From assembly GCA_036504735.1 (NCBI GenBank), contig DASXUQ010000012.1:1-64000 (forward strand): a DNA stretch of 64,000 bases, read 5' to 3'. The notes beneath the pieces are model-generated. The model was not told the origin of the DNA and ran no database searches. It saw nothing but the letters and a program-made list of their open reading frames with translations. Both the position numbers and the translations under genes were made by a program. Below, piece by piece: positions 1 to 64,000 of the stretch (position 1 is its first letter; each line of letters starts with the position of its first letter). This stretch comes from a bacterium. GTDB lineage: Bacteria; Electryoneota; RPQS01.

Positions 1-107
1 AGGATGCGGGGCTCCTTTCTTCCCCTCATACCCACTAGCCAGCATGCTCCGGCGTGCTGATCCATGGCCACACTAACGCCCAGCGGGGCAGGCCCCTATC
101 CCCAGCC

Positions 108-205
108 CTTTCCCCACTAAAGTGGAGAAAGGGGGAAAAACGAGAGCCCTGCCGCCGCGCAGCTCTGCCCTTTCCCCCTTTGAAAAAGGGGAATCAGAAG
201 GGGGT
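108..205. repeat. Dispersed composite palindromic repeat, copy A
   Basis: Two adjacent imperfect palindromes. The first is CCCTTTCCCCACT / AGTGGAGAAAGGG. The second is CCCTTTCCCCCTTTG / AAAAAGGGG followed by AATCAGAAGGGGGTT. The reverse complement of the second half recurs near 21420-21460 and 25705-25740, so this is a dispersed family and not a gene. A 90-residue open frame across it is low-complexity and not credible. Apart from this repeat I see nothing recognisable in positions 1-430, except a weak CGCGAT-GA-ATCGCG hairpin at 405-418 just past the stop of the first gene. Confidence 0.7.
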
Positions 206-430
206 TCTGTGCGCTTGTCCTAATATACACCGAGGTGGTATGGGTTTACAAGGGGTATTTGAACTAATGCGCAATTCCCGCAGACATGGGGTCTTGGATC
301 CGGACCGGAATGGGCGGAATTGTTGATTTTGCGGAAGGGAGAGGATGTGAGATTTGGGGGGAAATGGTGCAGGCGGGAGGCTGAGCCTCGGGAAGACAAG
401 ACCGCGCGATGAATCGCGTAGCTACCCAGA

Positions 431-2866
431 CTATTTCAGCAACACCAGTTTGCGGATTTGGGAAGCGGTGGCGGTGTGCAACTTGGCAAAGTAGATACCG
501 GAGGACAAAGCCGTAGCATCGAAGCGGTGCTGATGCTCCCCAGCACTCATCCGTCCCAAGTTCTGCTGATAGACACTGCGGCCCAGCAGATCAAACACCT
601 CCAGCTTGACCTCGGAGGATGCGGGCAAGGTGAAGGAAAGCGTAGTGGTGGGGTTGAAGGGATTGGGGAAGCAGGAAAGGCTGAAGGATGAAGGCGGAAG
701 GATGACGGATGAAGTTGCATCGGTAATGTCGGTATCTCCGGGCAGGGCATAACAGAGGTAATACCCGTAGCCCAGCACCCCGTGATCGGTCGGGATCAAG
801 GCGTTGGGGGTCACGGGAAAATCGTGCGACTCAGACGACCCGGTCAGCCACAGTCCCCGCCCCGGCTCGTAGAGCACACTGTTGATATAATCACCTGCCC
901 CGGCATCGCCGCCAAGAAACGTGCTGTACTCAAGGCGGCGCAGGTCGTGGCTTAAGCGGCTGACAAACATGCTGTGCAGCGTCGTGTCCTCAGCATCGGC
1001 GGTGAGGGGAAAACTGCGGTCGTAGGGCATTCCCGCCGCCAGAAACGCGCCATGGGCATCGACGGCAAAGTGCGGGTAGAGAGCGCCCAAGCCTCCCAGC
1101 AGGGTGCCGTGCAGCAGCGTCCCGGGCAATCTCAGCATCGTCAGGAAGGCCTTTTGCAGATACGAGCCGTCGACCACACCGACCGTGTCGAAGCCGTCAG
1201 GGCTCGTGGGGAAATCGCGGGAATAGGTACTGCCGCATAGCACCACCGTATCGCCCCCCAACGGCAGCAGGTAATTGATCCACTCGTCGAAGGAGAGATC
1301 GGGGGGCGCGATTCCGCCGATATACGAACTGTACAGCAGCGTATCGGCCTGCCAGTCCAGCAGGGCAAAGAACGCATCTTCCTGTCCATGCAAGTCAGGC
1401 TGATAGGCGTTAGCCGTGATCGGGATGCCGCCGTGCCAGGCATCCCCGTAGATCCAGACTTGTTGCCCGGCCTGAACTGTCAGCCCGAGAGGTTCGACAA
1501 GTGTCCCGGGAAAGTAGGTGGAGTAGCGCAGTGCAGAGCTTTGCGGATCAAACACGGAGAAGAAACCACTCCTGAAGCGCATAAAGTCTCGGTACAGGGC
1601 ATCGGCACTCAGCGGGAAGTCGGGAGAAGAGGTGGTGCCGCTGACATAGATCAGGCCGGCAGAATCCGCCGCCAGCGCACTGGACAAGTCCCGTCCCGAT
1701 CCGCCTAAATAGGAACTGAATTCCAGCGTCGCCCCATCGCTGGAAATGCGGGCGAAGAAGCCTTCACTGGGGCCGCTCCAAGTGGTGTCGAAAGCATCCG
1801 GCGTCAGCGGATATTGGTTGATCCCGACGCTGTCAAGGTCTCCCGTAACGTAGACCGCGTTCTGGGCATCGCAAACGGCTGACCGGACCGAGTGGTTAAC
1901 ACCTCCGAGGAATGTCGAGAACAGCAGCGAATCGCCGTCAGCGTTGAACTTGGAGAGGAAGCCGCACCACCCGCTGGATGTCTCGCGGTAGGCTCCCGGC
2001 GTAGTGGGAAACCCAAACTCGCCCCCATTCACGTCTCCGTAGAGCACCTTGTGATGCTCATGGTCCTGGATAATGACTTCAACCGCATCGGCGAATCCCC
2101 CACCCCAGTAGCTGCAATACACGACCGGATCAATCACCACCTCTTTGGTCACATCGTAAGCACCCAGTACAAAGCGGTAGCCGCCCTCAGCGGTCAGTTC
2201 ATAGCGGCAGGGAATGGTTACCTGAGTATGGTTGATGTTTTGATAGGCAAAGGGGGCTGCTTCGGTCACCGCGCCTAAAGACGTCGATAAGAGCAAACTG
2301 CCGTTTGCATCTACGGCTAATGGGGTGTCTTGGCCTTCGTAGCGCAGTTGGATAAGGGAGGGATCGGCACCGGGATGGAGGCGGTAGACGGTTTCCACCC
2401 CGGAGGGTGCGATGCGGTATTCGACATCGATGCCCGGCCAGACGTCTTGGGCGGTGACGCTGCGATAATGGCCCACACGGCTGCGCCACTTGCAGCTATC
2501 CTTGGACAGGAAGTAGTTGCTGTAGCTGGGGAGTTTGTCTTCGCCGGTTAGGATGGGGGTGGGGTTGGCATTGATATAGGAGAGTTTCAGCACGTGTCCG
2601 TGGACCAGACTCGCCCGAGGTCCTTCAGCCCGAAGACGGGCTTCAGGATGACAAAGTTGGTCGGGGGCGGTGCGGGGCTCGGGGGAATGCAGGTCGAGCG
2701 TCAGGCCGGATGAGGTCAGGAAGTAGGTGGCGCCGGGGGCGTCGTACTTGAAAGCGAAAGCACCGTCCCACTGCCCTTCATTTTGGACGAAGAAGGCGGT
2801 TTGGGGTTGCGGAGTGGCGGCGAGGGTGGCGGTGGCGATTAGCAGAAGGATCAGGAAGGAGCGCAT
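431..2866 (-). CDS. Secreted SBBP-repeat protein with type IX (Por) C-terminal sorting domain
   Basis: Predicted 811-residue exported protein of unknown substrate. The start is placed at the ATG at 2866, which gives a clean signal peptide (MRSFLILLLIATATLAA); the longer frame to 2974 adds 36 arginine-rich residues in front of it. The mature N-terminus (NEGQW, then a section ending in VIDPVVYCSYWGG) resembles the domain that commonly precedes SBBP repeats. The middle carries repeated F/YSTFLGG or YSSYLGG units (for example STFLGG, SSYLGG, STYFPG, SSYIGG), the hallmark of SBBP beta-propeller proteins. The C-terminus has FPNPFNPTT, then V-F-D-L-L-G-R and a final KLVLLK, as in T9SS type A sorting domains. 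Likely released or surface-anchored. The function of the propeller is unknown. Confidence 0.88.
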   Translation of the reverse strand: MRSFLILLLIATATLAATPQPQTAFFVQNEGQWDGAFAFKYDAPGATYFLTSSGLTLDLHSPEPRTAPDQLCHPEARLRAEGPRASLVHGHVLKLSYINANPTPILTGEDKLPSYSNYFLSKDSCKWRSRVGHYRSVTAQDVWPGIDVEYRIAPSGVETVYRLHPGADPSLIQLRYEGQDTPLAVDANGSLLLSTSLGAVTEAAPFAYQNINHTQVTIPCRYELTAEGGYRFVLGAYDVTKEVVIDPVVYCSYWGGGFADAVEVIIQDHEHHKVLYGDVNGGEFGFPTTPGAYRETSSGWCGFLSKFNADGDSLLFSTFLGGVNHSVRSAVCDAQNAVYVTGDLDSVGINQYPLTPDAFDTTWSGPSEGFFARISSDGATLEFSSYLGGSGRDLSSALAADSAGLIYVSGTTSSPDFPLSADALYRDFMRFRSGFFSVFDPQSSALRYSTYFPGTLVEPLGLTVQAGQQVWIYGDAWHGGIPITANAYQPDLHGQEDAFFALLDWQADTLLYSSYIGGIAPPDLSFDEWINYLLPLGGDTVVLCGSTYSRDFPTSPDGFDTVGVVDGSYLQKAFLTMLRLPGTLLHGTLLGGLGALYPHFAVDAHGAFLAAGMPYDRSFPLTADAEDTTLHSMFVSRLSHDLRRLEYSTFLGGDAGAGDYINSVLYEPGRGLWLTGSSESHDFPVTPNALIPTDHGVLGYGYYLCYALPGDTDITDATSSVILPPSSFSLSCFPNPFNPTTTLSFTLPASSEVKLEVFDLLGRSVYQQNLGRMSAGEHQHRFDATALSSGIYFAKLHTATASQIRKLVLLK

Positions 2867-2941
2867 GGTCTGGGCCTTGAGGTGCTTTTCCTTAAGATAA
2901 GAATGAAATGGGAAAGTTGAAAGAAGACGCCGGTGGGGTTT

Positions 2942-2972
2942 GGGATTCCGTTCCGAAGCGGAACGGAATCCC
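2942..2972. repeat. Perfect 13-bp inverted repeat upstream of the SBBP-repeat gene
   Basis: GGGATTCCGTTCC (2942-2954), loop GAAGC, GGAACGGAATCCC (2960-2972). It lies 76 bp upstream of the ATG at 2866. A second hairpin (CCTCACCC / GGGTGAGG, 3004-3022) and the terminator at 3048-3070 follow, so three palindromes stand in a row. It could be a 5'-UTR hairpin, an operator or a member of the intergenic palindrome family seen elsewhere here. No T-run follows on either strand, so it is not a canonical terminator. Confidence 0.7.
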
Positions 2973-3047
2973 AAAGATGTGGGGGTGGGGGCCTGTTTTT
3001 CACCCTCACCCGGAGGGTGAGGAGGAGTGGGGTTTTTGGCGAAGAGG

Positions 3048-3070
3048 AAACGGCCCGCGAAGGGCCGTTT
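3048..3070 (-). terminator. Terminator hairpin after the rubrerythrin-like gene
   Basis: Nine-bp perfect stem AAACGGCCC / GGGCCGTTT with a 5-nt loop, 28 bp past the stop of the minus-strand gene at 3098. On that strand the stem is followed by TTTCCTCTT, a moderate U-tract. Confidence 0.65.
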
Positions 3071-3097
3071 CTATGTCCATGATGACCGGGAGCGCAC

Positions 3098-3556
3098 TCA
3101 GTTTTCGCCGGAGAGTTCCTTGTCATACTCCAGTTCGAAGCGCAGCTTGTGCTTGGCCTCTTCATTGGCCAGTCCCTGAAACAGCGTCCGCAGTTCGGTG
3201 CTGTCCACTGCGGCGGCGAGGTCGGAATAGAGGCGGAAGGCTTCCTTTTCCTTCTGCATGGCCACCTGCAGCATCTCGGCATAGGTCATGTAAGGCCCGA
3301 CCTGCGGCGAGGCCGACTGATAATCGGCGATTTTCAGATTGGCAATCTTCTGCGGCGGAGCCATAGGGTGCCGGCCGTTTTTGACAGCCGTGAGCTTTTC
3401 CTTGTGGACGATTTCCTCTTTGGCAAAATCGAGAAACACCTGCCGCGTGGCGGGATGGTTCATCTTGTCGGCCTGTTCTACATAGAACTGCGCGGCTTCT
3501 TCCTCGCGGCGAATGGCAAAATCCAAAATCTCATCGGCAGTACGGAAATCGGGCAT
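3098..3556 (-). CDS. Rubrerythrin-like ferritin family protein
   Basis: A 152-residue helical protein with the four-helix-bundle di-iron pattern: REEEAAQFY near residue 17, EEIVHKEKL near 47, a third helix with EKEAFRLY near 103, and NEEAKHKLRFELEYD near 130. The paired E-x-x-Y and E-E-x-x-H motifs are the carboxylate and histidine ligands of the erythrin/rubrerythrin fold. No C-terminal CxxC rubredoxin domain is present, so it is a short rubrerythrin-type protein. The expected role is peroxide or iron handling in the cytoplasm. A good Shine-Dalgarno (GAGGAG, 8 nt before ATG) supports the start. It appears monocistronic, with a hairpin on each side. Its exact enzymatic activity is inferred from the family. 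Confidence 0.85.
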   Translation of the reverse strand: MPDFRTADEILDFAIRREEEAAQFYVEQADKMNHPATRQVFLDFAKEEIVHKEKLTAVKNGRHPMAPPQKIANLKIADYQSASPQVGPYMTYAEMLQVAMQKEKEAFRLYSDLAAAVDSTELRTLFQGLANEEAKHKLRFELEYDKELSGEN

Positions 3557-3616
3557 GGAAAAGACTCCTCGGACATCGACTGTGTACGTATCATCATGCA
3601 GATCAAGCAGTTTAGA

Positions 3617-3650
3617 GTGCAGGGCCGACGGGTAGCGCCCGGCCCTGCAC
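3617..3650. terminator. Strong hairpin between the paralogue pair and the rubrerythrin gene
   Basis: GTGCAGGGCCG (3617-3627) pairs with CGGCCCTGCAC (3640-3650), 11 bp with a 12-nt loop. It sits about 47 bp downstream of the stop of the gene ending at 3697 and upstream of the rubrerythrin start. There is no good U-tract on the minus strand, so its role as a terminator is inferred from position only. Confidence 0.4.
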
Positions 3651-3696
3651 TAAAAATGTAGCGATCAAAAAGACAAGATGCAACTGAAAGCACGCA

Positions 3697-6600
3697 TCAT
3701 CGCAGCAGAACCATCTTTTTGCTGGCGGTGAAGCTGCCGGATTCGAGGCGGTAGACGTACACGCCCGAAGCGAGCGCCGCGGCATCCCATTCCACCTGAT
3801 GCGTGCCTGCCGTCAAGTAGGTATTCGTCAGTGTGGCAACTTCCTGCCCCAGCAGATTGAACAGCGTCAGTTTGGTCAGTCCCGCTTTAGCCAGATCAAA
3901 ACTGATTCGCGTGGTGGGGTTGAAAGGATTGGGGAAGTTTTGGGAAAGGTTGAAGGCTGAAGGATGAAGGATGAACTCCGGACCCGAGCCGAGACTGGCG
4001 GCGACGATCCGCTGGGCATAGCAATCGAAGCTGCGCTCGGTGGATTGACCGAGGTCCTGCGACCAGAGCACAATGGCGCTGTTGTCCGCACCGGGAACCA
4101 ATAGCGGGCTGTCGTAGACTTCGGCGACGGAATCACTGATGATGCCGCCGGTGTTGGCCACCCAGTAAGGATCGGGTCCGGAGGTGCCATCGGCGTTCAG
4201 ATGGGTGGCGCCGACATGCGCCCAGTTGTAATCGTTGTCCAGCCACGCCACGAAGGCGCCGTCGCCATTGTCGGAGAGCACCGCCGGATTGATTTGCCCA
4301 CCCGGCCTGTTGCACACCGCCACTCCGGAATCTGCCCACAGATAGGCTCCATCCGGAGAGAATTTTTGAGCATACACATCCCGCTCGAACGTGACGTCCA
4401 CCGTCTGGATCCAGATGACGATCAGGTTTCCCGCCTGGTCCGACAGCGGACGGGATTGGGCTTGCAGGCCTCCCAGGGTAGAGACGGACATGCCGCCGGG
4501 ACGAAAGAGAACGCTGCCATCTGCGGCGACATGCTGGGCCTGGACCCGATAGTCACCGGCGGTCATGGAGGAGGAGCGAAGCCACGTGCAGTAGGCTCCG
4601 TTCCGGCCGTCGGACGTCAGCTTGGGATAGTCCATCCAACCCACGGTGTCACTGACCTGAATATTCCACAGCACCTGGCCGTCGCCATTGACGCGCGCGA
4701 GGTGGTAGGCATACCCTGCCTCGCTTTTGTACGCCACAAGGCAGTTGCCGTCAGCGCCGGTGATAAGTTTGGTATTGTCGACGTCAATGGACGCATGGTG
4801 CTCCAGCGTCGTAGGAGTCGTCCAGATCCGCTCGCAATCGGAATTCAGGCGCAGGACATAGCTTTCGGAGGTGGGACTCGAGTAGTAGCTGAACACCACG
4901 TAGCAGCCGCCGGCGCTGTCCGGTGTGGCCAGTGCGGTGTTGATGCTGTAATCTCCCGTAGGGCCCTGCCAGAGCAGACGTGCGCGTCCATTGCCCGTGA
5001 TATGTCCATCGGAAGCCATATGGGCGACAAACGCCGTGTAGCCGTATTCACTGTCGCCACTGGAGAGCACGGCGAAGAATCCGCCACTGCCATCCGGACA
5101 GGTTTGAGTGACCGCACTATACCAGACCGCGGAGTCGGGGAGGATCAGCGCGGTGTCCGCATTCAGCGTGGCGTGACCGTCGCTGTTCAAAATTTGATAA
5201 TGGGTCGCGCGTTCATACCAGAGAACTGCGGTACGGCCGCCGGACATCGGCGCAGCGCCGGCACCCTGAATATTGTGGGTCGGGCGGTCCAGCATCGCCG
5301 GGCCGTCACCGGGGAGCAGCCGCTGGCCCGTCTGGCGATTCAGCATCTGGATTCCCATGCCCCGGACATCGCTCGCATACACTCCATTCTGAAACAGCAC
5401 CGCATAGCGGTCACTTTGCGGCAGAAGCACGGGAATCCATTGGTCTCCGGTGGCCAGAGAGACCGGAACAATCGCCGGCGACCAGACGGGCTGTCCGGCG
5501 GAGTTCAGGCGCGTAGCGCGGATGTCGTAGCCGGCCATCGGTATATTCTGGTAAGATTGCCGTTCATCTTCCCAGCAGGTTACGAGGCCGCCGGCCCCGT
5601 CGCTAAAGAGGCTCAGGTCCTGATAGGACATCACGCTGTCGCTGAGCAGAATGCCGTTGACACCCCAGAGCGCGGTGCCGTTCAGATCGAGCTTTTGCGT
5701 ATAGTAGACGTTCGGATTGGATCCGACGCGATGGTCATACCATGTCAGCAGGCAGCCATCGGGGACTCCGGCGTTCAGACTGGGAGCGACGGATGGATAA
5801 TACTGTTCGGCAGGCGCGTCGCAGACCAAAACACCACCGTCATTCCATTGGGCCTGCCCGGCCGCATTCAGACGCTGGGCGAAGATGTCCATGTCGGTTT
5901 GCGCCGCCTGCGCGAACCAGGCGATATAGCAGCCGCCGCTGCTGTCCGCAGAAATGACGGACCCATAGCCACCGGATAGTTGTGATTGCACGACCACGGT
6001 GCCGAAGGGAAACGAGCCTTGCGGCGTGATGCGGCTGGCATAGATGCTACCGGAGCGGATCCACGTCAGGAAAAGTCCGCCGGAGCCATCGGTCGCCGCT
6101 TCGAAGAGGTGATACTGGTCGACAACAGTGTTGAGATGTACCGTCGGCCACGCGATCTCGCCCGCGCTGGTAATGCGCCCGGCGCAGAGATCGTAATTCC
6201 CACCGAGGACGCCCATCCAGGCAAACAGGACACCGCCGGCGGCATCGGATGCGAGTTTCAATGTGCCGCGGTAGACCTGTGCTGTTCCTTCGGCGCGAAC
6301 ACCTTGGGCGGTCCAGAGGATGTCACCCTGATTGTTGAGTTTTTGCAGGCGGACTTCGCCGCCGGTCATGCTGTTCTCGCCGCCCCGTGGCACATTGCGG
6401 TAGTCGATCCAGGCCACGATCCAGCCGCCTTCGGTGGCGGTGATGACGGGCTGGCTCTGCTCGAGCAGATTGTCGGTGAGCTGTACGCCGTTACTGCCAT
6501 TCCAGAGGTTGTTGCCGGCGAGATCGATCAGTTGGGCATACACCTCGCGGTTGCCGGTGCGCATATCGGACCATGCCACAGCGGTATAGCCGGAGCTGTT

Positions 6601-6735
6601 GCCGGCGGTGGCGCGTTCCCATTCCACACGGCCCATCGGGCTGACGGACACGCCACGGGGATCCCAAAGGCGGGGATCGGCCGTTGCCGCCGCTACCAAG
6701 CTCATAAGAAGTAAAAATACCGAAGACAGTCTCAT
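3697..6735 (-). CDS. Secreted repeat protein with T9SS sorting domain (tandem paralogue 1)
   Basis: About 1,012 residues. The ATG at 6735 is chosen because GAGGAA lies 8 nt upstream and because it aligns with the start of its neighbour (MRLSSVFLLL versus MKLSTLFLLL). A signal peptide ends near ATA-DPRLW. The body consists of roughly 50-residue units of the type G-x-x-x-A-W-x-D-x-R ... YAQ-x-L-x-x-x-G-x-x-x-W-x-x-x-G, for example VAWSDMRTGNREVYAQLID and WIDYRNVPRG, which suggests a beta-propeller or stacked-sheet structure. A linker with ILHPSAFNLSQN leads into FPNPFNPTT and the C-terminal sorting domain ending KKMVLLR. It is a clear paralogue of the gene at 6780-9824, 44 bp upstream, and the two are probably co-transcribed. 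Substrate or ligand unknown. Confidence 0.88.
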   Translation of the reverse strand: MRLSSVFLLLMSLVAAATADPRLWDPRGVSVSPMGRVEWERATAGNSSGYTAVAWSDMRTGNREVYAQLIDLAGNNLWNGSNGVQLTDNLLEQSQPVITATEGGWIVAWIDYRNVPRGGENSMTGGEVRLQKLNNQGDILWTAQGVRAEGTAQVYRGTLKLASDAAGGVLFAWMGVLGGNYDLCAGRITSAGEIAWPTVHLNTVVDQYHLFEAATDGSGGLFLTWIRSGSIYASRITPQGSFPFGTVVVQSQLSGGYGSVISADSSGGCYIAWFAQAAQTDMDIFAQRLNAAGQAQWNDGGVLVCDAPAEQYYPSVAPSLNAGVPDGCLLTWYDHRVGSNPNVYYTQKLDLNGTALWGVNGILLSDSVMSYQDLSLFSDGAGGLVTCWEDERQSYQNIPMAGYDIRATRLNSAGQPVWSPAIVPVSLATGDQWIPVLLPQSDRYAVLFQNGVYASDVRGMGIQMLNRQTGQRLLPGDGPAMLDRPTHNIQGAGAAPMSGGRTAVLWYERATHYQILNSDGHATLNADTALILPDSAVWYSAVTQTCPDGSGGFFAVLSSGDSEYGYTAFVAHMASDGHITGNGRARLLWQGPTGDYSINTALATPDSAGGCYVVFSYYSSPTSESYVLRLNSDCERIWTTPTTLEHHASIDVDNTKLITGADGNCLVAYKSEAGYAYHLARVNGDGQVLWNIQVSDTVGWMDYPKLTSDGRNGAYCTWLRSSSMTAGDYRVQAQHVAADGSVLFRPGGMSVSTLGGLQAQSRPLSDQAGNLIVIWIQTVDVTFERDVYAQKFSPDGAYLWADSGVAVCNRPGGQINPAVLSDNGDGAFVAWLDNDYNWAHVGATHLNADGTSGPDPYWVANTGGIISDSVAEVYDSPLLVPGADNSAIVLWSQDLGQSTERSFDCYAQRIVAASLGSGPEFILHPSAFNLSQNFPNPFNPTTRISFDLAKAGLTKLTLFNLLGQEVATLTNTYLTAGTHQVEWDAAALASGVYVYRLESGSFTASKKMVLLR

Positions 6736-6779
6736 GTTCGAATTCCTCAAGTTGCGGTTCACAGAAGCAGTGCCATAGT

Positions 6780-9700
6780 TTATTTCAGCAGAATCATTTT
6801 TCGGCTGGCGGTGGAGCTGCCGGATTCGAGGCGGTAGATGTAGAGACCGCTGGGCAGACAGGAGGCATCGAGATTCACCTGATGGGCTCCGGCTGTTAAG
6901 TATTCATTCGTCAGGGTGCGCACTTCCTGGCCCAGCAGATTGAACAGCGTCAGCTTGGTCATCCCCGCTTTAGCCAGATCAAAACTGATCCGCGTGGTGG
7001 GATTGAAAGGATTGGGGTAGTTTTGGGAAAGGCTGAAGGCGGAAGGATGAAGGATGACGTCGGAACCCGACGCAAGGGGGGCGGCGGAGATCCGCTGAGC
7101 GAATAAGCTATAGGCGGATCCGGCAGACTGATTCAGATCCTGCGACCAGAGCACCACTGCGCTGCCCGCCGCTCCGGCGATTATGACCGGACTGACATTC
7201 GCATTGGCGGCGGTATCGCTGATGATGCCGCCTTCATTTTGCACCCAATAGGGATCGGGGCCGGAGAAACCGTCGCTGTCCAGATGCGTGGCGGAGATGT
7301 GGGATTTACCATTGTTGATGTCATTGGCATCCTCCCACGCCACAAAGACACCGCCCGCAAAATCCGAAACCACCGCAGGATTGCGCTGGCTGGTGGGGGC
7401 GTTGCAGACTACCCGGCCGCTATCGCTCCAGAGCCGTGCGCCGTCCGGCGACATTTTTTGTGCACGGAGATCATACCCGATGCCCTCTGACTCGTTCGTC
7501 CAGATGACGATCAGATTGCCCGCGTTGTCTGTCATCGGACGGGATTGAGCCTGCCATGAGGCCTGAGTGGAGACGCGCAGACCGCCGTGCGGCCAAAGCT
7601 CCTCGCCATTTTCATTCACGTGCTGGGCGTGAACGTGGAACATTTCCGGGGCGTTAACGTTTTCCATCCACGTGCAATAGGCGCCGTTCTGGCCGTCGGT
7701 GGTCAGTTTGGGATGGGGAAGATCCCAATCGGAATAGTCACTGACGGCCACCGTCCACCTGAGAGTCCCGGCGGCGGAAACACCGCCTAAACGGTATCCG
7801 GCAGAGCCTGACCATGCGACGATGCAACTGCCATCGGCGGTAGTGGCCACCTTGGTTTCATTGGACTGGTACCAGGCGACGGTATCGAGGCAGACAGGCT
7901 GTGTCCACATCCGCTGGCACTCCGCATTCATCCGCATCAGGTAGACGCCGGTCTCGGGATACCAGAGTTGGAAGGAGACATAGCAGCCGCCCGCACTATC
8001 CGGAGAAATCAGACTGGACATCATGCCATAATCGGTGACGTCCGCGCCCTCCCACACCCAGCCGGCGCGGCCATTGTTCAGCACCTGTCCTTCCGAGGAC
8101 ACATGGCCCAGAAAGGCTTCATAGCCGGATTCATCGTTGCCCCAGCTTTGCAGCGCAAAGAAGCCGCCGCTGCCATCCGAACAGGCCTGTCCCGTGTAGA
8201 AATATTCCGGGTACATTTCGTAATGCACACCTGTGGTATCGGGGAGGATAAAGATGGAATCCGGATTCAGTTGAGGCCGGCCATCGGTGCTTAGAATTTG
8301 GAAGCAGGTCTTTTCATTGTTGCTCCCCACCAGCGCCGTGCGGCCATTGGACATCGGAACCGGAATACCGTTGCCGATGACGGTGGTCGGGAAAGATACG
8401 AGTGTGATTCCGCGAGGCGTTAATTCCCGCTCCCCGGAGGCGCGGCCAAGTTTCTGCAAGGCCAGTTGCTGAACCTCATCGCCATGGGTGCCGGTTTCAA
8501 ACACCGCGAGGAAGCCATCCGGTTGCGGAATGATGGCCGGCAGTTGATCGTCATCGAGCGGATCATCACAGACCGGAACGGTTCCCTGCGGCCAGGCGGC
8601 CACTCCCGAGGCATTCAGGCGGACGGCATTGATGCTGCGGCCTTCATAGGCCGTGCCGACCCAGAAATCCCATGCGGCGACCAAGCCGCCCTCGTTGTCA
8701 CTAACGGGAGTCAGGATCTGCCCGGACGACGCGGAGTCGCAGAGCAGCGTGCCGTTTTCTCCCCAGAGTGCGGTGCCGCCGGCATCAAGTTTTTGAGTGT
8801 AGTAATGTGCCTGGCCTCCTTCGCGCTGATCATACCAGGTCAACAGACAGCCGTCGACAACTCCCGCATTGGTACTGGTGGCGATGGCCACGTCGTATTG
8901 CGTTGAGGAAGCGGTACAGACGGGAATTCCACGATCTGCCCACAGCCGTTGCCCGGTGGCGCTGACATGCTGTGCCCAGATATCGAAGTTGTTGACGAGG
9001 AGCGTATTAACCCAGCTCACATAGAAGCCGTTATTGCCATCGGAGGCAATGGCGGGCTTGTAATAGTAGCTCACGCTATCGCGCACGGTGACCGTTCCCC
9101 ACGGCTGCGCGCCCGACGCGGCAATCCGGCTGGCTTTCAGCACGGTGTTCTCCACCCACGCCAGGATCATTCCATCCGAGTTGTCGGTGGTCGCGACCAA
9201 CGCATTGACGCCGCTGGGCAAAACTGTTACCGTCGGCCAAGCCGCTTCGCCCGCGCCGGTGATCCGCGCCGCGTAGATATGCAAGGCACCCGAAGAAGCA
9301 CGGCCCATCCACGCCAGCAGAGCGCCGCCCGTAGAATCGGGAAGCAACCGCAAGGACGCGCGGCTGACGTATGTGCTGCTGTCCACCCGGACGCCGTCGG
9401 CTGTCCAGAGCGGCTGGCCTTGGTTGTTCAGTTTTTGCAGCCTGATCTCGCCGCCGTAATCGTTGTAGTCGGGATCTCCCCGTGGCACATTGCGGTAGTC
9501 GATCCAGGCCACAATCCAGCCGCCGTCGATGGCGGTGATGAGTGCGGAACTCTGTTCCTGAGCATTGTTCGTGATCTGCACACCGTTGCCCCATAGCAGA
9601 TCACCATCCGGACCGATGAGCTGAGCATAGACCTCGCGGTTGTTATTCCGCATGTCGGACCAGGTGATAGCAGCATAGCCTGCGTCATTCCAGGCGGTAG

Positions 9701-9824
9701 ACTGATCCCATTCGACACGGCCATTGCCGGTCAGCGCCAGACCTTGCGGACCCCACAACCGGGGATCAGCCATCGTTGCTGTGCAAAAGACGGTCAGTAG
9801 CAGAAACAGAGTAGAAAGCTTCAT
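6780..9824 (-). CDS. Secreted repeat protein with T9SS sorting domain (tandem paralogue 2)
   Basis: A 1,014-residue paralogue of the gene just downstream, with the same plan: signal peptide (MKLSTLFLLLTVFCTATMA, then DPRLWGPQG), repeated AWxDxR / YAQ-x-L-x-x-x-G units, an ILHPSAFSLSQN linker, then NYPNPFNPTT and a sorting domain ending RKMILLK. The start has a strong Shine-Dalgarno (AAGGAGG, 8 nt). The 15 or so bases before the start (ACCGCAACTTRAGGA) are shared with paralogue 1, so the duplication included the translation-initiation region. The C-terminal about 90 residues are more alike between the two than the repeats are, which suggests divergence or selection in the exposed body. Likely surface-exposed or released; function unknown. 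Confidence 0.88.
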   Translation of the reverse strand: MKLSTLFLLLTVFCTATMADPRLWGPQGLALTGNGRVEWDQSTAWNDAGYAAITWSDMRNNNREVYAQLIGPDGDLLWGNGVQITNNAQEQSSALITAIDGGWIVAWIDYRNVPRGDPDYNDYGGEIRLQKLNNQGQPLWTADGVRVDSSTYVSRASLRLLPDSTGGALLAWMGRASSGALHIYAARITGAGEAAWPTVTVLPSGVNALVATTDNSDGMILAWVENTVLKASRIAASGAQPWGTVTVRDSVSYYYKPAIASDGNNGFYVSWVNTLLVNNFDIWAQHVSATGQRLWADRGIPVCTASSTQYDVAIATSTNAGVVDGCLLTWYDQREGGQAHYYTQKLDAGGTALWGENGTLLCDSASSGQILTPVSDNEGGLVAAWDFWVGTAYEGRSINAVRLNASGVAAWPQGTVPVCDDPLDDDQLPAIIPQPDGFLAVFETGTHGDEVQQLALQKLGRASGERELTPRGITLVSFPTTVIGNGIPVPMSNGRTALVGSNNEKTCFQILSTDGRPQLNPDSIFILPDTTGVHYEMYPEYFYTGQACSDGSGGFFALQSWGNDESGYEAFLGHVSSEGQVLNNGRAGWVWEGADVTDYGMMSSLISPDSAGGCYVSFQLWYPETGVYLMRMNAECQRMWTQPVCLDTVAWYQSNETKVATTADGSCIVAWSGSAGYRLGGVSAAGTLRWTVAVSDYSDWDLPHPKLTTDGQNGAYCTWMENVNAPEMFHVHAQHVNENGEELWPHGGLRVSTQASWQAQSRPMTDNAGNLIVIWTNESEGIGYDLRAQKMSPDGARLWSDSGRVVCNAPTSQRNPAVVSDFAGGVFVAWEDANDINNGKSHISATHLDSDGFSGPDPYWVQNEGGIISDTAANANVSPVIIAGAAGSAVVLWSQDLNQSAGSAYSLFAQRISAAPLASGSDVILHPSAFSLSQNYPNPFNPTTRISFDLAKAGMTKLTLFNLLGQEVRTLTNEYLTAGAHQVNLDASCLPSGLYIYRLESGSSTASRKMILLK

Positions 9825-10061
9825 CGTCCAGCCTCCTTAAGTTGCGGTGCACCCAATCAGGACTTACCCTACTCCACCTCTATGCAGAAAATCGCAAACT
9901 CCGCAAAACATGCAGAGCCTTCCACCATAATAGACAACCCTGTCCGCTGGCAAAAGGCTCTGTAATTTCTGAAGTTGCCTTCATTCCCGGGCATACAAAA
10001 ACCGGCATCGAGCAGTATAGCACCTTGCTCAATGCACGGTTCGTGCCACTAACGCTGAAAA

Positions 10062-10499
10062 CTACAGGATAAACGGGATCACCCGCCGGGTGTGGCGGGC
10101 ATAGTCATCGTAGCCCGGATAATGGGCGCGAAGTTGGCGTTCCTCGGAGAGCATGCGGAAGACGGCACCGGCGGTGGCCAGCAGCCCCAGCAGAACGTGG
10201 AGGGCACTCCAGTGGGAGATGACGCTGGTCCAGACGAACAGGAGCACCGCGGCATAGATGGGGTGGCGCATGAGGCGATATGGGCCACTGATGACCAGAC
10301 CGCCTGCGGTGGGATCAGCCGTATAGTGAAAGCTGCGGACGCCAAGAGTCAGCCGTGCCCAGACCATAAGCAGCAGGGCGATGATTTGCGGCACAATTAC
10401 GAAAGGCGAAGGCGAGAACAGTGCGTGACGCAGATAGAGCACGATCACGGCGGCGGCCATGGCGGCCGTGGCAAGGGTGGAGAGAAGTTTGAGCGGCAT
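10062..10499 (-). CDS. Isoprenylcysteine/phospholipid methyltransferase family membrane protein
   Basis: A 145-residue integral membrane protein with about four hydrophobic segments and the family signature GPYRLMRHPIYAAVLLF (residues near 73-89), followed by a C-terminal EERQLRAHYPGYDDYARHT motif. These are the cofactor-binding elements of the ICMT / PEMT-like SAM methyltransferase superfamily. The natural substrate in bacteria of this type is generally unknown. The start has GGGAG 7 nt upstream. It is the last gene of a three-gene operon, 15 bp after the DUF1569 gene. Confidence 0.85.
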   Translation of the reverse strand: MPLKLLSTLATAAMAAAVIVLYLRHALFSPSPFVIVPQIIALLLMVWARLTLGVRSFHYTADPTAGGLVISGPYRLMRHPIYAAVLLFVWTSVISHWSALHVLLGLLATAGAVFRMLSEERQLRAHYPGYDDYARHTRRVIPFIL

Positions 10500-10514
10500 G
10501 GGTCTGCTCCCGGA

Positions 10515-10958
10515 CTATGCGGCAAACTGGCGGAGGTGATGGTCGAGATGCTTATGGTGCAGGCGGCCCCATTCATCGGCGGTCAGCGGGCCGAAGGCGA
10601 CGTGCGGCGACCATGTGCCGGCAAGGCCGCGGGCTTTGGCGGCGCGCAGATTTTCCAGCAGTTTCTGCTTTTCGATTTGGAAATCCTTCGGATCGGTCAT
10701 GCGCATGGTGTCGGAGGTTGGCGAACTCTTCATGATGGGAAGGCTGCCCACGGCCCAGCGTTTGATGAGCACGCGGAGGAGCCATGTGCTCTCGGATGGA
10801 GCGGAGATGTTGCCCATGCTAAGATCGATGGCGCGGTTGACATGGGCCAGCATTTGTCCCACATCCATTTTTCCCCACTGCCGGGGTGCGACCGGCCCGA
10901 GGGTTTGCACGCGCTTTTCGAGTGCGGCGAAGTCACTGTCGTTGAAAATCGTCTTCAT
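10515..10958 (-). CDS. DUF1569 (DinB-like fold) protein
   Basis: A 147-residue soluble protein. The pattern GKMDVGQMLAHVNRAIDLS near residue 29 and FGPLTADEWGRLHHKHLDHH near the C-terminus match the DUF1569 family, which belongs to the DinB/YfiT-like four-helix superfamily. The HVNRA histidine and the HHKHLDHH cluster are the likely metal ligands of that fold. A role as a thiol-dependent transferase or hydrolase is known only for other branches of the superfamily. AGGA lies 7 nt before the ATG. It starts 9 bp after the stop of the HExxH protein, so the genes are co-transcribed. Confidence 0.75.
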   Translation of the reverse strand: MKTIFNDSDFAALEKRVQTLGPVAPRQWGKMDVGQMLAHVNRAIDLSMGNISAPSESTWLLRVLIKRWAVGSLPIMKSSPTSDTMRMTDPKDFQIEKQKLLENLRAAKARGLAGTWSPHVAFGPLTADEWGRLHHKHLDHHLRQFAA

Positions 10959-10967
10959 CCAATGTTC

Positions 10968-12083
10968 CTATTTGGAGGCGTAAAAGGCATCGTAAACTGT
11001 TTTGATTTTTCCCGGTGCGAGACGTCCGGATTGAATCATGCGGATCAGAAAGCGTGAGAAGCGCTCGTGTTTTGCATTGTAGTTTTCAGCGGTCATGACA
11101 CTGTAGAGGGCAACCGCAAACACGTGCATGCCGTCATCGCTCTGTGTCCAGCGCTGGCGGGGCTCCGGGGCGATGCCCATACTGCGGTTGGCCGTCTGCT
11201 CGAGGGCCTGCACGCAGTCCTCTTCGATGAAGCCGGGGAAGTCGTTGTAGCCGAAGTCGGGATTGTGATGCAGCACCTTGTCCATCAGGAAGGTATCCTG
11301 CTGCAGCGTGTTCAGCGCCGCCACCAGCACGGAGTCGCCGCTCAGGTCAAAGGGCGGATGCATCATCTCGTGGGCGGCGTTGCGGACCACGATATCGAAG
11401 GGATAGGCGACGTCCGACAGGAAGCGCGTGCCGACAATTTTGATGCCGTGGGGCTGGCAGTAGTAGAGCATGTAGACGGTGATGCGGTGGGACGGCAGCG
11501 GCGCACCGAGCAGCGCCTCATCCTCGCCGATCACATTGTAGTGCGGCAAGTCCTTGCGGATCTCTTCGATGCGGCGCTGGACTTTGGGCAGAACGGTGGA
11601 GTGCCAGTAGGCGTCGAACCCGGTCTGCTTCATCCAGACAAACACCGTGCGCAGAGCGGGCCGGAGCGCCATGAAGCCCTGCCACTGCTGCTCGTCATAA
11701 TACGGCGTCTGCTTCAGCGCCGCTTGCATGGTCTCGGGATGATCCACCGTGGCGACAAGCTGATCCAGCGTAGTATCATTCACCGCGGAAAAATACAGGC
11801 AGAGCGCAGCGGAGATGATACCGTGCATCTCATCCTTGATGCCGTGACGAATTGCCGCCAGCGCGGTCTTCGCCTCGGGCGTCAGTTTCGGCGCCAGTTC
11901 ATTGTAATCCTTCTGGTAATAGTCGAGGTAGAAGGAATCGGCGGAAAGAGTATTCAGCAGGCAGAGGGCGTCATAGGTCAGCGATGGCTGCAGATCCCAT
12001 TCGGTGCTGTCGTGTATTGTGGGCGCAGACAGAGCAAGAGATGAAGCGAGGACGAGGAGAAGAGCGGTGATCAGGATGCGCAT
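10968..12083 (-). CDS. Exported protein with HExxH motif, putative zinc peptidase, family not recognised
   Basis: 371 residues with a signal peptide (MRILITALLLVLASSLALSA). I do not recognise the family. Residues 238-242 read HEMMH within VVRNAAHEMMHPP, a canonical zinc-peptidase HExxH, and acidic residues (IEED, 286-289) about 45 residues later could supply a third ligand as in gluzincins. The rest is helical and rich in aromatic residues. GGAGA lies 8 nt before the ATG. It is the first gene of an operon with a DUF1569 protein and an ICMT-like methyltransferase. Peptidase activity is inferred from the motif alone; an HExxH can occur by chance. Confidence 0.7.
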   Translation of the reverse strand: MRILITALLLVLASSLALSAPTIHDSTEWDLQPSLTYDALCLLNTLSADSFYLDYYQKDYNELAPKLTPEAKTALAAIRHGIKDEMHGIISAALCLYFSAVNDTTLDQLVATVDHPETMQAALKQTPYYDEQQWQGFMALRPALRTVFVWMKQTGFDAYWHSTVLPKVQRRIEEIRKDLPHYNVIGEDEALLGAPLPSHRITVYMLYYCQPHGIKIVGTRFLSDVAYPFDIVVRNAAHEMMHPPFDLSGDSVLVAALNTLQQDTFLMDKVLHHNPDFGYNDFPGFIEEDCVQALEQTANRSMGIAPEPRQRWTQSDDGMHVFAVALYSVMTAENYNAKHERFSRFLIRMIQSGRLAPGKIKTVYDAFYASK

Positions 12084-12420
12084 GGAGAAGGTCTCCGGTT
12101 GGAAGTATCATGCGAAAGGAGAGCGCGGATGGCCCTTCGGGGCACCGCGCGTTCACAGAAGACGGGCACGACATGTCGTGCCCCTACGGCAGAGGCAATA
12201 CCCTTGATCTGACCGGTGTAGGGGAGGGTTAAGGTCTGCCGCAACCCTCCCGTCTTAGTGATTGCAGGATGTGGCGCGGGCGGGTTGCGCGTGTTGCATT
12301 CTCTGATGTGTGGCGTCTTCTGCTTAACCCGCCCCTACGGGGAGGTGGTGGCGGATGCGGGCAGAACCTCTTCTTATTTCCCCTTGTTCCAAAGGGGAAG
12401 GATAAGAGGCAAGCGGCGAC
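12084..12420. repeat. Intergenic region packed with palindromes
   Basis: No gene. It holds a perfect 20-bp palindrome GGGCACGACATGTCGTGCCC (12164-12183), then GGGAGGGTT / AACCCTCCC (12222-12230 and 12243-12251), GGGCGGGTT / AACCCGCCC (12278-12286 and 12326-12334), and a partial copy of the composite repeat (TTCCCCTTG / CAAAGGGGAA, about 12379-12400). Two of the palindromes are followed by CCCCTACGG. The arrangement looks like variable-core repetitive extragenic palindromes. One of them may terminate the gene to the left or the right, but no U-tract is evident. Confidence 0.65.
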
Positions 12421-13041
12421 TTAGCTTTTTCCCGGCAGCATGAACTGCTGCACGCCGGAGAGCAGGAGCTGGGCGCCGATGGCGAGCAGGATCAGGCCGA
12501 GGAAACGGAGCAGAACTTTCAGGCCGCTCTGGCTGATATGTGAGGAGAGCCACGCGGCGGAGAGCAGAATCGCCAGCAGCACACAGGTCTCGATGCCGAT
12601 GGCCACCAGCACGATGAACTGGTTTGCCCAACTGTCGGAGCGCGCCGTGAGGGTGATCATGGTGGTAATGGCGCCGGGTCCGGCCACCAATGGCATGGAG
12701 AAGGGAACGATGATGGGGTCGTCGGTCTCCTCGTCGGTCTGATCATCATGCTGCACGCGGGTGGGAGTGCCACGGAGCATTTCGAGACCCATGAGGACAA
12801 TCACCAGTCCACCCGCCGCCTGAAACGCGGGCAGGGAAATGCCGAACAGGCCAAGGATGTAACGGCCCAGCACAACGGCAATAGCCAGAATCAGAAAGGA
12901 GGAGACAGATGCACGGATAGCAGCACGGATCTTCTGCCGCTTGTCCATCTGCGCGGTTAAGCCGACAAATACCGGAGCGGCTCCGATAGGATCGGTGCTG
13001 GCGAAGGCGGCGGCGAAGGCTTGAATAAAGTACAGAAGCAT
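12421..13041 (-). CDS. MarC family integral membrane protein
   Basis: A 206-residue protein with six hydrophobic segments. The N-terminal FASTDPIGAAPVFVGLT and the central PFSMPLVAGPGAITTMITL are the two conserved half-repeats of the MarC/YhgN (NAAT) family, sometimes annotated as amino-acid or small-molecule transporters; true substrates are mostly unknown. A short charged stretch (HDDQTDEETDD, near residue 97) between the halves is an acidic cytoplasmic or periplasmic loop. No clear Shine-Dalgarno is visible before the ATG at 13041. It sits alone between a palindrome-rich gap and a hairpin at 13144. Confidence 0.88.
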   Translation of the reverse strand: MLLYFIQAFAAAFASTDPIGAAPVFVGLTAQMDKRQKIRAAIRASVSSFLILAIAVVLGRYILGLFGISLPAFQAAGGLVIVLMGLEMLRGTPTRVQHDDQTDEETDDPIIVPFSMPLVAGPGAITTMITLTARSDSWANQFIVLVAIGIETCVLLAILLSAAWLSSHISQSGLKVLLRFLGLILLAIGAQLLLSGVQQFMLPGKS

Positions 13042-13143
13042 TAAGAAATCTGAAGTTGGGAAAGGGTATCGAAGGCCAGATTGCGGGTAATGTAGCTAAT
13101 TTGAACCGAAGGCGCAAACGTTGAACGGACGTTGGCGATCAGC

Positions 13144-13164
13144 GGGCGGATCTTAGATCCGCCC
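13144..13164. repeat. Palindrome enclosing the stop codon of the winged-helix regulator
   Basis: GGGCGGATC (13144-13152), TTA, GATCCGCCC (13156-13164). The 3-nt loop is the TAA stop codon of the minus-strand regulator gene, and the right arm encodes its last residues. It looks like a palindromic repeat that has been recruited as gene end and terminator. Confidence 0.6.
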
Positions 13165-13488
13165 CTCCGGCAATTCGTTCAGAGTCTGCTGCATCTGTTG
13201 GCGGTATTTGTGGAAGGCTTCGAGGCCCTGCGGAGTTAGTTTCAGGAGTGTGCGGGGGACCCGCTCGACGAACTTCTTTTCCACGGTGACGTATCCTGCT
13301 GCTTCGAGCTTGCTCAGATGCGAGGAGAGGTTGCCGCGCGTCAGTCCGGTATGCTTTTGCAGGAACACAAAGTCGGCCTCCTGCACCACACAGAGCGCGG
13401 CGACGATAGCCAGCCGCGCGGGAGCATGGATCACCGGATCCAGTTCGGCAAGGGGTTTGAAATCGCCGCTCTCAGCGGGAGAGGTCAT
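13153..13488 (-). CDS. Winged-helix transcriptional regulator (HTH_34 / ArsR-MarR-like)
   Basis: 111 residues from the ATG at 13488, which has AAGGAG 9 nt upstream; a longer frame to 13566 lacks such a site. The core LDPVIHAPARLAIVAAL begins the first helix, LTRGNLSSHLSKLEAAGYV is the recognition helix and turn, and VEKKFVERVPRTLLKLTP is the wing, as in the small transcriptional regulators of PF13601. It overlaps the end of the upstream membrane-protein gene by 17 bp, so translation is coupled. It is the third gene of a module behind a palindrome-overlapped promoter at 14766-14801, and autoregulation is likely by position. Its inducer is unknown. Confidence 0.88.
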   Translation of the reverse strand: MTSPAESGDFKPLAELDPVIHAPARLAIVAALCVVQEADFVFLQKHTGLTRGNLSSHLSKLEAAGYVTVEKKFVERVPRTLLKLTPQGLEAFHKYRQQMQQTLNELPEGRI

Positions 13489-14113
13489 CGGCGGGATCTC
13501 CTTCGAGCACGGGATTCTCTTTGAGGAAGCGGCGGAGTTTGCGGAGGCCGAAGATAAGGGCGACACTAAATGAAATGGCGATGGCGTACAGGATGTTCAC
13601 GTGCCACAGGGTTGAAGTCAGCAGCACCGCCGTTGCCCACGCGGCAATGAGCAGGATATTTCGCCATTGACGGGCACCCGCCGACGCCGATAGCATGAAT
13701 ATCCAAAAGGTGAAGGCATACGAGCCGTCGGATGAAGCAGAGTCAGAAGAAGTTTGCGGGGGCAAATAGAGTTTGACAATGCAGACAATGGCGATCAACA
13801 CGAGGAATGTCATCATTTGCAGGATTACGAAACGGCGTTGGGGTCTAAACACCTTGTACAGGGCACTTTCTTGGCGCATTTTGGCATAGCCGACGCGGGG
13901 ATAGATAATCTTCCTCCGCCAGAACATTGCCCCGAGGATGAGGCAGGCTATGGCCGCAAACAGAAAGCCAAGCCAAGGCAGCATGTCGAGTTTAAAGAAT
14001 GCTGCGATGCCAATGACCGCGAACAAAACCGCATCTGAAAGCTCTCGACCGCCGCCGCCCGTCTGGTTTTCGAGAATTTGATCTTCCAGCCTGTTTATTT
14101 CAGACACTGCCAT
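13472..14113 (-). CDS. Membrane protein, paralogue of the upstream gene product
   Basis: 213 residues from the ATG at 14113 (GAAGAAG close upstream; the ORF to 14167 is longer but would overlap the upstream gene more). The N-terminal soluble segment (MAVSEINRLEDQILENQTG) is followed by two hydrophobic segments, the motif RRKIIYPRVGYAKMRQ, two or three more membrane segments, and a C-terminal LRRFLKENPVLEGDP. The upstream protein has the same landmarks (DQLQDDILSRYN, RRRITYPRLGYIELL, RLFLRDNPKLEEE), so the two are duplicated genes. It overlaps both neighbours. No known function; probably the sensed or controlled partner of the adjacent regulator. Confidence 0.8.
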   Translation of the reverse strand: MAVSEINRLEDQILENQTGGGGRELSDAVLFAVIGIAAFFKLDMLPWLGFLFAAIACLILGAMFWRRKIIYPRVGYAKMRQESALYKVFRPQRRFVILQMMTFLVLIAIVCIVKLYLPPQTSSDSASSDGSYAFTFWIFMLSASAGARQWRNILLIAAWATAVLLTSTLWHVNILYAIAISFSVALIFGLRKLRRFLKENPVLEGDPADDLSR

Positions 14114-14720
14114 GTGCTTCTTCTTCCAATTTCGGGTTGTCACGCAGAAAGAGCCGCAGCCGCACAAGGCCGGTGATCAGCAGGGCGGCGCCGGTGGTGA
14201 GTAGTGCGTAGCCGCCGCTCAGGTTAAGAGCGTAAGCGGCAAAGATGAGCAGCCAGAGGAGCGCGGCAAAGAGATAGAGGTGCTTCATCCTGTGAAAGCC
14301 ACCGACCATTGCGATGATCAGAGCGATGATGCTGCCGAAGACCAGTTTCATTTCGCGATGCTCGAACAGACCCGGATCATCAGGCGCGCCACCGGCAACT
14401 TTGTAGAGCATCGCCGCCAAGGCAATGAGCAGTGGCGCCACCACCCACATGGTCAGGACACGCACGCGCCACTTGTGGCGGCGGGTAGCCAACAATTCGA
14501 TGTAGCCGAGGCGCGGATAGGTGATCCTGCGCCGCCAAGCCCGCGCCGCAAGGATAATGACGAAGAGAGCCAGTGTCATGGGGGACGTCATGTTGCCGTG
14601 GACAAGCAGACGCAATCCTCCGAGAATAAGACCGAGCCCGAGCAGAAATTCCAGTGCTCCGTCGCGGTTGTAGCGGCTTAGAATATCATCCTGAAGTTGA
14701 TCTAAATCAGTCGTTTCCAT
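14100..14720 (-). CDS. Membrane protein, first gene of the winged-helix regulator module
   Basis: 206 residues from the ATG at 14720 (GGA 6-7 nt upstream); a TTG 42 nt earlier is possible but would fall inside the operator region. It has an N-terminal LDQLQDDILSRYNRDGALEF segment, two membrane segments, the motif RRRITYPRLGYIEL, and further membrane segments ending RLRLFLRDNPKLEEE. It is clearly related to the next gene and overlaps it by 14 bp. Similar two-gene membrane cassettes next to small winged-helix regulators occur in environmental Bacteria, but I know no assigned role. Confidence 0.8.
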   Translation of the reverse strand: METTDLDQLQDDILSRYNRDGALEFLLGLGLILGGLRLLVHGNMTSPMTLALFVIILAARAWRRRITYPRLGYIELLATRRHKWRVRVLTMWVVAPLLIALAAMLYKVAGGAPDDPGLFEHREMKLVFGSIIALIIAMVGGFHRMKHLYLFAALLWLLIFAAYALNLSGGYALLTTGAALLITGLVRLRLFLRDNPKLEEEAHGSV

Positions 14721-14765
14721 TTTGATTTCCGGAAAGATGAGTCCGCCTTGTCTGCGCTGCAAACA

Positions 14766-14784
14766 TGTTTGTAATATACAAACA
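14766..14784. promoter_or_regulatory. Palindromic operator of the winged-helix module
   Basis: TGTTTGTA-ATA-TACAAACA, a perfect 8-bp inverted repeat with a 3-bp spacer. It covers the -10 hexamer and lies 45 bp upstream of the first start codon, an ideal place for repression by the regulator encoded as the third gene. Binding by that protein is inferred. Confidence 0.7.
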
Positions 14785-14801
14785 GATTAGGGCCGAGTCA
14801 A
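14773..14801 (-). promoter_or_regulatory. Sigma-70-type promoter of the membrane protein/regulator operon
   Basis: On the minus strand TTGACT (14801-14796), 17-bp spacer, TATATT (14778-14773). Both hexamers and the spacing are close to consensus. Confidence 0.75.
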
Positions 14802-14963
14802 GCCCTCAAGCAGAGCATCTGAAGATGTCACAGCGGGCCGCTTGCATTGATAAAGCGAATCTGTTACCTTAACCAACAGGAGATTAAAGACTTCAGATGA
14901 CATAGCCAGATAATGTAAGAAGCAGTCCGATCACTTAAAGAATTAGCGAAAGGGAATGAGGCG

Positions 14964-15359
14964 ATGGAGCGCGTCCAGTACGTTGACAAGAATATCGAGC
15001 TGAAATTCGTCGAGCGGGGGTGCAGTTTGGGTTTTGCCTGCCGGGCCTTGGGGATCGGCGCGTTTGATGTGCGGGTGTTTGAAGATGGCAAGGACAAAAA
15101 GCACGAAATCGCGCACCTTAGCGGCGGAGACGAACGAGTGCCGATGCCCACGGTCTTAAGCAATACGGACAACCTGCCCGAGGAGCTGCTGGCGGATATG
15201 TATCATATGGCGCGCTGCCGCCGGGAGATGAAACGTGTCGGGACCGACGGTCCACATTACGAAGGCTATGAAAAGGGCTACAAGTACCACCGCGAGCGCT
15301 TTCTGAAGAACTGGAAACAGCATCTCAAAGCCGAAGAGTCCCGGTTGGTGGAGCACTAA
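14964..15359 (+). CDS. Hypothetical 131-residue protein
   Basis: A small, charged, soluble protein that I do not recognise. It has an N-terminal beta-rich half (MERVQYVDKNIELKF) and a C-terminal half rich in Lys, Arg, Tyr and His (KGYKYHRERFLKNWKQHLKA). AGGG stands 9 nt and GAGG 2 nt before the ATG. It is followed after 42 bp by a very strong bidirectional terminator. It is the only plus-strand gene in this part of the window. Codon positions look coding and no better frame exists on the other strand, but without a homologue the call stays moderate. Confidence 0.5.
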   Translation: MERVQYVDKNIELKFVERGCSLGFACRALGIGAFDVRVFEDGKDKKHEIAHLSGGDERVPMPTVLSNTDNLPEELLADMYHMARCRREMKRVGTDGPHYEGYEKGYKYHRERFLKNWKQHLKAEESRLVEH

Positions 15360-15401
15360 GAAAACGCTGAAATACTGAAAGTCTGAAACGCTGAAAATTG
15401 G

Positions 15402-15435
15402 AAAGGGCTGCGATCTTCTAAGATCGCAGCCCTTT
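15402..15435. terminator. Bidirectional terminator
   Basis: Sixteen-bp perfect stem AAAGGGCTGCGATCTT / AAGATCGCAGCCCTTT around a CT centre, between the convergent genes ending at 15359 (+) and 15472 (-). The A/T ends supply a U-tract on both strands. Confidence 0.85.
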
Positions 15436-15471
15436 CCGTTTGTGCCCCGGTGTTGACGGGTACAGTCGAGA

Positions 15472-18400
15472 TTATGGCAGCGTGGAGGCGCGGACCGTGT
15501 AGAATTTGCGGTCGAGATTGGCGCCGCCGGTTTGCACGAAGGATGTGTCCGTGGTCGAGCCTACCAGCGTAGTGAACGGGCCGTCAGAAGTCAGGGCGCT
15601 GTATACGCGGTAATAGGGCGCGTGCAGGTTGGTCCAGTTCAGATGGGCGTCACTGCCCACGGTGGAGACCACAATGGTCGGCGGAGTAAGACTGAAACCT
15701 CCGGCGCGGATCATGCGATTGCCCAGCCGGGCATTGGGAAGCCCGCTGTTTTCATTGTGCCAGAGCGAATCGCAATCGTAATAGTAGGAATGTCCGGCAT
15801 AGGCGCTGGAGGTATCCTGCAGGAAGGCTTCATAGCCTGTTGCGCCGCTGTTGGAGACTGTGATGTAGAAATCGCCGTTCAGGAGAAGCGGGTTGCCGGA
15901 ATTGTCATTGAAGACGACATAGTCGAACGGCGCGGGAATCGGCGGCACACCACCGGGGACATTGCCGATGCTGCCCACGGTGCGGGACTGTAGCACCGTG
16001 CCGGGCAGACCGCCCAAACCATCGGCCAGACGCACCTGCACCTGCACGGGACTGTGCGACGAATCCGGATGATCCGCCGAAATGCCGATACGGGCATAGC
16101 ACAGCGCAAACGGCGCGGCGGACGGCGTGAACTTCACACCCCACTGCACGAAGGGATTGGGCGACCAGTTGCTGCGTTCGGAAATGCCGTCATCATAGGC
16201 TGTCTCCGTGCCGCACATCCCGCCGACGTAGAACGTGAACGGCGTGGTCTGCGTCGCCGCGCCGACCGCGTCCGTAGCCTTCACGTAGTACACATAGCTG
16301 CCTGCGGCCAACGGCGGAACAGAGCCTGCGAACTCATTGGGGTTGGCCGTGGGTCCCATCAGCAAGGAATCGTAATAGAGCGCCGTGCTGAGCTTGTAAA
16401 AGAACCGCGTGACGAATCCCGAAGCATCATCCGTGACCAACGCCGTGACCGTGAAGGTGGCAGGCTGCTGATCGTGCAGCGGATCATGCACAATTACCGG
16501 CGGCTGGTTGGGATTGGCAAGAGCAAAGTTGTTATCGGACAGGTCATTGTAGGCTGAGTTGTTCAGACTGGTGACGCGCACCCGCACCGATGAGGAGGCG
16601 CTGCCGGCTACGGTCCAGGAGAAACTGCCGCTGTTCGGCGCGCTGGCCGAGAGCGTTTCCCACGAGCCGCCCGGATAGGCACGGTTCAGGTCGATGAACA
16701 TGTTGCCCGACACACCCAGCGAGGTCCAGGTAATGGTGTGGGTTGTGCCAATTATCCAAGATTCCCCGCCATTGGGCGAGGTAACCGTGACACCCGGCTG
16801 GCCAATGAAGAAGTTGCCATTGGAGGTATCGCCCAACGTGGGATGAACCAATCCGATGATACGCACGCGGGCCGAACTGGTTGCGGGCGTGGTGGCATTC
16901 CAGACATATGATCCGGTGTTGCCCGTGCCGGCAGTGATCGTCTCCCACGTGGCGCCGGGATAGCTGCGGTTCAGTTCGATCTTGACGTTCTCGGAGACAT
17001 TCGTCGAGGTCCAGGTAATGGTATTGTTGGTCCCCGTGACCCAACTCTCGCCACCGTTGGGAGCCGTTACGGTCAGGCTGCGGGTGGCAATGGTGAAGTT
17101 GGCATTGGAGGTATCGCCCACGGTTGTCTGGGTGACGCCCTTGATGCGCACCCGCGCGGTGGTGCTGACCGGGCCGGTCACCGGCCAACTGTAGCTGCCC
17201 GTGTTGCCGGTGCTGGCGACGATGGTTTCCCACGTGGCCGACGGATAGCTGCGGTTGAGTTCGATGCGGACGTTATCCGAGAAGCTTTGTGACGTCCACG
17301 TGATGTTGTTGGATTCGCCGGTATACCAGCTTTCGCCGCCGTTGGGCACGCCGACAATAAGCTGCGAGGGAGGCGGACAGCCGGTATTGATGTTGTCGAT
17401 GTACCAGCCTTCGGCATTGGTGTTGGCATCGGACGTCATGCGGAAACGGATCTGCACCGGAGTGCCCGCGCAGGTCACCGGCAGGTTCACCGTAGTATGC
17501 ACCCAGGCGTTCGATGACCCGGTCACCGTCGTGCCGACCTGCACCCAGCCCGAGCCGGTGTTGACTTCGACATAGCCGTAATCGAAGTTGGACTCGAGGG
17601 CATACCACTGGTCATAGATAAGCTGCGCGCCGGCACCCATGATGAGCGTGGGGCTGAGCAGATAGGCGCTCATGTTGTCGGCATAGTTGCCTGCATCCGC
17701 ACCCGAGAGCCAGGCATGCGTCGCGGAACTATAGCGGCGCGTAGCCACGTGCCACTGATTCTGCGTGCCGCCGGTGGTCCAGCCATTGGTGCCGTTTTCC
17801 ACCTGATCATACAAACAAGAGTTGCCGACGGTGGCATTCAGCGCGATATTCGTGTCGAGGTTGGCCGCGGTCACGTGCAAATTAAGCGGAATAAAATGGA
17901 TCGCCGGACAACCGGCGGAGACGGTCAGACGAAACGGGGTGGTGTTGGTGCCCGTGGCATTGGAAATCAGATCGGCCCAGGCGGAGGTCCCTTGGGCGAT
18001 GGTGACATAGGGGTCGGTGGTGGTGATCACGCCCTGAATATTTGTCAGCGAACTGGTTCCGGAATTCTTCAGCGTGACATTCAGGTTGAGACCTTCACCC
18101 GGTTCGGTGATTCCATTGCCGTTGCCGTTCACTTCACTCTGGCACTGGCTGTTGTAGGTCACCTGATAGGGGCGCGGGGCCAGCGGACCGGCGACGCGGG
18201 CGAGGAAAATAAAAGAGCCGAGATTCTCCTGAGCCAGCGGCAAGATCCGGCTTTGCGGCGGCCAGAAGCCGTCGGAGGAGTTGCCGATTTCCGTGGTCAA
18301 GGCAAAGATTTTCGAATGGCCAAGCCCGGAGGCATATTCCCAGTCGCACGAACCGCCGTTGGTGTTGTACAGAATCTGCCACGGAGCGCCCGTTGCATAG

Positions 18401-19449
18401 TAAATGCCGCTGTTCTGATGGATGAAATAATTCATCGAGTCCAGAATCATGCGATAGGTTGCGTCATCCGCGCAGAGACCGTTGCCGCTGGGCGGCGGAT
18501 AATAGCTGGTTCCCCACACAATCAGAATGTCATCCTGATAGGTGTGGCAATCCTGTTCGGTTACAAAATGATGAGCATTTATGAAATCGCGCAGGTGCTG
18601 TGTTTCGAGTTCCGAGAATGCCGACGGGCCGCGGTAGGTTTCATCCGATGTATTCGGCGAGGAGCCGTTGTTGTCAATCCCCCAAGCCAGGTCGAAATTG
18701 CGGTTACAATCCACTCCGTAGGTGCCGTCGCCGTTGGGTTTGCGATTCTTGCGCCACATACCGCCGCCGCTGGGATTGGTGCTGCGGTTGTATTCGTAGC
18801 CGTCGGGATTGACGCAGGGCAGGAAATAGATTTGACGGTTGTTGACCAGATAGGTCGCCATCGGATCCGAGCCGTAGCCATTGGTCAGCCAGCGCGCAAA
18901 ATAGAGCAGGGCTTCCATGCCTTCGGGCTCGCGGGCGTGAATCATGGAGTTGAAAAAGACTTCCGGCATCCCGTTGTCGCTGTTGGGACTGCTGGAAATT
19001 TTCATGACCCATTGGCTGCGCCCTTCGTAGGTGCTGCCGATGCTGAACTTGGTCCCGGCAATGGTGGGATGCTCATTATGGATGGAATCCATTGCGGACT
19101 GAATTTCCGCAAAGGTATGATAGCCACCCATGGTGGCGCCGGGCATATCGTGCAGCCGTGAAGCATAGAACTGCTCGATGCTCTGCTGCAGAATCTCATA
19201 AGCAAACCCATGCTCTGTCAGGAATTGCAAATCCTCGGGCAGTGCCACAAGGTTGGGTTGCATCGGAGAATCGCCGGGCACGAGATCGAGCCGGGAGTAA
19301 CTGTAGAGTTCCTGAAGACGTGCTTTAGTACCGGGCAAAACACGCACTAAGAGGTGGGTGGGTGCCTCCGCAAAGGCCATTGCGGTCCACAGCAAGACCA
19401 GAGCAAACAACGCTATCCGAAAAATCTTCACGGCTTTACCTTTCTGCAT
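15472..19449 (-). CDS. Secreted zinc carboxypeptidase (peptidase M14) with multiple Ig-like modules
   Basis: About 1,325 residues. A signal peptide precedes residue 30. The catalytic M14 domain spans roughly 108-420: zinc ligands H171 and E174 in HAREPEGMEA, H302 in DCHTYQDD, substrate-binding R250 in DCNRNF and catalytic E387 in LTTEIGN, so the enzyme should be active. Then follow a CARDB-like segment (EPGEGLNLNVTLKNSG), a jelly-roll or immune-inhibitor-like segment (YDQWYALESNFDYGYVEV), three repeats of about 80 residues beginning PNGGESW and containing ITWTS, IELNRSYP and GDTSN, a second jelly-roll and a C-terminal FnIII-like end. It has no sorting domain, unlike its neighbours. A GTG at 19431 has AAAGG 7 nt upstream and may be the true start; the ATG at 19449 lacks one. 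Confidence 0.9.
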   Translation of the reverse strand: MQKGKAVKIFRIALFALVLLWTAMAFAEAPTHLLVRVLPGTKARLQELYSYSRLDLVPGDSPMQPNLVALPEDLQFLTEHGFAYEILQQSIEQFYASRLHDMPGATMGGYHTFAEIQSAMDSIHNEHPTIAGTKFSIGSTYEGRSQWVMKISSSPNSDNGMPEVFFNSMIHAREPEGMEALLYFARWLTNGYGSDPMATYLVNNRQIYFLPCVNPDGYEYNRSTNPSGGGMWRKNRKPNGDGTYGVDCNRNFDLAWGIDNNGSSPNTSDETYRGPSAFSELETQHLRDFINAHHFVTEQDCHTYQDDILIVWGTSYYPPPSGNGLCADDATYRMILDSMNYFIHQNSGIYYATGAPWQILYNTNGGSCDWEYASGLGHSKIFALTTEIGNSSDGFWPPQSRILPLAQENLGSFIFLARVAGPLAPRPYQVTYNSQCQSEVNGNGNGITEPGEGLNLNVTLKNSGTSSLTNIQGVITTTDPYVTIAQGTSAWADLISNATGTNTTPFRLTVSAGCPAIHFIPLNLHVTAANLDTNIALNATVGNSCLYDQVENGTNGWTTGGTQNQWHVATRRYSSATHAWLSGADAGNYADNMSAYLLSPTLIMGAGAQLIYDQWYALESNFDYGYVEVNTGSGWVQVGTTVTGSSNAWVHTTVNLPVTCAGTPVQIRFRMTSDANTNAEGWYIDNINTGCPPPSQLIVGVPNGGESWYTGESNNITWTSQSFSDNVRIELNRSYPSATWETIVASTGNTGSYSWPVTGPVSTTARVRIKGVTQTTVGDTSNANFTIATRSLTVTAPNGGESWVTGTNNTITWTSTNVSENVKIELNRSYPGATWETITAGTGNTGSYVWNATTPATSSARVRIIGLVHPTLGDTSNGNFFIGQPGVTVTSPNGGESWIIGTTHTITWTSLGVSGNMFIDLNRAYPGGSWETLSASAPNSGSFSWTVAGSASSSVRVRVTSLNNSAYNDLSDNNFALANPNQPPVIVHDPLHDQQPATFTVTALVTDDASGFVTRFFYKLSTALYYDSLLMGPTANPNEFAGSVPPLAAGSYVYYVKATDAVGAATQTTPFTFYVGGMCGTETAYDDGISERSNWSPNPFVQWGVKFTPSAAPFALCYARIGISADHPDSSHSPVQVQVRLADGLGGLPGTVLQSRTVGSIGNVPGGVPPIPAPFDYVVFNDNSGNPLLLNGDFYITVSNSGATGYEAFLQDTSSAYAGHSYYYDCDSLWHNENSGLPNARLGNRMIRAGGFSLTPPTIVVSTVGSDAHLNWTNLHAPYYRVYSALTSDGPFTTLVGSTTDTSFVQTGGANLDRKFYTVRASTLP

Positions 19450-20096
19450 GTCTGGGAAATATCACCCTACACTATGCAAACACTGTGAAAGTCAACTTTT
19501 TTCAAGGGCTTCTCAAGGCTTACAATTTAGGACTCATCTCCGCGAAAAGCAATAGAATCCCGGCTATTTCCAACATTGCCTAAGTTTAGTCCAAAGCTAT
19601 GGTTTGAATTTTTCGGACCACTCCTCTACGCTTATGTTGTGCCCGCTGTGCTGGTTTTCTATTGGCTTTTTCAAGGTGTTAGCATGCACTACCCATCTGC
19701 TGCAGACCCCGCGCCGTGTATTGGATGCTCGAAGGAATCCTCCTTAGGTGCCAGCCTGAAGACTGGGAGGGGATGTCTGATGCCTTATGCCTCCCCCGGT
19801 CTATGAAAAGTGCCCCAGCACGGCAGCTTACTTAATGGCGCGGGCTCCTGCACGTGATCGGGCATTGAAAAATAGCCATCGATAACCTCCTGTGGCGGGG
19901 CGGGCACGGCAGGCGGGACGTATCCTGAATGGTTGCTGTCTATGCCTTGAATTGCTTTACTTCATCGAATCTGTGATGATCAATAAGGGTTTAAGGAGTA
20001 TCTTCTACCTGTGAGGAGTGAGCGTGAGGACTGTGCCGCTTCTCAACACGTACTGCAATCTGTCGGGGTGCATTCGATTCAACTGAGAGGAATGGC
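19450..20096. other. Intergenic region, no supported gene
   Basis: Divergent gap between the M14 gene (-) and the small sorting-domain gene (+). It is less GC-rich in its left third. A 76-residue plus frame at 19576-19806 starts with a hydrophobic stretch but has no ribosome site, no recognisable family and low-complexity C-terminal residues, so I do not call it. Promoters for both flanking genes should lie here; I see no convincing -35/-10 pair. AGAGG 7 nt before the ATG at 20097 is the only clear signal. Confidence 0.5.
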
Positions 20097-21140
20097 ATGA
20101 CTACGAAGGCTAATTTCGGACCGGCTGCTTTGTTTCTGCTGTTGGCATTGTCTACCGCTTCGGTCTTTGCGCAAGGAACATTTTACGGCGATTCGGCATC
20201 GATGGGTCAAGGGACCATCCGCTCGTGGATACAGACCACGCGAGACTCGGTACCCGTGGCTATGGGCGTCACGTTTACGGCAGGCCTGCTTCAGGGGCTG
20301 CCGGGCGGTGAAGAGGATGTGAGCCTCGAACTTCCCCGCGTGGCATCGGACTCACTGTTTACACACGTCTATTTCAACTGGGAACCACAGGGGCATCCTC
20401 CCACGCCCTACATGCAGCCTCACTTTGATATTCACTTTTACATGATTTCTTCTCTGGCGCGCCGGCTGATTCCCGCCGGGGTGGACACCTTCCAGGTTCC
20501 GTCGCAGTTTGTGCCGCCGAACTATACTCCGGGTCCGCCGCCGGTTCAGGTGGTCCCGGGTATGGGCACGCATTGGCTGGACAGCACATCCGCCGAGTTC
20601 CACGGACACATGTTCACGCACACGCTGATCTACGGGTTTTATCACGGGCAGTTCATTTTTTATGAGCCTATGGTGACGCGCGCGTATTTCATGATGAACC
20701 CGGACAGCACCTTCCAGATTCCGCAGCCCGAGTCCTATCAGCGCACGGGCTACTACCCGACCACCTACACGGTCAGCTACAATGCAGACAGCTACACGTA
20801 CACCGTAAGCATCGGCGGCTTTGTGTTCCGCAATGTGGGCGGCGCGGGCGTGGACGACCCGGTGGCGGCACGGCCTTCCGGCTACGAACTGGCGGACAAC
20901 TATCCGAATCCTTTCAACCCCAGCACCAGCATTCAGTTTGTCCTTCCGCGAGCGTCGCGCGTCTCTCTGACGATCTACAATTTGTTGGGAGAAGAAGTGG
21001 CTTCACTTGTGGATGGGATGTTGAGCGAAGGATCGCATACCGTGCAGTTCAATGGCAGCACGATGGGGAGTGGAGTGTATTTCTATCGCTTGAAAACAGA
21101 CGGCTTTGTCAGTACGAAAAAGATGATCATGCTCAAGTAG
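20097..21140 (+). CDS. Secreted protein with histidine-motif domain (DUF5602/TTHB210-like) and T9SS sorting domain
   Basis: 347 residues. A signal peptide ends at SVFAQ. The domain at about 27-200 has the histidine pattern PHFDIHFYM (H109, H113), GMGTHWLD (H159) and FTHTLIYGFYHG, which resembles the DUF5602 / TTHB210-like domain; the histidines may bind a metal. A linker of about 70 residues leads to NYPNPFNPSTSIQF and a C-terminal sorting domain ending KKMIMLK. The start has AGAGG 7 nt upstream. A strong terminator follows 22 bp after the stop. The domain assignment is from memory of the motif pattern and is less certain than the sorting domain. Confidence 0.85.
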   Translation: MTTKANFGPAALFLLLALSTASVFAQGTFYGDSASMGQGTIRSWIQTTRDSVPVAMGVTFTAGLLQGLPGGEEDVSLELPRVASDSLFTHVYFNWEPQGHPPTPYMQPHFDIHFYMISSLARRLIPAGVDTFQVPSQFVPPNYTPGPPPVQVVPGMGTHWLDSTSAEFHGHMFTHTLIYGFYHGQFIFYEPMVTRAYFMMNPDSTFQIPQPESYQRTGYYPTTYTVSYNADSYTYTVSIGGFVFRNVGGAGVDDPVAARPSGYELADNYPNPFNPSTSIQFVLPRASRVSLTIYNLLGEEVASLVDGMLSEGSHTVQFNGSTMGSGVYFYRLKTDGFVSTKKMIMLK

Positions 21141-21162
21141 ATCCCGTACCTCCACCTCTATC

Positions 21163-21196
21163 AGCAGAAAAGGGACAGTGATGTCCCTTTTCTGCT
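21163..21196 (+). terminator. Terminator of the small sorting-domain gene
   Basis: Fifteen-bp perfect stem AGCAGAAAAGGGACA / TGTCCCTTTTCTGCT with loop GTGA. The T-rich stretch is inside the 3' arm, so it may act as a stable 3' end rather than a textbook U-tract terminator. Confidence 0.7.
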
Positions 21197-21212
21197 GGGG
21201 TAACCCCTGCAC

Positions 21213-21320
21213 CCCAACGCAGTGCGTTGGATCACGGGGCCGGCTTCGCCGGGGGGACAGCGCGGAAGACCGCGCGGTCCCTTCCGCATTGATCCTTAGT
21301 GGCGGCCTCCGGCCTTCTCT
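21213..21320. repeat. Cluster of short palindromes
   Basis: Consecutive small hairpins: CCAACGCA-G-TGCGTTGG, CCGGC-TTC-GCCGG, GCGCGG-AAGA-CCGCGC and GGCC-TCC-GGCC. There is no gene. It belongs to the same palindrome-rich intergenic style as 12084-12420 and joins the composite repeat copy at 21343. Confidence 0.55.
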
Positions 21321-21342
21321 TTACCCCCATCTATCTTCCCCC

Positions 21343-21462
21343 ACCCCCATCCCGGCCTTCCCGTCCCGCGATAAATCGGGGACCTACCGTAGGGGAAGGA
21401 GATGAGAGCGGAACCCCCTTCTTATTCCCCCTTTTGCAAAGGGGGAAGGGCAGAAAAGACAG
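21343..21462. repeat. Dispersed composite palindromic repeat, copy B
   Basis: Shares ACCCCCATCCCGGCCTTCCC, then TAGGGGAAGGAGATGAGAGC and CCCCCTTTTGCAAAGGGGGA with copy C at 25640-25745, with a different short insert in the middle. It abuts the 3' end of queC (stop at 21468), where its CCCCCTTT / AAAGGGGG hairpin could terminate transcription. Confidence 0.75.
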
Positions 21463-21467
21463 GGCAA

Positions 21468-22169
21468 TCAGTTTGAGCTTACATAGTGTGTGGGATCGGG
21501 GACTCCGGCTTCGGAGAAGCCGCGCGACCGGATGAGGCAACTGTCACAGCGGGCGCAGGCGAGGCCTTCGGGGGTTGGATCGTAGCAGCTATGGGTCAGG
21601 GAATAGTCCACGCCGAGCCGCGCGCCCCAGCGGATGATCTCGGCTTTGGTGAGCATAAGCAGCGGAGCCTGAATGCTGAAACGCTTGCCTTCGCGTCCGG
21701 CTTTGGTGGCAAGATTGGCGGTTTGCTCGAAGGCGGCCAGATAATCCGGGCGGCAGTCGGGATAGCCCGAATAGTCGACCGCATTGGCTCCGATAAAAAT
21801 TGTCTGTGCGCCGAGGGTTTCCGCCCAGCCCAATGCCAGAGACAAAAACACCGTGTTGCGCGCGGGGACATAAGTGATAGGAATGTCCTCGCCCATCTGC
21901 GCGGCGGTGCGTTCTTTGGGGACTTCGATATCTGCGGTAAGGGCAGAGCCGCCGAAGACACTGAGATCAATGTTCAGCAGAATATGCCGGATGACGTGCA
22001 GGCTCTCGGCGACCTTGCGCGCGGCTTCGAGTTCCACCGCATGCCGCTGGCCATAGTAGATGGTCAGGGCGTAGAGATCGAAGCCCTGATCACGGGCGAC
22101 GGCGGCGGTGGTGGTGGAGTCGATGCCGCCGCTGAGGAGCACGACGGCGCGAGGATTTGGAGTGCTCAT
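21468..22169 (-). CDS. queC: 7-cyano-7-deazaguanine synthase QueC
   Basis: 233 residues from the ATG at 22169. QueC converts 7-carboxy-7-deazaguanine to preQ0 with ATP and ammonia in queuosine biosynthesis. It has the PP-loop SGGIDSTT (residues 13-20), the conserved [18 protein letters not shown] block, and a C-terminal zinc site C195, C205, C208, C211 (CYDP, then ACARCDSC). All key residues are present and the length is normal. The longer frame to 22355 overlaps the upstream gene and is rejected. The ATG overlaps the TGA of the cusA-like gene (ATGA), so it is translated as the last gene of the metal-efflux operon. No other queuosine gene is in the window. Confidence 0.95.
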
Positions 22170-25100
22170 GGTTGGACCGGGATCACGGTGCCATCGGCAG
22201 GGACAGCAACCGGTTGAGGTTCGAGGCTGCGGCGTTTCCAGAGATAATAGATCGCCGGATAGACGAGCAGTTCCAAGAGGAAGGATGTGAAGAGTCCGCC
22301 GACCATGGGCGCGGCAATGCGTTTCATCAGATCGCTGCCGGTGCCGACCGACCACATGATGGGCAGCAGACCCATGAAGGCGGCGGTGACGGTCATGGCT
22401 TTGGGCCGGACACGCTTGACCGCGCCGTGGATGATGGCTTCCACCAGATCCGCCGCGTTGCGGAGATGACCTCTGGCTTTGGCTTCATCGAGGGAGAGAT
22501 CGAGGAACAGCAGCATGAAGACGCCGGTTTCGGCATCGAGACCGAGGAGGGCGATCATGCCGACCCAGACGGCGATGGAGATATTGTAACCCAAAAAATA
22601 CAGCAGCCAGATGGCACCGACGGCTGAGAACGGCACTGCGAGCATGACCAGCAGCGATTTGAAGGTGGATTTCGTATTCATATAGAGCAGGGCGAAGATC
22701 AGCACCAGCGTGAGCGGCACGATGAAGCGCAGCCGTTCTTTGACGCGCAGCATGTTCTCATACTGGCCGCTCCAACTCAGGGAATAGCCCGTGGGCAGTT
22801 TGACCATAGCGGCGACCGCCTGCTTGGCGTGATCCACATAGCGACCCACATCGACCTTGGAAGGATCGAAGTCTACATAGACATAACCGGAGAGCAGGCC
22901 GTTCTCATCGCGGATCATGGAGGGGCCTTCCACCAGTTTCACATCGGCGATCTCTTCCATGGGAATCTGGCCGCGGCTGATGGAGGCGGTTGGCGCGGTG
23001 CCGCCGCCCATGCCGCTGTTTGTGCCTGCCATGGAGCCGCGCGGCGGCAGAGGCAGCAGCACGCGTTTCAGGGCATCGAGGTCTTCGCGGTACTCGCGGG
23101 CATAGCGGACATTCACGCCGTAGCGCGCGCGGCCTTCATAGGTAGTGGTCTGGTTGTCGCCGCCAACGGCGGTCATGATCATCATGTTGGCGTCATCCAC
23201 CGACAGGCCATAGCGGGCGAGCTGGTCGCGTTTAAGATCGAAATCGAGGAAATAGCCTCCGGCCACGCGCTCGGCAAAGACACTGCGCGTGTCGGGGATG
23301 GTGCGCATGGCAGACTCGACATCGAGGGCGATTTTCTGCACGGTAGTCAAGTCGGCTCCGGCAATCTTGATGCCCACCGGGGTTCGAATGCCGGTGGAAA
23401 GCATGTCGAGCCGGCCCTTGATGGGCATGGTCCAGGCATTGCTGATGCCGGGAAGCTGCAAGGCGGCATCCATTTGGGCAATCAGGTCCTGTTCACTGAT
23501 GCGGTCATTCCAGACCGTGCGGAAGACACTCTTCAGCCACTCGGGTGCCCACGAGGAATACCAGCGCGGCCTTTCCCGCCACTGGGATTCGGGCCTCAGC
23601 AGGATCGTGGTTTCCATCATGGTAAAGGGCGCAGGATCGGTGGAGGTTTCGGCGCGGCCCGCCTTGCCGAAGACGCGTTCCACTTCGGGAAAGGTCATCA
23701 GCAACTTGTCCTGCACCTGCAGGGCTTTTTGCGCTTCGGCGACAGACATGCCTGGCTCGACAGCCGACGGCATGTAGAGCAGAGTGCCTTCGCGCAGCGG
23801 CGGCATGAATTCACTGCCCAGCTTGAAATAGACCGGAATGGTGGCCGCGACTATCAGTACACTGACCAGAATGGTGGCCTTGGCGTGGCGCAGCACAAAG
23901 CGACAGGGCGGCTCATAGATGCGGTGCAGCAAACGGCTGATGGGATGCTTTTCTTCGGCGTAATATTTTCCCACCACCAGCCGTGAGGCCATGGACGCGA
24001 GGAATTTCGGTTTGAACGTGTAGGGCTCGATGCGGGCGAACATCATGCGCATGGCCGGGTCCAGCGTCACCGCCAGCGCCGCGGCAATGGCCATCGCCAG
24101 GTTTTTCGAATAGGCGAGGGGCTTGAAGAGGCGGCCTTCCTGATCCACCAGCGTGAAGATCGGCATGAAGGCTACGGCAATGACGAGCAGGGAGAAGAAG
24201 ACCGACGGCCCGACTTCCATCAGGGCTTCGAGCCGCACCTTGTGGAAATCCCCCTTCTTTCCTTCCGCCTGCCAGTGGTAGATCTTGTTGTAGGCGTTCT
24301 CGACTTCGACAATCGCGCCGTCCACCAAGATACCGATGGAAATGGCGATGCCGGCCAGAGACATAAGGTTGGCGGTCAGTCCCATCAGGTACATGGGAAT
24401 GAAGGCGAGAGCCACGCTGACGGGAATGGTGATGATCGGAACGGTGGCCGAAGGAATATGCCAGAGGAAGAGCAGAATGATCAGGGCCACGATGATCATT
24501 TCTTCGATGACCTTGCTGGAGACCGTATGGATGGCGCGGTCAATCAGATCGGAGCGGTCATAGGTGGAGACAATGGTGGTGCCTTCGGGCAGCGACGGTT
24601 TGAGTTCTTCGAGCTTGGCCTTGATACGGCCAATCACGTTGAGCGCGTTCTCGCCCTGCCGCATAACGACGATACCGCCCACCACGTCACCCTTGCCGTT
24701 GTAATCGGCGATGCCGCGCCGCAATTCCGGACCGAGAGACACCGTGGCAATGTCCTTGATGGTGACGGGGGTGCCATTGGCGCTCTTCAGCACGAGCTGT
24801 TCGAGGTCCTGCGTGGACTTGACATAACCCCGGCCCCGCACCATGTACTCGCGCCCGGAGACTTCCACGAGGCGGCCGCCGACGTCATTGTTGCCGGTGC
24901 GCACCGCATCAATTACCGTTTGCAGCGACAGGCCGTAGGCCGCGAGGGAGTTGGGATTGACATTGATCTGATACTGCCGCACCTGACCGCCCACGGCGGC
25001 GACTTCGGCTACACCGGGAACGCTCTGAATGGCATAGCGCAGAAACCAGTCCTGATAGCTGCGCAATTCATCGTTGCTGTGTTTGCCGGAGGTGTCGATC

Positions 25101-25528
25101 AATGCATACTGGAAGACCCAGCCGAGACTGGTGGCATCGGGGCCGAGTTCGGTCTTGACGCCTTGCGGAAGTTGCGAGGTGATCTTGGACAGGTATTCAA
25201 GCACGCGGGTGCGCGCCCAGTAAATGTCCGTGCCGTCCTCGAAGATCACATAGACATAGCTGTAGCCGAAATCGGAGAAGCCGCGAATGGCCTTGACTTT
25301 GGGCGCTCCCAGCAAGGCGCTGATGATCGGGTAGGTGACCTGATCTTCAAGAATATCCGGGCTGCGATCCCAGCGGGAATAGACGATGACCTGCGTATCG
25401 GAGAGATCGGGCAGGGCATCGAGGCGGATATGCTTCATTGTCCACACCGCGATGACAATCGCGACAATGGTTGCACCGATCACGAGGAAGCGGTTTTCCG
25501 CCGAGAAGCGTATGATTCGTTTCAGCAT
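22166..25528 (-). CDS. cusA: CusA/CzcA-family heavy-metal efflux RND transporter
   Basis: 1,120 residues, normal for the HME-RND family. Inner-membrane proton-driven pump exporting metal ions through a tripartite complex with the adaptor and TolC-type protein upstream. N-terminal transmembrane helix, then [17 protein letters not shown] and [21 protein letters not shown], conserved in CusA-like pumps; the transmembrane relay segment [15 protein letters not shown]; and the second-half helices ending with a polar tail. The CusA-like N-terminal block favours Cu/Ag over divalent-metal CzcA types, but substrate cannot be fixed from sequence alone. It lies 244 bp after cusB, separated by a dispersed repeat, and its stop codon overlaps the queC start. 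Confidence 0.92.
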
Positions 25529-25639
25529 ATCTTGATGCCATTCCTACAACGGTTTTTCTTGTGTTGCCGGAAGATTCCTGTCTCCCTTTTGAATGTGCAG
25601 GCAGACCCCCATCCCCCGGCTTGTGCGTTACCCCCATCT

Positions 25640-25745
25640 AACTTCCCCCACCCCCATCCCGGCCTTCCCCCACTGAAGTAGGGGAAGGAGATGAGAGCAG
25701 CACCCCCTTCTGATTCCCCCTTTTGCAAAGGGGGAAGGGCAGAAA
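25640..25745. repeat. Dispersed composite palindromic repeat, copy C, inside the cus operon
   Basis: Two palindromes: CCTTCCCCCACT / AGTAGGGGAAGG and CCCCCTTTTGCAAAGGGGGA. It is nearly identical to copy B and the reverse complement of copy A. It lies between the cusB stop (25773) and the cusA start (25528), so it will be part of the operon transcript and may lower cusA expression relative to cusB or stabilise the upstream message. Confidence 0.75.
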
Positions 25746-25772
25746 TGAGTACGCGGCCAGGCTACTGCGAGA

Positions 25773-27347
25773 TCAGGAGCCTTGCATGGCGGAGAGAGCA
25801 GCGCGGAGGGACGATTCGGAATCAATCAGGAAATTGGCGCGGGTGACAACGGATTCGCCTTCGGCGAGGCCGGCACGGACTTCCACCAAATCGCCGCTGC
25901 GCGCGCCGAGCTTGACTTCACGCGGTTGGAACCTGCCGTCTCCGGTGGAGACAAACACCATGCTGCGGCTGCCGGAGGGGATCACCGCATCGGCAGGGAT
26001 GGTCAGGGCGCGATGGTTCTCCCCTTGCAAGGTGACCTGGCCGAAGAGATCCGGCTTCAGGTCTCCCTTGGGATTGGGAACATTGATGCGCACCTTGAGC
26101 GTGCGGCTGTCCGGGTTCAGCACCGGGTCAATGAAGGCCACTTTGCCGGTGTAGTCACGATCCTGAGTCTTCAGTGTGGCGCTCATGCCGACTTTGACAC
26201 GATCAAGATCGGACTGATAGGCATCGGCCAGCACCCAGACGGAACTCAGGTCGGTGATTTCATAGGGCGTGGCGCCCGGCATCAGCGATGCGCCTTCCAC
26301 CACGTCCTTGGCGGTGACGACACCACTGACAGGAGAATGGAAAGTGACGGTTTTGGAGGCTTCGCGGCTGTCTTCGAGGTGCTTCAATTCTTCATCCGGC
26401 ACGTCCCAGAGCGTCAGCTTTTGACGCACGGCGTTTACGAGAGCCGCGCCGTCTTCTTTTGCTCCACCGCGCGCAATGAGGGCCGCGCTGGATTTTAAGG
26501 CCAGCAGATATTCCTGCTCCGCACCGTAGATTTCCGGGCTGTAGAAGCTGAAAAGAGGCTCGCCGCGATGCACCGGCTTGCCGACGAAGTCCACAAAAAC
26601 ACGCTCGACATAGCCGGAGACTTTGACATTGATGCGGGCAACGCGGGTGGGATCGGCCTGCACCTGTCCGACGGTGCTCCAGCCGCCGCGGATGTCGCTC
26701 TGTACCGCCGGAGCGGTTTTGAGACCGATAAGCTGCTGGCGGGCGGGGTCAATGGATACTTCGGCGCGGTCCGAAATGGTGTTGCCGTCCGTATTCAGTT
26801 CATCTTCATAGACGGCTATGTAGTCCATGCCCATGTCATCCTTGCGGGGCACGGGCGAGGTGATTTTGGGATCCATCGGCGAGCGGTAGTAGGCTACCTT
26901 GCGCGCGACGGCCTGGTTGACCTTGATGGTCTTGGTGGTTTTTTCCAGATTCATGCCGCAGATGGGGCATTTGCCGGGATGGTCCTCCACCACTTGCGGG
27001 TCCATGGGACAGGTGTAGACGGTTTTGGTCTGCGTCACGGTTGTAGAATCCGGAACGGCAGGCTTGGCAGCGGGCGGCGGCGGCGCCATGCCGGGAGCGG
27101 CCTGCGCGGGATTTTGTCCGTTTTTCATGGGCACGAGCTTCATGCCGCAGATGGGACAGTCGCCGGGGTGGTCCTGCACAATGCTGGGATGCATGGGGCA
27201 GACGTACATCTCCTTGGATGCAGAGGCGCTTGTGCTGCTACCCGTGCCCTTATGACCCAAGACACTGTATAGATTGAAAGCCACGCTGAGGACCAGCAGC
27301 AGAAGTAGCGGGACAATCCAGCGCGAGCGTTTGGTGAGTTCACTCAT
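25773..27347 (-). CDS. cusB: CusB-type RND periplasmic adaptor with three N-terminal metal-binding modules
   Basis: 524 residues. One N-terminal membrane anchor (about 8-30), then metal-binding modules: YVCPMHPSIVQDHPGDCPIC-GM (48-69), YTCPMDPQVVEDHPGKCPIC-GM (111-132), and a third that has lost its cysteines (YYRSPMDPKI ... DDMGMDYIAVYEDE, 153-182). The adaptor core follows: a lipoyl half near WSTVGQVQADPTRVARINVK, an alpha-hairpin, FHSPVSGVVTAKDVVEGASL, a beta-barrel and the membrane-proximal domain. It links the CusA-like pump to the TolC-like channel and probably hands over metal. It follows the TolC-like gene by 13 bp. Three tandem modules is more than the usual one or two. Confidence 0.93.
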   Translation of the reverse strand: MSELTKRSRWIVPLLLLLVLSVAFNLYSVLGHKGTGSSTSASASKEMYVCPMHPSIVQDHPGDCPICGMKLVPMKNGQNPAQAAPGMAPPPPAAKPAVPDSTTVTQTKTVYTCPMDPQVVEDHPGKCPICGMNLEKTTKTIKVNQAVARKVAYYRSPMDPKITSPVPRKDDMGMDYIAVYEDELNTDGNTISDRAEVSIDPARQQLIGLKTAPAVQSDIRGGWSTVGQVQADPTRVARINVKVSGYVERVFVDFVGKPVHRGEPLFSFYSPEIYGAEQEYLLALKSSAALIARGGAKEDGAALVNAVRQKLTLWDVPDEELKHLEDSREASKTVTFHSPVSGVVTAKDVVEGASLMPGATPYEITDLSSVWVLADAYQSDLDRVKVGMSATLKTQDRDYTGKVAFIDPVLNPDSRTLKVRINVPNPKGDLKPDLFGQVTLQGENHRALTIPADAVIPSGSRSMVFVSTGDGRFQPREVKLGARSGDLVEVRAGLAEGESVVTRANFLIDSESSLRAALSAMQGS

Positions 27348-27360
27348 AGTCTATTTCTTC

Positions 27361-28662
27361 CTATAGTCCTTTACCCAGCGCGGCCTGCCACTGGCGGTAG
27401 ACGGCCCAGCCGTCCGCCTTGTGCATGATCACATCCATCTCGGCCATGACCACTTTCATGCGGGCTTCGGACAGGCTTACAAACGGCGCTTTGCCCGCGC
27501 GGTAATCGATCAATACGGCGCGCCACGTGTCTTCGGTCTGCGGCAGAATTTTGCCCTGCTCGATGCGGCAGCAATCCACCGACTGTTTCCAGCGGGCGTA
27601 GAGGTCGCGCAGTTCCTGCTCTTTCGTGAGGCGGGCCTTGGCAAGTTCCGCCTCGCGGCTGCTTTGCATCGCCGACAGTTCCCGGACTTTTGCGCGCTGA
27701 TTGCCCTTGTAGAACAGCGGCAGCGGCGCGGCCAGTTCCAGCGAGATCATCGGGTCCTGCTTGATTTTGGAATTTGTTGTGATGCCGGTCATTTCACTGG
27801 TGCTCATAGTGCGCAGATAGCCGCGCAGGCCGTAGCTCAAGCCCAAGGTGACATCCGGCCAGTAGTCGAGCCGGGCGCGGCGCACGTCGGCCCGCGCAGC
27901 GCCGCTTTCGAGGGCCAGACGTTTCAGCGCAGGCGTGTTGTCGATGGATGCTCTTTGCAGGGCGGAATCCAGCGCGATTTCCGGCGGCAGGCCTTCGGGC
28001 AAAACCGGGTTGGCCAGCGTGCTGTCCACATCGCGGCCCAGCGCATAGGCCAGCGCGGCGCGCTTGCGGCTGATGTCCGCCAGATTGTTGGTGAGTTTGA
28101 CGTTCCAGCTTTCCGCTTCCAGCCGCGAGCGCATGACTTCGCTTTGCGTGCCCATGCCGGTCGAGACCATCACGGAGGCGGCCTCCGTCATTTCGTTCGC
28201 CAGTTCCTTGCCATGTTCGAGTACCTTGCGCACGGCCAGTGTGGCGGCCAGATCATAATAGGCCATGGCGACCATCGCAGCCATTTGGAAGCGGGTTTCA
28301 TCCACCGTGGCCTCGGCGACCTTGGTGCGCAAGGTTCCGGCTTGCGCTGAAGCGCTGAGTTTGCCGGGAAACGGCACCTGCTGCATCAGGCCGATCTGCC
28401 ACATGGTGTTGGGGTCCATGTGGGTGTCGAAGGACTGCGGCACATTCATCAGGCCGAAGCGCAGTTCGGGATTCATCCAGGCCGAGTTCATCCGCGTGCG
28501 GTTTTCTTCGGCGGCAATCATGGCCCGCATGCTCTGAATGTCGGGGTGATTCTGCCAGCTCTCCTGAACATAAGCGGCCAGAGTGCTGTCGGGAGCGGCG
28601 GTTTGGGCAAAGGCGGCAACGGCGCAGAGGGCGAGGGCCGGAAGTACGAGTTTGAGTTTCAT
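27361..28662 (-). CDS. TolC family outer-membrane efflux protein (CusC-like)
   Basis: 433 residues with a signal peptide (LVLPALALCAVAAFAQT). The two repeated coiled-coil halves of outer-membrane efflux proteins are visible: NPELRFGLMNVPQSF ... QIGLMQQVPFPGKLSA in the first, and PDVTLGLSYGLRG ... LELAAPLPLFYKGNQRAKV in the second, with heptad-rich helices between. It forms the outer-membrane channel of the tripartite metal pump encoded downstream. It is the first gene of the operon cusC-cusB-cusA-queC. Its promoter region contains regularly spaced GTGAAAGG repeats. No strong Shine-Dalgarno is seen before the ATG. Confidence 0.92.
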   Translation of the reverse strand: MKLKLVLPALALCAVAAFAQTAAPDSTLAAYVQESWQNHPDIQSMRAMIAAEENRTRMNSAWMNPELRFGLMNVPQSFDTHMDPNTMWQIGLMQQVPFPGKLSASAQAGTLRTKVAEATVDETRFQMAAMVAMAYYDLAATLAVRKVLEHGKELANEMTEAASVMVSTGMGTQSEVMRSRLEAESWNVKLTNNLADISRKRAALAYALGRDVDSTLANPVLPEGLPPEIALDSALQRASIDNTPALKRLALESGAARADVRRARLDYWPDVTLGLSYGLRGYLRTMSTSEMTGITTNSKIKQDPMISLELAAPLPLFYKGNQRAKVRELSAMQSSREAELAKARLTKEQELRDLYARWKQSVDCCRIEQGKILPQTEDTWRAVLIDYRAGKAPFVSLSEARMKVVMAEMDVIMHKADGWAVYRQWQAALGKGL

Positions 28663-28751
28663 GATAATAGAAGCTTAGTCAAAAGCCGTGCCAAAGGGTA
28701 CGGACGCCGAAGACCTGCGATTCTTTTCTTGAAGATCATGTTTTGCAAGAT

Positions 28752-28782
28752 TTTATAGTTGAGAAGATGATGAGCCTTTCAC
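28752..28782 (-). promoter_or_regulatory. Candidate activator-dependent cus promoter
   Basis: On the minus strand TATAAA (28757-28752) is a good -10. Exactly 17 bp upstream, where a -35 should be, is GTGAAAGG (28782-28775), which does not resemble TTGACA. It is about 90 bp upstream of the first gene's ATG. The combination suggests a promoter that needs an activator bound to the repeats. Confidence 0.5.
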
Positions 28783-28848
28783 GAAATTTTTGCTTCAGAG
28801 ATTCCCGGCTTGAAAGATCCTTTCACTCAGGCAATGGCAGCCTTTCAC
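28775..28848 (-). promoter_or_regulatory. Three GTGAAAGG direct repeats at 22-bp multiples
   Basis: Plus-strand CCTTTCAC occurs at 28775-28782, 28819-28826 and 28841-28848, start-to-start distances of 44 and 22 bp. This places all copies on the same face of the helix upstream of the metal-efflux operon. They are likely binding sites for a dimeric or tandem activator. The remainder of the 28663-28980 gap shows no gene. Confidence 0.5.
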
Positions 28849-28921
28849 TCCGCGCCTGCACAAAGTAGAGAAAGTTGATGTCATTTGCCAGCCTATTGTT
28901 TGCAGCGGGTGGCCCTAAACG

Positions 28922-28951
28922 CAGAAAGCCGCCCTCCTGAGCGGCTTTCTG
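28922..28951 (-). terminator. Terminator hairpin of the lipoprotein gene
   Basis: Eleven-bp perfect stem CAGAAAGCCGC / GCGGCTTTCTG with an 8-nt loop, 30 bp after the stop of the minus-strand gene at 28981. Confidence 0.65.
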
Positions 28952-28980
28952 TGAAATGGTGACGGGACGAGACCTGTGAA

Positions 28981-29607
28981 TCAGCCGGCAATCGGGGCGG
29001 TGATGATGTAGCGGCTGAAATGGTCCGGCCAAGCGTAATAGCGATGTGCAGCCAGATCCAACTGTCCCCAATACTGGGTCAAGCGGCCATTCTCTTCCTG
29101 ATAGTAGAACCGCACCTGATCCCAGCGCACTCCCGGAGGAAGCTGCACATGTGTCAGGTCGAGCCACATCCGAATACAGCCGTTGAAGCGGTAGGGATGC
29201 GGATAGAAGTCTACGATGGCGCTGCCCGGGTTGGGGGTCGAGACGGTCACAGTCTGGTCTTCCCAGAGTTGCCAGGCTCCGATTTCAACGCCATTGTTCC
29301 GGTGGTTTACGGATCCTCCCACTTGATAGCGAATGCGGCTGGCGGTTTGATCGTCCAGCAACCCCTCGCCATGATAAGCGCGCTCATCCACTTTGAGTAC
29401 TTGATATCCCGGGATGAGATTGGCAATCTGCTCATCGGTCAGCACCGGATACGGTGATGGGGCAGGCGAAGACGTCGGCTGGCCGGCAGCCGGTGCTACG
29501 GGGTTCGCCACCGGATTGTTTTCCGTGGAGCAGCCAATCACGAATAGAGCCACAACGAGGCCAAGCATGATGCACTTAATGATCAGGGCTATTTGTTTGT
29601 TCATCAC
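28981..29607 (-). CDS. Lipoprotein of unknown function
   Basis: 208 residues with a lipoprotein signal: a charged N-terminus, a hydrophobic stretch and the lipobox VIGC near residue 26. A Pro/Ala/Ser-rich linker follows (PVAPAAGQPTSSPAPSPYP). The mature domain (about 55-208) is rich in Trp, Tyr and Arg, with IVDFYPHPYRFNGCIRMWLD and a C-terminal HFSRYIITA. The last part, with FYYQEENGRL and the Trp/His pattern, resembles small exported ZU5-like or beta-sandwich domains of environmental bacteria, but I cannot name a family. It is monocistronic, divergent from the RND adaptor gene. Confidence 0.7.
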   Translation of the reverse strand: MMNKQIALIIKCIMLGLVVALFVIGCSTENNPVANPVAPAAGQPTSSPAPSPYPVLTDEQIANLIPGYQVLKVDERAYHGEGLLDDQTASRIRYQVGGSVNHRNNGVEIGAWQLWEDQTVTVSTPNPGSAIVDFYPHPYRFNGCIRMWLDLTHVQLPPGVRWDQVRFYYQEENGRLTQYWGQLDLAAHRYYAWPDHFSRYIITAPIAG

Positions 29608-29966
29608 ATTCGTCCTCAGTTAGTTTCTGATTCATACTCGGGCATAGCTGAATTCCAATCTGTGTAGGGCAATGGATATGCCAACTATAGTAAGGCGTGA
29701 GCGTTGTTTGCATGATAATAATTAATAATAATTTATGTTTCGATATCCCTGTTTGTTGGTCTTCCCGGCGTGCGGTTTTTCGTTCATTTCAGCCGATTGG
29801 TTGATTTGAACATCGTGCCGTATGAACCACGGCTTCCGGTGGATTTAGCCGCCGTCTGGACACAGGTTTCTTTGCATTTCTTCTGTAAATGGGCTAAATT
29901 GCAGGTGTTCCCGAGATTATTTCCGCGCCATGTCTTCCCCCTCTTTCCTTTCAAAACAGCATACCG
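29608..29966. other. Divergent intergenic region with an AT-rich block
   Basis: No gene. It separates the lipoprotein gene (-) from the RND adaptor gene (+). Positions 29709-29745 are almost pure A/T with repeated AATAATAATT, far below the surrounding GC content, and are likely to hold promoter elements or a bent-DNA site. I see no hexamer pair good enough to assign. Confidence 0.5.
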
Positions 29967-31121
29967 ATGAAGATACCCTCCCCTGCACCACGCGTTCTGG
30001 CTACCGGCCTAATTGGCGTTTTGCTGCTTCTATGTGCCGGTTGCACCTCTAAAGATTCGGCGCCGCCTTCGCGCAAAGGCTCTGGGATGAAATTCCCGGT
30101 GGAAGTTGCCACGGTTGCTACCCACGCCGGAGATCTTGCGGTGCATGCGGTGGGTTCGCTGGAGGCCTTCGAAACCGTGCAGGTGACCGCACGGGTGACG
30201 GGCGCGGTGCAGAAGGTCCGCTTCCGGGAAGGCGAGAACGTGCGAGCGGGAGAGCCACTGGTGGAGATCGAACCGGAACGGTTTGATCTGGCCGTCAAGT
30301 CCGCCGAAGCCGTCTATGAACGGGCCAAGGCCGGACGCCGCGAAGCCTTGGCGGGACTGGCGCGGCGGGAAGATATTCAGGGCAAGAATCCGGGGTTTGT
30401 CAGTCCGGAGGATTTGGATAATTGGCAAACCAAGGCGATGTCGGCCAGAGCAGATTCGATTGAAGCCGCCGCCGCACTGGAATTGGCCAAACTGAACAAA
30501 CGCGATGCCTATGTTCCGGCGCCGGTGTCGGGCATCATTCAAAGCCGCACTGTCCGCACAGGAGACTATATTCTGGCAGGCACCTTGATTGCCACCATGC
30601 TGCGCCGCGATCCGCTGCTGTTGCGATTTTCGGTTCCGGATCAGGAAGCCCAGCGGTTGCGCCCGGGCCTGAATGTGACGTTCAGAGTCCGTGGTGAAAC
30701 GCAAGAGTATAAAGCCAAAATCACCGCCGTGACGGAGTCGGCGGACCCGGTGACACGGATGGTGAGTGTCGTCGCGGAGGTGAATGATCCGCAAAAAGAG
30801 GAGCTTAGGCCCGGCGCATTTGCCGAAGTGACCGTGCTGCTCGGCGATTCGCAGAGTCTGCCGGTGATTCCGCAGCTTTCGATCCGCCCCAGCGAAAAAG
30901 GATTCTTAGCGTATGTTGTGCAGGACAGCGTGGCCAAAGAGCGCGTGCTGACCCTTGGATTGCAATCGTCCGACGGTTTTGTGGAAGTGACCAATGGGCT
31001 GAAGAGCGGCGAACTGGTGGTGGTGCGTGGCGCGGAGGCGCTGCGGGATGGCGCGGGGGTGCGCGTGATTTCGCCCAGTGATTCGACCGGCGGCAAGGGC
31101 AAGGCAGGGAAGAAAGCATGA
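29967..31121 (+). CDS. RND efflux periplasmic adaptor (membrane fusion protein), lipoprotein
   Basis: 384 residues with lipobox LCAGC near residue 25, so it is anchored by lipid like AcrA. The HlyD/AcrA fold is clear: first lipoyl half GSLEAFETVQVTARVTGAV with FREGENVRAGEPLVEIEP, a helical hairpin, the second lipoyl half DAYVPAPVSGIIQSRTVRTG, a beta-barrel and the membrane-proximal domain. The C-terminus is Lys/Gly-rich. It couples the pump encoded immediately downstream to an outer-membrane channel, which is not encoded here; the CusC-like channel nearby is in a separate operon. Its TGA overlaps the ATG of the pump gene (ATGA). Confidence 0.93.
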   Translation: MKIPSPAPRVLATGLIGVLLLLCAGCTSKDSAPPSRKGSGMKFPVEVATVATHAGDLAVHAVGSLEAFETVQVTARVTGAVQKVRFREGENVRAGEPLVEIEPERFDLAVKSAEAVYERAKAGRREALAGLARREDIQGKNPGFVSPEDLDNWQTKAMSARADSIEAAAALELAKLNKRDAYVPAPVSGIIQSRTVRTGDYILAGTLIATMLRRDPLLLRFSVPDQEAQRLRPGLNVTFRVRGETQEYKAKITAVTESADPVTRMVSVVAEVNDPQKEELRPGAFAEVTVLLGDSQSLPVIPQLSIRPSEKGFLAYVVQDSVAKERVLTLGLQSSDGFVEVTNGLKSGELVVVRGAEALRDGAGVRVISPSDSTGGKGKAGKKA

Positions 31122-34100
31122 ATCTGACCGAAACATGCGTTCGCAAGCCTGTGCTGGCGTGGATGCTGATGGCAGGAACGATTGTCTTCGGCCTGGTGGC
31201 ACTTTCGCGGATCGGCATCAGTCAATTTCCCGACGTGGACTTCCCGACCATCAACGTGCGCATCACGTGGGAAGGCGCCGCGCCTGAAGTCGTCGAGAAT
31301 GACGTGGTGGAAATTGTCGAAGAGGCTTTGGCGCAGGTGGAAGGCGTCAAGTCCATTACGTCCACCTCGCGGCAAGGAAGCGCTAACGTGACCATCGAAC
31401 TCGATCTGGCGCGCGACGTGGACGTGGCTCTGCAGGATGTTCAAACCAAGATTTCGCAGGCGCAGCGGCGGCTGCCGAAAGACGTCGATCCGCCGGTGGT
31501 GTCCAAGTCCAATCCGGAAGATGAACCGATCATGCGCATCGGTCTGTCCGGACCGTTCCCCAACCAGCTCTTGAGCGACATTGCGCGCTACCGGGTGAGC
31601 GAGAAGTTGCAGACGATTCCGGGCGTGGGCGAAATTTCCATGGACGGCTGGCTGGACCGCAATATCCGGATCTGGATCGATGCGGCCAAGCTGGACGCCA
31701 AGGGTCTGACCGTAGCCGACGTTGTCGGCGCATTGCAGCGCGAGCACGTAGAACTACCCGCGGGGCGGCTGGAATCTACCGGGCGGGAAGTCAGTGTGCG
31801 TGTGATGGGTGAGGCGCTGGATCTGGATGCGTTGCGCAGCATTGTGGTGCGCAATACGCCCGGCGGGCCGATCTACCTGAAAGACGCAGCCATCGTGGAA
31901 GATGGCTTTGAAGATATGCGGCGCATGACGCGTGTGGACGGGCAGAACGCCACGGGATTGTCCATCAAAAAGCAGCGCGGGGCCAACGCCGTGGCCGTAG
32001 CTCAGGCCGTGCGCAAGCAGATGACGGAGATTCAGAAGACGCTGCCCGAAGGCATGACGCTGGGCGTCAATTTCGATACCACGCAGTTTATCGAAGAGTC
32101 TGTGCGCGAGATCGAGTTGGAACTGGTGCTGTCGATTCTGCTCACGGCGCTGGTCTGCTGGCTGTTTTTGGGATCGATATCCAACGCGCTGAATGTGGTG
32201 CTGGCGATTCCCATGTCGCTCTTCGGCACGATTGCCGTGATCTATTTCCTCGGGTTTACGCTGAACACCTTTACCCTTCTGGCCTTGGCGCTTGCCGTGG
32301 GAATTGTGGTGGATGATGCGATCATGGTGCTGGAGAATATTGTGCGCCATGCGGAGATGGGCAAGGACCGGCGGCGCGCCGCCCTTGAAGGCACGAAGGA
32401 GATCACCTTCTCCGCCTTCTCCGCCACCCTGGCCGTGATTGCGATTTTTATTCCCGTGGTGTTCATGCAGGGCATCATCGGGCGGTTCTTTCTGCAGTTC
32501 GGCATTACGCTGTGCGTGGCCATTGTCCTTTCTTATATCGAGGCGGTGACGCTGGCTCCCGCGCGGTGTTCGCAGATTCTGGACATCTCCCGTGAGAAGC
32601 GCAACCGGCTGGGCCGCTGGGTGGATGATCTTTTCAACCGCTTTTCCGGCAAGTACAAGGGACTGCTGGGCAAGGGATTGCGCCGTCCGGGAACGATCCT
32701 GGCAGGTGCGGCAGTGATTTTTGCCGGCAGCATGTTTGTGCTGAAGGCGCTGCCCAGTGAATTTGTACCGTCGCAGGACCAGAGCCGGATTATTGTGCGC
32801 GTGCAGACGGCGGTCAGTTCGGACATCAACGAGACCGATCAATTGTTCCGCAAAATCGAAGCCATCATTCTGAAACAGCCGGAAGTCGTACACGCGTTTT
32901 CGATGATCGGCATGGGCGGAAGCGGCGTCAGTGGCGGCATGGTGGCGGCGACACTGGTCCCACCGGGACAGAGAAAGATGTCGCAGAGCGAATTTTCCGC
33001 CATGCTCCGCAAGAATTTGAACAGTATTCCCGGCGTGCGGGCGGTGATTGTAGACCTCTCGCAGCAGGGCTTTGCCGCCCAGCGGGGATTTCCCATTGAA
33101 TTCTCGATTCGCGGTTCCGACTGGAATACGCTGGAAGACTTGAGCGGCGATGTGACGTCCAAACTCTCGGCCAGCGGTCTTGCCGTGGACGTGGACACGG
33201 ATTACCGTATCGGTGTGCCGGAACTGCGGATTATTCCCGACCGCGCGCGGTGCGCGGATCTGGGGGTGTCGGTCGAGGACGTGGCGACGTCGGTGAACAC
33301 GCTGATCGGCGGCGAGCGCGTGGGCAAGTACAGCAGCGGCGGGCGGCGGGTGGACGTGCGGATGCGGCTGATGGCGGATCAGCGCAAGCGGCCCGAAGAT
33401 ATTTCCTTCTTGCGGGTGCGCACCCGCAGCGGCGATCTGGTGCCGTTATCCTCGCTGGTGACTTATCAGGAGCTTCCCGCTTTGCAGGGCATTACCCGCC
33501 GCGACCGCGAGCGCGCGATTTCGGTGTTTGCCAACGTGGCGCCGGGGCACTCGCAGGAGGAGGCGATTCGCTATGTGGAAGGTATGACCAAAGAGCTGCC
33601 CACAGGTTACCGGATTGTGCTGGGCGGTTCGAGCGTAGCCTTCAAAGAGTCCATGAGCAGTTTGCTGTTTGCGCTGATGCTGGGGATCATGATCGCCTAC
33701 ATGGTGCTGGCATCGCAGTTCAATTCCTTCTCCCATCCGGTGACCATTCTGACCATTCTGCCGCTCTCGGTGGTGGGTGCGGCGGCGGCGCTGTTGATTA
33801 CCGGCAAGACACTGAACATCTTCAGTATGATCGGCCTGCTGCTGTTGATGGGCATTGTCAAGAAGAACTCGATTATTCTGGTAGACTACGCCAATCAGAA
33901 CCGCGGGCTTGGACTGGATCCGCACGACGCGATGCTGAAGGCCGGGCCGACCCGCCTGCGGCCCATTTTGATGACCTCGATTGCCACGCTGATGGCCGCC
34001 ATTCCGCCCGCGCTGGGAATAGGGCCGGGAACAGAGATCCGTTCGCCGATGGCGATTGCCGTGATTGGCGGCGTGTTCGTGTCGACGACGCTCAGCCTGC

Positions 34101-34225
34101 TGGTGGTTCCGGCGTTCTATGTCAAACTCAGCGGCTGGATTGCCGCCCTGAGCCGTTCGAAGCATGAGCACCCGCGCGCGGCTTCTTCCGAGGTTATTCC
34201 TGAAGAGGCGGATGTGATTTCGTAG
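31118..34225 (+). CDS. HAE1-type RND multidrug efflux transporter
   Basis: 1,035 residues, the normal AcrB/MexB-type length. N-terminal helix MNLTETCVRKPVLAWMLM, then the porter-domain block FPDVDFPTINVRITWEGAAPE, the proton-relay helix GIVVDDAIMVLENI with the Asp pair, a second repeat (SEFVPSQDQSRIIVRVQT) and the C-terminal helices GLLLLMGIVKKNSIILVDYANQ. All parts of the family are complete. It exports hydrophobic compounds or drugs by proton antiport from the inner membrane. The natural substrate cannot be inferred. It is translationally coupled to the adaptor. The last residues are charged and cytoplasmic. Confidence 0.94.
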   Translation: MNLTETCVRKPVLAWMLMAGTIVFGLVALSRIGISQFPDVDFPTINVRITWEGAAPEVVENDVVEIVEEALAQVEGVKSITSTSRQGSANVTIELDLARDVDVALQDVQTKISQAQRRLPKDVDPPVVSKSNPEDEPIMRIGLSGPFPNQLLSDIARYRVSEKLQTIPGVGEISMDGWLDRNIRIWIDAAKLDAKGLTVADVVGALQREHVELPAGRLESTGREVSVRVMGEALDLDALRSIVVRNTPGGPIYLKDAAIVEDGFEDMRRMTRVDGQNATGLSIKKQRGANAVAVAQAVRKQMTEIQKTLPEGMTLGVNFDTTQFIEESVREIELELVLSILLTALVCWLFLGSISNALNVVLAIPMSLFGTIAVIYFLGFTLNTFTLLALALAVGIVVDDAIMVLENIVRHAEMGKDRRRAALEGTKEITFSAFSATLAVIAIFIPVVFMQGIIGRFFLQFGITLCVAIVLSYIEAVTLAPARCSQILDISREKRNRLGRWVDDLFNRFSGKYKGLLGKGLRRPGTILAGAAVIFAGSMFVLKALPSEFVPSQDQSRIIVRVQTAVSSDINETDQLFRKIEAIILKQPEVVHAFSMIGMGGSGVSGGMVAATLVPPGQRKMSQSEFSAMLRKNLNSIPGVRAVIVDLSQQGFAAQRGFPIEFSIRGSDWNTLEDLSGDVTSKLSASGLAVDVDTDYRIGVPELRIIPDRARCADLGVSVEDVATSVNTLIGGERVGKYSSGGRRVDVRMRLMADQRKRPEDISFLRVRTRSGDLVPLSSLVTYQELPALQGITRRDRERAISVFANVAPGHSQEEAIRYVEGMTKELPTGYRIVLGGSSVAFKESMSSLLFALMLGIMIAYMVLASQFNSFSHPVTILTILPLSVVGAAAALLITGKTLNIFSMIGLLLLMGIVKKNSIILVDYANQNRGLGLDPHDAMLKAGPTRLRPILMTSIATLMAAIPPALGIGPGTEIRSPMAIAVIGGVFVSTTLSLLVVPAFYVKLSGWIAALSRSKHEHPRAASSEVIPEEADVIS

Positions 34226-34250
34226 AAGCTCCTTACATCTTCTCAAAGCA

Positions 34251-34279
34251 AAGAGGCTGACCATTCCGGTCAGCCTCTT
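34251..34279. terminator. Bidirectional terminator between convergent genes
   Basis: Twelve-bp perfect stem AAGAGGCTGACC / GGTCAGCCTCTT with loop ATTCC, between the RND pump gene (+) and the catalase gene (-). Confidence 0.75.
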
Positions 34280-34304
34280 CTGTCTCATAATGTGGCGCCG
34301 TGGC

Positions 34305-36485
34305 TTACACTTTCATCGCCGCTTTTTCCATCATCATTTGGCGGTTCCAGAAGCGGTGCTGCATAATGGCATGGATGAAATCCTCGGCCAAGCGGCCGGA
34401 GCGGCCATTGGCGTTGACCACAATGCCGTCGGTTTTCATGGTATCCGGCCCTGTGCCATTGCTGCCCACATGCGCCTCGTGCAGCAAGTCCACACCTTCG
34501 CCATTGGCGGCTATGGCCTTGCAGTGTTTGAAGGTTTCGATGATGAACAGCAGGGCATCCGGGTCTTTGCGCAGCGCGTCGACACTGGCCGCTCCACCAG
34601 GAAGATACAGGGCATCGAAGAAGACCGAAGCGCCCGTCATCAAACTATAATCCACGGGGATGCTTCGGCCTTTGGCGCTGCGCAAAAATCCTAAGCGGGG
34701 CGCGACGATCCGGGCCTGCGCGCCGGCATCCTTCAGCGCCTTCTGCATGTCGGTAATGGCGGTTTCGTCCACGCCATCGGCGGCAAGAATCGCAATCTGC
34801 CGTGTCTTGATCGTATTCCGGGGAGTAGTGGCCATGCTCAGCGCGGGCGAGGCGACAATCTTCCTGCCGTTGTGCATCGGCTGGTACTCTTCGGTCTTGG
34901 CATCGGCAGGGATATTCATGTTCAGCGGCTGATCCACCTTTTCCGGAATGCGCAGCCCCAGCCCGTGGGCCACGCGTTCGGCCAGCGTACGATCCACACG
35001 GGTGAGCAGGAAGAGCATGCGCTCACGGATCTGCAGACGCTGCACGTTCCCCAGTTCGAATTCCAGCGCCTGCGCGATGTGCAGCTTCTCGATTTCCGAC
35101 TGGCTGTTGTAGAAGAGTGTCGCCTGCGAGAAATGGTCGAAGAATTTCTCGCTGCGGGCGCGCAGCTTGGCCGCATCCATCAGGCGTTCGGGGTAGGTCA
35201 CGTAGCCGCCGTCTTTGGCCCGTGCCTGCACCGGATAACCACCGCTGATGGTGTTGGGTTCATAGCTGGTCTGGCCGACATTGATCGTCTGGCGCATGTG
35301 GCCGTCACGCTGATCGTTGTGCACCGGCGCTACGGGGCGATTGATGGGGATCTCGTGGAAGTTGGGGCCACCGAGGCGTGTAAGCTGCGTGTCCTGATAG
35401 GAGAACAGCCGCCCTTGCAGCAGGGGATCGTCGGTAAAATCGATTCCCGGAACCACGTTGGCGATGCAGAAGGCGATCTGCTCGGTCTCGGCAAAGAAAT
35501 TGTCCGGGTTGCGGTTCAGCGTGAGCTTGCCCACGGGGCGCACCGGCACCAACTCTTCGGGGATGAGCTTGGTCGGATCGGTCAGATCGAAATCGAAGGA
35601 ATGCTCATCGGCTTCCTCCACCACCTGCAGGCCCAGTTCATACTCCGGAAAGTCGCCGTTCTCGATGGCCTGCCACAGATCGCGGCGGTGGAAGTCCGGA
35701 TCTTTCCCGGAAATCTTCTGCGCTTCATCCCACAGTACCGAGTGCACTCCCAGCATCGGTTTCCAGTGGAACTTGACAAAGCGGCACTCGCCACGCTCAT
35801 TGATCATGCGGAAGGTGTGGACTCCGAAGCCCTGCATCATGCGATAACTGCGGGGGAGGGCGCGGTCGGACATCACCCACATGATCGTGTGCATCGATTC
35901 GGGGGTCAGCGAGATGAAATCCCAGAAGGTGTCATGGGCCGAGGCGGCCTGCGGCATCTCGTGATGCGGTTCCGGTTTCACCGCGTGCACAAAGTCGGGA
36001 AACTTGATGGCATCCTGAATGAAGAACACCGGCATGTTGTTGCCCACTAAGTCGAAGTTGCCTTCCTCGGTGTAGAACTTGGTGGCAAAGCCGCGCACGT
36101 CCCGTGCCAGATCGCTCGAGCCCCGGGATCCCGCCACGGTGGAGAAGCGCACAAAGACCGGCGTCTTCGTCGCGGGATTCTGCAGAAAGCTTGCCCGCGT
36201 GATCGGCGCCAGCGATTCATACACTTGAAAGAAACCGTGGGCTCCCGAGCCGCGCGCGTGGACGACGCGTTCGGGAATGCGCTCATGGTCAAAGTGCATG
36301 ATCTTCTCGCGCAGGTGGAAATCTTCGAGCAGGGACGGCCCGTGCGCGCCTGCCTTGAGGGAGTTCTGGTTGTCGTTGACACGCACTCCCTGATCGGTGG
36401 TCAGAAACTCTTTGCTGCTGTCCTCCCGATTCGCGGCCAGATCCTTGTCCTTCGCAGTATCCGGATTGTGTTTGGTATCCGCCAT
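34305..36485 (-). CDS. katE: Large-subunit (clade 2) catalase with C-terminal DJ-1/PfpI-like domain, KatE/HPII type
   Basis: 726 residues, as expected for HPII-type catalases. It decomposes hydrogen peroxide using heme. Distal H76 in [15 protein letters not shown]149/N150 in [11 protein letters not shown] and the proximal heme tyrosine Y363 in [14 protein letters not shown] are all present, together with the conserved [11 protein letters not shown]. After a helical region the last about 160 residues form the flavodoxin-like domain ([12 protein letters not shown] ... LYLPGGAAS), without a catalytic cysteine, as in HPII. GGAG stands 7 nt before the ATG. A consensus promoter lies 57-84 bp upstream. 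Monocistronic. Confidence 0.95.
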
Positions 36486-36541
36486 AGATCAACTCCGATC
36501 TGTTTAAGTAAAGAGGTCCGTATGAGCAAATGTATTCTCTT

Positions 36542-36569
36542 AAGATAGCGAGGTTGCGTAGATTGTCAA
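36542..36569 (-). promoter_or_regulatory. Catalase promoter
   Basis: On the minus strand TTGACA (36569-36564), 16-bp spacer, TATCTT (36547-36542). A perfect -35 and a good -10, about 57 bp before the catalase ATG. Confidence 0.75.
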
Positions 36570-36729
36570 GGGATTGGCATTGTGCGCGGCCATTTTGCTT
36601 TGGGCTTGATTATGCGTGGCTTGCATACGGAACGCACTTCAGGCCATAGAACAAAGATCAGGATGGATCAGACACTGTGGTTCGGCCGTTCAGCACATGA
36701 CCTCTTGAGCCTCGCCGATACCAACAAAA

Positions 36730-36767
36730 AGGCTCCCGCAAGGAGAGCCTCAGACCTTCGGGAGCCT
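36730..36767 (-). terminator. Terminator of the short PAS kinase gene
   Basis: AGGCTCCCG (minus strand, 36767-36759) pairs with CGGGAGCCT (36738-36730), followed on that strand by TTTTTGTT. It lies 11 bp past the stop of the kinase. A 20-nt loop contains a smaller stem. Confidence 0.8.
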
Positions 36768-36778
36768 GCGCCGACTGG

Positions 36779-38431
36779 CTATTCGGGTTCGACGGGCAGG
36801 CTGATATGAAAGGTCGTGCCACGGTTGACTTCGCTGTCAAAGTGGATGCTGCCACCGATGCGCTCGAGGATGCTGTGGGTTACGGCCAGACCCAGACCCA
36901 AACCACCCGCGATCTGTCCGCTCTTGGTGGTAAAGAACCGCTCATAGATTCGTGCCTGATCTTCCGGAGGGATGCCGCACCCCTGATCGGCGACGCTCAA
37001 CGTGAGGGTGTCTTCGTCGATCTCGGCTTCCACGCGGATATCTCCTCCCTGCGGGGACGCTTCGATGGCATTTTGCAGAATGTTGAACAGCACCTGCTTC
37101 AACGCATCCTCATGCACCAGCATGATTCGCGCCGCGCGCGCTACGTCCGCGTGAATGGTCACCTCCTGTACGCGGGTATCGCTTTGCAGCAGCATGATCA
37201 CATCCTGAATCGCATCCGCCGGGTTGCAGGGCACGGGCACTTCATTTTCGGGCCGGTAGAGGCCGAACATCTGATGGACAATGCGGGCCACACGTTTCAG
37301 TTCGCGTTCAATGCGGCCCACGAACTCGTAGTGCTCGGCATCCTTGGGGATGGACTTCTTGACCACCTTGAAGGCCATGCCCACTCCGGCGAGGGGATTA
37401 TTGATCTCATGGGCGATATGCGCGGCCATGCGGCCCAGCGCCGCCTGCTGCTCGTTTTCCAGACGCTCGTGCTGCAACTTGCGGATCTGCGCCGTGTGCT
37501 CGGCGATGACGGCTTCGAGAGCCTCACGTTGATGGCGAATTTCGCTCGCCGTATCTCCCTGCGCGCTTTGTTTCAAATCGGTAATGTCGCGGTTGATCTG
37601 CAGGAAGGAGATCGGCTCGCCGCCGTCGTTGCGCCGCACCGCCCAGAGGCTCTGCACAATCATCCGGCGGCCATCGCGCGCGGTCTGACGAATTTCGGTG
37701 GCATAGTAGCCCTCGCGCAGCACATGGGCCTTCAGTTCTTCCATGGGCAGCGAGTATTCGGATTTCATCAGCTCGCAGGCCAGATATCCCACCGCTTCGT
37801 CTTCCGTCCAGCCATACATGCGCTCGGCACCCGAATTCCAGAAGGTAATCCGGTCATCCATCCCGCGGACGATAATGGCGTCCGGCACGACGTTGAAAAG
37901 CTGTGCTCGCTCGCGCAGCGTGTCCGCGGAGTTCTTCAACGCAAGGCGGAAGCGGCGGTTGCTCTCCTGCAGCGCGGCTTCGGCCTGCATGTGCTTTTCG
38001 AGCCGGCGTTCCAGTTCTTCCTGCATGCGATGCGGCGAGCCCAGCGCCCTTCGCAGCGCGTAAGGCAGCAGGCCCTCCAGCGTCTGCCGCCGAGTCAGAG
38101 CATCGAACGCTCCCGCCTTCAGCAGGTCCAGAATCCGCGTCTCGTGATCCGTGTGGCAAAGGACGATTGCCGGCACGCCCGATGCAAGGCGCAGCAGGTC
38201 CAAGGCGTCGCAGCGGGGCGGGGAATCCTCGATAATCAGCACAGCGAAGGAGTCTTCTTCCAGTGCAGCCTTTAAGTCCCGCGGACGAACCGATACCACG
38301 CGTGCGGAGTGGGTACCGGCTTCGCGCAAGGCCGTGGACAGGCCGCGAATACCCGAAGGATTTTCGGTCACCGCCAGGGCTTTCAGAATGGTCAAGGATA
38401 CAGGCAGATGTTCAAGTTTTCGTGACGCCAT
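36779..38431 (-). CDS. Pseudo-receiver/PAS sensor histidine kinase (short paralogue)
   Basis: 550 residues from the ATG at 38431, chosen because MASRKLEHL then aligns with MSRKSHTKD of the large paralogue at 44700-49976. Domain order: N-terminal receiver-like domain (about 12-130) with D69 in IIEDSPP but no acidic pocket and R114 where the receiver lysine should be; a coiled coil; one PAS domain (about 172-290, VPDAIIVRGMDDRITFWN); HisKA with phospho-acceptor H341 in HIAHEINNPLAG; HATPase with DQGCGIPPEDQ and GGLGLGLAVTHS. There are no membrane segments, so it is cytoplasmic. No response regulator is nearby. Its leader carries a terminator-like hairpin 30 nt before the ATG. Confidence 0.92.
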   Translation of the reverse strand: MASRKLEHLPVSLTILKALAVTENPSGIRGLSTALREAGTHSARVVSVRPRDLKAALEEDSFAVLIIEDSPPRCDALDLLRLASGVPAIVLCHTDHETRILDLLKAGAFDALTRRQTLEGLLPYALRRALGSPHRMQEELERRLEKHMQAEAALQESNRRFRLALKNSADTLRERAQLFNVVPDAIIVRGMDDRITFWNSGAERMYGWTEDEAVGYLACELMKSEYSLPMEELKAHVLREGYYATEIRQTARDGRRMIVQSLWAVRRNDGGEPISFLQINRDITDLKQSAQGDTASEIRHQREALEAVIAEHTAQIRKLQHERLENEQQAALGRMAAHIAHEINNPLAGVGMAFKVVKKSIPKDAEHYEFVGRIERELKRVARIVHQMFGLYRPENEVPVPCNPADAIQDVIMLLQSDTRVQEVTIHADVARAARIMLVHEDALKQVLFNILQNAIEASPQGGDIRVEAEIDEDTLTLSVADQGCGIPPEDQARIYERFFTTKSGQIAGGLGLGLAVTHSILERIGGSIHFDSEVNRGTTFHISLPVEPE

Positions 38432-38459
38432 AGGTCTGCTACCCGGTGATAAAAACAAA

Positions 38460-38558
38460 AAGGCGGAGTCGCGTTCAAAGTGCCGCGATACCGCCTTGGA
38501 ATCCATCACGTGTTATGGCCCCGGTTTCGCCAATAGTCGCGTGTCCGCGACTCCTCAT
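38460..38558 (-). promoter_or_regulatory. Candidate attenuator leader of the short PAS kinase
   Basis: On the minus strand: hairpin AGTCGCG-GACA-CGCGACT (38552-38535), then AAGGCGG-TA-TCGCG, 10-nt loop, CGCGA-CT-CCGCCTT (38497-38460) followed by TTTGTTTTTATC. GGAGTCGCG at 38554-38546 is a perfect 9-nt complement of CGCGACTCC at 38473-38465 in the 3' arm, so an alternative pairing would break the terminator. A 27-codon frame (38558-38475) ends in the loop of the terminator. There is an AT-rich -10-like box (TACATTATATAT) just upstream. No Rfam family was recognised. Confidence 0.5.
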
Positions 38559-38782
38559 ATATAATGTATCTAAGTAACTATCCTGAGCGGATAAACGCAA
38601 GCGGGAGCGAACCACTTTCAGGTTTAGCATCCGGCCAGAATAAACGCCGTCGCGGCCCCGCCGCGAGTTGCTCAAGCGCGCGCAGACAAAATCTGTTGAG
38701 CACAAACACCACCAACTGCGGTCGCAGGGGCCAAGCGCCAGCGCTCGCCGAAAACAGGTAGTCTAAGGTTTCCTCCTGCGCT
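38559..38782. other. Intergenic region upstream of the kinase leader
   Basis: No gene. It contains a GC-rich hairpin CGCGGC-CCC-GCCGCG (38651-38665) that could end the methyltransferase operon, though it has no U-tract, and AT-rich sequence at 38556-38580 probably holding the kinase promoter. Confidence 0.4.
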
Positions 38783-39793
38783 CTATCCTCGAGCCCGCCC
38801 CATGAGCATGCTCGGGCCGAAGGGCGTATCCTTGCGTGCAATGGCGGACAATCCCGCATCTTGCAGCCAGCTTCGGATCTCGGGTTCGGTGTAGGTGTCT
38901 CCGGCCTCGGTGCCCACCAGCATATTCAGGGAGAAGAAGGTGCCGAAGGGCGGAGTAATCCGGTCCTCGTCCATGACGAAATCCACCACGACAACCTGAC
39001 CGCGCGGCCGCAGGGCGGCGGCACATTTTTGCAGCAGGGCGCGGTTTTCCGCGAAGCTGTTGCTGTGGACGATGGCCGAGAGGAAGATCAGATCAAAGCC
39101 GCTGCCCAGCATGTCGGTCTTGTAGTTGCCTTCCACCGTGTGGATGCGGTCCGCCATGCCTTCGCGCTCAATGTACATCCTGGTGAGCGGCACCACCTTG
39201 GGCAGATCGAACACCACGGCCTCGATATCTCTCTGCGCGCGGGCAAAGGCCATGGCGTAGGCGCCCGACCCGCCGCCGACGTCGAGCACGCGCCGCACGC
39301 CGTTCAGGTCCAGCATGGCCACCAGTTGCGGGGCGGATTTCATAGCGCGCCAGTGCATGGCGGCAATGAAGGCGTCGAGCCAGCTCTCCTCGCGTTCACT
39401 CACGTCCTTCTTGATTACCGAGGAGCCGTGGCGCACAGCATCGGTAAGGGTACTCCACGTGTCCCAGAGATTGACCGAGTGCATGAGGTTGCCCATGTAT
39501 TCGGGTTTCTCCTGAACGAGGAAACGGGCCGCTCCCTGTGTATTGGCAAAGCGGCCATCGTGCTTGGTCAGCAGTCCCAGCGCGCACAGGGCGTTCATCA
39601 GGCGGTCGGTAGCGCGGGCATCGGTGTCCAGATCGGCGGCTACTTCCGCCGAGGTGTAGCTTTCCTCGCCCAGACAGGAGAAGATCCCCAGCTCGAAGGC
39701 GCTGAGCAGCACGCGGCTCTTCTGAAAGCCCATTGCCAGATCCATGATGTTTTGCGATGTCGGAAAGGCATCGCCCGCAGGTGAATGATCCAT
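38783..39793 (-). CDS. SAM-dependent O-methyltransferase (acetylserotonin/hydroxyneurosporene type)
   Basis: 336 residues. An N-terminal winged-helix dimerisation domain (FELGIFSCLGEESYTSAEVA, ALGLLTKHDGRFANT) is followed by a class I methyltransferase core: motif I VLDVGGGSGAYAMAFAR (about 167-183), the acidic residue in VVFDLP, and a C-terminal GQVVVVDFVMDEDRITPP. This is the layout of plant-type O-methyltransferases and of bacterial hydroxyneurosporene methyltransferase relatives (Methyltransf_2). Substrate unknown. It is the last gene of an operon after two GH13 enzymes, an SDR and an AhpD-like protein, so it may act in the same metabolite pathway; that is inference. Confidence 0.9.
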   Translation of the reverse strand: MDHSPAGDAFPTSQNIMDLAMGFQKSRVLLSAFELGIFSCLGEESYTSAEVAADLDTDARATDRLMNALCALGLLTKHDGRFANTQGAARFLVQEKPEYMGNLMHSVNLWDTWSTLTDAVRHGSSVIKKDVSEREESWLDAFIAAMHWRAMKSAPQLVAMLDLNGVRRVLDVGGGSGAYAMAFARAQRDIEAVVFDLPKVVPLTRMYIEREGMADRIHTVEGNYKTDMLGSGFDLIFLSAIVHSNSFAENRALLQKCAAALRPRGQVVVVDFVMDEDRITPPFGTFFSLNMLVGTEAGDTYTEPEIRSWLQDAGLSAIARKDTPFGPSMLMGRARG

Positions 39794-39820
39794 AACTCCT
39801 CAGGTTCGTTAAACGGGTGT

Positions 39821-41419
39821 TTAGGGAAGTTCGATGATAAGGCCTTCACCTTCCCGCAGCGAGACGGTTTCGCTCACGGATTCGTCTGCGCGGTCCAGTT
39901 GGGTCGAAAGCAGGACTCTGCCCTGTTCGCTCAGGCCGCTTAGAGCAAAGGTCTGCGGCCACGGGCTGAGATTCAGCACCACCAACAGCCGTCGCCGGTC
40001 ATCCTGCCGCACATAGCACAGGAGATGATCCGTAGCGGCCACCGGCACGTAGCGGCCCGTGACAAACACCTCTTCTTTGCGGCGCAGGGCGATCAGTGCG
40101 CGGTATAAGGAGAGCGTGGAATGCGGATCCTGCATTTCGGCAGCCACATTCTGCGTGGCCGCATCCGCCGCCTGAAGCAGCCACGGCGTGCTTGTGGTAA
40201 AGCCTGCGGCGGGCCGCTCATCCCATTGCATCGGCGTGCGCTCGGGATCGCGCCCGAGGCCCAGGCCGGGCACATTTTTCTCGAAGGGATCCTGCACCGC
40301 TTCGGGCGGAATCGGCACGTCGTGCATGCCGATCTCATCTCCGTAATACATGGTCGGCGTGCCGCGCAAGGTCAGCAGCAGCATGGCCGCCACGCGGGCC
40401 TGCTCCGCGCTGGTGCGCGTGGCAATGCGGTGAGTGTCATGATTGCCCAGCACCCAGTTGGGCCAGCCGTAGGAGGGCAGCAGGGACTCATAATGCTGAA
40501 TGGCCGCGCCAATCAGCCGCGCGTTCCACGGCAATTCGATCAATTGAAAATTGAAGGGCATGTGAATGCCTGCGCCACCGCCATAGTAGGTCATCAGCCG
40601 TTCGAGGGGCAGATAGACCTCGCCCACCATCATGCGGTCATCGTACTCATCGAGCAGCTTGCGCATCATGGCAATCACGTCGTGCACTTCGGGGCGGTCT
40701 GAGGTAAATGTGGCCAAAAATTCACGATGCGGCGATTGCCCCGGATGATACTCCGGATTGCGGGGGTTGTCGCGGAACTCTTCATCCTTGATCAGATGCC
40801 ATACGACGTCGACGCGGAATCCATCGACCCCGCGATCCAGCCAGAAACGCAGCGCGTTCAGCATGGCCTCCTGCACGGCGGGGTTGCGCCAGTTGAGATC
40901 GGGCTGCTCTTTTAAGAAGGCGTGGAAGTAATACTGTCCGGTCGCGTCGTCGCACTCCCAGGCGCTGCCGCCGAAATTACTCAGCCAGTTGTTGGGCGGT
41001 CCGCCATCCGGCGCAGGATCGCGCCAGATATACCAATCGCGTTTGGGATGGGTCCGCGCGGAGCGCGATGCGATAAACCACGGGTGCTGATCGGAGGTGT
41101 GGTTCGGCACAAAGTCCAGCAACAGACGGATATGCATGCCGTGGGCCGTCGCGAGCAGGCGGTCGAAATCTTCCAGCGTACCGAACATGGGGTCGATGGC
41201 TGTGTAATCGGAGACATCATAGCCAAAATCGGCCATAGGCGACGGAAAGATGGGCGAGAGCCAGATGGCATCTACGCCCAGATAGCGCAGATAGTCCAGC
41301 CGCTGCAGGATGCCCGGAAGGTCGCCGATGCCGTCGCCGTTGGAATCCTGAAAGGAGCGCGGGTAAATCTGGTAGATGATCCCGCTCTGCCACCAGTGAA
41401 AGAGGTTGGGGTCGATCAT
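39821..41419 (-). CDS. GH13 alpha-glucosidase
   Basis: 532 residues, a typical oligo-1,6/alpha-glucosidase length. The N-terminus IIYQIYPRSFQDSNGDGIGDLPGI (split here as IIYQIYPRSF and DSNGDGIGDL) is that of the GH13 alpha-glucosidase branch. Catalytic residues: nucleophile D204 in GFRVDVVWH, acid/base E267 in MMVGEVYLP and D328 in LGNHDTHR, with conserved LDFVPNHTSDQHPW. No signal peptide, so cytoplasmic. Likely hydrolyses alpha-glucosides such as maltose, isomaltose or trehalose. Its ATG overlaps the stop of the trehalose-synthase-like gene upstream (ATGA), so the two are translated together. Confidence 0.92.
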   Translation of the reverse strand: MIDPNLFHWWQSGIIYQIYPRSFQDSNGDGIGDLPGILQRLDYLRYLGVDAIWLSPIFPSPMADFGYDVSDYTAIDPMFGTLEDFDRLLATAHGMHIRLLLDFVPNHTSDQHPWFIASRSARTHPKRDWYIWRDPAPDGGPPNNWLSNFGGSAWECDDATGQYYFHAFLKEQPDLNWRNPAVQEAMLNALRFWLDRGVDGFRVDVVWHLIKDEEFRDNPRNPEYHPGQSPHREFLATFTSDRPEVHDVIAMMRKLLDEYDDRMMVGEVYLPLERLMTYYGGGAGIHMPFNFQLIELPWNARLIGAAIQHYESLLPSYGWPNWVLGNHDTHRIATRTSAEQARVAAMLLLTLRGTPTMYYGDEIGMHDVPIPPEAVQDPFEKNVPGLGLGRDPERTPMQWDERPAAGFTTSTPWLLQAADAATQNVAAEMQDPHSTLSLYRALIALRRKEEVFVTGRYVPVAATDHLLCYVRQDDRRRLLVVLNLSPWPQTFALSGLSEQGRVLLSTQLDRADESVSETVSLREGEGLIIELP

Positions 41420-43173
41420 GGGACCGGGCGCTTCACGGTCGGACGCTGCCCTTTGGGATGAATGTCCGACGGAAAACCGTTGGATGGCATGCCGGATGCT
41501 TTCGTTTCTCCGGCTGCGGGGAGTGAGCGATCCGCTTGCAGGCGCTGGGCACTCAACCAGACAAATCCGTAAGGCTCGAGCGTCACGCGCAGCGCATCAC
41601 CGCGACCATCCGCCGCCGCTTCCCCCAGCACCGTGCTGAATGTGCTGCGGTCGAGCGGACCCAGCGGCAGTTCCGCCTGCTGCGGCTCAGAGCTGAGGTT
41701 GTGCGCCATGAGCAGGCCGCATTCGCGATTGTCCGAGCGGCTGGCAAACACGGCACGGTTGCCTGTTTCCAGAATCGCCTGGTTCTCGCCGATTTCCGGA
41801 TGCTGCCGCCGCGTGAGCATCAGGCGCTGCATCCAGCAGAGCAGGGACTCGGGATCATGGGTCTGATCCTCCACATTCACTTTCCGGCAACCGAACGGTC
41901 CGTGCTCGATAACGGGGCGGATCAGACACTCGGGTTTGGCCGTGGTGAAGCCACCGCCCGGCCCGGCGGTCCACTGCATCGGCGAGCGCACACTCTCGCG
42001 TTCGAAGAGCGAGAGATCATCCCCCATGCCGATCTCGTCGCCGTAGGTAATCATCGGGCTTCCCCGCAGGGAAAACAGCAGGCTGTAGGCCATGCGCAAG
42101 CGGCGGAGGTCCCCATCCAGCATGGTGGCCACTCGACGGCGGATGCCGCGCTGATAGAGCTGCATGGACGGTTCCGGCGCAAAGATTTGCAGCACAAGGC
42201 AGCGTTCCTCCGGTGTCAGTTTGTCGAGGTTCAGCTCGTCGAGGTTGCGCAGGAAGTTCACCCATTGGGCATCGTCGGGCGCGGGGGGAATCAGCGACAG
42301 CGCTGCGGTCAACGGCGCGCTGTCTTCGGTTCCCAAGGCGAGGAACAGGTACTGGCTAATCAGGAAATTCAGCAGCGTATTCAAACGGCCGCTCTTGCCG
42401 AAGTAGTTTACCAATTGTGCCGGCGAAACGTTGGCTTCCCCCAGCAGCATCCCGTCGGGGATGCGCTCCTCGATCGCCTGCCGCATGATGTGCAGAATGG
42501 AGAAGGGATCTTCCGAGTTCTGCAGATAGCGTGTCCGCTTGTCGATCATCGGCCCGATGGCATCCAACCGGAACCCTGCCACGCCGAAGGAGGTCCAGAG
42601 GTGGATCAGGCGGCGCATCTCTTCGACGACATCGGGATTGGCGGTGTTCAGATCCGGCTGGAAGTGATAGAAGAGATGGTAGTAATAGGCTCCCGCGACC
42701 TCATCGTAGGTCCACGCGCTGCGCTCGGTGCCCGGAAAGGCATTCTCCCCGCCCGGCAGCACCGGTGGCGGAGTATTGCTCCATACGTAGTAATGGCGGT
42801 AGCGCGAATCGCGCGCGCGGCGAGCGGCCTGAAACCACGGATGTTCATCGGAGGTGTGATTGAAGGCCAGATCCGTGATGACCCGCATGCCCAGTTCCCC
42901 CGCGCGGTGCACCAGCTCGATGAAGTCCTGCAAGGTGCCCAGCCGCGCATCCACCGTGAGGTAATCGCAGATGTCATAGCCATTATCCCGCAGCGGCGAC
43001 GGATAGAACGGCAGCAGCCAGAGGCAGGTTACGCCCAGCCGCGAAAGATAATCCAGCCGCGAGATCATGCCGCGCAGATCCCCGATGCCGTCGCCGTCGG
43101 AGTCCTGAAAGGACTTGACGTCCACCGCATAGATCAGCGCGTTCTTATACCAGAGGTCCGGCCGCGCGTTCAT
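41416..43173 (-). CDS. GH13 enzyme related to trehalose synthase, with altered region IV
   Basis: 585 residues. Starts WYKNALIYAVDVKSFQDSDG, the trehalose-synthase (maltose glucosyltransferase) type N-terminus. Nucleophile D204 in GFRLDAIGP, acid/base E246 in LLGEANVSP and the transition-state D312 are present. Region IV reads FLRNLDELNLD: the otherwise conserved His before D312 is Leu311 (codon CTC; CAC would be His), which may reduce or change activity. The C-terminus has a short beta domain and a 40-residue Pro/Lys tail (ending VKRPVP). It starts 4 bp after the SDR stop and overlaps the next GH13 gene. Isomerase versus hydrolase activity cannot be told from sequence. Confidence 0.88.
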   Translation of the reverse strand: MNARPDLWYKNALIYAVDVKSFQDSDGDGIGDLRGMISRLDYLSRLGVTCLWLLPFYPSPLRDNGYDICDYLTVDARLGTLQDFIELVHRAGELGMRVITDLAFNHTSDEHPWFQAARRARDSRYRHYYVWSNTPPPVLPGGENAFPGTERSAWTYDEVAGAYYYHLFYHFQPDLNTANPDVVEEMRRLIHLWTSFGVAGFRLDAIGPMIDKRTRYLQNSEDPFSILHIMRQAIEERIPDGMLLGEANVSPAQLVNYFGKSGRLNTLLNFLISQYLFLALGTEDSAPLTAALSLIPPAPDDAQWVNFLRNLDELNLDKLTPEERCLVLQIFAPEPSMQLYQRGIRRRVATMLDGDLRRLRMAYSLLFSLRGSPMITYGDEIGMGDDLSLFERESVRSPMQWTAGPGGGFTTAKPECLIRPVIEHGPFGCRKVNVEDQTHDPESLLCWMQRLMLTRRQHPEIGENQAILETGNRAVFASRSDNRECGLLMAHNLSSEPQQAELPLGPLDRSTFSTVLGEAAADGRGDALRVTLEPYGFVWLSAQRLQADRSLPAAGETKASGMPSNGFPSDIHPKGQRPTVKRPVP

Positions 43174-43177
43174 GGTG

Positions 43178-43870
43178 TTACCACGGAATAATTTTCTTGT
43201 CGTGCCAGAAGAGTCCGGTCTGATCGGGCGGCGCTTCGGTGGCCAGCCACACGGGAGTCTCCGCGCCTTTCTCCACAGAACGCGGCGCCATTGTGCCGCC
43301 CATGTCGGTGCGCACCCAGCCGGGATTGACCGCGTTGACGGTTACCCCCTTCGGCTTGAGCGCGATGGCAAGCTGGCAGGTGATGGCGTTCATCGTGGTT
43401 TTGCTGATGCTGTACACCGGCGCATAGGCGCTCATCCCGCGGCAGATCTGCCCTGCGCCGCTGGAGACATTGATCACGCGCCCGCCGTGCCGCAGCAACG
43501 GCGCCGCCGCCTGCGTGACATAGAGGCAGCCGAAGGCGTTGGTGCTCATCGTCTGGCTGAGAATGTCGGGCGCCACGGTGAGAATATTGTCGGCCTCGTC
43601 CAGCGAGATGCCCGCGTTATTCACGAGCACATCCAGCGCGTCCGCACTTTGCAGCAGCGTTTGAAAGGCGGCGTGGATCGAGCCGGTTTGCGACACGTCC
43701 ATGCTCACGAAGCGCGCGTCCAGATTGCGCTCGCAGAGCGCTGCCGCCGCTTTTCTGCCGGCGGCTTCATCCCGCCCGCACAGCCACACCCGGAAGCGGC
43801 GCTGCGCGAGTTGTTGGGCGATTTCCAGGCCGATGCCCCGCGTCGAGCCGGTAATCAGAGCTGTTTTCAT
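43178..43870 (-). CDS. Short-chain dehydrogenase/reductase
   Basis: 230 residues from the ATG at 43870 (GGGAG 10 nt upstream). NAD(P)-binding GSTRGIG (8-14), the structural LVNNAG (82-87), catalytic S136/S137 in VINVSSG, Y153 and K157 in VYSISK, and NPGWVRTDMGG near the C-terminus: a complete classical SDR. The Arg in the glycine motif and the CGRDEAAG at the end of beta2 favour NADPH. Substrate unknown. The last residues (LFWHDKKIIPW) resemble SDRs that act on carbonyl metabolites. It overlaps nothing but is 4 bp from the trehalose-synthase-like gene and 17 bp from the AhpD-like gene. Confidence 0.92.
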   Translation of the reverse strand: MKTALITGSTRGIGLEIAQQLAQRRFRVWLCGRDEAAGRKAAAALCERNLDARFVSMDVSQTGSIHAAFQTLLQSADALDVLVNNAGISLDEADNILTVAPDILSQTMSTNAFGCLYVTQAAAPLLRHGGRVINVSSGAGQICRGMSAYAPVYSISKTTMNAITCQLAIALKPKGVTVNAVNPGWVRTDMGGTMAPRSVEKGAETPVWLATEAPPDQTGLFWHDKKIIPW

Positions 43871-43887
43871 GGAAAGCATTCTCCCGC

Positions 43888-44373
43888 TCACGCGGCGCTG
43901 ACAGAGTTGGACATGGACGCCGTGACGGCGCGGTGCGATCCCGGCACGGCGCGGAACGCGATGCTCAGCCGGTTCCAGCCGTTGATCGTCACCACCGCCA
44001 GCGTCAGATTCACCAGTTCCGAATCGTTGAATTGCCGGCGAGCTTCGGCATAGACTTCATCGGGCACGTGCCCAACGGTGAGCAGGGTCACGGCTTCGGT
44101 CCACGCCAGCGCGGCGCGTTCGCGGTCGGTGTAGAAGGTGGTGTGCCGCCAGGCGTCCAGTTCGTAGATTCGCTGTTCATGCTCGCCCCGCGCGCGGGCT
44201 TCCTTGGCGTGCAGGTCAATACAGAAGGCGCAGCCGTTCAATTGCGAGGCCCGGATCTTGATCAGATCCAGCAGCGATTTTTCCAGCCCGGAGTTGTTCA
44301 CCTCCCTGTCCAAGACCAGCATGGCTTTGTAAACGTCCGGAGCTACCTTGTCATAATCAATCCGTGCGTGCAT
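43888..44373 (-). CDS. Carboxymuconolactone decarboxylase family protein (AhpD-like)
   Basis: 161 residues from the ATG at 44373, which has GAGG 5 nt upstream; the longer frame to 44457 is not preferred. The AhpD core motif NGCAFCIDLHAKEAR gives the redox cysteines C48 and C51 with H55. The C-terminal ELVNLTLAVVTINGWNRLSI is the conserved end of the family. Probably a peroxidase-type or alkylhydroperoxidase reductase, cytoplasmic. First gene of the five-gene operon that continues through the SDR, two GH13 enzymes and the methyltransferase. Confidence 0.92.
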   Translation of the reverse strand: MHARIDYDKVAPDVYKAMLVLDREVNNSGLEKSLLDLIKIRASQLNGCAFCIDLHAKEARARGEHEQRIYELDAWRHTTFYTDRERAALAWTEAVTLLTVGHVPDEVYAEARRQFNDSELVNLTLAVVTINGWNRLSIAFRAVPGSHRAVTASMSNSVSAA

Positions 44374-44640
44374 GTTCGCCTCATGGATTTGTGAGTAAGA
44401 TGTTCGGTGGGGGCTATCCGATGTGTCTCGGCAGAGGGCAGACGGTGGGAGGAACACTCCTGATCAGACCCTATCAGAACGCGCCGCACTTCTCGGCAGA
44501 GTGCCGTGCGGGCACGTGCGCGGCGGTTTGTATACTGCGCGTTTTCTTCCACCATCCCGGCCCATCGCGATTCACCTATAATAAACTGCGCATCCGGCCC
44601 AATGTCTCCAGCGAATCGGCAGGATCATGCACATCCTGAA
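44374..44640. other. Intergenic region before the AhpD-like operon
   Basis: No gene. It should hold the promoter of the leftward operon. TATACA and TTTATTATAG on the minus strand are -10-like, but neither has a good -35 at 16-18 bp. Confidence 0.4.
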
Positions 44641-44648
44641 AAGAGAAC

Positions 44649-44671
44649 GGGCGCGGTCAAAAACCGCGCCC
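44649..44671 (-). terminator. Terminator of the large PAS kinase
   Basis: Nine-bp perfect stem GGGCGCGGT / ACCGCGCCC with a 5-nt loop, 29 bp past the kinase stop. On the minus strand it is followed by GTTCTCTTTTC. Confidence 0.65.
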
Positions 44672-44699
44672 GCCGGCAAGGGATCGTCTGTGTCACACC

Positions 44700-47600
44700 C
44701 TACGATGAAGCCGTTCGCGGCACTTCATCTTCGACCTGAACGGGTAAGGTAATGTGAAAGGTAGTGCCGCGGTTCTCGATGGTCTCGAAGGAGATCAAGC
44801 CTCCCATGCTCTCCACCAAGCTGCGGGTTACCGAGAGCCCTAATCCGAGGCCGCCGGTGGTCTCACCCTCCTTGGTGGTGAAGAACGGCTCGAAGATTCT
44901 CGACTGCACCTCTTCGGGAATGCCGCCGCCTTGATCCGCAATATCGAGGGCCAGAACGCTGCCGCGGAGAATGCACTCCACGCGCACGGTCGCGCCCTGC
45001 GGCGAGGCTTCGATGGCGTTCTGCAACACGTTAAACAGCACCTGCTTGAGCGAGTCGCTGTGAATCCGGACCGGCTTTCCGGCCCGCGCCGTCTCCTGCT
45101 CGACTTTAATGCCTTGCGAGCGGATGTTCCCTTGCAGCAGGATTACCACGTCTTGAATGGCATCCGCCGGCCGGATCACTTCCGGTTCTCGGCGCTCCGG
45201 ACGGTAAAGTTCGAACATCTGGCGCACGATGCGGGCGATGCGGTCCAATTCTCGCTCGATGCGGTTGACGAACTCGAAGTGCTTGTAGTCTTCCGGAATG
45301 GCCTTCTTGACCAGCAGGAAGGAGTTCTTCACTCCGGCCAGGGGGTTGTTGATCTCGTGGGCGATGCGCGCGGCCATGCGGCCCACCGACACCTGCTTCT
45401 CGCTTTCCAGCCGCTGCCGCTCAAGCTTGCGGATCTGCGCCGTACGCTCCTCGATAATCCGTTCGAGTTCTTCCGAGTGCCGCCGGATCTGCTCTTCCGT
45501 CTTCTTGCGGTCGGTAATATCCTGCACCGCGCCGATCATCCTCTGCAGACGATGATGGTCGTCGAACACGATCACCGCGTGCTCCACAACAATGCGCATA
45601 TCCCCGTCGGGCCGGAGGATGCGGTGCTCCACGGTGTAGGGCTCATGCAGGGCAATGGCGCGGTCTACCGCTTCCCGCACCAGATCGCGGTCGTCGGGGT
45701 GAACGTGTTCGAAGAACAGACTGTTGGTCACGTTGACGCCGCCGGGTTCATAGCCGAAGATGCGAAAGACCTCATCGGACCAATGCAGCGGATTTTCTGC
45801 CGTCGCATCCGAAGTGTTCGCGAATTCGAATTCCCACGCGCCGAGGTGCGTCATCTGCCCGGCCTGCGCCAGAATCGCTTCACTGCGCTGCAGGGCTTCT
45901 TCAGACTGTTTGCGTTCGGTGATGTCCGTGTGGGTGCCTACGACGCGCAGCGGCCGCCCGTTGCCGTCCCAGGCCACAACTTTACCGCGGTCCAGAATCC
46001 AGCGGTACTGTCCGTCTTTGTGCTTCATGCGGAACTCGGCTTCCACCAGAGCCTTGGTGCTGCGGGAGAGATTCTCCGTCGCCGCGAGGGCCGCGGCGCG
46101 GTCGTCCGGATGAATCAGTTCTTCGAGTGTGTGCCGGTTCTGCGGCAGTTCGTAGGGCTCGTAGCCGAGCATCGTATACCACGTGGGGCTGTAAAAGGCG
46201 CGATCGTTCTGCGGATCCCAGTCCCACATGCCGATCCGAGTGGCTTCGAGGCCGGCCATAAGACGCGCCTCGCTGACCCGCAGCGCCTCTTCCATTTGCT
46301 TGCGTTCGGTAATGTCCGTTTCCGTGCCCAGAATCCGCTTGGGGCGTCCCAGCCGGTCCCATTTCACCACCTTGGCGCGCATCAGTACCCAGCGGTACTC
46401 ACCCGACTTGCAGCGCATGCGGTGTTCCAATTCAAAGCCCTTCGAACCGGGATTTAAAGCGTGCACCATGTCCTTGAGTGTGCCCGGCATGTCATCCGGA
46501 TGCACCAGCTTCTGCCACGAATCGAAAGTCATGGAGAGTTCGTAGGGGGTGTAACCCAGCATGGTGTACCACTGCGGTGAGTAGTAGATTTCATTGGGCG
46601 GCTTCCATTCCCAGAAGCCGATGCGGTTGGCTTCAAGGGCGGTATTCAGCCGTTCCCGCGAGGCCGTCAGGGCTTCCTCGGCTTCCTTCAGATCGGTGAC
46701 GTCGCGTCCCACGCAGATGGCCGTGTTCCGCTTCCCATGCTCATCGGCCACGGCGGTGTTGCGCCAGGAGAGCCAACGCCAGCCGTCGGTGGTCATGGTG
46801 CGGGCTTCGATCTCGCTGCGGAACGCCGGCGGCTCAAAGGTCTTCTGCCACGCTTCGTCCACACGCGTCTGATCGTCGGGGTGGATTTCCGGCACGTACC
46901 TTGTATCGAGAACCTCTTCTTCGGTCTTACCTACCAATTTCAGGTAATTGGAATTGACATACAGCCGACGGCCATCACGGCTCATCCGCGCCACCATGTC
47001 CGTCTGGTTCTCCACGAGGAACTGATAATCTTCCTTGGCCTTGCGCAGGTCCTCTTCCGCGCGTTTGCGTTCGGTGATATCGCGGTACGCGGACACATAC
47101 CCCGCAATTCTCCCGTCCGCCGCCCGCAGCGCCGCAGATTGAACATGTGCGGTAAACGCCGTGCCGTCCGGATGCCGGAATCCGGATTCGAACTCCACGG
47201 TCCGTCCCGCCGCCAGATCATCGGCGATAGCCTCGCGTTCTTCCGCCGTGTGAGAAGACGGAATCACATCAAAGGCGTACTTGCCTATCGCCTGGCCGGC
47301 TTTTATGCTGAAGAGGTCTTCGGCGGCGCGGTTCCATGTTGTAATATGGAAGACCGGATCCACCGCCACGATGGCGTCGCGTACACGGTCCAGTACAAAG
47401 GCCTGGTGGACGCGATCTTCTTCAGCCTTATGGCGGTCGGTAATGTCGCTGACCGTCAGCACCGCCAGCAGCAGCTTGCCTTGGTCATCCCGCACAAGGG
47501 TGCCGGCGTAGCTGAAGACCCGCTGCCAGTCGCTGCCGACCCGCGAAATCCGCAGGTCCCAGTCCCGCAACGGCTCTCCGCGCAAGATGCGGGACAGGGG

Positions 47601-49976
47601 CCAATCCTCGAAGAACACCGGCGTGCCATCCATCTCCCGCAGTTCGAATACGCGGGTGAACTCCGGCAATCTGCGCCGCGCTTCCTCGAGAGTCTCATAG
47701 CCATGCATATCCAGCGCGGCACGGTTCCACTCGATGAGGTTGCCCTCAAGATCCGAGACAATCACACCTTCGGCAAGCGTGTCGATCACGGTGCGCAGTT
47801 GGGCTTCGCTGCGCCGCAGCGCCTCATCGGTCCGCCGCCGATCATAAATTTCCTCTTCAAGCTGCGCGTTCAATTCTTCCAGATCGTTGTTGAGCTGACG
47901 GAGACGTTCCGCGCGGTCGGCCAACTCCTCTTCGGCCTGCTTGCGCTGGGTAATGTCCCGGGTTACGATCACGGCGAGGATCTGCGTGCCGTCTTCTTCG
48001 AACACAGGCTGGCCGCTGAAGCTGAAATACCACTCCTGCCCGGTGTCGGTACGTCGCGCGCGCAACTCCCGTTCACTCACGGTTCTCCCGCGCAGCACAT
48101 GGGAAACCGGCCAGTCTTCCAGCGGCAGCGGCGTGCCGTCCAGACTCATGATCTGGAACACCGAAGCAAAGTAATCCAGATTCTTTTTCATCTCATCGGG
48201 ACTGTTGTACCCGCACATTTTGGCTTCGGCCTTGTTCACCAGCCGGAAATGGCCCTGCATGTCCGTGACCACGATGCCGTCATCCACCGACTCGAACACC
48301 GCCTCAAGCTGCGCCTGCTCGCGGACGGCACTCTGCACCGCCCACCGCAGAGCCTCTTCCATTTCTTTGCGCTGGGTGATTTCACGGTTCACCTGCATAA
48401 AGGCGATAGGAGCCCCGTTGTGGTCGCGCTGCACTGCCCAGCGGCTGGTAACCACCAGCTTGCGGACGTCCCGCGTGATGTCCGTAATTTCGACTTCGTA
48501 ACTCCCCTCGCGCAGGACCCGTTCTTTGATCTCGTCATAAGGAACAGTGGTCTGCGCCATCAACAGTTCGTGCACCACCTGTCCGAGCGCTTCCTCGCGC
48601 GTCCAGCCGTAGAGCCGCTCGGCGCCGCGATTCCAATAGATGCAGCGGTCTTCCAGATCCCTTACGATAATCGCGTCGTCTTCGAGATCGAACAGATCCG
48701 CTTGATGCCGCAGCGACTGCTCCATCTGCTTTCGCGCGGTTATGTCGCGGTTGATTTGCAGAAAGGAAACTTCCTGCTCATCGTTGCGACGCAAGGTCCA
48801 GCGGCTGGCCGTAGTAATACCGCGCCCATCCTTGGTATATTGTTCCAGTTCGCAGCTATAAGATCCGGCACGCAATAGTTCGGCTTCCAGATCGCCAAAG
48901 GACTCCGGAAACTTCGTGTGGAGCAGTTCATACGCAATCTGGCCCACCGCTTCGCCGGCGGTGAACCCGTACGTGTGCTCCGCGCCCTGGTTCCAGTAGA
49001 GAATCCGGTCCTTGTCATCGCAGACCAGAATCGCGTCTTCGGCCAGGTCCAGCAGTTCGGCCTGATCGCGCAGCATGTCGGTCACTTCCCGCCGCCGGCG
49101 CATCTCGCGGCGCAGCCGCTCGTTGGCGGACACCAGATCGTCGTGCGCATCGCGCAATTCTTCTTCCGTGCGGTGCGCGGCGGTGATATTCACCGACGCC
49201 GTCAACAGGCCCGTCACGTTCCCTTTGGAATCTTTCTGCGGCTCGATGATCACATTATGGTATGTGATCCGCTTGTTGAAGATCAGCTTGATCTCATCGT
49301 GCACCCGCTCGCCGGTTCGAATCACCTGCGACTTCAGGTCTATCAGCTCTTTTCCGCCGTTCGCCCCAAACAGCTCCTCATCGGTTTTGCCGATAATCTG
49401 CTGGGCATCCGAGATCGGCGACACCGGATTGAACACCGACACGTAGCGCAGATCTTCGTCCTGCCGCCAGACGGTGACCGGAGAATTTTGCAGCGCCAGC
49501 CGCAGCGTCTCCGCGTCGAAGGCCGGGGCCTCTGCCGGCGGGGGCGGCGGGGTTTCTATGATTTCTTCGAGGCGGGGATGCTTGCCCACCGCGCGCCGCA
49601 GCGCGTAGGACAGCAGGCCGCAGGCCGCCTGCTGGCGCGAGACCACGTCGAAGGCTCCCGCTTCGAACAGTTCTATCGTGCGCGCGCAGTCATCGTGGGC
49701 GGCCAGCACGACCACCTTGCCGGTCCTGGCCGCCGAATTCAGCAGTTCGAGCGCATCGCAATCGGAAGAATCACGAATCACGACCAGATTATACGACGTT
49801 CCGCTGCTGAGAAGACCTTGCGCCTCGCGGGGACGCATCGTGGTCAACTTAGCTTGAGGTGCTCCCGCTTCCCGCAGCGCCGTCTGCAAACCGCGGATTC
49901 CCGAATCTTGTTCGGCGACTGCCAGCGCGGTGAAGGGTTCTGCGGGAGCGTCTTTCGTGTGTGACTTTCGTGACAT
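44700..49976 (-). CDS. Large pseudo-receiver sensor histidine kinase with ten PAS domains
   Basis: 1,758 residues. An N-terminal receiver-like domain (about 15-130) keeps D69 but has R114 instead of the receiver lysine and lacks the acidic pocket. Ten PAS/PAC units follow, each ending near a DITxRK motif; units 2-3 and units 8-9 (both with FYSPTWYTMLGY or YYSPQWYTMLGY) are recent internal duplications. Then a coiled coil, HisKA with H1540 in RIAHEINNPLAG, and HATPase with DQGGGIPEEVQ and GGLGLGLSVTRS. No membrane segment, so a soluble multi-input sensor. Clear paralogue of the kinase at 36779-38431. No receiver partner is nearby. A terminator-like hairpin precedes the gene by 36 nt. Confidence 0.94.
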   Translation of the reverse strand: MSRKSHTKDAPAEPFTALAVAEQDSGIRGLQTALREAGAPQAKLTTMRPREAQGLLSSGTSYNLVVIRDSSDCDALELLNSAARTGKVVVLAAHDDCARTIELFEAGAFDVVSRQQAACGLLSYALRRAVGKHPRLEEIIETPPPPPAEAPAFDAETLRLALQNSPVTVWRQDEDLRYVSVFNPVSPISDAQQIIGKTDEELFGANGGKELIDLKSQVIRTGERVHDEIKLIFNKRITYHNVIIEPQKDSKGNVTGLLTASVNITAAHRTEEELRDAHDDLVSANERLRREMRRRREVTDMLRDQAELLDLAEDAILVCDDKDRILYWNQGAEHTYGFTAGEAVGQIAYELLHTKFPESFGDLEAELLRAGSYSCELEQYTKDGRGITTASRWTLRRNDEQEVSFLQINRDITARKQMEQSLRHQADLFDLEDDAIIVRDLEDRCIYWNRGAERLYGWTREEALGQVVHELLMAQTTVPYDEIKERVLREGSYEVEITDITRDVRKLVVTSRWAVQRDHNGAPIAFMQVNREITQRKEMEEALRWAVQSAVREQAQLEAVFESVDDGIVVTDMQGHFRLVNKAEAKMCGYNSPDEMKKNLDYFASVFQIMSLDGTPLPLEDWPVSHVLRGRTVSERELRARRTDTGQEWYFSFSGQPVFEEDGTQILAVIVTRDITQRKQAEEELADRAERLRQLNNDLEELNAQLEEEIYDRRRTDEALRRSEAQLRTVIDTLAEGVIVSDLEGNLIEWNRAALDMHGYETLEEARRRLPEFTRVFELREMDGTPVFFEDWPLSRILRGEPLRDWDLRISRVGSDWQRVFSYAGTLVRDDQGKLLLAVLTVSDITDRHKAEEDRVHQAFVLDRVRDAIVAVDPVFHITTWNRAAEDLFSIKAGQAIGKYAFDVIPSSHTAEEREAIADDLAAGRTVEFESGFRHPDGTAFTAHVQSAALRAADGRIAGYVSAYRDITERKRAEEDLRKAKEDYQFLVENQTDMVARMSRDGRRLYVNSNYLKLVGKTEEEVLDTRYVPEIHPDDQTRVDEAWQKTFEPPAFRSEIEARTMTTDGWRWLSWRNTAVADEHGKRNTAICVGRDVTDLKEAEEALTASRERLNTALEANRIGFWEWKPPNEIYYSPQWYTMLGYTPYELSMTFDSWQKLVHPDDMPGTLKDMVHALNPGSKGFELEHRMRCKSGEYRWVLMRAKVVKWDRLGRPKRILGTETDITERKQMEEALRVSEARLMAGLEATRIGMWDWDPQNDRAFYSPTWYTMLGYEPYELPQNRHTLEELIHPDDRAAALAATENLSRSTKALVEAEFRMKHKDGQYRWILDRGKVVAWDGNGRPLRVVGTHTDITERKQSEEALQRSEAILAQAGQMTHLGAWEFEFANTSDATAENPLHWSDEVFRIFGYEPGGVNVTNSLFFEHVHPDDRDLVREAVDRAIALHEPYTVEHRILRPDGDMRIVVEHAVIVFDDHHRLQRMIGAVQDITDRKKTEEQIRRHSEELERIIEERTAQIRKLERQRLESEKQVSVGRMAARIAHEINNPLAGVKNSFLLVKKAIPEDYKHFEFVNRIERELDRIARIVRQMFELYRPERREPEVIRPADAIQDVVILLQGNIRSQGIKVEQETARAGKPVRIHSDSLKQVLFNVLQNAIEASPQGATVRVECILRGSVLALDIADQGGGIPEEVQSRIFEPFFTTKEGETTGGLGLGLSVTRSLVESMGGLISFETIENRGTTFHITLPVQVEDEVPRTASS

Positions 49977-50004
49977 AAGGCGATTTTTTAGATAGGGTAT
50001 GACA

Positions 50005-50050
50005 GAGAAAAAGGCGGCTAACGCTACATCAGCTGCGCCACCGCCCCCGG
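50005..50050 (-). promoter_or_regulatory. Candidate attenuator hairpin of the large PAS kinase
   Basis: On the minus strand GGCGG (50045-50041), TGG, CGC, 10-nt loop, GCG, TTAG, CCGCC (50017-50013), then TTTTTCTC. The layout, 10-nt loop and distance to the start codon match the hairpin before the short kinase. A 62-codon frame (50241-50053) ends just before it. Confidence 0.5.
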
Positions 50051-50575
50051 CTCTACTGCAAGTATTCGGATTCAGCCCAGATGGTGCGGATGCGGCGGAT
50101 ACTCGCGCACGGATGCGTAAGTGAGATCAAGGTGCTGGATGATTGCTGGGTCACGTCACGCAAAATGACTTCTGCGCACGTTCCGGAGCAATTCATAGTA
50201 TGCAACCACATTAATTTAGGACACGCGCGTAGGAAAAGCAAGTTGCTTCCGAATTAATTTTCCATCTCAGCGGGAGCAGGAAATTTATTTGGAAAAATTC
50301 AATTTCTAAGGGTGCGTCTCTCGCCAAGTCAAACCGCCGCATTGTCGGCATATTCCGGAAGATGCGAGCCCTTGATATTTGAACGTGTGCCTCTGCGATC
50401 AAGTTGCCGAGCCGAACGGAGCCTTAGGCATCTTAAGAGGTGACTTAGTTTATCTAACCTCATCTACCTGTATGGCTATCGAAAAGAAGATCCTTCTTGC
50501 CGATGCTCCACTTTGCTTCTGCTGGAGGATCACAGTTGATCCTAATCTGTTCGGAGTAGACGGGGCCTTCGTTGA
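50051..50575. other. Intergenic region upstream of the large kinase
   Basis: No supported gene. AT-rich at 50210-50310. A 62-codon minus frame (50241-50053) ends right before the leader hairpin; it has no clear ribosome site and I treat it only as a possible leader ORF. A 136-codon plus frame at 50379 is antisense and overlaps the pepF end; rejected. Confidence 0.4.
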
Positions 50576-50582
50576 AAAAAGA

Positions 50583-50609
50583 AAGACCGGCCCTCTTTGG
50601 GCCGGTCTT
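50583..50609 (-). terminator. Strong intrinsic terminator of pepF
   Basis: Eleven-bp perfect stem AAGACCGGCCC / GGGCCGGTCTT with loop TCTTT, followed on the minus strand by TTTCTTTTTT. It ends 24 bp past the pepF stop. Confidence 0.9.
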
Positions 50610-50632
50610 CACAATCTCGCTGCAAAAAAGCG

Positions 50633-52537
50633 TCAGATTCGCTTGGTCTGCTTCAGCAGCCGTTCCATCTCGTCCACCAGTTCGGACAGCTTCTTCATGG
50701 TGGCATCCACCGGAGCAGAGGTGCTCATGTCGACGCCGGCGTCCTTCAGCAGGTCCAGCGGGTACTTTGAGCTGCCGCCGGACAGGTAGCCGATGTAGGC
50801 TTCCCGCGCGCCCTTCTCGCCCTTCAGCACCTTCTGCGAGAGCGCCTGCGAGGCACAGTAGCTCGTGGCATACTTGTAGACGTAGAAATTACGGTAGAAG
50901 TGCGGAATGCGCGCCCACGTGTAACCGTATTCCGGATCGAGCACCACGCTGTTGCCGTAGTAGGACTTCAGCGTTTCAATGTACATCTGCGACAGGCTCT
51001 CGGCGGTCAACGGTTCGCCCGCTTCGGCGGCGCGGTGCATCTTCAGTTCGAAGTCGGCGAACATCACCTGCGTGATGACCGTTCCGCGAATGTTGTCGAT
51101 GTACTGGTTGATCAGGTACAGGCGCTTGGCGGGATCCTTCTCCTTCTTCAGCAGATAATCCATCAGCAGCGCTTCATTGAAGGTCGACGCCACTTCGGCG
51201 TTGAACAGCGTGTACTGGCTGTAAGCGTAGGGCTGGTACTTGTTGCTGTGCCACGTGTGCATGCTGTGGCCCATCTCGTGCGCCGTGGTGAACATGTCGT
51301 CGAGCTGGTTATTGTAGTTCAGCAGCATGTACGGGTGCGCCATGTAGCTGCCCCAACTGTACGCGCCGTCGCGCTTGGCCTTGGTTTCATAGACGTCGAT
51401 CCAGCGGCTGTTGAAGCCGACCTTCATCGGCTCGACATAATCCTTGCCCAGCGGAGCCATAGCCAGTTCGATGGTCTTCACGGCGTCGTCATACTCAACG
51501 TGCTGCTTGGTCTCGGGGATCAGCGGCGCAAACATATCGTAGAAGTGAATCGAATCCAGCTTGAGGGCGCGGCGGCGCAGATCGGCATAGCGCTGAATGG
51601 TCGCCGTGTTCTTCTTCACCGTCTCGATCAGATTCAGGTACACGGTGGTGTCGATGTTGTCATTATCCAGCGCGGCCTGCACGCAGGAATTATAGTGGCG
51701 CGCGCGGGCATAGAACAGATCGCCGGCAATGTTGCCGGTCATCAGCGCGGCTTCGGTGTTCTCATACTGCTTGTAGGTGTTCAGCATTCCGATGGCGCAG
51801 TCGCGGCGCACGCGGGCGTCGGAGGAACGCAGCAGCATGCCCATGCGGCCTTCGGAAAGCTGCACGTCGTTGCCCTGCTCATCCTTCATCGTGGGAAACT
51901 TGATATCCGTCACACGTAACGAGGTGTTGGCGTTGACATAGCCGCCGGCGGTCTCGCCGGACAGCGCCAGCAGGCGCTCTTCGACGGGGCTCAGCGTGTG
52001 GGCGCGGGTGCGAAAAGCGTCGTCGACCTTGTGGCGGTAGAGCGCCAGATCCGGCTTGCTCTTGTACCAGCTCTCCAGCGTGGCCGTAGGAATGGATACC
52101 AGTTCCGGTGTGAACCAGGACATGGCCTCGCCGATCTTGGACTGGACACTGCCCAGACGGTCCTTCATGCCGGTGTACTTCTGCACGCGGGTATCCTGAT
52201 CATAAGCCAGACCGGAATAGACCTGCAGGTTGTCGATCAGTTTGCCGGCAGCTTCGGCGGCCTTGTAAAAGCCCAGCAGATCGTCCGGCGACTTGCTGAC
52301 TTTGCCTTCGAAACCCTTGAGGGTCGGGACCATAGCCTCGACCGTCTTCAGATCCTTGTCCCAGTCGGCGTCCGACTTGTACAGCGCGGACAGATCCCAC
52401 TTGTACTTGTCCGCGACTTCCGACCGCTCCTTGAGTTCCTGTCCCGTGACCGGCAGGGACAGCATCACGACAAGAAGTGCGCTCAAAACGAAGCCAAACA
52501 ACAGATGCGGTGCTTTAGGGTGTTGAAATTGTCTCAT
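50633..52537 (-). CDS. pepF: Exported oligoendopeptidase F (peptidase M3)
   Basis: 634 residues from the ATG at 52537 (GGAGAG 6 nt upstream). Zinc metallopeptidase cleaving short peptides. HEMGHSMH gives H420, E421 and H424, with a Glu near 448 in FNAEVASTFNE as third ligand; the full M3B fold length (about 600) is present. Unusually for the family it starts with a signal peptide (LLFGFVLSALLVVMLSLPVTGQ in the first 33 residues), so it is periplasmic or secreted rather than cytosolic. It is monocistronic with its own terminator. A role in degrading peptides made by the neighbouring secreted proteases is plausible but unproved. Confidence 0.93.
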   Translation of the reverse strand: MRQFQHPKAPHLLFGFVLSALLVVMLSLPVTGQELKERSEVADKYKWDLSALYKSDADWDKDLKTVEAMVPTLKGFEGKVSKSPDDLLGFYKAAEAAGKLIDNLQVYSGLAYDQDTRVQKYTGMKDRLGSVQSKIGEAMSWFTPELVSIPTATLESWYKSKPDLALYRHKVDDAFRTRAHTLSPVEERLLALSGETAGGYVNANTSLRVTDIKFPTMKDEQGNDVQLSEGRMGMLLRSSDARVRRDCAIGMLNTYKQYENTEAALMTGNIAGDLFYARARHYNSCVQAALDNDNIDTTVYLNLIETVKKNTATIQRYADLRRRALKLDSIHFYDMFAPLIPETKQHVEYDDAVKTIELAMAPLGKDYVEPMKVGFNSRWIDVYETKAKRDGAYSWGSYMAHPYMLLNYNNQLDDMFTTAHEMGHSMHTWHSNKYQPYAYSQYTLFNAEVASTFNEALLMDYLLKKEKDPAKRLYLINQYIDNIRGTVITQVMFADFELKMHRAAEAGEPLTAESLSQMYIETLKSYYGNSVVLDPEYGYTWARIPHFYRNFYVYKYATSYCASQALSQKVLKGEKGAREAYIGYLSGGSSKYPLDLLKDAGVDMSTSAPVDATMKKLSELVDEMERLLKQTKRI

Positions 52538-52758
52538 GTTCACTCTCCGGAGTGGCAAATAGGGGAAATATGGAAGGAAGAAGCGGGTGAAGAAGGCGTG
52601 CAGGCAAACGGGGTTGCGGGGCTTTTCCTGACGCAGGGGATCTATGCTTTCAGACGGCGGGGCAAGCGATTTGTTTCGCCGGAATGATGCCTAAGATACG
52701 CTCTTTTTGGGTGGAAAACACACGGTGGAGCTTGGGGCAAATCCCCCATCTGGTTTCT
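52538..52758. other. Divergent promoter region between pepF and the M6 protease
   Basis: No gene. On the minus strand TATCTTAGG (52693-52685) is -10-like for pepF, the same hexamer as at the catalase promoter, but without a recognisable -35. Confidence 0.4.
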
Positions 52759-52786
52759 TTGACCTCCGGGTCTTTGAATCTAAAGT
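52759..52786 (+). promoter_or_regulatory. Candidate promoter of the M6 protease gene
   Basis: TTGACC (52759-52764), 16-bp spacer, TAAAGT (52781-52786). It leaves a leader of about 100 nt before the ATG at 52895. Confidence 0.5.
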
Positions 52787-52894
52787 TCAGTAAAGACAGC
52801 ATCCTACATCCGGGCACCGGAGTTGCCTTGAGGAGGATACCGCTCACGGCCAGCTTGTGCACTCCCCGCAACTTATTTGAGGGTGACGATCCCG

Positions 52895-55800
52895 ATGAAA
52901 TGCCTCTATACCGCCACCATCCTCGCGCTACTTTTTTGCGGGATCTTGTCCGTCCTTGCCATGCCGCCCCATCCGGATCTGATGAAACGGATCGAAAGCG
53001 GCGCCATTCCCACACCCTACTACTTGCAGAATGAAACGGCGTTGCGGGCTGCCGGCGTGGACGCTCCCCGTACGGCGGCAGCGTTCCTGAACCGGACGGG
53101 CCGTCATCCCCTCGACGAGAATTTGAATATTCTGGTCCTGTTGCTTGATTTCAGCACCAAAGGGCATCAGGCGGCTCCCAGCGCCTTCGACAACCTGTTG
53201 TTCGGCGGCCAGACCGGTTCGCTGAACAATTTCATGTCCGAGACCACCTATGGCAACGTAACCATCGTGACGCTCAACATGCCCAGTGCCGTCGGTTGGC
53301 TGCGCGCTCCTCAAACCTACGCCTATTACGTGAACGGTCAGAATGGCTTCGGAGCCTATCCCCACAACGCGCAGAGGATGGTGGAAGACGCCGTGGCCCT
53401 GGCCGATCCGTTTGTGGATTTTTCTCCCTACGACAATGACGGCGACGGCTACGTCGATGCGCTGTTTGTCATTCACTCCGGACCCGGCGCGGAGTTCACA
53501 GGCAGCAGCAACGACGTCTGGTCACATGCCTGGAGCGTCAGCACACCGCAGACCGTGGACGGCGTGCAGGTGTGGGGCTATTCCTCCGAGCCGGAGTACT
53601 GGCAGGCCAACGGCGACATGACCTGCGGCGTTTATGCCCATGAGATGGGCCATGCCGCTTTCGGTCTGCCCGATCTCTATGACACGGGGAACGATTCGCA
53701 GGGCATTGGCCGCTGGAGCCTGATGGCGTCCGGATCGTGGAACGGCAACCTGGGCAATTCTCCGGCACACTTCGATGCCTGGAGCAAACTGAGGATCGGT
53801 GTGGTCACCCCGACTCCGGTAAGCAGCACGATGATTGGCGCGTCGATTCCCGCGGTCGAGAACGATCCAACGGTTTATCGCATGAACATTTCCGCCCAGC
53901 AGTATATGCTGGTGGAGAACCGCCAGCCTGCGGGCTATGATGCGTCGCTGCCCGGAAGCGGACTGATTATCTATCACGTTGACGACGCCGCAGGGAACAA
54001 CAACGCCCAGTGGTATCCGGGCCACACCACCAGCGGCCACTATCGTGTGGCGGTGGAGCAGGCCGACGGCCTCTGGGAACTGGAGCACAACATCAACCGG
54101 GGAAACTCCGGCGACCCCTTCCCCGGTTCGACCAACAAGAGGACCTTTGACGACGCCAGCACGCCGAACTCCCGGGACTACGCCGGCACGTCCACGGGAT
54201 TCTCCGTGCGCAACATCAGTAATTCCGGCGCGGTGATGACCGCCGACCTGTATCCTGTTCCGGCGCGTACCATAACGCTTACCACGCCCAATGGCGGCGA
54301 GACATGGTACAGCGGCGATGCCGACACCATTCGCTGGACCGCGGGCAATCTGACCGGCAACATCAAGATCGAAGTCAACTACGCCTATCCCAGCTACGCA
54401 TGGAACGTCATCACCAGCGGCACGCCCAACGTCGGCTGGTATCGCTGGGTGGTCGGTCCCGGAATCAGCGCCAATGCCCGCATCCGCGTCACCAGTGTCA
54501 GCTACTCGCTGGTGGGTGATACCAGCGCTGCCAACTTTGCGACCGACCAGCGCAGCGTCTGGATTTCCAATCCCGCCACCAATGCCGTGTGGCTGACGGG
54601 CGATGTGGACACCATCACGTGGACTTCCGCCAACTTCAGCGAAAACCTCCGCATCGAAGTGAACCGCGCGTACCCGACAGGAAGTTGGACGACCGTCGCC
54701 GCCAGCGTGCCCAATGGCGGCGCCTATGTCTGGACGGTTACCGGACCGGCGGGAGCGTCATCGCGGCTGCGCATTCGGGGTGTCACGCACCCGGCATCCT
54801 GCGACACGTCCAGCGCCTTCTCCATCGGCGTGCGCAGTATCACGGTCACCAGTCCGAATACGGCGCTCACGTGGGTCATGGGTGACAGCACCTATGTCCG
54901 CTGGACATCGGCGAACATGTCCGAAAACGTGAAGATCGAACTGAAGCGGATGTATCCCACGGGCGTGTGGGAAACTCTGGCCGCATCGGTGCCCAATAGC
55001 GGTCAGTGCATTGTGGTGCCGACGGGAACCTTGTCCACCACGGCGCGGCTGCGCATCACGGGGGTCACTCACCCCAGCGTGGGCGATACATCCAACGTGA
55101 ATTTCATCCTGGGCCAGCGCAGCATTCACGTGACTCTGCCGAACACCGCCGGCACCTGTCTGATCGGCGGTGTGGACACGGTCAAGTGGACCACGACCTG
55201 CATGACCAATGAGCCCGTGGCGATTCAGTTCAACTACGACTACCCCAACGGCCCGTGGAACGTGCTGAACGCCAACGCCGCCAACACAGGCCGGTACCCG
55301 TGGCTGGTGAGCGGGCCGGTTACGCCCAACATGCGGGTGCGAATTCTGGCGGCGGCGCATCCTGCCATCGGTGACACCTCCGATGCGGACATCGCACTCG
55401 CCGTTCCGTCCCTTGCGTTGACGTCGCCTGCCGGTGGAGAGACGTGGTACGTCGGCGATGCCGATACCATTCGCTGGATCTCGCAGAATCTAACGGAAAA
55501 TGTAAAGCTCGAAATCAACCGTACCTATCCGGCGGGCGCGTGGACCACACTGGCCAGCAGCGTGGCGAACACCGGCTGGTACCGCTGGGTGGTTACCACC
55601 GGCGACGCGGCTGCCGCCCGAATGCGGATCAGCGCCGTGGCGCACACATTCGTCAAGGACACATCCAATGCCTTTGCCATCGCCGCGCGTTCGATTACCC
55701 TGATCTCGCCCAATACCGCAGTTACGTGGCTGACGGGTGACACGGCGACGATTCAGTGGAGTTGCACCAATCTGCCGGATGACAGCGTGAGGATCGAAAT

Positions 55801-56590
55801 CAATCGCGCCTATTCCAGTGGATCGTGGGTGGCGCTGGCGACACGCGTCCCCAACAATGGATCGTATCGCTGGGTAGTCACCGGGCCGACGACCACCACC
55901 GCGCGGATTCGCATCAGCGGCGCGGTGCACACCAACACGTCTAAATTCTCGGCGGCAAACTTCACCATCGGCACGCGGCGTCTTACCGTGACCGCGCCCA
56001 ACACGGCGGTGACATGGAGCACCGGCACGCTCTATTCGATCACCTGGACGTCGACCTATATGACCGACAGCGTCAAGATCGAACTGAACCGCGCCTATCC
56101 ATCCGGTGCGTGGGAGACCATTGCCGCGCGCGTTCCCAACAACGGCCTCTACCGTTGGACCGCCGGCGGCGCCGCATCCACCACGGCACGGATGCGGGTC
56201 AGCGCAACCGCGCGCACCGGCATCGGCGATACGTCGAATGTCAATTTCATCATCCGCATCGTGGGCGCGCCTCCCCGCTTCCTCGATGTGACCGACGGTT
56301 CCCAAGTGCCCACGGAGTTCGGCCTGGCTCAGAACTATCCCAATCCCTTTAACGCAACCACGGAGATTACCTTTGATTTGCCTGTGACATGCCGCGTCGA
56401 ACTGAAAGTCTTCGACATGCTCGGGCATGAAGTCACCACCCTGACCGATCAGATGCAGCCTGCGGGACGGTTCCGCGTGATGTGGGACGGTTTGACGGCC
56501 CGCGGCGCCCTCGCCGCCACGGGAACGTATCTCTACCGCATGCGCGCCGGAGACTATGTGGTCACCAAAAAGATGATACTGCTTAAGTAG
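52895..56590 (+). CDS. Secreted M6-family metalloprotease with seven Ig-like repeats and T9SS sorting domain
   Basis: 1,231 residues from the ATG at 52895 (GAGGGTGA 8 nt upstream). A signal peptide ends near residue 22. The M6 (immune inhibitor A-like) catalytic domain spans about 75-460 with the zinc motif HEMGHAAFGLPD (H249, E250, H253) and a calcium-type YDNDGDGYVD (179-188). Seven repeats of about 80-85 residues follow (each starting like ITVTSPNTALTW, with TIRWTS, IEVNRAYP and GDTSN), the same module found three times in the M14 carboxypeptidase. It ends with NYPNPFNATTEITF and a sorting domain ending KKMILLK. Extracellular protein degradation is likely. Confidence 0.93.
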   Translation: MKCLYTATILALLFCGILSVLAMPPHPDLMKRIESGAIPTPYYLQNETALRAAGVDAPRTAAAFLNRTGRHPLDENLNILVLLLDFSTKGHQAAPSAFDNLLFGGQTGSLNNFMSETTYGNVTIVTLNMPSAVGWLRAPQTYAYYVNGQNGFGAYPHNAQRMVEDAVALADPFVDFSPYDNDGDGYVDALFVIHSGPGAEFTGSSNDVWSHAWSVSTPQTVDGVQVWGYSSEPEYWQANGDMTCGVYAHEMGHAAFGLPDLYDTGNDSQGIGRWSLMASGSWNGNLGNSPAHFDAWSKLRIGVVTPTPVSSTMIGASIPAVENDPTVYRMNISAQQYMLVENRQPAGYDASLPGSGLIIYHVDDAAGNNNAQWYPGHTTSGHYRVAVEQADGLWELEHNINRGNSGDPFPGSTNKRTFDDASTPNSRDYAGTSTGFSVRNISNSGAVMTADLYPVPARTITLTTPNGGETWYSGDADTIRWTAGNLTGNIKIEVNYAYPSYAWNVITSGTPNVGWYRWVVGPGISANARIRVTSVSYSLVGDTSAANFATDQRSVWISNPATNAVWLTGDVDTITWTSANFSENLRIEVNRAYPTGSWTTVAASVPNGGAYVWTVTGPAGASSRLRIRGVTHPASCDTSSAFSIGVRSITVTSPNTALTWVMGDSTYVRWTSANMSENVKIELKRMYPTGVWETLAASVPNSGQCIVVPTGTLSTTARLRITGVTHPSVGDTSNVNFILGQRSIHVTLPNTAGTCLIGGVDTVKWTTTCMTNEPVAIQFNYDYPNGPWNVLNANAANTGRYPWLVSGPVTPNMRVRILAAAHPAIGDTSDADIALAVPSLALTSPAGGETWYVGDADTIRWISQNLTENVKLEINRTYPAGAWTTLASSVANTGWYRWVVTTGDAAAARMRISAVAHTFVKDTSNAFAIAARSITLISPNTAVTWLTGDTATIQWSCTNLPDDSVRIEINRAYSSGSWVALATRVPNNGSYRWVVTGPTTTTARIRISGAVHTNTSKFSAANFTIGTRRLTVTAPNTAVTWSTGTLYSITWTSTYMTDSVKIELNRAYPSGAWETIAARVPNNGLYRWTAGGAASTTARMRVSATARTGIGDTSNVNFIIRIVGAPPRFLDVTDGSQVPTEFGLAQNYPNPFNATTEITFDLPVTCRVELKVFDMLGHEVTTLTDQMQPAGRFRVMWDGLTARGALAATGTYLYRMRAGDYVVTKKMILLK

Positions 56591-56610
56591 GAGACCGCTA
56601 CTCCCTTATG

Positions 56611-56647
56611 ACGCCAAAGGCCGGTGCATGTGCGCCGGCCTTTGCGT
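56611..56647. terminator. Bidirectional terminator
   Basis: ACGC-AAAGGCCGG / CCGGCCTTT-GCGT around a GCA-TG-TGC centre, between the convergent M6 protease (+) and PhoR-like kinase (-) genes. Confidence 0.75.
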
Positions 56648-56673
56648 TCATGGTATGTACGATCTCACCGCCG

Positions 56674-58449
56674 TTACTCCATAGGCAGCGTAATCGTAAA
56701 CATGCTTCCCGCGCCGGGAGTGCTCTCGACCTCCACATGGCCTTTGTGCGCCTGCGCAATGTGTTTGACAATGGCCAGTCCCAGCCCCGTGCCGCCCAAT
56801 TTGCGGCTCCGCGCTTTGTCCACGCGGTAGAACCGCTCGAACAGCCGCGGCAAATGTTCCGCACTGATGCCCACACCGTGATCGCGCACCACAATTCGCG
56901 CGCTGTTCCCGGCGCGGTACAGGTCCACCTCAACCTCCTGATGCTCCTCGCTGTACTTGATGGCGTTGTCCAGCAGATTGACGACCGCCTGTTCGAGCAG
57001 CGTCGCGTTGATCGGCGCGGTCAGTTCCTCGCAACGGCCCATGCGCAGCGCAATCCGCCGCTCTTCGGCGAGGGGAAAGCAGGCGGTCACCGCCGAGCGC
57101 ACCACGTCGGCCACGCTTCCCGGCGTGGTCTTCACATCCGATTGCCCGGTATCCCGTTCGATACGCGAGAGATTGAGCAGATCGTCGATGATGGCATTCA
57201 GGCGGTCCACGTTGCGGCTGATGCGTTCCAGAAAGGTTCGCGCATAATCCTTGTCTTCCAGCGCGCCTTCCCGCAGCGTCTCCACAAAGCCTTTGATGGT
57301 GGTGATAGGCGTTTTCAATTCATGGGAGACATTGGCCACGAATTCGCGCCGCAATCCTTCGAGTTGCCGCAGGCGCGTGATGTCATTCAGCACCACCAGC
57401 ACGCCCGGCTGCGTTCCGTCGGGACCGCGCAGCAGACTCCCGCTGACCTGCAGCACATGATTCGCGCGCGACGGCAGACTGATTTCCCGCGGCGCGGGCA
57501 TCTCCTCTTCAGTCAGCGTGCGGCGGATGAACTGCTGCAATTCGCTGCTCCGCACGTACTCCTGCAACAGCCGTCCCTTGGCTCTCTCGCGATCCGCGCC
57601 CAGCAATTCCTCCGCCGCCGGATTCATAAACAGAATGTGCTCGTCCCTGCCGACGGCAATCACGCCCTCTCCCATGCTGGCCAGCACAGCGTCCTGTTCG
57701 TTGCGCTGCGTGGTCAGTTCGCGGATCTTCGCGTCCAGCTCTCTTGCCATGTGGTTGAGCGTCTCGGCCAGCGAAGCCAGCTCCGCGCTGTCCGGCAGAT
57801 CCAGCGTGTGGGAAAAATCTCCGGTCGCATAGCGCCGCGCACCGTCCACCAGAGCGACGATGGGCCGGCTGATCCGGCGGGACAGCAAATAGGTGATCAG
57901 CGCCGCCATGACCGCAACACCGATTACGCCGAGAATGATTCGCTCGATCATGTCGCTTAGCGCCTCGTCAAACGAGGTCAGCGGCAGCGCCGCGCGCACC
58001 ACGCCGACGATTTCCGTGCCTCGCCGCACCGGCAGCGCAAAGTACATCATGTTCTGCCGCATCGTGGCGCTGAAGCGCACGTCGAACTCCGGCTCGCCGC
58101 GCAGCGCCGTGTGCACCTCCGGATGTGACGCGTGATTCTCCATCAGACGCGGATCCGCGTCCGAATCGCCCAGCACGCGACCGTCCGGGCCGATCATCGT
58201 AATGCGCGATCCGGAAATGTCCCGCAGCGTCAGACACAACCGCTGCAGACTGTCTGCTTCGGTGGCCGGAAAGGTCGGCGGCAAATCGCGCATCACCAGC
58301 CGCGCGCGCAGTTCCAGATCCCCGCGCGTATGCTGCAAGAAAAACTCCCGCAGACTGTGCGTGGCAAACCATCCCGTGGCAAGAACCGCCAGCAGGGTGA
58401 TCGCCAGATAGGGTGGTGCCACCTTCCAGAGAAGCCGCTTCCTGCTCAT
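56674..58449 (-). CDS. PhoR/WalK-like membrane sensor histidine kinase
   Basis: 591 residues. Membrane helix 1 (about 8-28), an extracytoplasmic sensor domain (29-167), helix 2 (168-189), HAMP (190-243), a PAS domain (about 250-360, ASMGEGVIAVGRDEHILFMN), HisKA with H376 in VANVSHELKTPITTIKGF and HATPase with NLLDNAIKYSEEHQ, DHGVGISAEHLPRLFERFYR and GGTGLGLAIV. This is the PhoR/WalK/VicK layout, which normally sits next to a PhoB-type regulator; none is here. Its ATG overlaps the stop of a methyltransferase gene (ATGA). Signal unknown; phosphate or envelope sensing is typical for the family. Confidence 0.93.
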   Translation of the reverse strand: MSRKRLLWKVAPPYLAITLLAVLATGWFATHSLREFFLQHTRGDLELRARLVMRDLPPTFPATEADSLQRLCLTLRDISGSRITMIGPDGRVLGDSDADPRLMENHASHPEVHTALRGEPEFDVRFSATMRQNMMYFALPVRRGTEIVGVVRAALPLTSFDEALSDMIERIILGVIGVAVMAALITYLLSRRISRPIVALVDGARRYATGDFSHTLDLPDSAELASLAETLNHMARELDAKIRELTTQRNEQDAVLASMGEGVIAVGRDEHILFMNPAAEELLGADRERAKGRLLQEYVRSSELQQFIRRTLTEEEMPAPREISLPSRANHVLQVSGSLLRGPDGTQPGVLVVLNDITRLRQLEGLRREFVANVSHELKTPITTIKGFVETLREGALEDKDYARTFLERISRNVDRLNAIIDDLLNLSRIERDTGQSDVKTTPGSVADVVRSAVTACFPLAEERRIALRMGRCEELTAPINATLLEQAVVNLLDNAIKYSEEHQEVEVDLYRAGNSARIVVRDHGVGISAEHLPRLFERFYRVDKARSRKLGGTGLGLAIVKHIAQAHKGHVEVESTPGAGSMFTITLPME

Positions 58450-59015
58450 GCCGCCGATTCCTTCACTAGTAGCGCCGCATGACTCTTCGAAATCTTTAAT
58501 GTCTGTTCTTCACGCAATCCGGCCTGCCGCGCAACCTGCAGTGTCCGGCTCCACGCCGCTGCATTTACATGCCCCGACGGTTCGGCCAGCAGCATCCGTC
58601 CTCCCGTTTTGAGAACCGCAAACGCTTCGCGAAAGAAGCTCTCCATATCCGGCAACTCGTGCACCACGGCAAAGGCGAGCACAATGTCCACCTGTCCGGC
58701 AACGTCGTCAATTCCCAAGCGAGCGCCGTGCGCCACCCGCGGCATGATGCGTTCAGAAAGTCCTGCCTTGCGAGCCCGGCGCTCCAGTGCGCGCAGCATC
58801 TTCGGCTGCACGTCCACCGCAATCACCCGTCCTGAGGGGCCGGCAAGCCGCGCCAGTTCCAGCGTAAAGTAACCCATTCCCGGCCCCGGCTCCAGCACGG
58901 TCATGCCATCTTTGACATGCGGCGCAAGCAGCCGACGTGGCTCCTGCCAAAGGCGGCGCAATGGCGAGATCAGAGCATATCCAAGCCACCACGGGCAAAT
59001 CATATGTTCGGGCAT
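58446..59015 (-). CDS. Class I SAM-dependent methyltransferase
   Basis: 189 residues. Motif I TVLEPGPGMGYFTLELAR (about 39-56), the acidic VIAVDVQPKML, the DIVLAFAVVHELPD block and a C-terminal MLLAEPSGHV define a small-molecule methyltransferase of the Methyltransf_11/25 type. An N-terminal Trp/Arg-rich segment (MICPWWLGYALISPLRRLWQ) may touch the membrane. First gene of a two-gene operon with the PhoR-like kinase, overlapping it by 4 bp. Substrate unknown. Confidence 0.88.
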   Translation of the reverse strand: MPEHMICPWWLGYALISPLRRLWQEPRRLLAPHVKDGMTVLEPGPGMGYFTLELARLAGPSGRVIAVDVQPKMLRALERRARKAGLSERIMPRVAHGARLGIDDVAGQVDIVLAFAVVHELPDMESFFREAFAVLKTGGRMLLAEPSGHVNAAAWSRTLQVARQAGLREEQTLKISKSHAALLVKESAA

Positions 59016-59076
59016 AGTCCTCTCCCTTTAGGCCAAGCCAAATAGAAGTCGTTCACGCCTGCTCCAAACTCCTTAT

Positions 59077-59109
59077 ACGCAGGGGCGGCCAGCCTGGCCG
59101 CCCCTGCGT
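59077..59109. terminator. Terminator/palindrome after the giant sorting-domain gene
   Basis: ACGCAGGGGCGGCC / GGCCGCCCCTGCGT, 14-bp perfect stem with loop AGCCT; TTTGTT follows on the plus strand. It lies between the giant gene's stop (59185) and the methyltransferase start, and is in the same GGGGCGG...CCGCCCC style as other intergenic palindromes. Confidence 0.65.
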
Positions 59110-59146
59110 TTGTTCACCAAGATTTCGAGGATCAGGCCTCCGGACT

Positions 59147-59187
59147 CGGTTTATCCCTCATCCTTCCGCCTTCATCCTTCATCCTTA
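59147..59187. repeat. Low-complexity CATCCTTC repeat
   Basis: Plus strand reads CTCATCCTTCCGCCTTCATC then CTTCATCCTTAC: tandem CATCCTTC-type units. It overlaps the last codon of the giant gene. The same units, on the sense strand, are translated just before the sorting domain in the genes at 431, 3697 and 6780. Confidence 0.7.
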
Positions 59188-62100
59188 CTTCAAGAGCATC
59201 ATCTTGTTCATGGCCGTGTAGTTGCCCGCCGTCATCTTCACAAGGTAAAGACCCGAAGGAAGATTTCCGGCGTCGAAGCTGACCTGATACCGGCCCGCCG
59301 CATACTTGCCGTTGACCAGCGTCGCCACTTCCTGGCCCATCACATTGTAGACGATGATGTTCACCTGACTGTTCTGCGGCACGTCGAAGGGCAGCAACGT
59401 CGTCGGGTTGAAGGGGTTCGGATAGTTGGCGTGCAGGGCAAACTCCGTCGGCAGCAGGCCGGGGAGTTGGTCCACCGACAGCACGTTCATATCCACCTGC
59501 ACCAGGAACGGACTGCCCGGCGCATTGCACAGCACCCGCATGGTGGTGTGGTACTCGTTGGGCTGCATCGTACCGGGCGATGCCGTTACGGTGATCGTCG
59601 CACTCTGGTTCGGATCTACCGTACCGCTGGCCGGATCGCTGCTGAGCCAGTTCACGCTGTCCAGCACCTGGAAGCTCAGCGGGCAGTTGCCTCCGGCATT
59701 CGTGATCGAGAAGGTCTGCGGCTGCGTCTGGAAGCGGCGCACCACAAACGTCAGCGAACTGACCGAGAGCGTGGCATTGGGCGAACGCAACGACAGATCA
59801 ATCGTCGTATTGACATTCGCTTCCACCACGACGCCAGTGCGCACCGAATCGCAATGCGTGGCGTGACGGTAATGCACCGTGTACGTGCCCGGATCCACCG
59901 GCAACTGGTACGCGCCGTTGGCATCGGTCAGAACAGTGTCTACACCGCCGGTCGCCCACACCTGCGCACCAATCAACGCGGGATTGCTGCCACCGAGATG
60001 ACGCAGCGTGCCGTTGATCGCCTGGCGCGGGCCGCCCCAGAATTGAACCGCATTGTCGCCCGGCGTGAACGGTCCGGTGTCCGTGCACCGCAGGCTGACA
60101 CCGTCGGATCCATCGGCATTTTCCACGCCGATGACCGCGTTGGTGTTGCCCATCGTACCGTAATTGAGCGTTACGCCGCCGTTCGCATCGAGGATGATCT
60201 GGAAGTTGAAGTTCGGGCTACCGCCATAGTGGGGGCAATTGTCCCAACTGACGATGAACCGCTGATTGGCCGCATCCGCGTAGTACTTGCACTGCCCCGA
60301 GGTCGGAAACAGGTCCGTCGCGAAGGCGAACACCACGCCGTTCGGCGTAAACGTGCTCGGGATACAAGGCGGATAAAGGGTCACGCTCTGGTCGCCGAAG
60401 GTGATGAAACCATTCGAGCAGACATTGACCTGATTGTACGTCTGGCCGTAGTAGGGGAAGGCGAAGCCCAGATCGTAGGGGCCGCTCATGATGTCGTCAC
60501 CCTGCGCGGCCACGGTGCCGTTCGTGGTGATGTCTACCCACTGCAGTTCCACCGAATGCCACGGGCTGACCACCGAACCGGAGCCATCCGCGCCCGGACC
60601 TTCATTGGGCACTTCGTCAATCCCCTTTACCGTCCAGGTGTAGATCGTCATCGGATCGGGCGGGGTATCAATATAGGAATGCACTCCCGGGGCAACCGGC
60701 GTCGGGGTAATCAATGTGCCGTCGCGATAGATGCGAATGCCGGCAAGGTCCGTGCAGGGCGATCCATCAACGTTGACTGCCGGATCGGCCCACGTGATGT
60801 GCATGCCGGTCGTCCCGGAAGCCTCAACCAACACATTGGTCGGAGCGTCCGGAGCCATATTGCACATCATGGTGACGCTGTTCGAAGGCGGCGACAACAG
60901 GTTGTCATCATACCGCGCCTTAATCATGTAGGTGTGATTCTGATTCTCGGCCACGCCGGTGTTGTCATAGGTCAGAACGCCGGGCAGCGTCGAGTCGATC
61001 GCATCAGGCTCATTGTCACGGAAGACCAGGTAGCGGGTAATTTCATCGAGCATGCGTCCACCGCGGCCGCGCGAGGATGATTCCGCCGCGCGTGCGATGG
61101 GAGCGTGCGGACCAACCGCCGAATTCATCCGCTGGGCAACTTGCCACGCCGGATGGGAAAACGGCGCCCGCGTCTCATCGGGAGTATGCGAGTACTGGTC
61201 CTTCTTGTCCGTGGTTGCGCTGACGCCAAGGGCGAGACCCGGAGCCGCAACCTTGGCGGCGGCGGGTGCGGTCAATGCCCTCACCGAAGCCGGCGTCTTG
61301 GCTAAGAAACCCTTCACCGTCTCGGTTTTGCGCGCCGCCATCGGAGCCCGGCTCACGGCGACGTCGCTGCGAACCGTGATGCCGCTTTCCACGGCGGCGG
61401 TAACATGTGCCGAGAGCATGGGGACAGAAAGCAGTTCCGGTTCCCACGCATTCCACGACTGGCCATCGTAGCTGTAGAAGAACGTGTTGGTGATGAACGG
61501 AGTCTGCATTTCGCCGCCGAGACACACGGAGTGACCCGTCGTCTGCCGGATGCCGACATAGAACGTGCCCTTGTCCACGGTGACCGGCGCGTCCAGCGTG
61601 TACTCATGCATTGCGTTCAACGGCTCTTCCACCGTGGCATGAATCGTCGCCAGCGGCGTGAAGCTCGGGTGTCCGGTGCCGTCATCGGCAAATACACCCA
61701 GTTCAAATGGCGTACCCGGAGTCGCCAGGCGAGTCAGATACGCCCGGATGGCCGTCACGGTCTGCGGGGCCGTTCCCGGATAGCGGGCAACCATCCAGCC
61801 GTAGGGCGGCGTCGCGCCCCACCAGCCGATGCCTTCCACTTCATTCACGCCATTGTCATACATCAGGTTGGATGCCAGAACATCCGTGGGCGAGTTCCAC
61901 GCCAGATGAATGTGGCTGTCGAAGGCGCCGTCCGCCGTGAGGTTGATCGGCGCAAGGTGACCATAAGGATTGGTTACGGTGTCGGACAGCATCGACTCGC
62001 ACCAGGGCGGAGCCAGCATGTTGGTATCTACCGCCGTGATCACATAATTGTACACGCCTGCCACCGTCAAGGTGTCGAGCACATACTGCGTCGTACGGCC

Positions 62101-64000
62101 CCAGATGTTGTAGCGGAAGGTGAAAGCACCGTCCGTGGTCAGCTTGCGGTACAGCTTATATCCGTCCACCATCGTGTCCGGAGACATTGCCCAATGCAGG
62201 CTGTCGACGTTCCGGGCCGTAATCACGGTGCCTGTCAGGCTTGCCGGAGCCGGCGGAGCCGAACGGCGCATGGTGATGTTCGCGCCCGTGTAACCCGTCG
62301 AATCGGGAATCACGATGGTGATCGGCGTCGGATCGTAACCGGCGAGGGTTCCGGTGATCCGGCGGTTGCCGATCTGCACCAGGCTTATTGTGTAATCGCC
62401 GCCGGCATTCGGATGGGTGTTGGGGCTGAACTGGCCGTTGGCCGTCACGGTCACCGCCGCCACGCTGCCATGTCCGCCGCTGAGGGTCACATGTCCGCTC
62501 ACCGGTCCGTAAATCAGATCGCCGCCCCAGAATTCGACGGCATTACCGCCGCCGGGGGTGAAGGAGCCCGCGGTATGGCACCACAGGTTGGTACCAGCGG
62601 TTCCCGTCGCATTTTCCACACCAAGCACGGCATTGACATCGGCCATCTCGCCGTACTGCATTTTGATGCTGCCGCTCGGCTCGAGGATCACCTGGAAGTT
62701 GTAGGGACCGCCCTGGCTGAAATGCGGGCAGTTGTCCCAACTCACGATGAAACGTCCGTTAGCGGCATCTGCGTAATACTTGCACTGGCCTGCTGTCGGA
62801 TACAGGTCCGTATTGAAGACGTAGACCACGTTGTTCGGCGCAGCGGTATTTAGCGGGCAAGGCGCGCCCAGCGTGTTGTTCTGGTCGCCGAAGGTGATGA
62901 AGCCGTTGGAGCAGATCCGCACCTGCGTATAGGGATTTCCAAAGTAGGTAAAGGTGAAGCCAAGGTCAAAGGGACCGTCGTTGAAGTCGTCCCCCTGCGC
63001 CGCGACCGTGCCGTCTGTGGTAATGTCCACCCAATCGTAATCCGCTTCCCGCCACAGCGAGTCACCCACCCAGAACGAGGTGCTGGCCGCGCTGCTGAGA
63101 TACGTTCCCGCCTTGGCGCGCGCATAGTAGGTGTTGGGACCTACCGGCTGGCTGGGCAGAGAAATCGTCTGAGCGCCCGGGGCCACGTGGCCGATCTGCG
63201 AACCCGGCTGGAGGTTGCCGCGGAAAATCACCACGCTGTCCGGCGTGAACGGGTTGTTATTCGTGTCATGATCCGGATCCGTCCACGTGAGCGTCACCGT
63301 ATTCCGGTTCGACGTCCCCTGGAAGTTGGTGACGGAGCGCGGGATGCCGTCGGGCGGCGTGGCGATGCCCCAGATGGTCATGTCATCGAAGAAGAAGCCG
63401 GGATAGCCGCTGAGATAGGATCCAAACGTGAAGCGGAACATCGGCGTCTGGCCCAGATACTGCCCGATGGGTATGACGACATACTGCCAATTGGCACCCG
63501 CTTCAGTCCAGGCCGAGTCACCACTCACACCGGTACAGGTATTGAAGGTGTAAATAGGCTGAGTGAAATAGCTGGGCGAGGGCTGCACATTTTCCCACGT
63601 GACGCCGCCATCGACGCTGACCTTGAAATTGACGCCGTCGTAGGGTCCCCACGGATACATGCTCCACCATGCCCAGAACTCGACCGTGGCGTTGTTGCTG
63701 GTTACTGCCAGACCGGGATCCAGATCCAGATGATTGCATTGATTACCCGTATAGTTGGCGTCCATGCCCGTGCCCCACATATTGGAGCCGCTGTGCGGCT
63801 GGGGAGCGGTAGCATTTGTCGGCGCGCCCCAACTCCATCCGCCATCGGAGGTCCAGCCGCCGTTGTCCACGTCAAAATCGTTCGCATATCCCGGAGTGCC
63901 GACGACCACTGTCCGGCTGACAGGACCGCTTAGCCAGGTGCCCGCTTTGGCCCGGACGTAATACGTAATATTGCCCTGCGACTCGGTAACACTGAATGTC
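59185..64000 (-). CDS. Giant secreted multi-domain protein with T9SS sorting domain (5' end beyond window)
   Basis: At least 1,604 residues are encoded; the frame stays open to the right edge, so the N-terminus and signal peptide are missing. A GTG at 63909 is only an internal codon, since upstream codons read on as TYYVRAKAGTWLSGPVS, a repeat of an internal unit. Visible parts: a jelly-roll domain (GYANDFDVDNGGWTSDGGWS ... GFFFDDMTIWG), FnIII units, two copies of a domain of about 170 residues (WVDITTDGTVAAQGDD ... NGFITFGDQ ... CKYYADAANGRFIVSWDNCP), Ala-rich linker, carboxypeptidase-regulatory-like segments, a BACON-like SLTFVVRRFQTQPQTFSITN domain and NYPNPFNPTT with a sorting domain ending KMMLLK. 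It looks like a surface adhesin or peptidase-associated protein. Confidence 0.9.
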   Translation of the reverse strand, partial: TFSVTESQGNITYYVRAKAGTWLSGPVSRTVVVGTPGYANDFDVDNGGWTSDGGWSWGAPTNATAPQPHSGSNMWGTGMDANYTGNQCNHLDLDPGLAVTSNNATVEFWAWWSMYPWGPYDGVNFKVSVDGGVTWENVQPSPSYFTQPIYTFNTCTGVSGDSAWTEAGANWQYVVIPIGQYLGQTPMFRFTFGSYLSGYPGFFFDDMTIWGIATPPDGIPRSVTNFQGTSNRNTVTLTWTDPDHDTNNNPFTPDSVVIFRGNLQPGSQIGHVAPGAQTISLPSQPVGPNTYYARAKAGTYLSSAASTSFWVGDSLWREADYDWVDITTDGTVAAQGDDFNDGPFDLGFTFTYFGNPYTQVRICSNGFITFGDQNNTLGAPCPLNTAAPNNVVYVFNTDLYPTAGQCKYYADAANGRFIVSWDNCPHFSQGGPYNFQVILEPSGSIKMQYGEMADVNAVLGVENATGTAGTNLWCHTAGSFTPGGGNAVEFWGGDLIYGPVSGHVTLSGGHGSVAAVTVTANGQFSPNTHPNAGGDYTISLVQIGNRRITGTLAGYDPTPITIVIPDSTGYTGANITMRRSAPPAPASLTGTVITARNVDSLHWAMSPDTMVDGYKLYRKLTTDGAFTFRYNIWGRTTQYVLDTLTVAGVYNYVITAVDTNMLAPPWCESMLSDTVTNPYGHLAPINLTADGAFDSHIHLAWNSPTDVLASNLMYDNGVNEVEGIGWWGATPPYGWMVARYPGTAPQTVTAIRAYLTRLATPGTPFELGVFADDGTGHPSFTPLATIHATVEEPLNAMHEYTLDAPVTVDKGTFYVGIRQTTGHSVCLGGEMQTPFITNTFFYSYDGQSWNAWEPELLSVPMLSAHVTAAVESGITVRSDVAVSRAPMAARKTETVKGFLAKTPASVRALTAPAAAKVAAPGLALGVSATTDKKDQYSHTPDETRAPFSHPAWQVAQRMNSAVGPHAPIARAAESSSRGRGGRMLDEITRYLVFRDNEPDAIDSTLPGVLTYDNTGVAENQNHTYMIKARYDDNLLSPPSNSVTMMCNMAPDAPTNVLVEASGTTGMHITWADPAVNVDGSPCTDLAGIRIYRDGTLITPTPVAPGVHSYIDTPPDPMTIYTWTVKGIDEVPNEGPGADGSGSVVSPWHSVELQWVDITTNGTVAAQGDDIMSGPYDLGFAFPYYGQTYNQVNVCSNGFITFGDQSVTLYPPCIPSTFTPNGVVFAFATDLFPTSGQCKYYADAANQRFIVSWDNCPHYGGSPNFNFQIILDANGGVTLNYGTMGNTNAVIGVENADGSDGVSLRCTDTGPFTPGDNAVQFWGGPRQAINGTLRHLGGSNPALIGAQVWATGGVDTVLTDANGAYQLPVDPGTYTVHYRHATHCDSVRTGVVVEANVNTTIDLSLRSPNATLSVSSLTFVVRRFQTQPQTFSITNAGGNCPLSFQVLDSVNWLSSDPASGTVDPNQSATITVTASPGTMQPNEYHTTMRVLCNAPGSPFLVQVDMNVLSVDQLPGLLPTEFALHANYPNPFNPTTLLPFDVPQNSQVNIIVYNVMGQEVATLVNGKYAAGRYQVSFDAGNLPSGLYLVKMTAGNYTAMNKMMLLK

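Follow-up and report, generated by a model that had tools for sequence, protein, structure and literature searches.

Candidate premature-termination leaders in front of two paralogous sensor kinases of an Electryoneota bacterium

Large multi-PAS kinases are usually discussed as proteins regulated by signals and not by dose. In the 64,000-nt stretch analyzed here (the window), two paralogous sensor kinase genes, P1 and P2, are each preceded by a hairpin and a run of T residues shortly before the start codon. The question is whether these elements end transcripts arriving from upstream or lie within the leaders of the kinases themselves, and whether the two represent one shared regulatory RNA.

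Kinase genes and their leader hairpins

Domains of the two kinases were assigned with Pfam.

36779 to 38431, minus strand: kinase P1, 550 aa, with a divergent receiver-like N-terminus, one PAS domain, HisKA and HATPase_c
44700 to 49976, minus strand: kinase P2, 1758 aa, with an N-terminus as in P1, many PAS domains, HisKA and HATPase_c

The MASRK/MSRK N-termini at the P1 start (38431) and the P2 start agree. The P1 start is supported by this agreement and because an in-frame extension to a GTG at 38509 scores as non-coding (-0.20 per codon, compared to -0.19 for typical intergenic DNA). On the minus strand, the reading frame of each kinase remains open past the hairpin in the upstream direction, over 38432-38509 (26 codons, P1) and 49977-50126 (50 codons, P2). 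Both open stretches are non-coding by codon score, and no start codon was found in that of P2 (49977-50126). Location of the hairpins inside an N-terminal extension of the kinases was rejected on these scores together with the matching starts.

The leader elements are as follows.

38460 to 38497, minus strand: P1 leader hairpin (7 bp, 2x2 internal loop, 5 bp, 10-nt loop)
38455 to 38459, minus strand: P1 T-run, directly after the hairpin
50010 to 50048, minus strand: P2 leader hairpin, reading GGGGGCGGTGGCGCAGCTGATGTAGCGTTAGCCGCCTTT from 50048 to 50010
50008 to 50012, minus strand: P2 T-run (TTTTTC), the first bases of which are also paired in the predicted stem

The P1 hairpin reads AAGGCGG-TA-TCGCG-(10 nt)-CGCGA-CT-CCGCCTT on the minus strand (38497-38460), followed by TTTTTG. 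Its folding energy of -21.2 kcal/mol (z -4.4) beats all 200 of 200 shuffles. The P2 hairpin (-20.6 kcal/mol, z -1.85) is only moderately better than shuffles, and the stability of the whole P2 leader (z -0.55) is not unusual. At both kinases a stable G+C-rich hairpin directly precedes a T-run on the strand of the gene, as in intrinsic terminators. The hairpins and T-runs that a first-pass annotation had placed before both kinases are thus present, terminator-like and at about -20 kcal/mol. Their near-equal position also holds, with computed distances from hairpin end to ATG of 28 nt (P1) and 33 nt (P2) in place of the 30 and 36 nt originally given.

The same annotation had described one and the same hairpin, with identical stem layout and loop size. 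What the two have in common is limited to the closing words GGCGG/CCGCC, size and position, including 10-nt loops and a near-equal geometry. They differ in the internal loop, which is 2x2 in P1 and 1x2 in P2, and in the 10-nt loop, which is open in P1 but forms further pairs in P2; loop, inner stem, leader and spacer are without sequence homology. When 356 clean terminators of the sampled genome were compared pairwise, the similarity of P1 and P2 fell only within the top 10% of 63,190 pairs. The pattern GGCGG-N16-30-CCGCC-TTTTT occurs at only two places in the 4.16-Mb genome, namely P1 and P2. The reversed control pattern likewise has two matches, and the count by itself is therefore at chance level; the notable part is that both matches precede kinase paralogues. 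While the first 120 nt of the two coding regions are homologous (0 of 1,000 shuffles as good), no homology between P1 and P2 was detected upstream of the hairpin (p 0.63 and 0.09), inside it (p 0.44) or in the spacer between T-run and ATG (p 0.54). We propose that the hairpins had separate origins or have diverged past recognition. Inheritance from the common ancestor of the kinases was rejected, given the lack of leader homology and a kinase-core tree in which P1 and P2 are not resolved as sisters.

Predicted promoters and upstream genes

A two-box promoter model was trained on upstream regions of this genome, with the P1 and P2 leaders excluded; genes were called in stretches of the 4.16-Mb genome that totaled first 464 kb and then 2.04 Mb. 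The model converged on TTGACT-17-TATATT, and 77-81% of the weight fell on the 17-nt spacing. Sites scoring 12 bits or more occurred in the 464-kb sample at a density of 1.8 per kb upstream of genes, versus 0.08 per kb in coding DNA. The predicted promoters and the neighboring upstream features are:

38572 to 38600, minus strand: predicted P1 leader promoter, TTGCGT-17-TTACTT, transcription start at about 38565, 12.0-12.7 bits
38783 to 39793, minus strand: O-methyltransferase gene upstream of P1, itself downstream of two alpha-amylase genes
50213 to 50241, minus strand: predicted P2 leader promoter, TTGCTT-17-TAAATT, transcription start at about 50206, 18.8-19.0 bits
50582 to 50610, minus strand: ordinary terminator (-23 kcal/mol) of the M3-peptidase gene upstream of P2, just past its stop codon

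The putative P1 site is of modest strength, 12 bits being reached by about 1.8% of 250-nt coding stretches; 18 bits is reached by about 0.1% of them. The upper value for each promoter (12.7 and 19.0 bits) came from a smaller version of the model. Between T-run and ATG, the model detected no promoter-like site in either leader (best 4.9 bits for P1 and 2.0 bits for P2). Since the best predicted sites lie upstream of both hairpins and none follows, the kinase transcript probably crosses the hairpin, which agrees with the earlier proposal on this point. No enrichment of promoter -10 elements near starts was found in this genome, and leaderless transcription is therefore not its rule; -10-like words are in fact depleted over the 20-30 nt that directly precede starts. 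A Shine-Dalgarno match is missing at the called start of about half of the genes.

The situation upstream is different for the two kinases. No other terminator was found between the O-methyltransferase gene and the P1 hairpin, so this hairpin may simply, or also, end the amylase/methyltransferase operon. The M3-peptidase gene has its own terminator and so does not require the P2 hairpin, which lies about 530 nt beyond it.

A 9-mer, GCTCCCGCT, was observed on the minus strand at 38600-38608 and 50269-50277 of the window and at G000 C12:95096-95104. These are its three copies on the minus strand of a 124-kb contig stretch, each upstream of a member of the kinase family (P1, P2 and K9). With 98 copies genome-wide versus 76 for the reversed control, it is near control level; it was not accepted as a common operator and is only a weak lead.

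Candidate switches and RNA relatives

Two elements of the P1 leader could in principle belong to a regulatory switch:

38535 to 38555 (approximate ends), minus strand: 5' hairpin, AGTCGCG-GACA-CGCGACT
38475 to 38558, minus strand: 27-codon ORF with its stop in the terminator loop, a possible leader peptide

A possible antiterminator in P1 is the pairing of GGAGTCGCG with the terminator segment CGCGACTCC, which lies 4.5-4.8 kcal/mol above the minimum-energy fold. The cost of losing the terminator was compared with that in leaders having a shuffled upstream part. For P1, 14-18% of shuffles were as good, and replacing the terminator of P2 costs more than in about 98% of shuffles; neither leader has a mutually exclusive antiterminator fold beyond chance. 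Attenuation by a leader peptide was also rejected: the P1 frame has a negative codon score and no Shine-Dalgarno sequence, 8% of shuffles yield the same, and no equivalent was found in P2, so that a translated ORF overlapping the terminator is not a feature of both leaders.

Searches against Rfam, as proposed in the first-pass annotation, gave nothing credible for either leader at gathering or relaxed thresholds. Kinase orthologues were found neither in 39 genomes of the phylum (covering genus, family, order, class and phylum) nor in the GTDB species contigs, and consequently no covariance model was built. The leader sequence is not conserved in the 38 other genomes of the phylum, with only weak matches of 24-33 nt. 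Within the genome the kinase family has seven paralogues. Besides P1, P2 and K11a, these are K9, K10, K11b and K12, whose 5' regions were read. No terminator-like hairpin was seen in the 400 nt before the starts of K10, K11b and K12; K9 has a single ordinary one, 27 nt past the upstream gene. Hence the expected counterpart in leaders of homologues did not appear: none of these four paralogues is preceded by a hairpin resembling those of P1 and P2, and no sequence or structure beyond the closing stem is shared and present in the paralogues.

These results bear on two further claims made for the locus. With regard to transcription attenuation, passage of the transcript through a terminator holds as a prediction, while regulated switching is not supported, the candidate antiterminator being no better than shuffles; a premature-termination element is itself of a known kind. 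A shared, undescribed cis-RNA found no backing in Rfam, leader homology, the four paralogues or the predicted folds, and the view that the two hairpins form a shared new RNA family is not supported.

Frequency of the layout in the genome

The 2.04 Mb surveyed contain 99 terminator-like hairpins no more than 160 nt ahead of a start on the same strand. The full layout of promoter, hairpin and start with no promoter in between was found for 13 hairpins within 200 nt, among approximately 1,230 genes. Two of the seven kinase paralogues have it (Fisher p 0.002, a post hoc value because the kinases were picked for their hairpins). Of the other start-proximal terminators in the 464-kb sample, most either are followed by a promoter or have no strong one; C12:81250 and C17:49755 are examples with a promoter between terminator and start.

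Hairpins were also observed before four paralogous genes of secreted proteins:

G000 C10:255897-255930, plus strand: locus L107
G000 C10:222880-222915, minus strand: locus L106
G000 C17:253193-253228, minus strand: locus L059
G000 C19:316961-316996, plus strand: locus L150

The C-terminus encoded by these genes resembles a secretion sorting tail. Their leader consists of a promoter-like site about 60 nt upstream, a hairpin GCGAAC...GTTCGC with TTTTTTGTT, and an ATG about 24-27 nt later. The outer stem is constant and the inner stem varies (two copies are identical); exactly four copies are present genome-wide, and none matches Rfam. As an example of a leader terminator common to a gene family, they are more convincing than the kinases.

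Interpretation

The reading we prefer, at roughly even confidence, is that transcription of both kinases terminates prematurely in the 5' leader and that their expression depends on read-through. Transcription of each kinase would start at a promoter that precedes an intrinsic terminator in the kinase's own leader. Most transcripts would stop there, giving an RNA of about 110 nt for P1 (from 38565 to roughly 38455) and one of about 200 nt for P2 (from 50206 to roughly 50008), and the kinase mRNA would be the fraction that reads through. The terminator would hold kinase expression low, and read-through may be adjustable. The hairpins, the T-runs, the promoter-like sites upstream and the absence of such sites in between were computed; we infer from them transcription, termination, read-through and any regulation of read-through. 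This reading is favored because a genome-trained model puts promoters upstream of both hairpins, the gene upstream of P2 terminates by itself, and the layout is rare; the similarly arranged leaders of the four secreted-protein genes were also counted for it. Counted against it were the P1 hairpin being the sole terminator for the upstream operon, the modest P1 promoter, the lack of an antiterminator beyond chance and the ordinary stability of the P2 leader.

The operon upstream of P1 also speaks for treating the hairpins as ordinary terminators or insulators of upstream transcripts, the kinases then using a promoter of a type that the model misses, overlapping or after the hairpin. Terminators with a promoter between them and the start do occur here (C12:81250 and C17:49755), and short leaders are conceivable where about half of the genes lack a recognizable Shine-Dalgarno sequence. 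However, the strong terminator already present behind the gene upstream of P2, the absence of promoter-like sites past either hairpin and the depletion of -10-like words near starts make this account unlikely, if still worth serious consideration. Somewhat less probable again is that both leaders are genes for trans-acting small RNAs (5'-UTR-derived or free-standing), with the downstream kinases made by read-through. Promoter, structured RNA and terminator within 110-200 nt is the usual layout of such genes, the terminator competes with no other fold beyond chance in either leader, and 5'-UTR-derived sRNAs are documented (RhlS, PMC6786874; IspZ, PMC7815308). Yet the leaders lack conservation in the 38 other genomes of the phylum beyond the weak 24-33 nt matches, Rfam offers no match, and the P2 leader is no stabler than shuffles.

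A shared, undescribed cis-regulatory RNA toggling between terminator and antiterminator in both leaders, as the first-pass annotation had it, appears very improbable. The closing words are identical, the geometry is near-equal and unique to these two sites of the genome, and the pairing of GGAGTCGCG with CGCGACTCC is cheap in P1; nevertheless, that alternative is matched by 14-18% of shuffles and has no P2 counterpart, the leaders are non-homologous, and the four paralogues K9, K10, K11b and K12 have no similar hairpin. We are just as doubtful that these are inverted repeats that lie beside T-runs by chance and leave transcription unaffected. The two matches of the reversed control and the P2 z-score of -1.85 would fit chance, but strong stems with an uninterrupted T5 lie exactly between promoter and start in two paralogues, and the P1 hairpin outdoes every shuffle. 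A broader and highly speculative extension is lineage-specific attenuation, in which leader terminators with upstream promoters would gate selected paralogues of expanded families (sensor kinases and secreted proteins), the P1 switch being a four-arm exchange GGAGTCGCG / CGCGACT / TCGCG / CGCGACTCC read by an unknown factor.

If a leader terminator does limit kinase mRNA, kinase abundance would itself be controlled, in a phylum that has been little studied. What the analysis offers in practice is a small set of leader terminators that can be tested, with their 5' and 3' ends predicted, and not a new RNA class.

Comparison with known systems

Ribosome-mediated attenuation of the trp/pyrBI type is a known attenuation system, and the 27-codon P1 frame with its stop in the terminator loop is reminiscent of it. 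Unlike in that system, this frame scores as non-coding and lacks a Shine-Dalgarno sequence, and no such frame was found in P2.

ANTAR-dependent antitermination (EutV, PMC3369931) similarly ties two-component signaling to leader terminators. Its targets carry tandem stems with hexanucleotide loops (A at position 1, G at position 4), the second overlapping the terminator, whereas the predicted minimum-energy folds of the P1 and P2 leaders have no such pair: P1 has 4-nt and 10-nt loops, and the P2 terminator has no ANTAR-type loop. A search of the genome for ANTAR domains gave no match, but control searches were equally silent.

The rhlI 5'-UTR sRNA RhlS (PMC6786874) is similar in that a regulatory gene with a terminator in its leader gives rise to both a short RNA and a read-through mRNA; unlike the P1 and P2 leaders, RhlS is Hfq-dependent and its targets have been shown. 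The closest parallel is premature intrinsic termination in 5'-UTRs, where attenuators and 5'-UTR sRNAs have been mapped by 3'-end sequencing in E. coli (PMC7815308) and P. aeruginosa (PMC8297930). Unlike those mapped terminators, the P1 and P2 elements are predicted from sequence, and no antiterminator or ligand has been identified for them. They have the same arrangement of promoter, short leader, terminator and gene, in which expression of the gene would require read-through.
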